From Gammaproteobacteria bacterium UBA2168 (lineage in GTDB: Bacteria > Pseudomonadota > Gammaproteobacteria > Pseudomonadales > Azotimanducaceae): a DNA stretch of 46,900 nt. The notes under the pieces are model-generated. The model saw only the letters and a list, made by a program, of their open reading frames with translations, made no database searches and was not told where the DNA came from. A program made the position numbers and the translations under genes. The stretch's first letter is position 1; every line of letters begins with the position of its first letter. Positions 1-46,900 of the stretch are shown here, one piece after another. The stretch is taken from positions 1-46,900 of the forward strand of contig DCWG01000017.1 in the NCBI GenBank assembly GCA_002327525.1, given 5' to 3'.

Positions 1-549
1 GAACGCTCGGATGACGGTTGAATCGAACTAACACAACAGCTCGAACCCGGCACCCGCACCGGCATCGCTCACATCCCGGAAATCCACGTAATCAAAGAAG
101 ATATAGTCCACAAAGAGGCTCGCCTCGCCTCGACTGAACACCGGCAGCCAGCCGGTATCGAACTGGTAGCTGATCCCCAATCCCACGGTGTTAGTCTGGT
201 AGGTCGCCGGTTCCTTATCGCGTGCGAGAAAATTCTGCGCGTTCTGGCATGGGTACAGATCATTGTAGAAATTGGCAGCCGTCTGCTCATAGTAACGGTA
301 CTTCGCTTCGAGGACCAATGCTCCCACTGGGTACGTGTAGCTCAGTTCGACGTTGTATGCATCAACTCCCCAGGTGTCCTGATAGAAACGGTACTCATCC
401 TTTAAGGAGGCCCGGTACGGCATGATGAGCTGCCGGATTTGGCACACGTTCTTGAGGCTGAACGCCTGATGCCCGCTGAAGATGCGGAACCCGCTATCCG
501 CGGGCTGCTGGTAAAACTGTTGGAAGAAGCGCGCTCGACGGCCGCTCTA
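1..549 (-). pseudogene. C-terminal remnant of a DUF3570-type outer-membrane protein
   Basis: The minus-strand frame is open from just after a TAG at 547-549 to a TAG at 28-30, about 172 codons, with the first usable start a GTG at 447. The translation holds aromatic beta-strand stretches such as YRFYQDTWGVDAYNVELSY, which resemble the C-terminal half of DUF3570 outer-membrane barrel proteins (usually about 400 residues). The frame stays coding-like after the stop at 28-30: the next nine codons read FDSTVIRAF, similar to the usual family ending. The gene therefore seems to lack its N-terminal half and to carry a nonsense codon near its end. It lies 8 nt downstream of lpxC. Family assignment is from memory of the motif pattern and is moderate; the pseudogene status is well supported by the sequence. 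Confidence 0.55.
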
Positions 550-557
550 TGATCGTT

Positions 558-1499
558 CTAGATCACAGCTGGCTGGAGTATCGGCGTCTCCAATTGACGC
601 GGCTCTTCCCCAAAGGTTGTCAGCTGCCAGGCATCTTCGCAGCGAAGCAGGGCCCGAGCGAGCTTGTTGTTGAGTGCATGGCCTGACTTGTAGCCCTCGA
701 ATTCACCCAGAATCGGATGTCCGAGCAGGTACAAATCGCCAATGGCATCCAACAGCTTGTGCTTGACGAACTCATCCTGATAACGCAACCCATCGTCGTT
801 GAGCACCGCGAAGTCATCTATGCCGACGGCGTTCTCAAGACTCGACCCCAGACACTTGTTGATCGCTTGCGCCTGCTGGAGTTCATTGATCAGGCCGAAC
901 GACCGGGCACGACTCACCTGGTCCACATAGGAAGTCTGGGAGAAATCGAGCTGCGCACGCTTGGGGTAGCGGTTGTACACCGGATGATCGGCCACAAATG
1001 TATAGGAGGCCTTGAATCCCATGAAGGGCTTCAGTGCCGCTTCCGCATCACCCTGGTTGACCTTGATGGGCCGGGTAATCCGAATGAACTCCTTCGCTAC
1101 TCTCTGCTCGACCAGACCTACTGTGTTGATGAGATAGATGAACGGTGCCGCGCTGCCGTCCATGATCGGTACTTCCTCGCTCGACAACTCGACGACGAGG
1201 TTGTCGACACCCAGACCCCACAGCGCCGACAGCAGGTGCTCGACGGTCGCGATCTGGATGCCGTTGTCGGCGAGACTCGTCGACAGTGTGGTGTCCGAAA
1301 CGTTTTGCGCACTCGCGCGCACCTCGGCGGGTGCGTCGAGGTGCGTTCGGACAAAGCGGATACCAGAATGCTCCTCGGCAGGGCGTAAGGTCATCCGTAC
1401 CTTTTCGCCGGAATGCACGCCGATGCCTATGGCGTGTACCGGCCGACGAATCGTGCGCTGCATGATGGGCGGCAGCGTCTTCGAAGCTGATTTCGGCAT
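558..1499 (-). CDS. lpxC: UDP-3-O-acyl-N-acetylglucosamine deacetylase LpxC
   Basis: LpxC catalyses the committed step of lipid A synthesis: zinc-dependent deacetylation of UDP-3-O-acyl-GlcNAc at the inner face of the cytoplasmic membrane. The EHLLSAL motif (zinc His and catalytic Glu), the VPIMDGSAAPF core and the KHKLLDAIGDLYLLGH segment (zinc His and Asp) followed by GYKSGHALNN are all present. The annotated start gives 313 residues. An internal ATG 12 codons later (MQRTIRRPVHAIG) matches the usual N-terminus better and would give 301, so the start is uncertain. In the active-site segment E. coli has ARTFGF and this protein has ARSFGL, a Thr to Ser change. The gene is not next to ftsZ, its usual dcw-cluster partner, so it is either relocated or a second copy. 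Confidence 0.95.
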   Translation of the reverse strand: MPKSASKTLPPIMQRTIRRPVHAIGIGVHSGEKVRMTLRPAEEHSGIRFVRTHLDAPAEVRASAQNVSDTTLSTSLADNGIQIATVEHLLSALWGLGVDNLVVELSSEEVPIMDGSAAPFIYLINTVGLVEQRVAKEFIRITRPIKVNQGDAEAALKPFMGFKASYTFVADHPVYNRYPKRAQLDFSQTSYVDQVSRARSFGLINELQQAQAINKCLGSSLENAVGIDDFAVLNDDGLRYQDEFVKHKLLDAIGDLYLLGHPILGEFEGYKSGHALNNKLARALLRCEDAWQLTTFGEEPRQLETPILQPAVI

Positions 1500-1780
1500 T
1501 GGGGGGTTCTTCTTTGTAATCAGCGATTTAGAGCGGAACTATACAGCGATAGTCAATGAAAATGAAGGAATAATGGAGACAATAATGGAGAAATATGAAA
1601 CAAAAGTGTATTTTGTGAAACGGTATGAATTCTATATATTTCAATAAGTTAGCAAAATGGATATTTCAGAGGCCGGCTGCACTGAAACACTCTGAAACGA
1701 AAAAGTGAAAACGCATCCAATGCCGCCGAGCTCCCCTTGGCTGTAGAATCGCCCGCTCTGAACCAAACACCACGCACCGC
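1500..1780. promoter_or_regulatory. AT-rich divergent control region between lpxC and dusA
   Basis: This 281-bp gap is much richer in A and T (especially 1525-1720) than the genes on either side. For lpxC on the minus strand, TTGACT (complement of 1551-1556) and TCTAAA (complement of 1527-1532) are 18 bp apart and could be a sigma-70 promoter, leaving a leader of about 20-30 nt. No clear promoter pair for dusA was found. I see no RNA gene or repeat here. Confidence 0.35.
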
Positions 1781-2782
1781 ATGCACGACACAGACTCGGT
1801 CACTCAGGCTTACCGGCTGGCAGTCGCGCCCATGCTCGACAGGACCAATCGGCACTGTCGCACACTTCATCGCGGCTACGCGCCGCACGCATTGCTGTTC
1901 AGCGAGATGATCGTGGCGGATGCCCTCGTACGCGGACAACGCCCGGATCTGTTGCACCATGGAGAACATCCCGCGCCGGTGGCCTGCCAGCTGGGTGGTT
2001 CTGATCCGGTGCTGCTCGCCGAGGCGTCGGACCTCGCCACACGCGCTGCCTACGACGAGGTCAATCTGAACGTCGGCTGCCCGTCGAATCGCGTGCGCAG
2101 CGGCCGTTTCGGAGCCTGCCTGATGGCAGACCCGTCGTTGGTTGCGCGCTGCGTGGGGGCCATGAAGGCTGCTACAGATCTCCCGATCACCGTGAAGTGC
2201 CGCCTTGGCATCGATGATCTCGATACTCAACGCCACCTCGTCGGGTTCGTCGACATGTTGGTGGACGCAGGCGTTGACCGGCTCTACCTGCACGCTCGCA
2301 AAGCGATATTGACCGGTCTGAGCCCTTCACAAAACAGAATCGTCCCCCCCCTCCAGCCCGAACGTGTCTACGATATCAAGGTGCGCTTTCCGACACTGGC
2401 AGTGATCATCAACGGAGGCATCGATTCAATAGAAAGCGCGCGGGCACACCTCGACCATGTGGACGGAGTCATGATCGGACGCGCCGCCTATCGCGACCCG
2501 GCCTTCATCAACGCCTTGCACGGACACATTTTCGGCTGGTCATCCGACACCGGTGATGCGCTCGCCAGTTGGCTCGCCTATCTACAGCGTCAGCTCGAGG
2601 GGGGCACACCACTTCGCACCATGACTCGTCACATGCTGGGACTATTCAACGGACAACCCGGCGCGAAGCGTTATCGCAGGATGTTGAGTGACGCAAACCG
2701 ACTTCGCGATAACGATATCCAGCTGGTGCATGATGCTCTGGCCGGTATTACTTCGCCGCGAACGTTCCCCAGGGCGGCTTGA
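1781..2782 (+). CDS. dusA: tRNA-dihydrouridine(20/20a) synthase DusA
   Basis: DusA is an FMN-dependent reductase that converts uridine 20/20a in the tRNA D-loop to dihydrouridine. The 333-residue protein has the DusA signature set: an APMLDRTNRHCR start of the TIM barrel, LNVGCPSNRVRSGRFGACLM with the catalytic Cys, the phosphate-binding HARKA...GLSPSQNR loop, and the INGGI and GVMIGRAAYRDP flavin-binding strands. HARKA plus GLSP distinguishes DusA from DusB and DusC. The family usually reads DWTDRHCR; here it is DRTNRHCR, a mild divergence. The start ATG follows the AT-rich gap shared with lpxC. The next gene begins 9 nt after the stop, so the two are probably cotranscribed. Confidence 0.95.
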   Translation: MHDTDSVTQAYRLAVAPMLDRTNRHCRTLHRGYAPHALLFSEMIVADALVRGQRPDLLHHGEHPAPVACQLGGSDPVLLAEASDLATRAAYDEVNLNVGCPSNRVRSGRFGACLMADPSLVARCVGAMKAATDLPITVKCRLGIDDLDTQRHLVGFVDMLVDAGVDRLYLHARKAILTGLSPSQNRIVPPLQPERVYDIKVRFPTLAVIINGGIDSIESARAHLDHVDGVMIGRAAYRDPAFINALHGHIFGWSSDTGDALASWLAYLQRQLEGGTPLRTMTRHMLGLFNGQPGAKRYRRMLSDANRLRDNDIQLVHDALAGITSPRTFPRAA

Positions 2783-2791
2783 GAGGCGCTC

Positions 2792-3232
2792 ATGCTGAAA
2801 AAACTACTGGAGCGCCTGAAAGAGAGCGAACCGGAACGGGAAGAGAATCTGGTCGCGCTGGCGGCGGCGACGCTCTTTCTCGAAGTGGCCTGGGCCGATC
2901 ACGATCTTCAGGAAGAAGAGCTCACCGTGGCCCGCAACGCGCTGAAGTTCGTGCTCGGCATCGATGATGCGGAGGTCGACATACTGATGGACCACTCGCT
3001 CGAGCGTCTCGATGCCGCCGTCGGCATGCAGGCCTTCACGCGCGAGCTGGTCAACGCATGGTCACTCGAACAGCGCTTCGCCCTGCTGGTGCAGTTGTGG
3101 AAACTGGCGCTGGCGGATCAGCAGATCGATCGCTACGAGGAAGCCACCATTCGCAAGATCGCGGAGCTGCTGTACGTGCCGCACGCGCGCTTCATCGAGG
3201 CGCGACGAATCGCACGCGACGAATCTGGTTAG
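2792..3232 (+). CDS. TerB-family helical protein (COG4103 type)
   Basis: The 146-residue, highly charged, all-helical protein matches the TerB-like family named after a tellurite-resistance protein; its function here is unknown. Acidic residues typical of the metal-binding helical pairs of TerB are seen in FLEVAWADHDLQEEEL (about residues 29-44) and again in LADQQIDRYEEATIRKIAELLYVP (about 111-134), an internal duplication characteristic of the fold. There is no signal peptide or membrane segment, so it is cytoplasmic. It sits 9 nt behind dusA and is probably in the same transcript. No other ter genes occur nearby, so a role in tellurite resistance is not supported by context. Confidence 0.8.
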   Translation: MLKKLLERLKESEPEREENLVALAAATLFLEVAWADHDLQEEELTVARNALKFVLGIDDAEVDILMDHSLERLDAAVGMQAFTRELVNAWSLEQRFALLVQLWKLALADQQIDRYEEATIRKIAELLYVPHARFIEARRIARDESG

Positions 3233-3274
3233 TGGGGTACAAGCCCCCTCGGGGAAGTCGCGCTTCCTCCCACC

Positions 3275-3796
3275 TCAGGCGCTCTTTCTGATAAGGCCAC
3301 TGGCATTGCTTTCCTCATCCGCCTCAAGCGCGGCGACGAGGTCCTTGAACGCCTCCCGGTTGGACTCGTTCATACCCATTAGAACGCGATGCGCTTCGAT
3401 GACATGGCGGCGCAACTCATCCTCGGACACATGTTTAATGGACGGCAGTTCTCTGAGTTGCGATGCGTTTTCAAGCGGTGGTTCGATGATGTCGAATACG
3501 TCCCAAAATCCCATCGACAACAGTATCCGGGTGATATCGGGATTGGTGCACACCAGTGTCGGTACGAATCCAAAGCGCTTCTCCGCCTGGATGGAGAGCT
3601 TGGCGAGGATGCCGAGCGAGGTACTGTCGATGCCGATGGTATCGTTGAGATCTACCACCACACCGCGAAACGCGTCATCGGCGAACATCCGGTCGAGATA
3701 GCCATCGACAGTGACGCATAGCGTGAGCCGCACGTCGCCCTCGAACTTGATGATGTGCACGCCATCGTATTCAGCAACCAGAATTCTTCCAGCCAT
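3275..3796 (-). CDS. STAS-domain anti-sigma-factor antagonist (HsbA-like)
   Basis: This 173-residue protein has an N-terminal STAS domain (about residues 3-105) with the GIDSTSLGIL motif whose Ser58 is the expected phosphorylation site, followed by a helical C-terminal extension of about 65 residues rich in acidic residues. STAS antagonists bind an anti-sigma factor or kinase when dephosphorylated. The start at 3796 (MAGRIL) is chosen over an upstream in-frame ATG because it overlaps the stop of the phosphatase gene by one base (TGATG), a sign of translational coupling. The pairing with a PP2C phosphatase resembles Pseudomonas HsbR/HsbA. The matching anti-sigma factor and kinase are not in the window. 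Confidence 0.85.
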   Translation of the reverse strand: MAGRILVAEYDGVHIIKFEGDVRLTLCVTVDGYLDRMFADDAFRGVVVDLNDTIGIDSTSLGILAKLSIQAEKRFGFVPTLVCTNPDITRILLSMGFWDVFDIIEPPLENASQLRELPSIKHVSEDELRRHVIEAHRVLMGMNESNREAFKDLVAALEADEESNASGLIRKSA

Positions 3797-4893
3797 CAAT
3801 CTTCCCTGACTACCGTAAGGCACGTGATGTCATCCGGACAGGTGTGTTCATCGACCTGCAGCACGCTCCAGATATTCTCGATTTTCACACCTTCTTGGAC
3901 CACATCCAGCAGCACTTGTTCTTTCTCAGGCAGCGTGGATTGCTCCATGATTTCGAGGATACCGTCCGTAAACACTACGAGACGTTCACCAGCGCACAGT
4001 TCCACGGTTTCAGCGTTGTATTCCACCTTTTCGAATAGTCCAATGGGCTTGCCAATCTGTTCCAGGTAGCGCGCACCCTTCCGACTCACCAGAATGGCAG
4101 GCGGAAAGTGGCCCGCATTGGCGAAACACACCGAATCGTGTTCCAGGTCCCCAACAGCGAGAAACATAGCCACGTGCTTGTCGATTTCTTGTTCCAACAG
4201 CTCCCGATTCAGCCATGCGAGAATTTCGCCTGGATCCTCGAGCATGCTCGGCCGGTATTCGCGCCGCAGCCGACGCGAGAAATTCTTGAGCAGCACCGTC
4301 ACGAAAGCCGACGAGGCACCATGGCCGGAGACATCGGCAACGTAGAAGGCGAAGTAGCGTTCGCTGATACGAAAGTAATCGACGAAGTCGCCACTGAGGA
4401 TCAGCGACGGTTTGATGCGATGGCGCAGCCTGTAGCGGTCGATGGCCATGGGGTTGGGCGGCAGCATGCCGAGCTGAATGTACCGCCCGGCCCGTTGATC
4501 GCGCTGTAGGTCGTTTACGTACTGTTCCAGGCGCGCGGCGGCCTGACCAGCGGCATGCTTCGCGCGCTTGAGCACGCTATCGGCCCGCTCGGCGATCTCG
4601 TTCGCATCAACCGGCAGTGCCCATAGATCGGCAAGGCCGGCACGCACGGACCGCATCAGAATGTCCCGGGACACGTCGGGCGTTGCAAGAACGATGGGGA
4701 GATAGGCGAAGTCTCCGGCGAGTTCGATGGCGCAATCGAGGTCGTCACACACGACCAGTTCAACCGGTGAGTGATCACAGGATTCGCGAGCCGTCTTCAG
4801 ATTATCGGCCGCGGAGGTCTCGTAACCAAGCGCTCTCAATTCCTCTGCGATGCGCGTCGCTGCGCAATCGCCTTCTACAACCAGGAGGCTCAT
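3796..4893 (-). CDS. Receiver-like plus PP2C (SpoIIE) serine phosphatase, HsbR/RsbU-like
   Basis: The 365-residue protein has a response-regulator-like domain (residues 1-115), a short coiled linker (117-135), and a PP2C/SpoIIE phosphatase domain (about 150-363). Phosphatase metal ligands are visible in SGDF (Asp169), VADVSGHG (Asp187), FTDG (Asp310) and the final PDDITCLTV. In the receiver, Asp50 could accept phosphate, but the usual acidic pair is reduced to EGD and the conserved Lys of the KP motif is Leu (ALPVD), so phosphorylation-dependent control is doubtful. It should dephosphorylate the STAS protein encoded immediately downstream. Unlike Pseudomonas HsbR it lacks a C-terminal HATPase kinase domain. 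Confidence 0.88.
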   Translation of the reverse strand: MSLLVVEGDCAATRIAEELRALGYETSAADNLKTARESCDHSPVELVVCDDLDCAIELAGDFAYLPIVLATPDVSRDILMRSVRAGLADLWALPVDANEIAERADSVLKRAKHAAGQAAARLEQYVNDLQRDQRAGRYIQLGMLPPNPMAIDRYRLRHRIKPSLILSGDFVDYFRISERYFAFYVADVSGHGASSAFVTVLLKNFSRRLRREYRPSMLEDPGEILAWLNRELLEQEIDKHVAMFLAVGDLEHDSVCFANAGHFPPAILVSRKGARYLEQIGKPIGLFEKVEYNAETVELCAGERLVVFTDGILEIMEQSTLPEKEQVLLDVVQEGVKIENIWSVLQVDEHTCPDDITCLTVVRED

Positions 4894-4999
4894 ATAACCA
4901 CTAACGCCAACCGACTACACTTGTATGGGCATCAATGGGTTGCGCACCCTACTCTCATCAATTGACATTGACAAGATCAGAAATCAACGCGGTGTAACT

Positions 5000-5464
5000 A
5001 GCACATGATCTGTCCGGTTCGATTTGCCGTATAGGGAGGCGAGTTGAACCGGGCTCGGTTGCTACAGGAGATGAGAATCATGAGATTCGAAGATGGGTAT
5101 ACGGGCTGGGAGGACAAGTGTCTAACGCTAACGCAGGAGCAAGCGGCAGAGCTACCGGGGGTCTACGCGAGGTCATTTCGGCGCTACGTTTCGCGTTACC
5201 AGGACTATGGGATAGACGGACTGATCGACAAGCGTATTGGAGAGGCCTCCCACCGGCTGACGCCCGTGGATGAGGCGGTGCGTCTAGAGACGCTCTATCG
5301 AGAACGCTATGAGGGCTGGAACGTGAAGCACTTCTATGAGCGTTACCAGGGCCATCACCGCGATGCGCGGTCTTACCGAGTATCCCGACACAACCCTGTC
5401 TGTCTTCCATGGGCCACGAAAACTGGCTCGCTATACGGCAGACGGGGCCCTGATTGAGGACAGA
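5000..5464 (+). pseudogene. ISNCY-type (IS1202/ISDol1-like) transposase remnant with internal deletion
   Basis: From 5044, or from the ATG at 5080, the reading frame encodes the N-terminal part of an ISNCY transposase: MRFEDGYTGWEDKCLTLTQE, an HTH region (FRRYVSRYQDYGIDGLIDKR) and GWNVKHFYERYQ. Near 5370 it jumps in another frame to the extreme C-terminus of the same family (GLTEYPDTTLSVFHGPRKL and on to a TGA near 5488). The whole DDE catalytic core, roughly 270 residues, is missing. The sequence around 5005-5030 (TGTCCGGTTCGATTTGCCG) may be the left terminal repeat, but no matching right repeat was found. The element cannot code for an active transposase. Confidence 0.75.
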
Positions 5465-5942
5465 CCTCAGAACAAGGAGAAATTTGAATGACCGTGTACT
5501 GCCGTACTTCGAAGAGCACGAGCTGCCTTTGTTGCGCATCCTTACTGATCGAGCAACGCAATACTGTGGTTGCCCGGAAAAACACGACTATCAGCTGTTC
5601 CTGGCCGTGAACGACATTGATCACACGAAGACCCGTGTGAACTCGCCACAGACCAATGGCATTTGCGAGCGCTTCCACAAAACGATCCTGCTGGAGTTCT
5701 ACCAGGTTACGTTGGAAGAAGCTCTACGAGGATCTGAGCTCGCTACAGGCCGATCTGGATGACCGGCTCAACTACTACAACACTCAGCGCACGCATCAGG
5801 CTAAAATGTGCTATGGCCGGACACCGCCGAAAACTCTGATCGATGGCAAACAACTGTGGAGGGGAAAACTGATCGCTTAAACTTGACCTGACAGACACCT
5901 CGTTAAAACGGGCACCTGTCAGATCGGGTCGCAACTACTACA
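5465..5942 (+). pseudogene. IS481-family transposase C-terminal remnant with frameshift and right IS end
   Basis: The segment encodes the C-terminal part of an IS481 transposase: LNDRVLPYFEEHELPLLRILTDR (second catalytic Asp), DYQLFLAVNDIDHTKT and SPQTNGICERFHK (catalytic Glu). A frameshift at about 5705-5715 moves the frame to LYEDLSSLQADLDDRLNYYN and on to a stop at about 5880. The N-terminal half with the HTH and first catalytic Asp is missing. After the stop, 5915-5942 reads on the complementary strand as TGTAGTAGTTGCGACCCGAT and onward, which looks like an IS481 terminal inverted repeat, so the right end of the element is probably at 5942. The element is dead. Confidence 0.75.
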
Positions 5943-6019
5943 CCTTAGTCCTAGACTCGCACCGCACACCGGGAAGTGCCGAGCACCCGAGATGACGCTC
6001 ACTGTGAGTCAGGGCGCGA

Positions 6020-6358
6020 TCAGCTGCCGCACTTGCCTTCACCGTCCTTACCCTCGCCGTCCTTACCCTCGCCGTCCTTACCCTCGCCGCATTTGCCCTC
6101 GGCGTCCTTGTCCTCGCCGCACTTACCCTCGCCGCACTTACCCTCGCCGTCCTTGGCTTCGGCGTCCTTGTCCTCCCCACACTTGCCTTCGCCGCATTTG
6201 CCTTCCTGTTCATCGGTCTGGGCGAGCCGGTCGTAACCGCCCTCCATCTCCTCAGCAACAAACAATTCGTCGGCCTGAGCAACCGTAGCGGTAGCCAGCG
6301 ACGCCACGAAAGTGGTTCCCACGGCAGCAGCTATCGGCTTAACTCTACGATTCAACAT
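6020..6358 (-). CDS. hvfA: HvfA-family RiPP precursor with EGKCG repeats (orphan)
   Basis: The 112-residue protein has an N-terminal signal peptide (hydrophobic AAAVGTTFVASLATATVAQA, predicted cleavage before DELF), a conserved spacer (LFVAEEMEGGYDRLAQ) and a low-complexity C-terminus with six EGKCG units plus three EGKDG and one EAKDG unit. This is the layout of HvfA precursors, in which the MNIO enzyme HvfB and its partner HvfC convert EGKCG cysteines to copper-binding oxazolone/thioamide groups. A strong Shine-Dalgarno sequence (GGAGGAG) lies upstream of the ATG. No hvfB (DUF692), hvfC (DUF2063) or DoxX-type gene follows: an insertion-sequence scar begins 77 bp downstream. In three repeats the modifiable Cys is replaced by Asp. 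Family identity is confident; whether the peptide is modified in this organism is unknown. Confidence 0.85.
   Translation of the reverse strand: MLNRRVKPIAAAVGTTFVASLATATVAQADELFVAEEMEGGYDRLAQTDEQEGKCGEGKCGEDKDAEAKDGEGKCGEGKCGEDKDAEGKCGEGKDGEGKDGEGKDGEGKCGS
6030..6205. repeat. 15-bp tandem repeats encoding EGKCG/EGKDG units
   Basis: On the plus strand units of the form CCTTACCCTCGCCGT or CACTTACCCTCGCCG recur in tandem with a 15-bp period inside the precursor gene. Three adjacent units near 6047-6091 are nearly identical, so slippage probably changes copy number. Confidence 0.85.
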
Positions 6359-6520
6359 TCCTGTTCTCCTCCAGTAGCAAAGGCGGCCATGCCGCCAGTA
6401 TCGGTACTCGCACGCTTGAGATCATCTCGCGACTCGTCAACGATCCACAGAATCGATTCGACGATCAATCCGCGAACAACGCCCGCCATCCACTCCGGAC
6501 TAGTTCGCGCTCTGAGGGTA

Positions 6521-6546
6521 TGACCCCCCCGTATCTCATTCGTTCC
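6521..6546 (-). promoter_or_regulatory. Candidate ECF-sigma promoter upstream of the hvfA gene
   Basis: On the minus strand GGAAC (complement of 6542-6546) and GTCATA (beginning at 6524) are separated by 17 bp, fitting the GGAAC-N16/17-GTC pattern of extracytoplasmic-function sigma promoters. It lies just downstream of the end of hrpA and about 165 bp upstream of the precursor start, which implies a long leader. Related precursor operons are often under ECF control; no sigma or anti-sigma gene is in the window. A homopolymer of seven G lies in the spacer. Confidence 0.35.
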
Positions 6547-6589
6547 ATAATCTGATCACGCTTTCCCACCGGAATCAATCTCACCCCGA

Positions 6590-9500
6590 TCAACGCAGTC
6601 CCGACAGTCTCTCGGCCTCGGTTAGCGCCTTTTCCACTTTCTTCTCCGAAATTCTGGGACGCCCGCTGGAACGGGCACGCGCATTGAGCGGTTGCGCGAA
6701 GACGCTGACCCGGAGTTCCTCGAGCTGAAATCCGATTTCGGCACATTCCGCGTCCGTCAACTGCCCCTCGCCACGCACATCGGCTAACCGCGATTCGAAA
6801 CCAGCCATGCGCTCGGTCAGGGTACGATCCTTTCCCACCTTGCCCTGAAGATTGTTCAGGCGGTACATCGCGGCATCGAGATAGCGTGGCAAATCCACCA
6901 GAGACGCACTGCGCGTACTACGCAAGACGTCGGACGGCACCAGCCGCGCCATCTGCCGCGAGACATCCTCCTTCGCCACCGCGTATGCGGGTGAAGCGAT
7001 CCGCTCCAGCAACTTCGCGAGTTCGAAACGTCGACGCATGGTCTCTTCCAGATGCTGCAGGGTATCGTTGAAGACGTCGGCCAGTTTCGGGCGTTCGGCT
7101 TCAAGCCGCTCGGTGAATTGCTCTGCCGAGACAGGCAACTTGCGCCCTTCGAAAAAGCAGTACCACGCAACCCCCAACAGTACGTCCTCGCGCAGTGTCC
7201 GTGCGTCACCAATGGTGGCAAATAGCAGGCCGAGATCTTTGCGCTTATCAAGCTCACGTTGAAAATAGCGTACCGCCGGCCCAAGGGAGAGCCACGCCAC
7301 ACGCGCATATCCGGTCCGATTGGCACGTCCTTGCTCAAGTCGCGTACTGAACGCACGACGCTCCACGGTATCACCACAATACACGAGCGCAGGGTATGCA
7401 AGCAGACGGCCACGCCCATCCTCTACCACCACTTCCGCTTCGACACCGCTGTCAGGAAACGCTGTAAGCCCCGTCATCCGCGAGTTCGCCTCGACATCGA
7501 GACGCTCGCGTGTCTGGGCGCGAAAACGATCCTTCAACTGCTGCAGGTGCCTGCCCTGGGCAAGCATTACGCCCCGGTCATCCCGCACCTGCACGTTCAT
7601 CCTGAGGTGCGGATCCACACGTTCGGCATCCCACTGGTCCGCACTCACCTGCAGCCGATACATCTGCTTCAGGGCATCCGCCAACGCGATCGCGAATTTG
7701 CCCCGACGATAGACCTCCGGGCGCGAAAGCATGCGCGCGATCTCGGGCAACTTGTCAGCAATGGGCAACAGCTGTTTGCGGCTGCTCTTTGGCAGCGTGC
7801 GCAACCAGCCTTGTATCTGCGGCTCCAGCAATCCGGGCACCATCCATTCCACATCCTCGCCCACCAGAGCATCGAGCATGCCCACGGGTACTTCGACCGA
7901 TACTCCATCATCGACTTCACCCGGCGCAAACCGATACCGCACATGCAGCTCGACACCCGCCTTATCGAAACGTGTAGGGAACTGTACCTCCGGATACGCA
8001 GCGTCGGCATCACGCAGTAGTAAAGAGCGTGTCATCAACAGGCTATGCACTTCCTTATGCTCTGCCTTGCGCAACCAGCGCTCAAGCGTGCGCATGCCCA
8101 CCACCTGTCCCGGAAGGCGTTCGTCGTAAAACGCGAACAAAACGTCGTCGTGCGCCATCAGATCCCGACGGCGTCCGCGCGCTTCGAGTTCCTGCACCTC
8201 GGCAACCAGGCGCAAATTGTGTTCCAGGAAATCCGGCGCTCGCCTGACCGCTCCCGCAATGAGCGCATCCCGGATGAACAACTGCCGGCAGAGCTCCGGA
8301 TCGAGCGACGCATAGCGCACCAGTCGCCGTTCAGCGAGCGGCAGACCGTACAGGCTGACGGTCTCGTAGGCCATGACCTCACCGCGTTTGAGACTCCAGT
8401 GCGGCTCGTCGTGACGTCGACGCAGCAGGTGTCCGGCACATTGCTCTATCCAGCGCGGTTGGACCCCCGCAACGGTTCTTGCATACACCCTCCTGGTCTC
8501 GGCGATCTCCACCGCCATCAGCCATCGGGGGCGTTTGCCCGCCAGCGCAGATCCCGGAAAAATCCGAAAGCTCAGGTTGCGTGCGCCCTGGTAGTTGCCT
8601 TTTTCGTCGTACCTCCCGATCAGACTCAGACATCCCGTCAACAACGCCCGGTGCACCGATGCCGGATTCGCCTCTTCCCGGTTCGGGCGCATACCAAGAT
8701 GGCGGCAGGCGAGCAACAGTTGCCGATGTACCTCACGCCACTCACGCACGCGCTGGTAGTTGAGAAAACGCTGTGCCAGCGCCTTGCGCATACCGGAGCT
8801 CGTGGCGGATTCCCTCAGGTTTTCCAGCCAGCGCCATAAGTTCACGAAACTCAGGAAATCCGATCGCGAATCAGCGAAGGTCTCATGCGCCGCGTCCGCT
8901 TTCTCCTGCGCCGCAAGCGGTCGTTCTCGGGGATCCTGAATCGCGAGTGCGGCAACGATCACCAACACTTCGGCGAGTGCGCGTTCCCGGTTTGCGGCAA
9001 TGAGCATACGGGCGAGTCTCGGATCCACGGGCAGACGCGCCATCGCACGGCCCGTGTCGGTAACCTGACCTTCTCTGATGGCTTCGAGTTCGTGCAACAG
9101 GCGCATGGCGTCGCGAACCGCACCCGGGTCCGGGGGCTCGAGAAACGGGAACCGCTCGATATCTCCCAGACGCCATGCACGCATCTGCAAAACAACGGAA
9201 GCCAGATTGACGCGCTTGATCTCCGGGTCCGTGAACTCGGGCCGTCCTAGAAAGTCGTCTTCGCCATAGAGCCGGTAGCACACACCTGGTGCGATACGCC
9301 CACAACGTCCGGCTCGCTGGTTTGCGCTCGCCTGAGAGATGGGTTCGATCGGCAGGCGCTCGAGCTTGGAGCGGTAGCTGTACCGGTTTATGCGCGCGAA
9401 TCCCGGGTCCACCACATAGCCGATGTTCGGTACGGTGATGGAGGTTTCAGCGACGTTGGTTGCGAGCACCACACGGCGCGTGGTCGAGGTACGAAACACA

Positions 9501-10282
9501 CGTTGCTGATCCGCCGCCGACAATCGGGCGTACAACGGCAACACCTCGAAACGATCGTTCAGATGCCTTCTGAGCAGTCGTGCTGTCTCGAAGATCTCCC
9601 GCTCGCCGGTCTGGAAGACCAGCACATCCCGTGGCCCCGGCCCACGCTGCGAGGCAATCTTCTCGAGCACCCCGACCAGAGTAGTATCGGCATCGTCATC
9701 GTCGGGAACGTAGCGGATATCCACCGGGTAGCCACGCCCGCCCACCTCCACCACGGGTGCATCGAAATGCTGTGCGAACGAGCGCACGTCTATGGTTGCA
9801 CTGGTGATGATCACCCGCAGATCCGCCCGCCGCGCGAGCAGGCGCTTGAGGTAACCGAGAAGAAAGTCGATGTTGAGGCTGCGCTCGTGCGCCTCGTCGA
9901 TGATGATGACCTCGTAACGCTGTAACCGCTTGTCGCGCTGGATCTCGGTCAGCAGGAGCCCGTCTGTCATTACTTTCACTATCGTATCGTCACCAACACG
10001 ATCAGTGAAACGCACCGCATAGCCCACTTCGGCACCAAGGCCGACCTGCATCTCCTGTGCGATGCGAGTCGCCACCGTGCGCGCAGCCAACCGGCGGGGT
10101 TGCGTGTGCCCGATCATGCCCGTCCTGCCGAAGCCGGCTTTCAGGCATATCTTGGGTAGTTGTGTGGTCTTACCCGAGCCGGTCTCGCCGGCCACCACGA
10201 CCACCTGCGAACGCGTGAGTGCCGCCACGATCTCGTCGACGTGTTCCGTGATCGGAAGCTCTGGCGGAAATTCGATGTTCAC
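6590..10282 (-). CDS. hrpA: ATP-dependent RNA helicase HrpA
   Basis: This 1230-residue DEAH-box helicase has Walker A GETGSGKT (32-39), DEAH (129-132), SAT (161-163) and QRAGRCGR, then the winged-helix, ratchet and OB domains and the long C-terminal DUF3418 region ending in the ELRVSVFAQPLNA segment typical of HrpA. HrpA resolves stalled or collided ribosomes in E. coli. The only usable start is a GTG at 10282, because an in-frame TGA lies ten codons upstream. The protein therefore lacks about 70 N-terminal residues present in E. coli HrpA, which precede the helicase core. It has no close operon partners. Confidence 0.96.
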   Translation of the reverse strand: MNIEFPPELPITEHVDEIVAALTRSQVVVVAGETGSGKTTQLPKICLKAGFGRTGMIGHTQPRRLAARTVATRIAQEMQVGLGAEVGYAVRFTDRVGDDTIVKVMTDGLLLTEIQRDKRLQRYEVIIIDEAHERSLNIDFLLGYLKRLLARRADLRVIITSATIDVRSFAQHFDAPVVEVGGRGYPVDIRYVPDDDDADTTLVGVLEKIASQRGPGPRDVLVFQTGEREIFETARLLRRHLNDRFEVLPLYARLSAADQQRVFRTSTTRRVVLATNVAETSITVPNIGYVVDPGFARINRYSYRSKLERLPIEPISQASANQRAGRCGRIAPGVCYRLYGEDDFLGRPEFTDPEIKRVNLASVVLQMRAWRLGDIERFPFLEPPDPGAVRDAMRLLHELEAIREGQVTDTGRAMARLPVDPRLARMLIAANRERALAEVLVIVAALAIQDPRERPLAAQEKADAAHETFADSRSDFLSFVNLWRWLENLRESATSSGMRKALAQRFLNYQRVREWREVHRQLLLACRHLGMRPNREEANPASVHRALLTGCLSLIGRYDEKGNYQGARNLSFRIFPGSALAGKRPRWLMAVEIAETRRVYARTVAGVQPRWIEQCAGHLLRRRHDEPHWSLKRGEVMAYETVSLYGLPLAERRLVRYASLDPELCRQLFIRDALIAGAVRRAPDFLEHNLRLVAEVQELEARGRRRDLMAHDDVLFAFYDERLPGQVVGMRTLERWLRKAEHKEVHSLLMTRSLLLRDADAAYPEVQFPTRFDKAGVELHVRYRFAPGEVDDGVSVEVPVGMLDALVGEDVEWMVPGLLEPQIQGWLRTLPKSSRKQLLPIADKLPEIARMLSRPEVYRRGKFAIALADALKQMYRLQVSADQWDAERVDPHLRMNVQVRDDRGVMLAQGRHLQQLKDRFRAQTRERLDVEANSRMTGLTAFPDSGVEAEVVVEDGRGRLLAYPALVYCGDTVERRAFSTRLEQGRANRTGYARVAWLSLGPAVRYFQRELDKRKDLGLLFATIGDARTLREDVLLGVAWYCFFEGRKLPVSAEQFTERLEAERPKLADVFNDTLQHLEETMRRRFELAKLLERIASPAYAVAKEDVSRQMARLVPSDVLRSTRSASLVDLPRYLDAAMYRLNNLQGKVGKDRTLTERMAGFESRLADVRGEGQLTDAECAEIGFQLEELRVSVFAQPLNARARSSGRPRISEKKVEKALTEAERLSGLR

Positions 10283-10390
10283 GCGGCCTGCGTCCAGCGT
10301 CTGGTAGGAGTTTCAGGAAGGGTCAGAGAATCCGTAAAACCTCATTACGTTTCCATACATCCACGCCCGGGGAATTCCCTATTATGAACA

Positions 10391-10489
10391 ACGTTGGCTA
10401 TGCAGTACCAACCGTTCAGGGAATGTAGTACCGAACGCAAGGGTTTAGTCGCCGAGAAGGCCGGATTTATGTCCGGCCTTTCTTTTTGT
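10391..10489 (+). ncRNA. Candidate small RNA with three hairpins
   Basis: In the 350-bp gap between hrpA and the VWA gene (both on the minus strand), the plus strand can form three successive hairpins: GTTGG/CCAAC (10393-10397 with 10408-10412), CGTTC/GAACG (10413-10417 with 10433-10437, loop starting AGGGAAT) and a strong intrinsic terminator (10457-10489). TATTAT at 10380-10385 could be the -10 element, but no good -35 was found. Two near-copies of AGTACC-A-AC occur at 10404 and 10428. No plus-strand gene precedes the terminator, so a short transcript of about 100 nt is the simplest explanation. The AGGGA loop could bind a CsrA-type protein. I recognise no known RNA family. Confidence 0.45.
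10457..10489 (+). terminator. Rho-independent terminator
   Basis: A perfect 9-bp stem AAGGCCGGA/TCCGGCCTT (10457-10465 with 10472-10480) with a 6-nt loop is followed by TCTTTTTGTT. The T-tract is only on the plus-strand 3' side, so it ends a plus-strand transcript even though both neighbouring genes are on the minus strand. Confidence 0.85.
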
Positions 10490-10632
10490 TATGTCGCACG
10501 CATCGCGCCCGACTTCCCGAACCCCACAAGGGGGTTCGCAACGCTCCAGGGCATCAACTTCGCCCCAGTTCGTCCACGCCCAACGTGTCGCATTTAACTA
10601 CCTGTCGCGCGTCGCGCGCCAAAGGCACCAGC

Positions 10633-11805
10633 CTACTTGGACAGGTGTCCCATGCCTTCTTCGAGGCCGCGAATGGTCAGCGGGAACATCTGACCATTGA
10701 CCAGTTCCTGGGTCATGCCCACGGAACTCGAATACTCCCAGGTTTCCTGAGGTGTTGGATTAATCCACACCAGCTTGTCATACAGGCTCGTGAAGCGCCC
10801 AATCCATTCGGTGCCGGGTTCCTCGTTCCAATGTTCGACGCTGCCACCCGCGTGCGTGATTTCGTAGGGCGCCATGGTGGCGTCGCCCACGAATACAACC
10901 TTATAGTCACCTGCGTATTTGTTGAGGATCTCGTAAGTCGCAATACGCTCGGACATGCGCCGGCGATTGTCCTTCCATACCGATTCGTAGATGAAGTTGT
11001 GGAAGTAGTAGCTCTCTAGGTGCTTGAACTCGGTGCGAGTGGCCGAGAACAGCTCTTCACACACCTTAACGTGCGCATCCATGGACCCGCCGATATCGAG
11101 GAACAGCAGCACCTTCACGGTGTTCTTGCGTTCGGGGCGCATCTTTATGTCGAGCATCCCGCCATTGTGCGCGGTGGAGCGGATCGTGTCGGGCATATCC
11201 AACTCTTCGTCCTTCCCCGTGCGGGCGAATTTGCGCAGACGCCGTAACGCCATCTTGATATTACGTGTACCAAGTTCCACCGAATCGTCCAGATTCTTGT
11301 ATTGGCGCTCGTCCCAGACCTTTCTCGCTTTCTTCTTCTTGCCCTTGCCGCGTCCGCCGGGCCCCTTCTTGCCGTCCTGGTTCTCGTCTTCGCCTTCCTC
11401 GCCTTGTTGGCCTTCCTTGGCTTTCTCCGCTTCCGCCTTCTCGGCCGCTTCCTTTGCCTCCTTAAAAGCTTCGATCAGCTTTTCGAGTCCACCCAGAGAA
11501 TCGATTTGCTCCAGTTCCTCGGGGGTGAGCGACTTCTCGAACTCCCGGCGTAACCACTCGTCCGGAATCAGTGATTCCAGCATGCCGTGCAGATCCTCCA
11601 GTCCTTTGAAATAGGCACTGAAAGCCCGATCGAACTTGTCATAGTGCTTCTCGTCCTTGCACAGACACGCTCTGCTCAGCAGGTAGAAATCGTCGATGTT
11701 CGCATACACGAGGCGCTGCCTCAGCGCCTCGATCAGGTCCATCAGCTCGCGCAACGTCGCTGGCACCTTGTATTTGCGAAGCGTAAGGAAAAAATTAATC
11801 AGCAT
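10633..11805 (-). CDS. VWA-domain protein, CoxE-like, MoxR partner
   Basis: The 390-residue protein has a helical N-terminus (1-110), a charged low-complexity linker of Lys/Glu/Gly (about 112-162) and a von Willebrand factor A domain from about 228. The MIDAS motif is DIGGSM (237-242), the form usual in CoxE-like proteins, so metal binding is probably retained. Such proteins act with the MoxR ATPase encoded directly upstream (40-bp gap) in chaperone-like maturation of metalloenzymes or other complexes. There is no signal peptide or membrane helix, so it should be cytoplasmic. The target complex cannot be told from the neighbourhood. Confidence 0.88.
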   Translation of the reverse strand: MLINFFLTLRKYKVPATLRELMDLIEALRQRLVYANIDDFYLLSRACLCKDEKHYDKFDRAFSAYFKGLEDLHGMLESLIPDEWLRREFEKSLTPEELEQIDSLGGLEKLIEAFKEAKEAAEKAEAEKAKEGQQGEEGEDENQDGKKGPGGRGKGKKKKARKVWDERQYKNLDDSVELGTRNIKMALRRLRKFARTGKDEELDMPDTIRSTAHNGGMLDIKMRPERKNTVKVLLFLDIGGSMDAHVKVCEELFSATRTEFKHLESYYFHNFIYESVWKDNRRRMSERIATYEILNKYAGDYKVVFVGDATMAPYEITHAGGSVEHWNEEPGTEWIGRFTSLYDKLVWINPTPQETWEYSSSVGMTQELVNGQMFPLTIRGLEEGMGHLSK

Positions 11806-11845
11806 GCTGCGTTTCTCTCCGGGTATCCTCTGTTAGTGCCTGCAA

Positions 11846-12694
11846 TCAACCTCTGGAGTCGCGCCGGTTCATGAACGCCAGCCTTTCCAGGAGGTGCACG
11901 TCCTGCTCGTTTTTCACCAGCGCGCCATAGAGCGGCGGGATGGCCTTACTCGGATCGCGGTTAGTGAGGATTTCATCTGGAATGTCATCCGCCAACAGCA
12001 GCTTCAGCCAGTCGATGAGTTCCGAGGTAGAAGGCTTCTTCTTCAATCCCGGCACCTTTCGAACATCGAAGAAGATGTCCATCGCTTCCTTCACCAGATC
12101 TTGTTTGATACCAGGGTGATGGACCTCCACGATCTGTTGCATGGTCTCCCGGTCCGGAAAATTGATGTAGTGGAAGAAACAACGACGCAGAAACGCATCG
12201 GGTAGTTCCTTTTCGTTATTGGACGTGATGATCACGATGGGTCGCTGTATGGCCTGGATGGTTTCTCCGAGCTCGTAGACGAAGAATTCCATGCGGTCGA
12301 GTTCCTGGAGCAGGTCGTTCGGAAACTCGATGTCTGCTTTGTCGATCTCGTCGATGAGAAGCACCACGCGCTCCTCAGAGGTGAACGCTTCCCACAGCTT
12401 TCCCTTGCGGATGTAGTTGCGAATGTCCTTAACGCGTTCGTCACCGAGTTGGGAGTCGCGCAAACGCGATACCGCATCGTACTCGTACAGCCCGTTGATG
12501 GCCTTGGTCGACGACTTGATGTGCCATTGGATGAGTTCGAGGCCCAAACTGGAGGCTACTTCCTCTGCCAACAACGTCTTACCGGTGCCGGGTTCACCCT
12601 TGACCAGCAACGGTCGCTGCAGCTTCACGGCGGCATCTACCGCCATACTCAGTTCGTCGGTGGAAATATAAGTCTCGGTGCTATCAAAAATCAT
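11846..12694 (-). CDS. MoxR-family AAA+ ATPase
   Basis: The 282-residue ATPase has Walker A GEPGTGKT (33-40), Walker B LLIDEID (112-118), sensor 1 TSNN (157-160) and an arginine-finger region FLRRC (169-173). It is compact, as MoxR/CoxD-type proteins are, with a short lid domain. It is first in a two-gene operon with the VWA protein. MoxR-VWA pairs are thought to remodel or load cofactors into partner complexes; the partner is not evident here, since hrpA and dnaX-operon genes flank the pair. The 163-bp AT-rich gap upstream should hold its promoter. Confidence 0.92.
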   Translation of the reverse strand: MIFDSTETYISTDELSMAVDAAVKLQRPLLVKGEPGTGKTLLAEEVASSLGLELIQWHIKSSTKAINGLYEYDAVSRLRDSQLGDERVKDIRNYIRKGKLWEAFTSEERVVLLIDEIDKADIEFPNDLLQELDRMEFFVYELGETIQAIQRPIVIITSNNEKELPDAFLRRCFFHYINFPDRETMQQIVEVHHPGIKQDLVKEAMDIFFDVRKVPGLKKKPSTSELIDWLKLLLADDIPDEILTNRDPSKAIPPLYGALVKNEQDVHLLERLAFMNRRDSRG

Positions 12695-12757
12695 GCAGTA
12701 TCTCGTGAGAGTTAGAAATGTGAATTGTGGTTACAAAGCGCGCTACTTTAATAAGGC

Positions 12758-12816
12758 ACCTACCCCTAAATCAAGCCAAGCCTGCTGAACGTCCACTTAT
12801 TAAGCGAAGGGTAGGT
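12758..12816. repeat. Inverted repeat in the AT-rich region upstream of the MoxR gene
   Basis: ACCTACCC (12758-12765) and GGGTAGGT (12809-12816) form an 8-bp inverted repeat spaced by 43 bp, with the short palindrome CTTATTAAG at about 12796-12804 between them. The 12695-12857 gap is otherwise AT-rich and has no gene. It could be an operator for the MoxR-VWA operon, or a terminator region for the small membrane-protein gene at its other side. Confidence 0.3.
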
Positions 12817-12857
12817 AAGTTATATAGTTATAAATATCAATTAGTTACATAATATTC

Positions 12858-13190
12858 CTAAGTATTCGCAGGAGGCCTGTTCCGGGTTGTGAGGTGCCAC
12901 ATCGTCACGATCACGACCACGGCAAGAACCCCTGCACCCAGCAGCTTCAGGGCAGGCCACGGTTCTCCGCTGGGTTGAAACAACCCTTCGAACAGCGCCA
13001 CCAGGAAGGCGGGTGCAAAACGCCCCTCGAATCCGGGTACCGGCGCCGGCAGCATCAGCACCACGACGGCAAGAGAGCGCAACAACGATTTCCAGAACCG
13101 AGAAGCCATGGGCCGTGTCAATGCATAGATGCCCGCGACGGTCGCAAGACCTGCCACCATCACGATCGCCCATGGGAGAAGATACTGCAC
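12858..13190 (-). CDS. Small inner-membrane protein, last gene of the dnaX-ycgN run
   Basis: The 110-residue protein has three hydrophobic segments (about 4-25, 35-52 and 82-100) joined by short loops, and a basic C-terminus. I recognise no functional family. Its start codon follows the ycgN stop with no gap, so the two are translationally linked. An overlapping ORF in another frame is judged a shadow because it lacks the hydrophobic pattern. Confidence 0.7.
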   Translation of the reverse strand: MQYLLPWAIVMVAGLATVAGIYALTRPMASRFWKSLLRSLAVVVLMLPAPVPGFEGRFAPAFLVALFEGLFQPSGEPWPALKLLGAGVLAVVVIVTMWHLTTRNRPPANT

Positions 13191-13628
13191 CTATTGCTCC
13201 ACCCAGTCGACCACGTAGTTCTGCTCATCGTCGGTATGCACGAACTGCCTGGCAATGACACGGCCGCGCACAGACACGCCAACCTCGTGTACTTCTTCGC
13301 CGGACCCGATTAACAGATGGTGCCATGCCGGAAGATCTTCACCCCGAGCGATCAAACGATAGGCGCAGCTGGCCGGCAACCGATCGAGCTGGCACGCATT
13401 GTCCGCGCTGATTTCTATACAGGCGGGCACCAGTCGATGGCGCTGCGGATAGCGCGTGCACCGGCACGCATCCTGATCGAGCAGATCGCAAACTATGGCC
13501 GTGTAGTGCACCTGCGCGGTTTCATCATCCTGCAACTTGATGAGGCAGCATTGCGCACAACCATCGCACAGCGATTCCCACTCGGCGTCACTCATCTCAG
13601 CAAGCGTCTTGGCACGCCAGAAACTCAC
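13191..13628 (-). CDS. ycgN: YcgN-family cysteine-cluster protein (UPF0260)
   Basis: The 145-residue protein shows the UPF0260 pattern: WESLCDGCAQCCLIKL near the N-terminus, then CDLLDQDACRCTRYPQRH and VPACIEI, and the late PASCAYRL. The CxxCxxCC-type cluster suggests metal or iron-sulfur binding, but the biochemical role is unknown. It overlaps ycgL by 4 bp, in the order rnd-ycgL-ycgN seen in Pseudomonas and other gammaproteobacteria. Confidence 0.93.
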   Translation of the reverse strand: MSFWRAKTLAEMSDAEWESLCDGCAQCCLIKLQDDETAQVHYTAIVCDLLDQDACRCTRYPQRHRLVPACIEISADNACQLDRLPASCAYRLIARGEDLPAWHHLLIGSGEEVHEVGVSVRGRVIARQFVHTDDEQNYVVDWVEQ

Positions 13629-13936
13629 ACCTCGGTGTCCGGGGATGAAGCGGTATTGCCGTTTACGCCCAGCTGGCGTGCCAATTCAGCTTCTAGCTCT
13701 GCGGGTGTTGGAGGCATCTGCAGGTAGAAACCCTTCTCCTCGATGGCAGCCATCACAACCGCTCCATCGGCGTGCGCCAGTTGACGGCGGGCATTCAGTT
13801 CGAATTTCAGAACCTCGACCGGCGTGCCGAACTGAGCCAGAAGTTCCTTCGATACTTGCTCAAGTTCGTCCGTGGCCCGCACATAGAGGTACATCCCTTC
13901 ACGTTTGCTACCCTTGTACACCGCAACCTCGATCAT
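13625..13936 (-). CDS. ycgL: YcgL-domain protein
   Basis: The 103-residue protein matches the YcgL family: an N-terminal alpha/beta domain with VAVYKGSKREGMYLYV, an EVLKFELNARRQLAHAD middle section and the GFYLQMPP signature, with a family-typical length of about 100. The function is unknown. The start overlaps the rnd stop by 4 bp (ATGA) and the stop overlaps ycgN by 4 bp, so it is tightly coupled on both sides. Confidence 0.93.
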   Translation of the reverse strand: MIEVAVYKGSKREGMYLYVRATDELEQVSKELLAQFGTPVEVLKFELNARRQLAHADGAVVMAAIEEKGFYLQMPPTPAELEAELARQLGVNGNTASSPDTEV

Positions 13937-15075
13937 GACTCGGTGAGAACCTGCTTAAACTGCGCGCCAATCAGCGAGAAGCGCCAGCCATGATAGAAGT
14001 CCGACAACTCACCAGTGTCATGGAAATGCCGAAAACAAAACTCCACGTCACGTTTTCGCGACAGCAATTCGGGTGCGAACTCATGGCGCTCGGCACACTC
14101 CCTGGCAAGCGAGCGCAAGCGTCGGGTAACGTTGCCCTGCCCCTGGGTCAAGGGTCGCGGTAACAGGTCAACCCGTGTACCGTTTGCCTTTGTATGCGCC
14201 ATGACGAGGTCACCCGCATAACGGCGAGCCACCGGTCGCGGCAGAAGTTCGGCGACATCGCGTTCCTGCAGGCTTTCCATCGCGGCAAACGCAAACAGGT
14301 GTTCGTCCCACACTACCCTGTTGCGCGGGACGTCTTCTCGCATCGCCTGGCGTTCCCGCCATGCACACAGCGCTCTGAGCACCCCGAGCTCCCGCTCGTT
14401 CAGACGCCATGCCTTCTTCACGCCCATGAAGTAGCTTTCAGGCTGAGTGCGCGTGTACACGCCACGTTGGTACATGTCTTGCGCAAACCACTCGAGCCGC
14501 CCCAGATCGTCCAGAGCCTGCCTCTGGCGTTGATACATGGGTATGAGAAATTCGACATCCTCGCTCGCGTAGTGCAGCTGCTCCTGACTCAAGGGACGGC
14601 GCAGCCAGTCCGAACGCGTCTGGTGTTTGCCAAGCTCGATGCCGAGTTCATGCACGACCAGATTCGCATAGCTGGTGGAGAACGTATCCGACAGGAAGGC
14701 ATGAGCGTACTGGGTATCGAACACGCCCCGCGGTGCACAGTCCAGATGGTGGGCCATCAACTCGAGATCCTCGGAACAGGCATGCATGACCTTGACCACA
14801 CCAGGATCGTGCAACACGTCCACTAGCGGCTGCCAGTCTTCAATGGACAACGGATCGATCAACCAGATGCCGTCCGCGCAGGAGACCTGATACAAGCCCG
14901 CGATGGGAAAGAAGGTGTCCGTGCGCTGAAACTCCGTATCCAGGCCGATCACACCCGTCCATCCGCGGGCCGCCCGTGCGAGTGCCGCGTCGGAGTCGAT
15001 CCACTTGGCCGTGTCGGGAGTGACCCTTTCTGGCCTGTCGGTTTCAGGTGATGTTACGCCGGCCCTGGATGGCAT
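13933..15075 (-). CDS. rnd: Ribonuclease D
   Basis: RNase D is a 3'-5' exoribonuclease that trims tRNA and other stable RNA precursors. From the chosen start the protein has 380 residues, close to E. coli (375). The DEDDy exonuclease residues are visible: LDTEF (Asp46, Glu48), CSEDLE (Asp103) and HYASEDVEF (Tyr169, Asp173), followed by an HRDC domain (about 210-290) and a second HRDC-like region. The ATG at 15075 gives a 32-bp overlap with the end of recR and has GGAGG 11 nt upstream. Longer starts would run deep into recR and encode unlikely sequence. Confidence 0.93.
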
Positions 15076-15643
15076 GGACGATGGTTCCTCCGTCGATGTA
15101 TTCAAGTTCGCCGCCGATGGGCACTCCGTGTGCAATGCGCGTGATGCGCTCCACGGTGTTCCCCAGCAGATCCGAAATGTAGTGCGCGGTCGCCTCCCCT
15201 TCCACCGTGGGGTTGGTGGCAAGAATGACTTCTCGAGGCTTCAGCGCCCGCACGCGCACACCCAGCGCTTCGAGCCCTAGATCCTCCGGCCCTACCCCTT
15301 CAATGGGAGACAAGTGACCATGCAGCACGAAGTAACGCCCCCGGAAACCACCCGCCTGTTCGATGGCGAGTATGTCCGCGGGAGACTCCACCACACACAG
15401 CAATTCGTCACCACGCTGCGTATCGGCACACAGGCTGCACAGCCTCTCCTCACAAAGCGTGCGGCAGGCATCGCAACGGCGTACCTCCTCTACCGCTCGT
15501 GCGATCACCTCCGCGAGCCGCTGACCTCCCTCGCGATTGCGCTGCAGTATGTGCAGCGCCATGCGCTGCGCGCCCTTGGAACCCACACCGGGCAGAATTT
15601 GAAGCGCTTCGATCAAGCGGTCGATGAGGGGAGAAATCGTCAC
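15044..15643 (-). CDS. recR: Recombination mediator RecR
   Basis: RecR works with RecO (and RecF) to load RecA onto SSB-coated gapped DNA. The 199-residue protein starts with a GTG (V)[13 protein letters not shown], followed by the HhH motif [17 protein letters not shown], a four-Cys zinc finger ([16 protein letters not shown]) and a Toprim domain with [13 protein letters not shown]. Upstream in-frame ATG codons would add 40 basic residues not seen in RecR, so the GTG is preferred; it gives the family-typical length. It begins 25 nt after ybaB in the classical dnaX-ybaB-recR operon. Confidence 0.95.
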
Positions 15644-15668
15644 TTGCGAATGTGCCCTGCGCGACTGC

Positions 15669-16010
15669 CTAGAACGGCATCTGAGCGAGGGGCAGACCAA
15701 GCCCTCCGGCCATGCCAGCCATTTTTTCCTTCTGTGCCTCTTCAACTCGCCGCGCCGCATCATTGCACGCCGCGGCGATGAGATCTTCGAGCACTTCTTT
15801 ATCGGATCCCGCGCGCGGGTCGAAACTCAACAGGCTATCGTCGATGTCGACACGCCGAATCTCATGGCGGCCGGTCATTGTGACCTTCACCAGGCCTGCC
15901 CCACTTTCGCCGGTCACCTCTAACCTGGCAATTTCCTCCTGTGCCGTGAGCATCTTCTGCTGGATTTCGCCAGCCTGTTTCATCAGATCGCCGAGATCCT
16001 TAAGCCCCAT
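15669..16010 (-). CDS. ybaB: YbaB/EbfC nucleoid-associated protein
   Basis: This 113-residue DNA-binding protein begins [20 protein letters not shown], with the long N-terminal helix and the [20 protein letters not shown] core typical of YbaB/EbfC, which forms a tweezer-like dimer on DNA. The start at 16010 is chosen because GGAGG sits 6 nt upstream and it places the gene directly after the dnaX stop; an ATG five codons earlier overlaps dnaX. Confidence 0.93.
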
Positions 16011-16011
16011 A

Positions 16012-17571
16012 TCAACCTCCACCACTTCCAGCGTTCACCGGACGCACCCGGTCAAGCCTGCCATCGAAATCCTTCAACAACGACTGCACGGTGTCATCGT
16101 TCTCGAACACCCGTTCGGCTCGTGCCTGCAGCTCTGTCTGCACTCGTGCGCGGCGCGCGGCCGGAGTTTCCAAGTCTGTCGGCCCAATCATGATATCCAC
16201 ACTGACCGGCCTGCCAACCTCTTCTTCAATTGCGCGCTTAACGCTCGCAATCACACCGTCGTTCAACAGCAGACTTCTGCTCTCATCGAGCAGGAGCCGC
16301 CAGCAATCATCCTCGGCCGCGAGCAGCACACAGTCTTGCGTCAGCGACTGAGCCACGCCGGAAAGCCGTAGCCGGGCAACCATTTCACACCACATTTCAT
16401 GATCATCGCCACCGCCTTTCGGCTGCGACTCATCCACCGCATCCGGTGCGGCCGCATCCGGCGCCGCGTTCGTGTATGCATCTCCGCGCTCCGTTGGTCG
16501 GCTCGCCGCTACCTTGCCGGCACTTCCTTCATCCGGCGCGAAGGCGAGCATCCTGAGCAGGGTCATCTCAAACGCCATACGCGGCTCAGGCACGACGTTC
16601 ACATCCCGATAGCCGGTGACCGCTATCTGATAGAACAGCTGCAGGGCCTCGGGGCTGAACGGTCCGTCACCCGAGCCGACCGCGCTCTCAACCGCGAGAC
16701 GGTGAAGTTCGCCGATCAGCTCAGTGAGTGCTGCATCGAAATCTGTGGACTGGTCTGCCAGCTCGTCACAGATCTGTACGATACGCCCGGCATCCGTACT
16801 TGCCACCGCATCGATGACCGCCTGCACCTCGTTACGTCCCACCGCACCCAACATGCCGGCCACATCCCCCGCCATGAGGCTACCCTGGCCGTATCCCACA
16901 GCCTGGTCGGCAATGCTGAGTGCATCTCGCATGCTGCCTCGCGCCGCTGCTGCGATGATCTCAAGCGCTGCCTGTTCGAATTTCACTGACTCCGCGTTGA
17001 GCACGTCAGCCAGATGCGCCGCGATCTTCTCCCGTGAAATGTTCTTCAGCTGAAACTGCAGGCAGCGCGATAACACCGTGATCGGTACCTTACGCGGATC
17101 CGTGGTGGCGAGCAGAAACTTCACGTGCTCAGGCGGTTCCTCCAGAGTTTTCAGCAGTGCGTTGAAGGCCGCCGCGGAGAGCATGTGCACCTCATCGATC
17201 AGATACACTTTGTAACGGCCGCGTGTCGGCCGGTACTGAGCATTCTCGAGCAATTCACGGGTATCCCCAACCCCCGTACGCGATGCCGCGTCCACCTCGA
17301 TCAGATCGATGAACCTGTTCTCCTGCACTTCCACGCATACCGAACACTCACCGCACGGTGTGGAGGTGACGCCAGTTTCACAGTTCAGACCCTTAGCGAC
17401 GATACGTGCAATGGTCGTCTTGCCCACTCCGCGCGTGCCCGCGAACAGATATGCATGATGCAGCCGATCGTGGTCGAGTCCATGCTTGATGGCACGCACC
17501 ACATGCTCCTGCCCCACCAGGGATTCAAAATCACCTGGCCGGAATTTTCTCGCGAGAACCTGATAACTCAT
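16012..17571 (-). CDS. dnaX: DNA polymerase III subunits gamma/tau
   Basis: DnaX is the clamp-loader ATPase. The 519-residue protein has [12 protein letters not shown] at the N-terminus, Walker A GTRGVGKT (45-52), a zinc module with Cys64, Cys73, Cys76 and Cys79, Walker [10 protein letters not shown] and the SRC sensor ([10 protein letters not shown]). The C-terminal tau region is shorter than in E. coli (643 residues). I see no obvious A-rich slippery site of the kind that makes gamma in E. coli. It is first in the ybaB-recR-rnd operon and diverges from the GDPD gene across a gap of 23 bp. Confidence 0.95.
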
Positions 17572-17594
17572 AGTGCGCTATTCTAACCCGCATC

Positions 17595-18302
17595 ATGGCT
17601 TTCGACGCACATCCTCTGGTAATCGGGCACCGCGGCGCTGTGGCACTCGCACCCGAGAACACCCTGGCCAGCTTCCACGCAGCCATATCGCTTGGCGTGC
17701 ACGCAGTGGAACTCGACGTGCAGTGGCACGCCGGTGAGTTGTGGGTGATCCACGACGACACCCTGGAACGTACAACCAACGGGGTCGGCCCCCTCACAGG
17801 ACTCTCCAGAGACGAACTGCTCTTGCTCGATGCTGGCGATGGCGAGCGCATTCCCCGGCTACAGCAGGTTCTCGACAGCCTGCCGGTATCCGTCGGGGTC
17901 AATATCGAACTCAAGGGACAGGCTACTGCCGAACCGGTGGCCAGGGCGCTGACAGACACACGGGGGCGTGATGTGCTGGTCTCCTCTTTCGACCACGGCG
18001 AACTCCATCGGTTCTTCGAACTCGCTCAACCCGGTATCAGGCTTAGCCCGCTTTTCTACAAATGGCAGGACGATGTCTGGCAGATCGCGCGAGATTTCAA
18101 CGCATGGTCAGTCAATCTGAGCGAAAGGCTTGCGACAGCGGCGAGGGTCGAGGCCGCACTTTCACACGGCCTGAAGGTTCTGGTTTATACCGTCAACAAT
18201 CTGTCGAAGGCGCGCAAGCTGGTGCGGCATGGTGTGGCGGGTGTGTTCACGGATCGTCCGGATGTCATTACGCCTACCGCTCTAGGCGATCGATCTCCTT
18301 AG
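17595..18302 (+). CDS. Glycerophosphodiester phosphodiesterase (cytoplasmic, UgpQ-like)
   Basis: This enzyme hydrolyses glycerophosphodiesters to glycerol-3-phosphate and an alcohol. The 235-residue TIM barrel has the family residues in order: GHRG (His12, Arg13), APENT, AVELDVQ (Glu39, Asp41), HDDTLERTTNG (His53), VNIELKG and the C-terminal VYTVNN...GVFTDRPD. There is no signal peptide, so it is cytoplasmic. Its 3' end overlaps by 29 bp, tail to tail, with the last gene of the psp operon. Confidence 0.93.
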   Translation: MAFDAHPLVIGHRGAVALAPENTLASFHAAISLGVHAVELDVQWHAGELWVIHDDTLERTTNGVGPLTGLSRDELLLLDAGDGERIPRLQQVLDSLPVSVGVNIELKGQATAEPVARALTDTRGRDVLVSSFDHGELHRFFELAQPGIRLSPLFYKWQDDVWQIARDFNAWSVNLSERLATAARVEAALSHGLKVLVYTVNNLSKARKLVRHGVAGVFTDRPDVITPTALGDRSP

Positions 18303-18495
18303 AGAGATCGTAGCGGCTGTCGGTCACGATTTTCTCGAGTACTTCGATACGCTCTGACAACTGCTCAAGTTCGGTGTACACACCCTCATCGACAGACACA
18401 TTCGCCTCTTTTTGACGTGTCTTGAGGTATTTGTCGACTATCCCGGCGGTGACGCTGATCGCGACGATCACAACCACCATGGTATATAGGTCCAT
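18274..18495 (-). CDS. Second PspB-like small membrane protein at the end of the psp operon
   Basis: The 73-residue protein has one N-terminal transmembrane helix (about 4-20, YTMVVVIVAISVTAGIV) and a charged cytoplasmic coiled coil ending in RIEVLEKIVTDSRYDLSKEI, a layout like PspB. It differs in sequence from the PspB encoded at 19795-20049. A Shine-Dalgarno-like GAGCAAAGGAGCAAG lies just upstream. It follows the broken GIN-domain gene and overlaps the convergent GDPD gene. A role as an accessory membrane-stress sensor is inferred from topology and context only. Confidence 0.7.
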   Translation of the reverse strand: MDLYTMVVVIVAISVTAGIVDKYLKTRQKEANVSVDEGVYTELEQLSERIEVLEKIVTDSRYDLSKEIDRLER

Positions 18496-18537
18496 TCCAC
18501 TTGCTCCTTTGCTCGTTGGCTGTTCAGTCCAGTTGTG

Positions 18538-19067
18538 CTAGCGCTCGACCGTGTCGCTCGTGACGATACGCTGACTCACCGATCCGATGCCGAGGATTCG
18601 CTGCGACACCATGGGGGAGCCGATGTAGGTAACCCGCGCGGTACCTGCAACCTTTACATCCAGAATTTCCGCCGCCTTGAGTGCCACTTCTCCGTAACCA
18701 AACACATCGACCTCGAATGATCCGCTGCCCTTGCCATCAAGCGCCAGGTCTCTCACGTCGGATCCGCTCAGCTTTGCCATGTTCCGGCCGTCGCTGACAA
18801 TTTCCACCCGATTACTCAGTACCACGTCGTCGATGGCGCTGGCTTCGGAGTCGATATAGAGCGCTCCGTCACTGCTCTCTATACCGCCAGGTGGGAGAGC
18901 ACCGCTTCGGCGCCCTGCGCCCTCACAGTCCCTTGCGAGGTGGAATCCTGCACGACATTGAGTGTGCCGGTACCAGAGAAGTAAATACGATCGAAATCCT
19001 GCACCTGATAGGCTCGCGACTGCGCCCCGGCCATCACCAGGGAGACCATCATGACAATTGCGAGCAA
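18538..19067 (-). pseudogene. GIN-domain (DUF2807) secreted protein gene with a frameshift
   Basis: The gene starts at 19067 with a signal peptide (MLAIVMMVSLVMAGAQSRA) and a DUF2807-like start (YQVQDFDRIYFSGTGTLNVV), then stops at a TAG at about 18879-18881 after AVLSHLAV. The following sequence in a shifted frame continues the same domain (ESSDGALYIDSEASAIDDVV, then repeated beta-strand units such as MAKLSGSDVRDLALDGKGSG) to a stop at 18538. Removing one TA from the GTATAGAG at the junction would restore HLAVESSDG. Secreted GIN-domain proteins often accompany psp genes. A sequencing error is possible; otherwise the gene is inactive. It overlaps the end of pspC by 19 bp. Confidence 0.75.
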
Positions 19068-19798
19068 GCGGGCGTACCGCGCCCACCATCGTCGATCTTG
19101 TTGAGCTCCTTCTGTAGCTCGTAGTGGCCTGAGGTGATATGCGTCTCAATACGCCGCAGTTTGAGCTCGGTCTCGCGCAGGTCCGCCTGCACGTTGCGCA
19201 GCGAGCCGCGCGGTGACAGTCTGGGGCCTAACTCCGGCGCCGGTGATGAATATTTATTGTCTTTCACGCTCTTGCGCTCCTTGCGCCGTTTTTTTCGCCA
19301 TGAACGCGTCTGTGTCTCAGGCGGCTCGTCCATTACGAAGTAGGCGATGAAGTATGCGGGGAAAACGATGCTGGGGAGAAACAACAGGCCGGTGATCGCC
19401 GCACAGCGCACTACCCAGGCCTCCACGCCCAGATAGTTAGCAAAGCCCGCGCACACTCCGCAAATCTTCTCGTTTTCCGGATCCCGATAGAGCTGGCGGG
19501 CGGGCACCGGATCGTACGAGTGCCGTCGATGGCGTTGACGATTAGGGCGCAACCGTTCCCGTTGCGCAGAGGGACCATTCGCTGCATCCGCCGATGCACG
19601 CGTCCCACTCTTGCGATCACCCAGTTCCCGTTCGAGGCGAGAGGTGGTTTCTTCGATCAGTGTGGTAGCGCGTCCGGTTAGTTCTTCCTTGGCAGTAACA
19701 GCGAGTTCCTGAACCGCCTTCTCCAGCCGTTCTACGGCGGTCTGAAATTCCTTCGAGCGTTTGCCCACTCCGGGGCGAGACTCGTCGAAATCGCTCAT
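19049..19798 (-). CDS. pspC: PspC-domain envelope-stress membrane protein with N- and C-terminal extensions
   Basis: The 249-residue protein starts at 19798 (MSDFDESRPG), overlapping pspB by 4 bp. A helical N-terminal region (about 15-65) precedes a basic linker and the PspC domain RQLYRDPENEKICGVCAGFANYLGVE, followed by the two hydrophobic segments of PspC and FVMDEPP. A C-terminal charged region ends in a coiled coil (ADLRETELKLRRIETHITSGHYELQKEL). E. coli PspC has about 119 residues, so this is a much longer form. PspB and PspC sense inner-membrane stress and hold PspA at the membrane. The upstream ATG at 19831 lies inside pspB and is less likely. Confidence 0.88.
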   Translation of the reverse strand: MSDFDESRPGVGKRSKEFQTAVERLEKAVQELAVTAKEELTGRATTLIEETTSRLERELGDRKSGTRASADAANGPSAQRERLRPNRQRHRRHSYDPVPARQLYRDPENEKICGVCAGFANYLGVEAWVVRCAAITGLLFLPSIVFPAYFIAYFVMDEPPETQTRSWRKKRRKERKSVKDNKYSSPAPELGPRLSPRGSLRNVQADLRETELKLRRIETHITSGHYELQKELNKIDDGGRGTPACSQLS

Positions 19799-20049
19799 CG
19801 CGACTCTCCCGCGGTCACGCGCTTGCGCCATTCCGGGGTTTCTGAATCCAGAATCGCCTCGAGAGTTTCAATTCGATCGATCATGCGTTCTGCCTGAATC
19901 GACAGCGCCTCCAGCTCGGCGCGCTCGTCCTCGGACAAAGCACCCTGCGCGCGCTGCTTGCTGCGATAGTGCATGAAGATCCACGTGGGAGCGACGATGC
20001 ACAGAAACAATACGATCGGAACAAAGAACGCGACAACCATGCCGTCCAT
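19795..20049 (-). CDS. pspB: Envelope-stress membrane protein PspB
   Basis: The 84-residue protein has an N-terminal transmembrane helix (MVVAFFVPIVLFLCIVAPTW), a basic HYRSKQRAQ stretch and a coiled coil ending in RIETLEAILDSETPEWRKR, the PspB signature. It works with PspC as regulator of the PspA-PspF switch. It lies 25 bp after pspA and overlaps pspC by 4 bp. Confidence 0.92.
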   Translation of the reverse strand: MDGMVVAFFVPIVLFLCIVAPTWIFMHYRSKQRAQGALSEDERAELEALSIQAERMIDRIETLEAILDSETPEWRKRVTAGESR

Positions 20050-20074
20050 TTGAAGCTCCCAGGAGGCTATCCGG

Positions 20075-20767
20075 TTAGTGAGTGGCTTCGTTGCGGCCTT
20101 GCTCGTCTTCCGAGGCGCTCATGCGAACCTTCAATTCGTCGAGTTCGCCGTCAATGTCCTCGTCACTGTCAAGTTCGCCGATTTCATCCGACAGCGTTTT
20201 CTGCCCCATATCATACGCCTCGATTTCACCTTCGAGGTCATCCATTTTGCGTTCGTACAGTTCGAAACGCTGCATGGCGTCGTCCACATTGTGCTCCGAA
20301 AGCTGACGGCGCACTCCAAGCCGGCTCTTGGCCGCCTGACCGCGCACGATAATGGCGTTCTGCCGCGCCTTGGCGTCCTTGATCTTGGCCTGCAGCGCGC
20401 CCACGTCAGAACTGAGCTTCTCGAGCGTATCGTCGAGCAACGTCAGTTCCTTGGAGATCGTCCCCACCGCCTCGGTGGATTTGTTGCGCTCCACAAGCGC
20501 GCCTTTGGCGAGATCATCACGGCCCTTTCGCACCGCGACTTCCGCCTTGCGCTCCCACTCATTCGCCTCGCTTTCGTGCCACTCACAGCGGCGCTCGAGT
20601 TCCTTGCGCTCTGCAATAGCGCGCGCGGAGGTGCTGCGCACTTCCACCAACGCCTCTTCCATCTCCTGGATGATCAGCCGAACCATCTTCTCCGGATCTT
20701 CCGCCTTGTCCAGCAGGGCATTGATGTTGGAGTTGATGATGTCGGACAAGCGCGAAAAGATACTCAT
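20075..20767 (-). CDS. pspA: Phage shock protein A
   Basis: The 230-residue PspA/IM30 protein is almost entirely coiled coil, beginning MSIFSRLSDIINSNINALLDKAEDPEKM with the N-terminal amphipathic helix and the signature following it. It is a peripheral inner-membrane protein of the ESCRT-III superfamily that stabilises damaged membranes and inhibits PspF. The acidic C-terminus (ELDSDEDIDGELDELK) is slightly longer than usual. It is the first gene of the operon, about 60-70 nt downstream of the sigma-54 promoter. Confidence 0.96.
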   Translation of the reverse strand: MSIFSRLSDIINSNINALLDKAEDPEKMVRLIIQEMEEALVEVRSTSARAIAERKELERRCEWHESEANEWERKAEVAVRKGRDDLAKGALVERNKSTEAVGTISKELTLLDDTLEKLSSDVGALQAKIKDAKARQNAIIVRGQAAKSRLGVRRQLSEHNVDDAMQRFELYERKMDDLEGEIEAYDMGQKTLSDEIGELDSDEDIDGELDELKVRMSASEDEQGRNEATH

Positions 20768-20837
20768 CTTATTGCTAGCCTCAGTTGTTGAATCCTTTGC
20801 GCGTGATACCAGCTCACGTCGCAGTCACTCATTGGGT

Positions 20838-20853
20838 TACAGAATCCGTGCCA
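20838..20853 (-). promoter_or_regulatory. Sigma-54 promoter of the psp operon
   Basis: On the minus strand the sequence is TGGCACGGATTCTGTA: a perfect -24 element (TGGCACG) and, at correct spacing, a -12 element CTGTA. The last G-T instead of G-C also occurs in my recollection of the E. coli pspA promoter. AT-rich sequence at 20860-20900, between this promoter and pspF, fits an IHF-bending region and PspF binding sites. Confidence 0.8.
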
Positions 20854-20964
20854 ATTTTCTGAATTTACTCTATCTAATTGATTTATTTACTATTATTCTG
20901 ATCGCAAAGGTGCGACACGCTATTTCTCATGGCATCTTTCACCAACTGTTGGCAGAATTCACCT

Positions 20965-21975
20965 ATGCGAACTGAACCTGACCGCCTGCTTGGCGAGGCG
21001 CCCTCCTTCCTCAAAGTGCTCGAGGAAGTGTCTGCCGTGGCGCCACTCGAGAAACCCGTACTCATCGTCGGCGAGCGTGGTACCGGCAAGGAACTGATCG
21101 CCGCGCGGCTCCACTTTCTGTCCAATCGTTGGGAAGGCCAGTTTCTCAAGATGAACTGTGCCGCCATCTCGGATTCATTGCTTGAGAGCGAGCTGTTCGG
21201 ACATGAAGCCGGTGCCTTCACCGGTGCAGCTAAGACTCATCGCGGTCGTTTCGAGCGGGCCCACGGCGGGACACTGTTTCTCGACGAACTGGCCACCACG
21301 TCCACGCTGGTCCAGGAGAAACTGCTCCGGGTCATCGAGTACGGGGAATTCGAGCGGGTCGGCGGTAACAAGACCCTGTATTGCGACGTCCGCCTCGTGG
21401 CCGCGACCAACGACGATCTGCCTCGCCTCGCCGAACAGGGCAAGTTTCGCGCCGACCTGCTCGACCGCCTCGCCTTCGACGTGATCACGTTGCCGCCGCT
21501 GCGTGAGCGCGAGGCAGACATTCGGCTGCTGGCGGAGTATTTCGCCATCACCATGGCGAGTGAACTGGAACGGAACTTCTTCCCGGGCTTTTCCGCGCGT
21601 GCTCTGGAGGCCCTGAACGACTACGACTGGCCCGGGAATGTGCGGGAACTGAAGAACGTCGTCGAACGCGCCGTCTACCGCTCCGATCCCGATGACGTGG
21701 TCGACGAGATCGTCTTCGACCCATTCGATTCACCCTTCCGTCCCAATGTCGCACAGCACCAGGCCGCGGACACCGTAAACCCGACGTCCGCCGCCGTGCC
21801 TGCTGCGCAGTTACCGACCGACCTCAAGGAAAGTGTGCGCAAATACGAGATCGCCATGATCGATGCGGCGCTCGACGAGGCAAAGCACAACCAACGCAAG
21901 GCCGCGGAGTTATTGGGCCTGACCTATCATCAGTTCCGCGGCTATCTAAAGAAATACGACGTACTGAGTTCCTGA
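20965..21975 (+). CDS. pspF: Sigma-54 activator PspF
   Basis: PspF drives sigma-54 transcription of the psp operon and is inhibited by PspA. It has no N-terminal sensor domain. The AAA+ domain starts almost at once: Walker A GERGTGKE (36-43), the sigma-54 contact loop GAFTGA (83-88), Walker B GGTLFLDE (101-108) and NVRELKNVVERAVYRS. A Fis-type HTH ends the protein (NQRKAAELLGLTYHQFRGYLKKY). The start at 20965 (MRTEPDRLLGEAPSF) matches family length; an ATG 12 codons upstream is also possible. It diverges from pspA across a 197-bp control region. Confidence 0.95.
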   Translation: MRTEPDRLLGEAPSFLKVLEEVSAVAPLEKPVLIVGERGTGKELIAARLHFLSNRWEGQFLKMNCAAISDSLLESELFGHEAGAFTGAAKTHRGRFERAHGGTLFLDELATTSTLVQEKLLRVIEYGEFERVGGNKTLYCDVRLVAATNDDLPRLAEQGKFRADLLDRLAFDVITLPPLREREADIRLLAEYFAITMASELERNFFPGFSARALEALNDYDWPGNVRELKNVVERAVYRSDPDDVVDEIVFDPFDSPFRPNVAQHQAADTVNPTSAAVPAAQLPTDLKESVRKYEIAMIDAALDEAKHNQRKAAELLGLTYHQFRGYLKKYDVLSS

Positions 21976-21982
21976 GCGGCGC

Positions 21983-23176
21983 TCAGCGCGGTGCGTCGGA
22001 CATGGGTAGCCGCCAGAGCACGAACAGCGCACCGGCAAAGCCCGTGAGCAGGATTGTGAAGGCCGGAATGTAACTGCCGGTCGTCTCGAACATGAAGGTG
22101 GCAAATGGCAACCCTGCCAGGGTGAATGGTACCGTCATCGGAAACATCAGCCCCATCACCCGCGCGAATGCCTCACGACCGAAAAACGTCGCGATGAGCA
22201 CCGTCCAGAGCGGCATGATGCCACCGTAGCCTAGCCCGAACAGGCATCCCGCAAGGATCAGACCGACATAGCTGTCGAGCAGGATGATGAGTGCCAGCCC
22301 ACCCAATTGACAACACAGCGATATCGCCATGGCCCAGCGCTTGTCGAAGCGGTCGGCCAACATGCCGAATAACGGTTTCGCAGCCGCTCCGCAGGCCGTC
22401 ATGAAGGCGACCACACTGGATGCCTGCATGACGGACAGGCCTGTATCTGTGGCATGCGAATGCATGCCGAGAACCACCGTTCCGATACCCATGAATGGCG
22501 GTCCGACCAGAAGCGCCAGCAGACGCACCTGAGGGTCCCGCAGGGCGCGCGTGAATGTCCAGCTATGCGCATCGCCCGTGATGACCACAGGGGGCGCCGC
22601 CGCGCCATCCGCGTAAAGCCCCATGTCCTCGGGACACTTGACCGCGAACTTCCACGTCAGCGGGATCATGATCACCGGAATCGCAATCGCAAACGTCATG
22701 GGCACGGACTGCCAGCCGAAGTTGAGGACTAGGTGGCTGGCAAGAGGCACGAGCACGGTTCCGGAGATGGTGATGCCGAATTGCGAGATGCCAAGTGCGG
22801 TACCGCGGCGATCGAAAAACCAGTTGGTGAGCAGCGCATTGCAGGGCAACGCGCCGGTCAGCGTGACACCTGCGCCGACCATCAATCCAAAAGAGACGAA
22901 CAACTGCCATAGTGCGGTCGTCTGAGAAAGCATGAAAAAACCGATACCCATGAGACCCGCGCCGGCCCACATGAGCCCCCTCACCGAGCGCTCGGCCACC
23001 ATCTTGCCTACCCACGGGCTGACCAGCGCGCCAAACAGCGTCTGCAGCGAGAGCGCCAGCGAGACCAGGAAACGATCTGCCTGCAGGGCCTCCGTGAGCG
23101 GTACCAGCAACACGCTGAATACGTAGAATCCCGTTCCCATGGCGAGGAACTGCATGACCAGCGTGAACCCCACCAC
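21983..23176 (-). CDS. MFS transporter (substrate unknown)
   Basis: The 397-residue protein has about 12 hydrophobic segments, typical MFS loop sequences (SPWVGKMVAERSVRGLMWAG after helix 2, FDRRGTALGISQFG after helix 4) and a central hydrophilic loop near 195-215. The GTG start at 23176 cuts into the first helix: the in-frame codons before it read IEKRRVFFGWYV, a usual MFS beginning. The real start is therefore upstream, possibly the TTG at 23273; no ATG is available and no Shine-Dalgarno was seen. It is convergent with pspF (7-bp gap). The general look is that of oxalate/formate or monocarboxylate-type carriers, but this is weak. Confidence 0.85.
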   Translation of the reverse strand: MVGFTLVMQFLAMGTGFYVFSVLLVPLTEALQADRFLVSLALSLQTLFGALVSPWVGKMVAERSVRGLMWAGAGLMGIGFFMLSQTTALWQLFVSFGLMVGAGVTLTGALPCNALLTNWFFDRRGTALGISQFGITISGTVLVPLASHLVLNFGWQSVPMTFAIAIPVIMIPLTWKFAVKCPEDMGLYADGAAAPPVVITGDAHSWTFTRALRDPQVRLLALLVGPPFMGIGTVVLGMHSHATDTGLSVMQASSVVAFMTACGAAAKPLFGMLADRFDKRWAMAISLCCQLGGLALIILLDSYVGLILAGCLFGLGYGGIMPLWTVLIATFFGREAFARVMGLMFPMTVPFTLAGLPFATFMFETTGSYIPAFTILLTGFAGALFVLWRLPMSDAPR

Positions 23177-23357
23177 GTACCACCCAAAGAAGACACGTCT
23201 CTTCTCGATGTTCGTATTCGCTACCAGCGTTTTTACCCCAGGTGGTGGTTGTTCTTGTCTGTGTGAGAGTCAAGGGGGGGCAGAGGGATTCCTCACTATG
23301 GCATTTCCCTCTGACCCCCTCTGACCCCCTCACCCTACCCCATCGGCCCGCAAGCGC

Positions 23358-23999
23358 TCAATCCCGATGTATGAACCGATAGCCGACCCAGGCGATCAGG
23401 GGCAGCGCAACCGCGCCCACGAAGGCAAGCAGTGAGGATTGAAGCTCGCTGGCAGCGGATCCGATGCCGGCAAACACCACCGCCACTCCGATGTTCGCAA
23501 GCCCCGTGATCGCGACGAAGCGCGCGAACGGGTACCCGGTAATGCCCGCAGAAATGGTGACCACCTCGGCGAGCATCGGAACAGTACGAGTCACCACCAG
23601 CACAGACGCACCGAGACGACGAGACACCTCGCGCGCTGCGTTCAGATCGTGCTCACCCAGCATGCCCCTGGCCAGCGGCAGAGCGGCGAATCTGCCGGCG
23701 GCATAGCCCACAGCACAGCCGATCGTGAGACCGATCCATATGACGAATGATCCTAACATCCAGCCAAGCAGCGAGCCGGCGAGCGTGTTGATCAATCCGT
23801 TGGGCACCGGCAGAAACACGTCGGCGGCCAGCGCACCGACCACGACGCTCGCCGTGACAAACGGCCTGTCGCCGGTCCATTCGACAATGCGCGCGAGCAT
23901 TACATTCGATTCATCCTCAAACAGCAGCAACGGAATCACGAGTGTCGTGATTAGTATGATTACCACACTCGTCCACTTCACCCACGCGGGTATTTGCAT
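23358..23999 (-). CDS. DedA/VTT-domain (TVP38/TMEM64-like) membrane protein
   Basis: The 213-residue membrane protein has an N-terminal helix (about 10-27), then the VTT core with FLPVPNGLINTLAGSLLGW (re-entrant loop), GCAVGYAAGRFAA, the basic motif LVVTRTVPMLAEVVTISAGI and a C-terminal helix pair. VTT proteins include lipid scramblases and, among DedA members, undecaprenyl-phosphate translocases; the exact substrate is unknown. It lies between the MFS gene and tRNA-Ser, with 181 bp separating it from the MFS gene. Confidence 0.85.
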   Translation of the reverse strand: MQIPAWVKWTSVVIILITTLVIPLLLFEDESNVMLARIVEWTGDRPFVTASVVVGALAADVFLPVPNGLINTLAGSLLGWMLGSFVIWIGLTIGCAVGYAAGRFAALPLARGMLGEHDLNAAREVSRRLGASVLVVTRTVPMLAEVVTISAGITGYPFARFVAITGLANIGVAVVFAGIGSAASELQSSLLAFVGAVALPLIAWVGYRFIHRD

Positions 24000-24011
24000 C
24001 CCAAACTCCCA

Positions 24012-24040
24012 TTGGCCGTCACGCTTGCGCCCTGTAAACT
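24012..24040 (+). promoter_or_regulatory. Promoter of tRNA-Ser
   Basis: TTGGCC (24012-24017) and TAAACT (24035-24040) are separated by 17 bp and end 10 bp before the mature tRNA. The intervening GCGCCCTCCC is a GC-rich discriminator, as in stringently controlled stable-RNA promoters. Confidence 0.65.
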
Positions 24041-24050
24041 GCGCCCTCCC

Positions 24051-24141
24051 GGAGAGGTGGCCGAGCGGCTGAAGGCGCTCCCCTGCTAAGGGAGTATGGG
24101 TTAAAAGCCCATCGAGGGTTCGAATCCCTCCCTCTCCGCCA
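24051..24141 (+). tRNA. tRNA-Ser (anticodon GCU)
   Basis: The 91-nt class II tRNA has acceptor stem GGAGAGG/CCTCTCC, discriminator G and encoded CCA, a D-arm with GCCGAGCGGCTGAAGGC, anticodon loop CTGCTAA (anticodon GCT, reading AGC/AGU), a long variable arm with ATGGG/CCCAT, and a T-arm with GGTTCGAATCC. In many gammaproteobacteria this tRNA follows csrA near alaS; here it is on the opposite strand to alaS-lysC and about 5 kb away. Confidence 0.97.
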
Positions 24142-24175
24142 AATTATATAGGGGCCAGCGGCCCCTATATAATTT
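24141..24175 (+). terminator. Perfect 16-bp hairpin directly after tRNA-Ser
   Basis: AAATTATATAGGGGCC (24141-24156), a 3-nt loop AGC and GGCCCCTATATAATTT (24160-24175) are perfectly complementary. The first A is the last base of the tRNA CCA end. The GC-rich core with AT-rich outer arms could act as a terminator in both directions, although the T-tract is only moderate. Confidence 0.6.
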
Positions 24176-24506
24176 GACAGTGTGGGCGGTGGGCCGGGCC
24201 CTCCCGGGTTCGAGCCGAGGCCTCACTGCAAAGCATGCTTCGTAGTGAGACCAAGTCGACGTCGTCACGCAGTGACGGCGGCCCCGAAGGGGTGAGGGCG
24301 GCGGCCTGAACCGACCACTGAATAATCCCTCCCTCTAGCTACCGCATGCGAGAGCATGCTGGGCTGTTCGAGTTGCGCCGCTCGCTCAATCTGAGGTATC
24401 CATCCGCGATGGCAGCCCTCGGTTTAAGAGGGGCGTCGATACCTTCTATCCGTCGAGATTCGCCCTAACCAGCATCATTGAGAGCGCGAATCGGAATCCG
24501 ACCCGT
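24176..24506. repeat. tRNA-adjacent repeat-rich stretch without genes
   Basis: This gap has no convincing ORF. AATCCCTCCCTCT, part of the tRNA 3' end (24123-24135), is repeated exactly at 24324-24336. Between the copies are GGGTTCGAGCC (like a T-arm), CTCACT/AGTGAG (24222-24227 with 24244-24249) around the palindrome AAGCATGCTT, CGTCAC-GCA-GTGACG (24263-24277) and CCCC-GAA-GGGG (24282-24292). AGCATGCT occurs again near 24353. This could be a repeat element tied to the tRNA, or the remains of an integration at its 3' end. Confidence 0.45.
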
Positions 24507-25646
24507 TCAACTGGGCAGTTGAGGATCGTCACCCGAGAGTGAAGTGGCCGCCAACAACTCCCGAAACTTACTTCTCTCGATTCGATCCTCGAATCCCGCC
24601 CGGCGTAGTCTTTGGAAGTATTCTTCGATTTGCCTGATCTGAAGGGTGCCGACGATTTCAATGCCCTTCTGGATCTGCTGAGGAGAGGTACCTTTGCCCG
24701 CCAGCACGATCATGGCCTCGAAGAGCGCCGAATCGAATTGATTCAGGCTGAAATTTTCCGCCTCGTCCAAGGCTGCGTGAAGCTGTTCCTTCCGTTGCGG
24801 TGCGTTGTCCAGAATCCACTTGAGGTGTTGGAGACCGTAGGAGACGTGACGTGCCTCATCCTGCATGACCAGCTGAAACATTCGCTTATCCACGGGAGTT
24901 GGCGAGATGAACTCGCTGAACCGGAACATCGTAAGAATGTTTCCCTCCGCCAGCAGGTGCATGAAAGCGCTGGCTTCACTGTAGGTATCGCTGTCAAGAA
25001 TTGCCTTCAATGTGTGCTCGACCTGCGGCAAGGCCTGCATGAGCCCCACGCCCCCCGCCAGGGCACGTTTGCGGAATACCTCGGCATGCCTTGCTTCATC
25101 GATTGCCTGCGTGGCGATGAAACCTTTGACCTCATGGAATTGATTGTTCATGCGCCAGCACCACTTGGCCGGCAGGTCGGTTGCGATCATCTCGACCTCT
25201 GTAAAGAAGGTACAGAGTTGCGCGAAGGCGATCTCCATTTCCTCCGACGTCTCATAGCGCGCCAGATCGTTCCATGGCACATCCGTCGTGGCGTCCCATT
25301 GTCGGCTTACCGCTTCTTCGTAAAACGACGCCACTCTGTAGGCCCAGACATCGCTCTTGACATTCAGATCCGGGCCGAGATCTGCTTGGCGCTCGACCTC
25401 GAAGGATGCGCCCCGGGGTGCACAACCACGCGGACCCCGGGGAATTTCGGGAAGTTCGTCATAGCCGTAGCTTCCCTGATTGAGGTCGATGTACGTAAGA
25501 CCTCGCTTCTCGCTGGCTATGTTGATTTCCAATTGTTCCGTCCCGGCATCCATCCAGCCGAGATCGAGATTTCCCTTTCGAATATCCTTCATCCGTAACA
25601 CGAAGTCATCATCAGCCAGGTAGTCGGTCGATCCGTAGTAGCTCAT
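24507..25646 (-). CDS. Ferritin-like diiron protein, catalytic-type subunit
   Basis: This 379-residue ferritin-like protein has all carboxylate-bridged diiron ligand positions: Glu150/Glu152 on the first core helix, DEARH (Glu184, His187), Glu234 in LLAEGN, and a second DEARH (Glu264, His267). The two ligand pairs are 30-34 residues apart, as in diiron oxygenases and desaturase-like enzymes. No signal peptide is present. The upstream gene encodes a colinear paralogue lacking every ligand, with a 22-bp gap between them. An oxygenase or oxidase reaction on a lipid-like or acyl substrate is inferred; the exact reaction is unknown. Distant resemblance is to AurF-like N-oxygenases and R2-like proteins. 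Confidence 0.8.
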   Translation of the reverse strand: MSYYGSTDYLADDDFVLRMKDIRKGNLDLGWMDAGTEQLEINIASEKRGLTYIDLNQGSYGYDELPEIPRGPRGCAPRGASFEVERQADLGPDLNVKSDVWAYRVASFYEEAVSRQWDATTDVPWNDLARYETSEEMEIAFAQLCTFFTEVEMIATDLPAKWCWRMNNQFHEVKGFIATQAIDEARHAEVFRKRALAGGVGLMQALPQVEHTLKAILDSDTYSEASAFMHLLAEGNILTMFRFSEFISPTPVDKRMFQLVMQDEARHVSYGLQHLKWILDNAPQRKEQLHAALDEAENFSLNQFDSALFEAMIVLAGKGTSPQQIQKGIEIVGTLQIRQIEEYFQRLRRAGFEDRIERSKFRELLAATSLSGDDPQLPS

Positions 25647-25668
25647 TTTTCGTCTCCTCGGAAAGCGC

Positions 25669-26754
25669 TCAATTCTCGATCAGCTTCAAGAAAGCCGATA
25701 GCGGACTGCGATCCGCACGGTTGCCCAATCCCGCACTGACACAGCGCTCAAGATACTCTTCTATAGTGCGGCGATAGAATCGGGATACTGTCTCGAATCC
25801 GCCGGACATCAGGATCAAGCTTTCGATCAGTTCGCGGGATCCCAGAAAGCCGACCAGTCCATTCTCGACAAGGTCGAGATGGTCGTTGATTTCTATGGCC
25901 TTGCTGGGGTGGGCTTCGACCAGCCCCCGAACCTGCCGGATCCCATAGGCGATCGGCCGGGAAGAATCCTCAGAGAGTTTCATCCCGAGCATCGAATCTG
26001 CTGAATTTCGAGCGACGAACTCGAAATGGCGGCCTAACGCCTGGCCGATTGAGTAGAGAGTCAGGTTGGTTGCCGCGGATGCCAACGGATAGCTTTCTGA
26101 ATCGATGACGCTCTTCAGGAATTCACCCAATTCCCAGGAGTCTTTTCCCAGCGATTTATGTCCGAATAGTGCACGCTTTCGAAAGGCTTCAGCGAGTCGT
26201 GCCGCATCAAACATTTGCGCGCAGAGCAGGTACTTGATTTCGTGGAATTCCTGGTTCATGAGCCAGACCCAACGCGATGGGACGTCTGCAGCGACCAGGA
26301 AGATCGATGTCAAGCCGGTCGCCAGCTGCCTCATGGCTTTATCCTCGTCCTGGCTATAACCGGGAGAATTGAGGACCAACCAGGGGATCATACGTGCCGG
26401 TGCCCAACGCCGAGCCTTGCTTTCCTCGAAGAGCTCTGGACCATTATCGGCCCAGACATCGCTCTTGCGATTGACGCGGTAGCCGAGCGTAGGCAGGCCT
26501 TCGGGCAATATCGCCCCCCGTGGAGCCATCGAGAAATTATGTCGAACGATGTCGGGGATCGACTCCGGTCCGTAAAACGGATCCTGATTGATGTCATCCA
26601 GGGTCAGGCCCCGGGAGGGTTGGGATGCAAGGGCTCTTACGGGGTGGGGGCGCTCCTTCATCCACGAAAGGTCGAGTTGCCCACTCATCACCTGCATGAC
26701 CTTGCGAATCAGGTCCTCGTCTGCCGAATAGTCCTTGGGTGCGATATAGGCCAT
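25669..26754 (-). CDS. Ferritin-like paralogue lacking all diiron ligands (pseudo-subunit)
   Basis: The 361-residue protein aligns without gaps with the downstream diiron protein over about residues 97-200 (KSDVWA; FHEIK; AFRKRALF versus FHEVK; VFRKRALA). Ligands are all replaced at matching positions: Glu150/152 to Ser/Phe, Glu184 to Ala and His187 to Leu (DAARL), Glu234 to Tyr, Glu264 to Ser and His267 to Pro (SEDSSRP). The fold-related residues remain, so it is likely a structural or regulatory partner, as the metal-free beta subunits are in soluble methane monooxygenases. It overlaps the SCP2-like gene by one base (TGATG). Confidence 0.8.
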   Translation of the reverse strand: MAYIAPKDYSADEDLIRKVMQVMSGQLDLSWMKERPHPVRALASQPSRGLTLDDINQDPFYGPESIPDIVRHNFSMAPRGAILPEGLPTLGYRVNRKSDVWADNGPELFEESKARRWAPARMIPWLVLNSPGYSQDEDKAMRQLATGLTSIFLVAADVPSRWVWLMNQEFHEIKYLLCAQMFDAARLAEAFRKRALFGHKSLGKDSWELGEFLKSVIDSESYPLASAATNLTLYSIGQALGRHFEFVARNSADSMLGMKLSEDSSRPIAYGIRQVRGLVEAHPSKAIEINDHLDLVENGLVGFLGSRELIESLILMSGGFETVSRFYRRTIEEYLERCVSAGLGNRADRSPLSAFLKLIEN

Positions 26755-27176
26755 CAGTTGATCTCCACGTCGAGATTCTTGGCTTCGTCAAGAAATGCCT
26801 GGATGGTGGCCATGAAGCGGTAGAAACGGTCGTGACCTTCGGGGTCTTCGTATTCGACGCTCATGATATCGCCCATATGAGTTAGGGAATTGATCGTATG
26901 GCTTGCGTCGGCTCCATCATTTTCCTGAATGGATGCGAGCATTTCACACCAAAGTTCCCGTTGGGCGTCCAGGACGAAATCGAGATTCTCGGCATCACCT
27001 CCCTCCGCGACTTCCACGCACTCGTAAATCTCGAAAGTGATCGAATACAGTTCGCTCCCGACACGGATGCCGAAGGTGGTGTCGCAATAACCCAGTTTTT
27101 CAAAGGCCACAGCTTCATCTTTGGTACGTTGTTGGAGCGCCTGGAAAAAATCCAGGGAGGGAAAGGGCAGGCTCAT
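26754..27176 (-). CDS. SCP2-like small protein, first gene of the ferritin-like operon
   Basis: From the chosen ATG at 27176 (GGGAGA 6 nt upstream) the protein has 140 residues. The pattern FFQALQQRTKDEAVAFEKLGYCDTTFGIRVG, then YSITFEIYECVEV, an acidic stretch, and ASHTINSLTHMGDIM resembles SCP2-type sterol/lipid-binding fold proteins in memory; this is a moderate call. A longer start at 27287 would add 37 basic residues and is unlikely. It overlaps the pseudo-subunit gene by one base, so the three genes are probably translated in a coupled way. It could deliver or bind a hydrophobic substrate. Confidence 0.65.
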   Translation of the reverse strand: MSLPFPSLDFFQALQQRTKDEAVAFEKLGYCDTTFGIRVGSELYSITFEIYECVEVAEGGDAENLDFVLDAQRELWCEMLASIQENDGADASHTINSLTHMGDIMSVEYEDPEGHDRFYRFMATIQAFLDEAKNLDVEIN

Positions 27177-28272
27177 TCGGATTCTCCCGTGCTCGTTCGT
27201 AGGTTTCTCTTCGAGGCTCGCGGACAGGATTCTAGAGTTTCTCCGGCGGTTGGATTTCGCCCGACGGCGGTGCTTCATCCACGGCAATCAATCATCCGGC
27301 GGTGGCAGTTTCAGACCGTCCGCACGTCCGATCCAAAGGCTTTCTGTCGTTAGCGTGCAAGTCCCATACTGCTGGCTACAACGTCTATGCCGGTTGAACC
27401 CAGTACACCGGTACGAATCTCCACTTTATTCAGAAACAAACTAGCACGTATCAAACAAATAGCCAGCATATTTCGGAGATTGGTGGCCTACCAAGCACAG
27501 GCGACGAAGCGACACAGCCTGTACAACCTCCCCGGAAACTGCCGACAAGCCTCCTGAACCGGCAACAGGACTTCGTCGCCGAAAGAAGCCACTGAGAACT
27601 CACCACATCGCCCTGCCAGCATTCGGTTACAGTCTCTGGAGAAATGGCGCGGCAGGGCGCTGTTTCTCAATCTCAGAATCCCTCGAACCGCTCGCTGCCC
27701 AATTGCGTGTACATCCCCGTTTGCACACCGCACGGATTGCGTCGGTACAGAGTCGTTCTGATGCTCCGAAAACACCACAAGTTCTCCGGTGTCGTATTCC
27801 GCTACTAACCACCTGGAATCAATGACCTCCAGCTTCAGGTCCCGCAGGAGCAATGCCACAAGCAGCCGGGAAGTCACCCGGCCGCTTGCCCGTCTCGTCC
27901 TCGAACACCCTCCCGGGTGGAAAAATGCCAGCCATCTTCGGCATTCTGCATTCGTTTCGCGGATTCGGGTCCATTGAGGTTGTCCAGAAGCAGCCCCCGT
28001 ACTGGAACTGATGCGCCGGGTCACCTCGCTCAGCAGCATGTTGATTACCACACGCTGAGCGTTGAGACAGCAACTCACCCGCGCCATGACGTCAGGTTCG
28101 TCGGCACTCAAGACCATGAACAGAGTACGCCCCAGCGAACAGCCTTCCTTCCAAACGATGTGCAATCGTGCCGATAACCTCCGTGTACGATTCACACAGA
28201 CGTTAGGAATGCGTTCTCGGCTTTTCTGAAACGCCGGTCACATTTGGCGACGGCACCTGACATTTTTTTTGG
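27177..28272. other. 1.1-kb region without a confident gene
   Basis: The longest frame (27488-28195, minus strand, 235 codons) has an unusual residue make-up rich in Arg, Cys and Ser and matches no family I know. Other frames contain no recognisable domain either. A degraded gene is possible. Near the operon side, AAACAAA at 27434-27440 and 27453-27459 (TTTGTTT on the minus strand) form a direct repeat with 19-bp spacing about 260 bp upstream of the SCP2-like gene and may be activator sites. The far end has an inverted repeat (28246-28284). Confidence 0.4.
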
Positions 28273-28284
28273 TCAGTTGCCGCC
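28246..28284. repeat. Imperfect inverted repeat with T8 loop at the CoA-transferase 3' end
   Basis: GGCGACGGCACCTGAC (28246-28261) pairs imperfectly with GTCAGTTGCCGCC (28272-28284), with a run of eight T in the loop. The second arm includes the stop codon of the CoA-transferase gene. On that gene's strand the loop is A-rich and there is no T-tail, so it is not a standard intrinsic terminator but may protect the 3' end. Confidence 0.4.
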
Positions 28285-29469
28285 GACCACACCCTCCGCC
28301 TTCAACCGTCCGATTTCGGCTGCAGAGATATCGTACTCCCGTAGGATCTCGGCGGAGTGCTCTCCTATCCCTGGTGCGCGCTGGGGTGTGAGCTGACCCT
28401 CCGACGACAGCTTAATCGGAGTAGCAAAAGTCCTCTCTCCACCCGGCAAGGCGGCTTCGGAGTCGAGGAGCACACCGTTGGCGAGCAGCTGCGGATCTTC
28501 AAGCACCTCTGCGTTGCGCATCACCAGGCTGTGGACAATACCGGCCTCGTCGAGGCGGCGGCAGAGCTCACTCGAATCGATGTTTGCGAGGGCTTCGCCG
28601 ATCATCTCACGGGCAAGAAAACGGTTGCGAAACAATGGCTTCACCGGCTGGAACCGCTCATCGTCCAACCACTGCGTACGTTCGAGCACATACACCAGCT
28701 TCGGCCAGTCACGCGCAACGTTTTGTATCACGATCAAGACAAAACGCTCATCGGCGGTGCGGTAGACGCCCTGCACGGGATTGGACCAGCCTTCCTGATC
28801 ACGTCTTGCGGCGGTATCGACCCCCGCCATGACACCCTGCAGGTTGAGGCCGTTAGCCCACGCACCCGTTGCCACGAGCGACGTGGAAACCATACTGCCT
28901 TCGCCGGTTCGGTCACGCTTATACAACGCCATCATGATGCCGGCGAACAGCGTCATCGAGGTAGCATGGTTGCCTCCCCCCCCCGCCGGCATCGAGGGTG
29001 CGACGTCCTTTTCATGCATCATGTCGAGAATTCCCGTCCGCGCGAACCATGCCGTGAAGTCGAAGGCACGCCGCGCAGACTCTGGACCCTCCAGTCCGTA
29101 TCCTGAGATTTGGGCAAATATGAGGCGTGGATTGACTGCCCTGAGCGTCTCCCAGTCCAGGTCGTACCTATCGAGTTGCTGGGCACTGAAGTTGACGACG
29201 AATACGTCTGCCTTTTTCAGCATGCGCAACAGCACTTCCCGCCCTGCCCCGGTGGTGATATCCATCGCCAGGCTGCGTCGATTGCGGTCGGTCAGCTGCC
29301 ACGAATAATCGCTCGGGTGGCCGGCCGCGATGGAGCGCTGCTGGTCACCGCTGAGCGGTTCGATCTTCACGACGTCGGCCCCATAGTCGGACAGGATCGT
29401 GGCGGCGCACGGACCGGCAAGAAATGACGCACCATCGATGACTTTGAGATCGGCGAACAATGCAGGCAT
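28273..29469 (-). CDS. CaiB/BaiF family III CoA-transferase
   Basis: Family III CoA-transferases move CoA between carboxylic acids through an aspartyl-CoA intermediate. The 398-residue protein begins MPALFADLKVIDGASFLAGPCAATILSDYGADVVKIE, with NRRSLAMDI and ISGYG following, and contains DFTAWFARTG, where the Asp is the expected nucleophile. The length is normal (about 400). The ATG at 29469 is preferred over a TTG seven codons upstream. The substrate is unknown. It lies 79 bp after lysC and could share its transcript; a hairpin (29497-29519) lies between them. Confidence 0.9.
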   Translation of the reverse strand: MPALFADLKVIDGASFLAGPCAATILSDYGADVVKIEPLSGDQQRSIAAGHPSDYSWQLTDRNRRSLAMDITTGAGREVLLRMLKKADVFVVNFSAQQLDRYDLDWETLRAVNPRLIFAQISGYGLEGPESARRAFDFTAWFARTGILDMMHEKDVAPSMPAGGGGNHATSMTLFAGIMMALYKRDRTGEGSMVSTSLVATGAWANGLNLQGVMAGVDTAARRDQEGWSNPVQGVYRTADERFVLIVIQNVARDWPKLVYVLERTQWLDDERFQPVKPLFRNRFLAREMIGEALANIDSSELCRRLDEAGIVHSLVMRNAEVLEDPQLLANGVLLDSEAALPGGERTFATPIKLSSEGQLTPQRAPGIGEHSAEILREYDISAAEIGRLKAEGVVGGN

Positions 29470-29496
29470 GGGTACTTTCCGAAGGCTCAACTGATG

Positions 29497-29519
29497 GCAG
29501 GTCGTTTATTCTGACCTGC
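29497..29519. repeat. Hairpin between lysC and the CoA-transferase gene
   Basis: GCAGGTC (29497-29503) and GACCTGC (29513-29519) form a perfect 7-bp stem with a 9-nt AT-rich loop. There is no T-tract on the minus-strand 3' side, so it is at best a weak terminator or an RNA-processing site. Confidence 0.4.
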
Positions 29520-29548
29520 TCTGGGCCATTAGCAAATGCCGTTCGCGC

Positions 29549-30784
29549 TCAATCGTCTTTGTCAACGGGTGCTTCGCCCAACTCGAACGCGGAGTGCACG
29601 GCCCGCACCGCGAGTTCCAGGTAACGCTCAGCAACCACCACCGAGATCTTGATTTCCGAGGTTGAGATCATCTGGATGTTGATGTTCTCGGCCGCCAGCG
29701 CATCGAACATCTTCGCCGCAACACCCGCATGCGAGCGCATGCCGACACCGACCACCGACACCTTGGCGATGCGGTTATCGCCGCTCACCTCACGCGCGCC
29801 GAGAGTCTCGCGCACGTTGTCGAGAATGCCGAGTGCCCGGTCGTAGTCGTCACGCTTCACGGTGAAGGTAAAGTCGGTGAGGCCATCCGCCCCCGTGTTC
29901 TGTACGATCATATCGACCTCGAGACCCGCATGACCCACCGGACTCAGGATTTTAGAGGCCACACCCGGAACGTCGGGGACACCCGCGATGGTGAGTTTGG
30001 CTTCATCCCGGGTATGCGCCACACCTGAGACTATCGGTTGTTCCATATCGCTGCTCTCTTTCGTAATCAGGGTACCGGGACCGTCCTCGAAACTGGACAA
30101 GACTCTGAGTGGCACCTGGTATTTACCCGCAAACTCCACGGACCGGGGATGCAGGATCTTAGAACCGAGGCTGGCCAGTTCCAACATCTCTTCGAAGGTG
30201 ATCTGATCGAGACGCTGTGCCCGGCTGACGATGCGCGGATCAGCAGTGCACACGCCATCCACGTCCGTGAATATCTGGCATTCGTCCGCGCCCAGTGTCG
30301 CGGCCACGGCAACGGCGGAAGTATCGGATCCACCGCGTCCCAGCGTGGTCAGATTGCCATGCTCATCTATTCCCTGAAATCCAGCGATCACGGGCACGCG
30401 CTCTTCCTCAAGCGCTTTGCGCAGCAAACGTGTCTCGATACTCTGAATGCGGGCACGCCGGTGATTGGCGTCCGTGACGATGCCCACCTGATCGGCGAGA
30501 AACGAACAGCCTTTGTACCCACGATCGATCAGGGCCATCGACAGAAGTGCTATGCTCACCTGCTCACCGGATGCCAGCAGAACGTCCATCTCACGCGCCG
30601 ATGGATACTCGGAAACCTCATGTCCGAGCGTTTCGAGCCTGTTGGTCTCACCGCTCATGGCTGACACCACGACCACCACCTGGTCTCCGCGGTCACGATA
30701 ACTGCCAATCCGTTCAGCAACAGCGTGAATACGCTCCACGCTGCCTACGCTCGTGCCGCCGTATTTCTGCACCAATAACGCCAT
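29549..30784 (-). CDS. lysC: Aspartate kinase
   Basis: Aspartate kinase phosphorylates aspartate in the first step toward lysine, threonine and methionine. The 411-residue protein starts MALLVQKYGGTSVGS (signature KYGGTS), contains GRGGSDTSAVA and FTDVDGV, and ends with two ACT domains (from about 265, with VPGVASKIL and VGVGMRSHAGVAAKMF), which bind lysine and/or threonine. The start at 30784, 1 nt beyond the alaS stop, is chosen; an upstream in-frame ATG extends into alaS with unrelated sequence. In many gammaproteobacteria csrA follows here, but not in this window. Confidence 0.95.
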   Translation of the reverse strand: MALLVQKYGGTSVGSVERIHAVAERIGSYRDRGDQVVVVVSAMSGETNRLETLGHEVSEYPSAREMDVLLASGEQVSIALLSMALIDRGYKGCSFLADQVGIVTDANHRRARIQSIETRLLRKALEEERVPVIAGFQGIDEHGNLTTLGRGGSDTSAVAVAATLGADECQIFTDVDGVCTADPRIVSRAQRLDQITFEEMLELASLGSKILHPRSVEFAGKYQVPLRVLSSFEDGPGTLITKESSDMEQPIVSGVAHTRDEAKLTIAGVPDVPGVASKILSPVGHAGLEVDMIVQNTGADGLTDFTFTVKRDDYDRALGILDNVRETLGAREVSGDNRIAKVSVVGVGMRSHAGVAAKMFDALAAENINIQMISTSEIKISVVVAERYLELAVRAVHSAFELGEAPVDKDD

Positions 30785-30785
30785 G

Positions 30786-33389
30786 TCAGTCTCGCGCCGC
30801 CACCCACTCGGCCACGCCAGCGAGAGCCTCTTGCAGACGCGCTGGATCACCGCCGCCGGCACGCGCCATGTCGGGGCGTCCGCCACCACGCGCACCCAGC
30901 ACCTCACCGGCGGCATTGATGAGATCGGGTGCGGTAATCCGGTCGGTGAGGTCTTTCGACACACCAGCCACCAGATTGACCTTATCATTGTGCTGCTGCG
31001 CCAGCAGCACTACACACGTCGGCAACTTCGAGCGCAGCAAATCCAGTGTTTGCATCAGCGCCTGGTTGTCCCCCTGCACCTCGGCGGCAACCACCTTGAT
31101 ACCATCCACCTCCACCGCGGAACCCACAAGGTCGCCGCCCTGATCGGCCGCCAGGCGCTGATTGAGCTGCTCGATCTCCTTATTGAGCCGCCGCTGTTCG
31201 CCGACAAGTTGATCCACACGCTCGGCCAGATCGTTCGGGGTACTTTTCACACTGTCCGCCGCCCGCTGCACCAGCTGCTGCAAGTCCGACACATAGGCGT
31301 GCGCGCCCTCACCAGTGACCGCTTCGATGCGGCGCACACCGGCAGCGACACCGGTTTCCGACAGGATCTTCAGCAGTCCGATGTCGCCCGTTCGTGCAAC
31401 ATGGGTTCCGCCGCACAACTCCACCGAATAACCCCCGCCCATGGTCAATACACGCACCGCGTCGCCATATTTCTCGCCGAAGAGCGCCATGGCGCCGCTG
31501 TTCATTGCGTCGTCGTAGGCCATGACCTCGGCTTCCACCGGTGTATTGGACAACACCTGGGCGTTGACCAGCGCCTCGATGGCGAACAGTTCATCGGCAC
31601 AGACAGGCTCCGGATGTGAAAAGTCGAATCGCAGTCTCTCCGGTGCGACCAGAGAACCTTTCTGCTGCACATGCGCACCCAGCGTTTCGCGAAGTGCGGC
31701 GTGAAGCAGATGCGTGGCGGAGTGATTCAGTTGTGTACGACGGCGAGAAACCTCATCTACCCGCGCGGTCAACTCATCACCCGGGGATAGTTCGCCTTGC
31801 ACCAGCTCACCGACGTGCAGAAACTGATCTCCGGAGGGTTGTGTATCGCGCACGACAAAGCGCACGCCATCAGCAATCAACTCGCCGGTATCTCCAATCT
31901 GACCGCCTGATTCTGCATAGAATGGCGTCACGTCCAGCACCACGATAGCGGTCTGACCCTCTTCGAGCCCGCCTGCAGCCTTGCCAAAGTTGGTGTGCAA
32001 CCCGACAACCCGACCAACAGCCTCGATACCGTCATAGCCTGTGAACCGCACCTTGCCATCTGCATGTACAAGCTGGCCGATGTTCGCATCAAAGCGAGCG
32101 GCAGCACGGCCCCTACTACGCTGCTCTTCCATCGCGGCATCGAAGCCTTCCATGTCCACCGACAGATTGCGCTCGCGCGCGACATCAGCGGTGAGATCCG
32201 TGGGGAATCCATAGGTATCGTACAGCCGAAAGGCCACATCTCCGGGAATGACATCTCCTTGCAGCCCGGCGATGGTCTTCTCAAGCAGATCCATGCCCTG
32301 TGACAGCGTTTCAGCGAAGCGCTGTTCCTCCTTCAACAGCACCGCCATCAGTTCGGCCTGCTTCTCTCGCAGCATTGGAAAGGCGTCTCCCATCTCGCGC
32401 ACGAGCACGGGTACCAGCTTGTGGAAGAAAGGCTCGTTGATGTCGAGCTTGTAGCCGTGCCGCAATCCTCGGCGAATGATCCGGCGCAGCACATACGAGC
32501 GGTCCTCATTGCCGGGCATCACACCATCTGCAATCAGAAAGGCGCTCGAGCGGATGTGATCGGCAATGACGCACAGCGATGCATTGTGCAACGTCTCCTG
32601 CGGGTCGTTGATACCAGCCATCTGGCCAACCGCCAGCATCAGGTTCTGAAAGAGATCGATCTCGTAGTTGCTGTGCACACCCTGCAGAATCGCCGTGACC
32701 CGCTCGAGTCCCATGCCGGTGTCTACCCCCGGTTGAGGCAGTGGGCTCAGCGTCCCGTCCGGCGAGCGGTCGAACTGGGGAAAAACCAGGTTCCAGAATT
32801 CGATGTAACGATCACCGTCTTCATCCGCAGAGCCGGGTGGTCCACCTTCCACCTCCGGACCATGATCGTAAAACAGTTCAGTGCACGGACCACAGGGGCC
32901 GGTATCACCCATCGCCCAGAAATTCTCTTCGAGAGAGATGACGCGCTCGTGCGGGACCCCGATATCATCTTCCCAGATGCGGCGTGACTCATCATCCGTC
33001 GGATGCACGGTCACCCAGATCCGCTCGGGATCGAGTTTCAGCACACTCGTGGTGAACTCCCAGGCCCAGCCTATGGTCTCGTTCTTGAAGTAGGCGCCGA
33101 AGCTGAAATTGCCCAGCATCTCGAAGAACGTGTGGTGGCGGGCCGTATAGCCCACGTTTTCCAGATCATTATGCTTACCACCTGCGCGCACGCAACGCTG
33201 CGAGGAGGTCGCACGGTCATAGCCGAGGTCCTCACGACCCAGCAACGCATCTTTGAACTGTACCATTCCGGAGTTGGTGAACAGCAGCGTCGGGTCGTTG
33301 GCGGGCACTAGCTTACTGGAAGGCACCACACGGTGGCCCCGCTCTTCGAAGAAAGACAGATAAGCCTTGCGTACCTCGGCAGTTTTCAT
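30786..33389 (-). CDS. alaS: Alanyl-tRNA synthetase
   Basis: The 867-residue class II synthetase charges tRNA-Ala. The catalytic domain shows [15 protein letters not shown] and [10 protein letters not shown]; the editing domain has [12 protein letters not shown] and [10 protein letters not shown] (zinc-binding Cys/His residues); the C-terminal oligomerisation domain ends with [15 protein letters not shown]. Length is normal (E. coli 876). It follows recX by 66 bp in the conserved recA-recX-alaS order. Confidence 0.97.
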
Positions 33390-33455
33390 CGTTCAGGCGT
33401 ACTGAAAAAAGGTGCGCAAGTATATAGGAAACGGTGCGCGATTCACCCGCCGGGG

Positions 33456-33956
33456 TTATCGTCCGAGCGCACGATAAATCAGATCGGCCGGAAACCCCCG
33501 GCGCGCGAGAAAACGGGCCTGCACGTTCCAGTCAGCTTCTTCCAGGGAACCAAATTTCTTCTCGCGAGCACTACTCGCCACTTCCAGCCAAAACTCTCCT
33601 GAACGCATCAGCACGGCGTCGATTGCATCGTCTCCGATGCCGCACTCGCGAAGCTCCGCACGCACGTACATCGGACCGAAACCGCGATCGACGCGCCGTC
33701 GCACCATTGCCTCGGCAAAGCGCTCATCCGACTGGATGTCCATCTCTGCAAGTTGACCCACAGCTTCGTCGACTGCATCCGGATTGAAGCCCTTTTTGCA
33801 CAGCTTGGTCGTGAGTTGTCTGGCACTGTGCTCTCGCTGACCCAGCAACCGTACACCCCGGTCGCGCGCGAGCGCCACCTGCCGTTCCCATTTCCGATCT
33901 TCCTCCATGCTCCCCGTGGAGGTTTCGAATGTCGGATCTGGTGAGTGCGGCATCAC
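33456..33956 (-). CDS. recX: Regulatory protein RecX
   Basis: RecX binds RecA filaments and limits their growth. The 166-residue protein has the three-repeat helical architecture of the family: ALARDRGVRLLGQREHSARQL, then LAEMDIQSDERFAEAMVRRRVDRGFGPMYVRAEL, and ARFLARRGFPADLIYRAL at the end. The start at 33956 lies 8 bp after the recA stop; an internal ATG 16 codons later (MEEDRKWERQ) is an alternative. Coupling to recA by read-through is usual. Confidence 0.93.
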   Translation of the reverse strand: MMPHSPDPTFETSTGSMEEDRKWERQVALARDRGVRLLGQREHSARQLTTKLCKKGFNPDAVDEAVGQLAEMDIQSDERFAEAMVRRRVDRGFGPMYVRAELRECGIGDDAIDAVLMRSGEFWLEVASSAREKKFGSLEEADWNVQARFLARRGFPADLIYRALGR

Positions 33957-33964
33957 ACGCTTGC

Positions 33965-35029
33965 CTACAGCGTATCCTGAGCCGGTTCGGGAATGACCAC
34001 CTCGCCAACATCGCCTCCGGTACTGGGCAGCAGTTCGACGCGTATGCGCCGTTCAATCTCTTCAGCTGTCTCGGGATTGGCTTCCAGATAATCCGAGGCA
34101 TTCTTGCGCCCCTGCCCTATGCGATCGTCGCCGTACGCATACCAGGCACCGGATTTCTCGACGATACCCTGCTGAACCCCCAGTTCCAGCACCTCGCCCA
34201 TATGATTGATGCCATTGCCGTAGAGGATCTGGAACTCCGCCTGCCTGAATGGCGGAGCGACCTTATTCTTGACCACCTTTACCCGGGTCTCGTTGCCGAC
34301 CACCTCCTCGCCTTCTTTCACCGCCCCGATGCGCCGGATATCGAGACGAACCGACGAATAGAACTTGAGCGCGTTGCCACCCGTCGTGGTCTCCGGCGAA
34401 CCGAACATCACCCCGATTTTCATGCGTATCTGGTTGATGAAAATCACAAGCGTATTGGACTGCTTGATGTTGCCGGTCATCTTTCTGAGTGCCTGGCTCA
34501 TCAATCGTGCCTGCAGACCGACGTGTGTATCGCCCATCTCCCCCTCGATCTCCGCCTTGGGCGTGAGTGCAGCCACAGAGTCGATAACCACCACATCCAC
34601 AGCACCCGAGCGCACGATCATGTCGCAGATCTCCAGTGCCTGTTCACCAGTATCGGGTTGCGATACCAGCAGGTCGTCCGTATCCACCCCGAGGGATTGC
34701 GCATAGATGGGATCGAGCGCGTGCTCAGCGTCGATGAACGCGCAAGTGCCGCCGGCTTTTTGCGCCTCCGCTACCACTTGCAGGGTGAGCGTGGTCTTGC
34801 CGGAAGATTCCGGTCCGTAGACTTCCACCACACGGCCCCTCGGCAGCCCGCCGATACCGAGCGCGATGTCCAGCGCCAGAGAACCGGTGGATATGGAGGG
34901 GATGGCCACCTGTTCCTTGTCACCCAGGCGCATCATGGATCCCTTGCCGAACTGCCGCTCGATCTGGGCGAGTGCGGCGTTCAGCGCGCGGTCGCGGTTA
35001 GCGTCGTCCTTGGGCTTGTCTTCGCTCAT
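33965..35029 (-). CDS. recA: Recombinase RecA
   Basis: The 354-residue RecA has Walker A GPESSGKT (72-79), the [11 protein letters not shown]alker B strand, the DNA-binding loop 1 and 2 segments ([22 protein letters not shown] and [24 protein letters not shown]) and an acidic C-terminus. It makes the strand-exchange filament and triggers LexA self-cleavage. Its upstream region carries a LexA box over the -10 element. It diverges from mutS. Confidence 0.98.
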
Positions 35030-35083
35030 GGTGGCTCTCTCTTATCTCTGCTTTGTGGTCTGGATGTGGGCAAAATGAGCGAG

Positions 35084-35114
35084 TACTGTATATTTAATCA
35101 GTATGTCCGGTCAA
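35084..35114 (-). promoter_or_regulatory. recA promoter with LexA (SOS) box
   Basis: TACTGTATATTTAATCAGTA (35084-35103) fits the CTG-N10-CAG LexA consensus almost perfectly. On the minus strand TTGACC (complement of 35109-35114) and TATACA (complement of 35087-35092) are spaced by 16 bp, so LexA would cover the -10 region. It lies about 60 bp upstream of the recA start. Confidence 0.85.
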
Positions 35115-35291
35115 TAGCGACGAGTGCATTTCGTACACGCCCAGGCGGCAAACAGTGCACTCGCTTGCGGGGCCTGTCGGCATCTGCTTCACTGCTCAAG
35201 TACGGCCAGCGCGCGGCCTGCGCACGGCCGGGAGAGGCTGTAGGGCACCGCGCATACCAACGCCGCAACGACGACAATAACGACCCGATCA

Positions 35292-37871
35292 ATGACACGA
35301 AGCAACGCGCAAGAAACCGGAGTGTCTGGCCACACTCCCATGATGCGCCAATATCTGACCATCAAGGCACAGCACACCGACCACCTGCTGTTCTACCGCA
35401 TGGGAGATTTCTATGAGCTGTTCTACGATGACGCGAAACGCGCGGCGAGTCTGCTCGACATCACGCTCACCGCGCGCGGCCAGTCCGCGGGAGAACCCAT
35501 TCCCATGTGCGGAGTGCCTTATCATGCCGCCGATGGTTATCTGGCGCGGCTGGTGAATCTGGGCGTGTCCGTAGCCATCTGTGAGCAGATCGGAGATCCG
35601 GCCACCAGCAAAGGACCCGTCGAGAGGCGCGTACAGCGCATCGTCACGCCGGGTACGCTCACCGACGAGGCGCTGCTCGACGCCAACGACGACAGCCTGC
35701 TGATGTCGGTTTCGCCACATCCCGGCGGCTATGCCGCAGCAACCTTGAATCTCAATAGCGCAGCACTGCACATCGCCGATCTCGAAAGCGCGGAAGCATT
35801 GCGTTCGGAGATTGCCCGCCTGCAACCCAGCGAGATACTCACTCCCGCAGACCTGCAGGTACTGCAGGGCGTGGATGTCGCGATTACCATACGTGACGCC
35901 CTGAGCTTCGATGCTGACATCGGTTATCGCCGACTCACTCAACACCTGGGCGTCAGGGATCTGCGAGCCTTCGAAATCGAATCCGGAGAACCCGGCGTCG
36001 GTGCGGCGGCGGCGGTGCTGACCTACGCCCAGCAGACCCAGTGCCAGGATCTCGCGCACATCGACCGGATCACGCGCATACCGACTGCCGAATTCGTCAC
36101 CCTCGACAATCACAGCCGGCGCAACCTCGAGATCGACCGACGCATCGACGGCAGCGAGCAACACACGCTCTATGCGCTGCTCAACACCGCCGTCACGCCG
36201 ATGGGCGCCAGACTGCTGCGGCGCTGGCTGAACGCGCCCCTGCGCGATCACGGCGCGATACGCGCACGCCAGCAAGCCGTCACGGTCATGTTGGACCACG
36301 GTGCTGAAGCGCTACGTGTTCATCTCGCACCCTTCGGCGACATGGAGCGCATCGTCGGGCGCATCGCGCTCGGCTCCGCCACACCAAGGGATCTGGTGCG
36401 TCTGCGCGCCGGACTCGATGCGCTGCCCGAATTGCACGGCGCAATCGACAGCCTCGATGCGCAGCGCATCACGGCACTACTCGGCCAGCTACCGGGATTC
36501 GACTCCGAAGCCCGGTTGCTGCATGCGGCCATCGTGGATAACCCACCGGCCACGACACGAGAAGGGGGTGTGCTCGCCGCCGGATACCACGAGGAACTGG
36601 ATAGACTACGAGCATTGACTACAGATACCGCAGACTGGCTGGCCGCTCTCGAACAACGCGAACGCGAACGTACCGGCATCGTCACTCTGAAGGTAGGCTA
36701 CAACCGCGTGCACGGCTACTACATAGAAACCAGCCGCGCGGCGGTGGGTGAGATCCCGGCGGAGTACGTGCGCCGGCAAACGCTCAAGAACGCCGAACGC
36801 TACATCACCCCGGAGCTGAAGGCGTTCGAGGACGAGGCTCTGACAAGCCAGGCGCGCGCCCTGAAACTGGAGAAGCAACTCTACGAACAGCTGATCGAGA
36901 GTCTTGCCAGGCACGCGCGACGCCTGCACGCCTGCGCGGAGGCCGTGGCCGAGCTCGATGTGCTGGCCGCTTTCGCCGAACGTGCCTTCGCGCTGGACTG
37001 GTGTGCGCCCGCGTTCACCGACGAGCGCGGCATTCGCATCGACGACGGCTGGCATCCGGTGATCAGGGTCATCAGCGACGATCCCTTCATCCCCAACAGT
37101 CTGCATCTGGATGAACAGCGCACAATGCTCATCATCACCGGCCCCAACATGGGCGGTAAATCGACCTACATGCGCCAGTCGGCGCTCATCGTTCTGCTAG
37201 CCTGCACCGGCAGCTACGTACCGGCCCGGGCATGCGAAATCGGGCCCATCGATCGCATATTCACGCGCATCGGCGCCTCCGACGACCTCACGGGCGGACG
37301 CTCGACCTTCATGGTCGAGATGACGGAAACCGCCAATATCCTGCACAACGCCACCGGCGAGAGTCTGGTGCTGCTCGATGAGATCGGCCGGGGCACCAGC
37401 ACCTACGACGGTCTCGCTCTGGCATGGGCCACGGCCTCGGACCTCGCGCAACGGAGCTCCGCACTGACACTGTTCGCCACGCACTATTTCGAACTCACCG
37501 CACTCCCGGACCAAATCGCGACCGCGGCCAATGTGCATCTGTCCGCCGCAGAACACGAGGGCCGCATAGTGTTCATGCACCAGGTACGCGAGGGTGCGGC
37601 CAGCCAGAGCTACGGTGTACAGGTGGCGCGGCTCGCTGGTATTCCGGACCATGTGCTGCGCGATGCACAAGCGCGCCTGCGCGCCCTCGAACTCGACCAG
37701 GCGGCCTCGCACCCGGCGCAGACCGATCTTTTCGCCGGCGGCGCAGCGACGCAGCCCCCTGTGGGACGCAACGAACTGACTGAAGCCCTCGATGCAATCG
37801 ACCCGGAGGGTCTCAGTCCGAGGCAGGCACTCGATGTATTGTTCACGCTCAAGAAGCTGCGAGCCAAATAA
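35292..37871 (+). CDS. mutS: DNA mismatch repair protein MutS
   Basis: The 859-residue mismatch-recognition ATPase has the mismatch-binding FYRMGDFYE motif (Phe40, Glu42), the connector and lever domains, Walker [10 protein letters not shown] (about 617-625), [14 protein letters not shown] and [10 protein letters not shown] short C-terminal dimerisation segment follows. An internal ATG at residue 17 ([21 protein letters not shown]) is an alternative start. The pncC/cinA gene often found between recA and mutS is absent. Confidence 0.97.
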
Positions 37872-37946
37872 TCTCGGATTGGGGTTTTCCGAGCACTATG
37901 GTTACGGTATAGAATACCCAGCTTTTGCACCACAGCGAGGTTAAAC

Positions 37947-38270
37947 ATGACATTCGTCGTCGGCGAAAACTGCATCAAGTGTAAGCACACCGATTGCGTC
38001 GAGGTCTGTCCGGTAGACTGCTTCTACGAGGGGCCCAACATGCTCGTCATCCACCCCGATGAGTGCATAGATTGTGCACTGTGTGAGCCCGAATGCCCTA
38101 TAGACGCGATCTTCTCCGAGGACGAGTTGCCGGACGATCAGCAGGATTTCCTGGAACTAAACGAAGAGCTGTCCAACGTCTGGCCCAACATCACGGAAAG
38201 TAAGGAACCTCCCGAGGACGCCGACGACTGGGACGGCACGGAAGGCAAGCGGGATATGCTGGAACGCTAA
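37947..38270 (+). CDS. fdxA: Seven-iron ferredoxin FdxA
   Basis: The 107-residue ferredoxin has Cys9, Cys17 and Cys50 for a [3Fe-4S] cluster and Cys21, Cys40, Cys43 and Cys46 for a [4Fe-4S] cluster, the same spacing as Azotobacter ferredoxin I, plus an acidic C-terminal tail. It carries electrons in the cytoplasm; its partner here is unknown. It follows mutS by 75 bp, an order common in gammaproteobacteria. A CTCGG/CCGAG hairpin lies in the gap. Confidence 0.95.
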
Positions 38271-38287
38271 GCCTCCGTACTTCGAGC

Positions 38288-39001
38288 TCACCGCTTGCCC
38301 AGTAACGAGCGCGGGCTGACCGGTTCACCACGCTTACGTATCTCGAAATGCATCGACTGAGTCCTGCGCAGTGTGGAGCTCAGATCGGCGATCACCGCCC
38401 GTCTGCTCAGTCTATCCCCCTCGGAAACCCGTACCTCGGCATTGATGCTGTAGGCAGACAGGTACTCGTCTCCGTGCCTGACGATAACGAGTCTCAGGTA
38501 TCCGCCCAGACCGTTTCCGGAATACACCACCTCACCCGGCGCCGCCGTCACGATGCGCGCTCCGCCGTTGAGCTCAAAATCAAGCCCGGGATTCTCGCGA
38601 CCATATTCCTTCACTATCCTGCCAGACGACGGCCAGCGCCAGCTGATGTCAGGGCTTGCGATCTTACCGGTGTCGCGACGCTTTGCCGGTCTGGTTGGTG
38701 GGGCGCGGCCTGTGTCGCCGCTCTCACCGGGTACTGCTTTCAGGCGTAATTTCTGGCCAGGATAGATGGTATACGGTGGACTGAGGCCATTGGCACTCGC
38801 CACCGATGGGACATCGAGATGATAGCGGTACGCAATGGAATACAGCGTATCTCCCGGCCGTACCCTGTAATGCGTCGCCGATGCCCTGTCGACCGGCGAG
38901 CGTTCTGTCACCACGGGCGAGCCCGGGCCGGCACAACCACCCGCGATCAGAGTGCAGAGTGTGAGCCCAATCGTCAGTGTTCGAGTCGAGACAACATCCA
39001 T
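38288..39001 (-). CDS. nlpD: NlpD-like LysM/M23 lipoprotein (degenerate peptidase)
   Basis: The 237-residue protein starts MDVVSTRTLTIGLTLCTLIAGGC with a lipoprotein-type signal (Cys23), then a LysM domain (HYRVRPGDTLYSIAYRYHLDV...GLSPPYTIYPGQKLRL, about 43-87) and a LytM/M23 domain. The zinc ligands are mostly lost: GLDFEL in place of H-x-D, and SAYSIN where active enzymes have SAYAH. Like E. coli NlpD it is probably an outer-membrane activator of amidase AmiC. The start at 39001 overlaps the end of the DUF368 gene by 28 bp. rpoS, the usual next gene, is absent. Confidence 0.9.
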   Translation of the reverse strand: MDVVSTRTLTIGLTLCTLIAGGCAGPGSPVVTERSPVDRASATHYRVRPGDTLYSIAYRYHLDVPSVASANGLSPPYTIYPGQKLRLKAVPGESGDTGRAPPTRPAKRRDTGKIASPDISWRWPSSGRIVKEYGRENPGLDFELNGGARIVTAAPGEVVYSGNGLGGYLRLVIVRHGDEYLSAYSINAEVRVSEGDRLSRRAVIADLSSTLRRTQSMHFEIRKRGEPVSPRSLLGKR

Positions 39002-39840
39002 ATGCCGAAGATACCAGCGACCATCGCCATCAGGGTAGCCACCGCTCGTGCCGGTTCTCCAGTGGCAGCGGCCCACGCGTCAGGCGCATAGAGCGTCTCC
39101 TGAAACTGCCAGGGCCACAGTCGGACGGCGGCGCCGGCCATAAAGCCCGTGAGCAGGGCGAGCAGCGGTTCGCGAACACGCATCATCAGATAGTTGAGCA
39201 GACGCGAGAAGGACATGAGCCCAACAAGACAGCCGAGCACGAATACGCCGATCACGAGAAAGTCGAAGTGACTGACCGCGGTGAGCACTGGCTGATAGAT
39301 ACCGATCACCAGCAGCAGGAAACTGCCCGACACCGCAGGGAGAATCCATGCACACACAGCCAGGGCGCCGCCGATGAAGTAGATTGCCAGTGTGGCATCC
39401 AGATTACCCGGCACGATACGCGTACTCAAGAATCCGAGCACGACCCCCAGCACACCGATGCTGCCGAGCAGCCGCACACTGCGGGCCCGCCCGATCATCA
39501 CCACCGATGCGGCGATGAGGCCGAAGAAAAAACCCCACACCACCGTGGGCGTCATCTCAAGGGCATGGACCAACGCCCGTGCGAACAGCAGCACCGCGGT
39601 GAGCATGCCGGCCACCAGGCACAGTAGAAAGCCCAGATTGTGGGTTCGCCAGAACCCGCGCGGGTCCCGCAATGCTTCGCCGAGCGATGCCGGTCTGAAT
39701 TGCGCCAGACTCGTTACCAGCTCTTCGTAGATTCCCGTCACGAATGCGATGGTACCCCCGGAAACACCGGGCACGACCTCTGCCACACCCATAGCCATAC
39801 CGCGTGCGAAGACACCCATCCAGCGTTTCCCCCTGATCAT
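38974..39840 (-). CDS. DUF368 (PopT-type) undecaprenyl-phosphate translocase
   Basis: This 288-residue polytopic membrane protein has the DUF368 N-terminal signature MGVAEVVPGVSGGTIAFVTGIYEEL and a second similar LPAVSGSFLLLVIGIYQPV segment (an internal repeat), with about eight to nine helices. DUF368 proteins have been shown in other bacteria to move undecaprenyl phosphate back across the membrane for reuse in cell-wall and O-antigen synthesis. It sits between pcm (4-bp overlap) and nlpD, where surE would normally precede pcm. Confidence 0.9.
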   Translation of the reverse strand: MIRGKRWMGVFARGMAMGVAEVVPGVSGGTIAFVTGIYEELVTSLAQFRPASLGEALRDPRGFWRTHNLGFLLCLVAGMLTAVLLFARALVHALEMTPTVVWGFFFGLIAASVVMIGRARSVRLLGSIGVLGVVLGFLSTRIVPGNLDATLAIYFIGGALAVCAWILPAVSGSFLLLVIGIYQPVLTAVSHFDFLVIGVFVLGCLVGLMSFSRLLNYLMMRVREPLLALLTGFMAGAAVRLWPWQFQETLYAPDAWAAATGEPARAVATLMAMVAGIFGIWMLSRLEH

Positions 39841-40502
39841 GAGGTGCGTACGCCTTTCAGCATAGGTACGAAACGAACGTATTCCACCACCGTCTCGACA
39901 TAGCCGTCTTCCGTGCGGTCGATGACCTTGAGCTCCTGCATGCCGCCGTCACCTACCGGAACAATCATCCGCCCACCCACTTCGAGTTGTTCGAGCAGGG
40001 TATCGGGCAATGATCGAGGTGCCGCCGTAACCAGAATACCGCTGAACGGTGCCTGCTCCGGCCAGCCTCGATAACCGTCTCCGACACGCGCCACCACGTT
40101 GGGAAGACCCATCGCATCGAAGCGCAGGCGCGCCCGCTGCATCAGCGGCTCGACCCGCTCGATGCTGAACACGCGCTGACACAACGCAGACAGAATGGCT
40201 GTCTGATACCCCGATCCGGTACCGAGTTCCAGCACCCGGCCACGCACCTCGTTCAACAGCGTCGCCGTCATCAGTGCCACGACAAGCGGTTGCGAGATGG
40301 TCTGTCCATGACCGATGGGCAGCGCCGTGTCCTCGTAGGCCCGGTGCGACAGCGCCTCGTCGATGAAAATGTGCCGTGGTGTGCTCGCCATCGCATCGAG
40401 CACGCCGGGATGCTCGATACCCTGCTCACGCAAACGCGCAACGAGCCGATCGCGCGTGCGTTGCGACGTCATGCCGATTCCCCTGAGATCGAACTCACTC
40501 AA
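39837..40502 (-). CDS. pcm: Protein-L-isoaspartate O-methyltransferase
   Basis: Pcm methylates isoaspartyl residues of damaged proteins, using S-adenosylmethionine. The 221-residue protein shows the family segments PRHIFIDEALSHRAYEDTALPIGHGQTISQPLVVALMT, LELGTGSGYQTAILSAL (SAM-binding) and ILVTAAPRSLPDTLLEQLEVGGRMIVPVG. It overlaps truD and the DUF368 gene by 4 bp each. Confidence 0.96.
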   Translation of the reverse strand: MSEFDLRGIGMTSQRTRDRLVARLREQGIEHPGVLDAMASTPRHIFIDEALSHRAYEDTALPIGHGQTISQPLVVALMTATLLNEVRGRVLELGTGSGYQTAILSALCQRVFSIERVEPLMQRARLRFDAMGLPNVVARVGDGYRGWPEQAPFSGILVTAAPRSLPDTLLEQLEVGGRMIVPVGDGGMQELKVIDRTEDGYVETVVEYVRFVPMLKGVRTS

Positions 40503-41439
40503 TTTTCGAGCGCCTCGTCAGTCACCTGAAACACTGCTCCCAGATAGGTTGTCGCATAGGAGCCGGCGGGCAGGCTGAACGCCAGTACCACACCGTCACC
40601 ATCGCCACAGGGTCTCGCGGTCATAGCGCTTGCCTGTACCATCAGCGACCTGCGATCCTGTCTCACACCGGCATGCTCAAGACCCTCGCACACCTCACAC
40701 CAGGGCGCCAGCGCCGCTTGCTCGATAACCGCGGCCTCGCCACCCGTCGGACTACGACCGCGCCCCCACAGCGGCCCAGTCGGATACACACCCTCCAGCA
40801 CGTCGCCGTCCACCGCCTCGCTCCAGTTTGCGGCGCGTACCCGAGCAGCCAGCACCTCGTTGAATAACAGACTGCGCAGCACCGAGAGATGCAACCCACG
40901 CCGGAATGCGCTCACGCGGTGGCGCCGGCGCTCGGCCAGCCACGACCGTGCGGATGCGATGTTGTCATGCCCGAAGCGCTGGTAGCCGAAGAAATTGGGA
41001 ACACGATCCGGTAACTCGGGAACGACACTCGCCTCGCGCAAACGAATTTCAAAATGATTACCGGCGAGCTCGCCGCGGCGCAGTTTCTTGCGTCCTCGGT
41101 GTTTAGCCAGCACCTCGAACGCTGCCGACGCTGGCGGCACATCCTCCGTTGTGCTCGGCACGCTGAACCACTGCCGGGTCACCGCGTGGCGATCTTTCAT
41201 ACCAGCATAGCCCACATCGCGCATCGGACAGCCGTAGTAGGAGGCGATCCACCGCGCCGCATCCGCTGTACTCACACCCTCTTTGCGTACCTCGAGATAC
41301 AGGTGCTCACCGTCCTCCTCCGCGCGCGGGAGGGGTAACTCCTCCACTGTGAAGTCCCCGTTTTTTCGTCGGATCACAGCCCGGGGTGCCCCGGCTGGCC
41401 GTGTGGTCGGCCAGTCCGGAACGCACGATGCGCTCGGCG

Positions 41440-41443
<4 letters not shown>
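40499..41443 (-). CDS. truD: tRNA pseudouridine(13) synthase TruD
   Basis: TruD makes pseudouridine 13 in tRNA-Glu. The 314-residue protein has the catalytic Asp in GYAGMKDRHAVTRQWFS, NHFEIRLRE, the FFGYQRFG motif and the C-terminal PAGSYATTYL. It starts with GTG at 41443, overlapping the ftsB stop by 4 bp (GTGA). In many gammaproteobacteria ispD and ispF lie between ftsB and truD; here they are missing. Confidence 0.95.
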
Positions 41444-43837
<2,394 letters not shown>

Positions 43838-43838
43838 T

Positions 43839-46835
<2,997 letters not shown>

Positions 46836-46836
<1 letters not shown>

Positions 46837-46900
46837 CAGTCCGGGTAACTCAGCCCCACGCGGTCGCGCCCGAACTCGCGATACAGCTGCCGGAGCAGTT
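46836..46900 (-). CDS. 3' end of an unidentified gene upstream of tilS (partial)
   Basis: The last 20 codons before a TGA at 46836-46838 read LLRQLYREFGRDRVGLSYPD on the minus strand. In Pseudomonas and relatives accA precedes tilS, but this ending does not look like the AccA C-terminus I know, so I leave it unnamed. The one-base overlap with tilS suggests cotranscription. Confidence 0.5.

Follow-up and report, generated by a model that had tools for sequence, protein, structure and literature searches.

A ferritin-like diiron protein encoded with a ligand-deficient paralogue and an SCP2-fold protein: a probable heteromeric oxidase or oxygenase of bacteria

Operon organization

The window analysed here, a stretch of 46,900 nucleotides at the start of contig DCWG01000017.1 of Gammaproteobacteria bacterium UBA2168, carries on its minus strand, at 24507-27176, three genes in the order C-A-B, where a preliminary description had placed a three-gene operon led by an SCP2-like protein. 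The features are listed here.

26754-27176, minus strand: gene C, 140 aa from ATG, SCP2-fold protein, first gene of the operon
25669-26754, minus strand: gene A, 361 aa, putative metal-free ferritin-like partner with S150, F152, A184, L187, Y234, S264 and P267
25647-25668, minus strand: gap between A and B, 22 bases, with a GAGGAG ribosome-binding-like motif ahead of the B start
24507-25646, minus strand: gene B, 379 aa, diiron ferritin-like catalytic candidate with E152, E184, H187, E234, E264 and H267
24051-24141, plus strand: tRNA-Ser (GCT), adjoining the 3' end of the operon

The C stop and the A start share one base (TGATG) and 22 bases separate A from B, so that C, A and B very probably form a single operon, as had been proposed.

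The ferritin-like proteins

B has the complete six-residue diiron ligand set of a ferritin-fold protein (E152, E184, H187, E234, E264 and H267), through which it would be expected to bind metal. The preliminary description, which read the relevant residues correctly in both B and A, had also counted E150 as a ligand. All seven positions are kept in 120 of 120 B homologues (the best 120 of 1287, window B among them); in some otherwise ligand-complete relatives, position 150 is M, S, Q or P and E152 is constant. E152 is thus the likely ligand and E150 probably is not, so the earlier list stands for the other six residues.

With its E...ExxH...E...ExxH set in a helical bundle, B belongs by ligands, helical model and fold matches to the broad class of ferritin-like diiron carboxylate proteins. 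Its predicted model is only fair (pLDDT 78), and residues 65-81 and 86-97 score below 50, which leaves a conserved N-terminal part without explanation. The nearest folds are VlmB/Protein 60, R2lox, aldehyde-deformylating oxygenase and the hydroxylase of soluble methane monooxygenase (sMMO); VlmB and R2lox are the best matches, with R2 about 2 Z units behind, and in the structural alignments B is 17-18% identical to VlmB/Protein 60 and R2lox. B does not reach the NCBIfam equivalog for R2lox (28.4 bits against a cut-off of 194) or a second model (14.5 against 315). A Pfam search of the window proteins A, B and C (maximum E 10, HMMER filters on) left B below the gathering cut-offs of AurF (19.1 against 29.6 bits), DUF455 (22.4 against 34.3) and Ribonuc_red_sm (18.4 against 33.6) and returned nothing for A; no multicomponent monooxygenase or PaaA/PaaC family was listed for either protein. 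Some close relatives of B carry precomputed assignments to PF04305 or, in one relative, PF00268, which makes B borderline kin of these families. Sequence searches of solved structures gave a best E of 0.012 with the B profile and a single non-significant match (E 1.1) with the A profile.

A and B are 33% identical over 367 positions (BLASTP) and their numbering stays in register between residues of about 85 and 300, which bears out the earlier statement that the two can be compared position by position. At positions 150, 152, 184, 187, 234, 264 and 267 of B, A has S, F, A, L, Y, S and P, and not one of the seven is kept in any of 120 A homologues (the best 120 of 595, window A among them). The claim that A had lost every ligand therefore holds for these 120 best homologues, the window protein included; in partner copies that are more distant, one histidine or both are still present. 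A retains 86 of 190 B-invariant columns, 47 of 117 in the helical core, and 0 of 6 ligands. The hypergeometric probability of such a loss is 0.025 over all columns and 0.04 in the core, values that come from one group of related sequences and are modest alone. The loss of ligands is not plainly a mere by-product of general divergence, and many non-ligand residues are invariant among A proteins.

A is under purifying selection. Its dN/dS ratio is near 0.1, window A and its counterpart at locus L002 differing by a dN of 0.19 and a dS of 1.9, and between L002 and L004 dN and dS were 0.08 and 0.63 for A, 0.03 and 0.54 for B, and 0.09 and 0.72 for C; several other dS values were saturated. The pairwise distances of A and B are correlated (r 0.97 for 16 type I/II pairs and 0.83 for 12 type III pairs), neither value being reached in any of 2000 permutations, and A diverges 1.55 (type I/II) and 1.81 (type III) times as much as B. 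As block inheritance would give the same correlation, this shows lasting association of the two genes, not contact; inheritance as a block, combined with a link through one pathway, would produce both co-divergence and adjacency even for proteins that do not touch.

Occurrence in other genomes

Related loci were drawn from a genome collection (18 loci), 58 relatives (13 matching), 282 genomes of one phylum (42 matching, starting genomes included), 398 genomes of the window's phylum (2 matching, the window's genome being one), 396 genomes of the phylum of an actinobacterial locus (11 matching, its own genome included) and 206 genomes of the window's family (66 matching, own genome included). 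A subset of these matching genomes and places, 138 loci (98 + 40), was read, the window's own pair standing outside the count. Ferritin hits of 85 bits or less were dropped, and neighbours less than 500 bases apart were taken as one group. One locus, L012, repeats L011 from another assembly, and several genomes yield more than one pair.

The set recurs in several groups of bacteria. The 138 loci include 86 tandem pairs, each with one ligand-complete and one degenerate copy; pairs of two complete copies, the arrangement that would have spoken against a pseudo-subunit, numbered 0 of 86. C is adjacent in all pairs except those at L190 and L257 (84/86), and the gene orders, assigned by reading, are C-A-B in 14, C-B-A in 13, B-A-C in 58 and unusual in one (L226). 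A further 24 complete copies have C and lack a partner (4 near contig ends), and 25 complete copies lack C (9 near contig ends). Only five partner copies were found without a neighbour. Three of them lie near contig ends, and that at L245 belongs to a pair split by a gap of just over 500 bases containing a run of N. The sole lone A away from a contig end (L227, genome G1158) is a 234-residue match, apparently a decaying remnant, so that the other feared outcome, a pseudo-subunit occurring mostly alone, did not materialize either. L227 has the residues QATRGIF and no B or C in the fetched stretch, and its genome measures 2.5 Mb. The pairing census, purifying selection and co-divergence with B thus give partial support to the idea of a dedicated pseudo-subunit.

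The degeneration of partner copies is graded. Of the 85 copies that could be scored, 40 have lost all six ligands; one ligand survives in 15, two in 29 and three in a single copy. H187 is retained in 38 and H267 in 37, E152 in one, and E184, E234 and E264 in none. At position 264, 31 of these 85 carry K and 12 carry H, copies that their patterns assign to type III.

Some further arrangements were seen. B-A-C loci usually have a second, weaker C, and in the type III loci L147-L186 a second, weaker-scoring SCP2-like gene usually follows the first. At L182 (genome G026) a complete copy close to type III B has no A or C nearby, in a genome that contains two type III pairs besides. The complete copies at L213, L214, L220 and L222, which are more distant and lack C, lie near a conserved gene, an acyl-CoA dehydrogenase in the one that was scanned.

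The SCP2-fold protein and gene context

The fold of C is clearly SCP2 by structure prediction, and the earlier assignment of an SCP2-like protein stands at that level; the sequence gives hints only. The Pfam SCP2 family (PF02036) was touched by just 4 of 36 C proteins (best E 0.017) and matched neither window C nor four other C proteins, and the C profile found a single non-significant match (E 0.8) among solved structures. Its fold matches, in which a shared fold does not show function, include UbiJ, an SCP2 protein belonging to the Ubi complex. Hydrophobic ligands are the common cargo of SCP2 folds, and C, given its predicted fold and genetic linkage, probably offers B a substrate that is hydrophobic or bound to a carrier. 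Many charged and polar residues of C are fully conserved.

Frames of the form C-x2-C-x2-C-x3-C were sought at the 24 loci with a single B and C, at the 86 paired loci and in the window. In 14 of the 24 B-C loci without A (L012 again repeating L011), a 4Fe-4S frame begins no more than 250 bases beyond C, which suggests redox catalysis. Two of the misses, L019 and L265, have just 206 and 1 bases left downstream; eight (L003, L167-169 and L203-206) have no such frame despite at least 1.3 kb of downstream sequence, and the seven of these that a first tree of 85 rows included (L003, L167, L168 and L203-206) form one clade in it, with an SH-aLRT of 100. No frame was found within 3 kb on either side in 84 of the 86 paired loci, 73 of the 86 having at least 1 kb downstream; the two others are L226 and L244, the latter with a 41-residue frame 2.9 kb away. 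All seven frames scanned (L216, L171, L018, L170, L210, L015 and L226) passed the Pfam Fer4 cut-off. At L226 (genome G215) a single cluster unites the ferredoxin, C and two ferritin-like copies, one complete and one degenerate (QEYHNCH). Ferredoxin and A thus do not exclude each other, and this locus may represent an intermediate or else a pairing of its own. Beside the window operon itself no redox partner turned up, and no reductase was recognised within it.

Downstream of the type III loci lie orthologous CoA-transferases (12 of 35; 68-91% identical) and sodium:solute symporters (12 of 35), a single representative having served to name each family. An acyl-CoA dehydrogenase occurs near seven loci of various types; antisense reading frames of the ferritin genes were ignored in these counts. 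Such neighbours point weakly to the breakdown of hydrophobic acids. A functional link between the window operon and its own neighbouring CoA-transferase was considered and rejected, because the genome has 65 matches to the family and the neighbouring gene is 28-31% identical to the type III one and not orthologous to it. The 65 matches to CoA-transferase family III in this genome (G000, 3.7 Mb) include some fragments or tandem domains. Elsewhere in the window, at 20075-21975, a sigma-54 activator and a coiled-coil ORF are divergently oriented; by eye the ORF resembles PspA, which would make them a pair of the phage-shock type.

Origin of the operon and of the partner copy

Among the matches listed, the closest named relatives of the window set are Myxococcota or "Deltaproteobacteria" metagenome-assembled genomes and one "uncultured proteobacterium". 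Within its family (206 genomes), only the window genome yields a match of type I strength, at 632 bits against 473 for the runner-up, and the other loci fetched from this family are type III or single copies. Judged from these relationships, horizontal acquisition of the operon is likely. The operon adjoins tRNA-Ser, the contig also having alaS and lysC (named by reading), and that tRNA is a possible old integration site. A search of the window allowing up to 3 mismatches revealed no further copy of the tRNA 3' end, and a plasmid search returned one partial match only, with 27% coverage. The region 24051-29490 can be described as a Myxococcota-like operon beside tRNA-Ser.

In a tree of 76 rows, from which the ligand columns were left out and nine distant or long rows of the original 85 were dropped (including the distant L198 ferritin), type III A groups with type III B (97/90.7) and type I/II A with type I/II B (100/99.7). 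Such grouping by type would mean two duplications, each followed by loss of ligands. A single clade of all partner copies is not rejected on the same rows (p-AU 0.18), long branches being in play. When type III B is taken out, a tree constrained to keep type III A with the type I/II partners has a marginally higher likelihood (p-AU 0.64), and support for the I/II pair clade drops to 75.

A proposed enzyme complex

We propose, with a probability of roughly 0.7, that the operon encodes a heteromeric, O2-activating diiron oxidase or oxygenase in which B is catalytic, A is a metal-free partner and C presents the substrate. B would hold two metals through its six ligands in a helical core like that of VlmB and R2lox. 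A would be a dedicated partner of the same family, unable to hold a cluster, and most likely stands in for the second subunit in a dimer, leaving one active site per dimer; this A-B dimer is put forward from comparison of the genes. The cargo that C probably brings to B would be hydrophobic or carrier-bound. An oxygenase or oxidase role has indirect support, in that the nearest folds are O2-activating diiron enzymes and that ferredoxin frames accompany B-C loci without A. As many of those relatives carry the frame directly after C, the electron donor is probably a ferredoxin or reductase whose gene lies elsewhere in the genome.

That A and B might work separately, A forming its own oligomer with a substrate-binding, regulatory or protective task in the same pathway, seems to us rather improbable. 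Co-occurrence and co-divergence need only a shared pathway, and the histidines kept by many type III partners, together with Lys or His at 264, leave room for another use of the pocket. However, A is of B's own family with its core in register, adjacency is constant, and a partner copy hardly ever occurs without B. It is scarcely credible that A is a functionless, decaying duplicate. The loss of all ligands and the faster divergence of A would fit decay, but not so the low dN/dS, the many invariant non-ligand residues and a pairing conserved in 86 loci. We regard it as very improbable, too, that these proteins serve as small subunits of ribonucleotide reductase or as ferritins for iron storage: the weak similarity of B to Ribonuc_red_sm and the PF00268 assignment of one close relative are set against a score below the cut-off, folds that rank VlmB and R2lox ahead of R2 and a constant neighbour of SCP2 fold.

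A variant of the favoured explanation, with which its odds overlap, makes C a structural bridge or assembly factor of the same complex that carries no lipid. The usual hydrophobic cargo of SCP2 folds and the presence of UbiJ among the fold matches make this unlikely, if well short of improbable, since a shared fold does not show function and the fully conserved charged and polar residues of C would suit such a task. It has a precedent in PaaB, which sits in a cleft next to the interface of PaaA and PaaC (PMC4498308).

Taking the heteromeric complex of A, B and C as the favoured reading, the set probably makes up an enzyme complex that has yet to be described and whose substrate is greasy; a literature search of open-licence papers found no description of it. 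More tentatively, and with the balance of our judgement somewhat against it, it could represent a new class of heteromeric diiron oxygenases fed by an SCP2-type carrier, whose metal-free twin originated in two or more duplications (separately in types I/II and in type III) from single-copy B-C-ferredoxin ancestors, a homodimer repeatedly becoming a heterodimer with one site. Partner subunits without metal also occur in methane-monooxygenase-like and phenylacetyl-CoA enzymes, and we know of no settled purpose for them. Here single copies and partly and fully degenerate partners occur in one family, with loss that is graded (histidines sometimes kept, carboxylates gone), and the step from one to two subunits could therefore be studied directly. 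The operon also suggests a function for proteins that sources mostly name hypothetical or ferritin-like.

Comparison with known systems

The yeast Rnr2/Rnr4 heterodimer likewise joins a metal-bearing to a ligand-deficient R2, but it is a ribonucleotide reductase and is not known to have an SCP2 partner. Soluble methane monooxygenase systems include a regulatory protein and a reductase; unlike their alpha/beta hydroxylases, A and B fall in no such Pfam family, and neither a regulatory protein nor a reductase was recognised in the operon. B also stands apart from VlmB/Protein 60 and R2lox, being far below the R2lox cut-off and of low identity in structural alignment, and we know of no metal-free partner or SCP2 protein described for either.

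In bacterial multicomponent monooxygenases and PaaA/PaaC, a metal-free paralogue is dimerised with the catalytic subunit; in the present set, ligand loss and pairing are seen in the genes, and the dimer would be a proposed one. PaaA and PaaC are a catalytic diiron and a structural subunit of one fold, accompanied by a small extra subunit (PMC4498308), and the iron residues of PaaA (Glu42, Glu72, His75, Asp126, Glu155 and His158) follow the same pattern as the ligands of B; PaaA and PaaC are 17% identical there, against 33% for A and B. Unlike that system, with its PaaB and PaaE, the present one has an SCP2 fold in C, no reductase recognised in the operon and no such Pfam family for A or B.

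COQ7:COQ9 is similar in that a diiron hydroxylase is helped by a second protein. COQ9 is not known to have an SCP2 fold, the pair has no pseudo-subunit, and its enzyme family differs from that of B. COQ9 is a lipid-binding protein (PMC10385794) that raised the catalytic efficiency of COQ7 1.5-fold in vitro (PMC7615680), and UbiJ has an SCP2 domain and is a member of the Ubi metabolon (PMC9499169). The layout of the operon thus resembles both PaaA/PaaC and COQ7:COQ9 and matches neither family.
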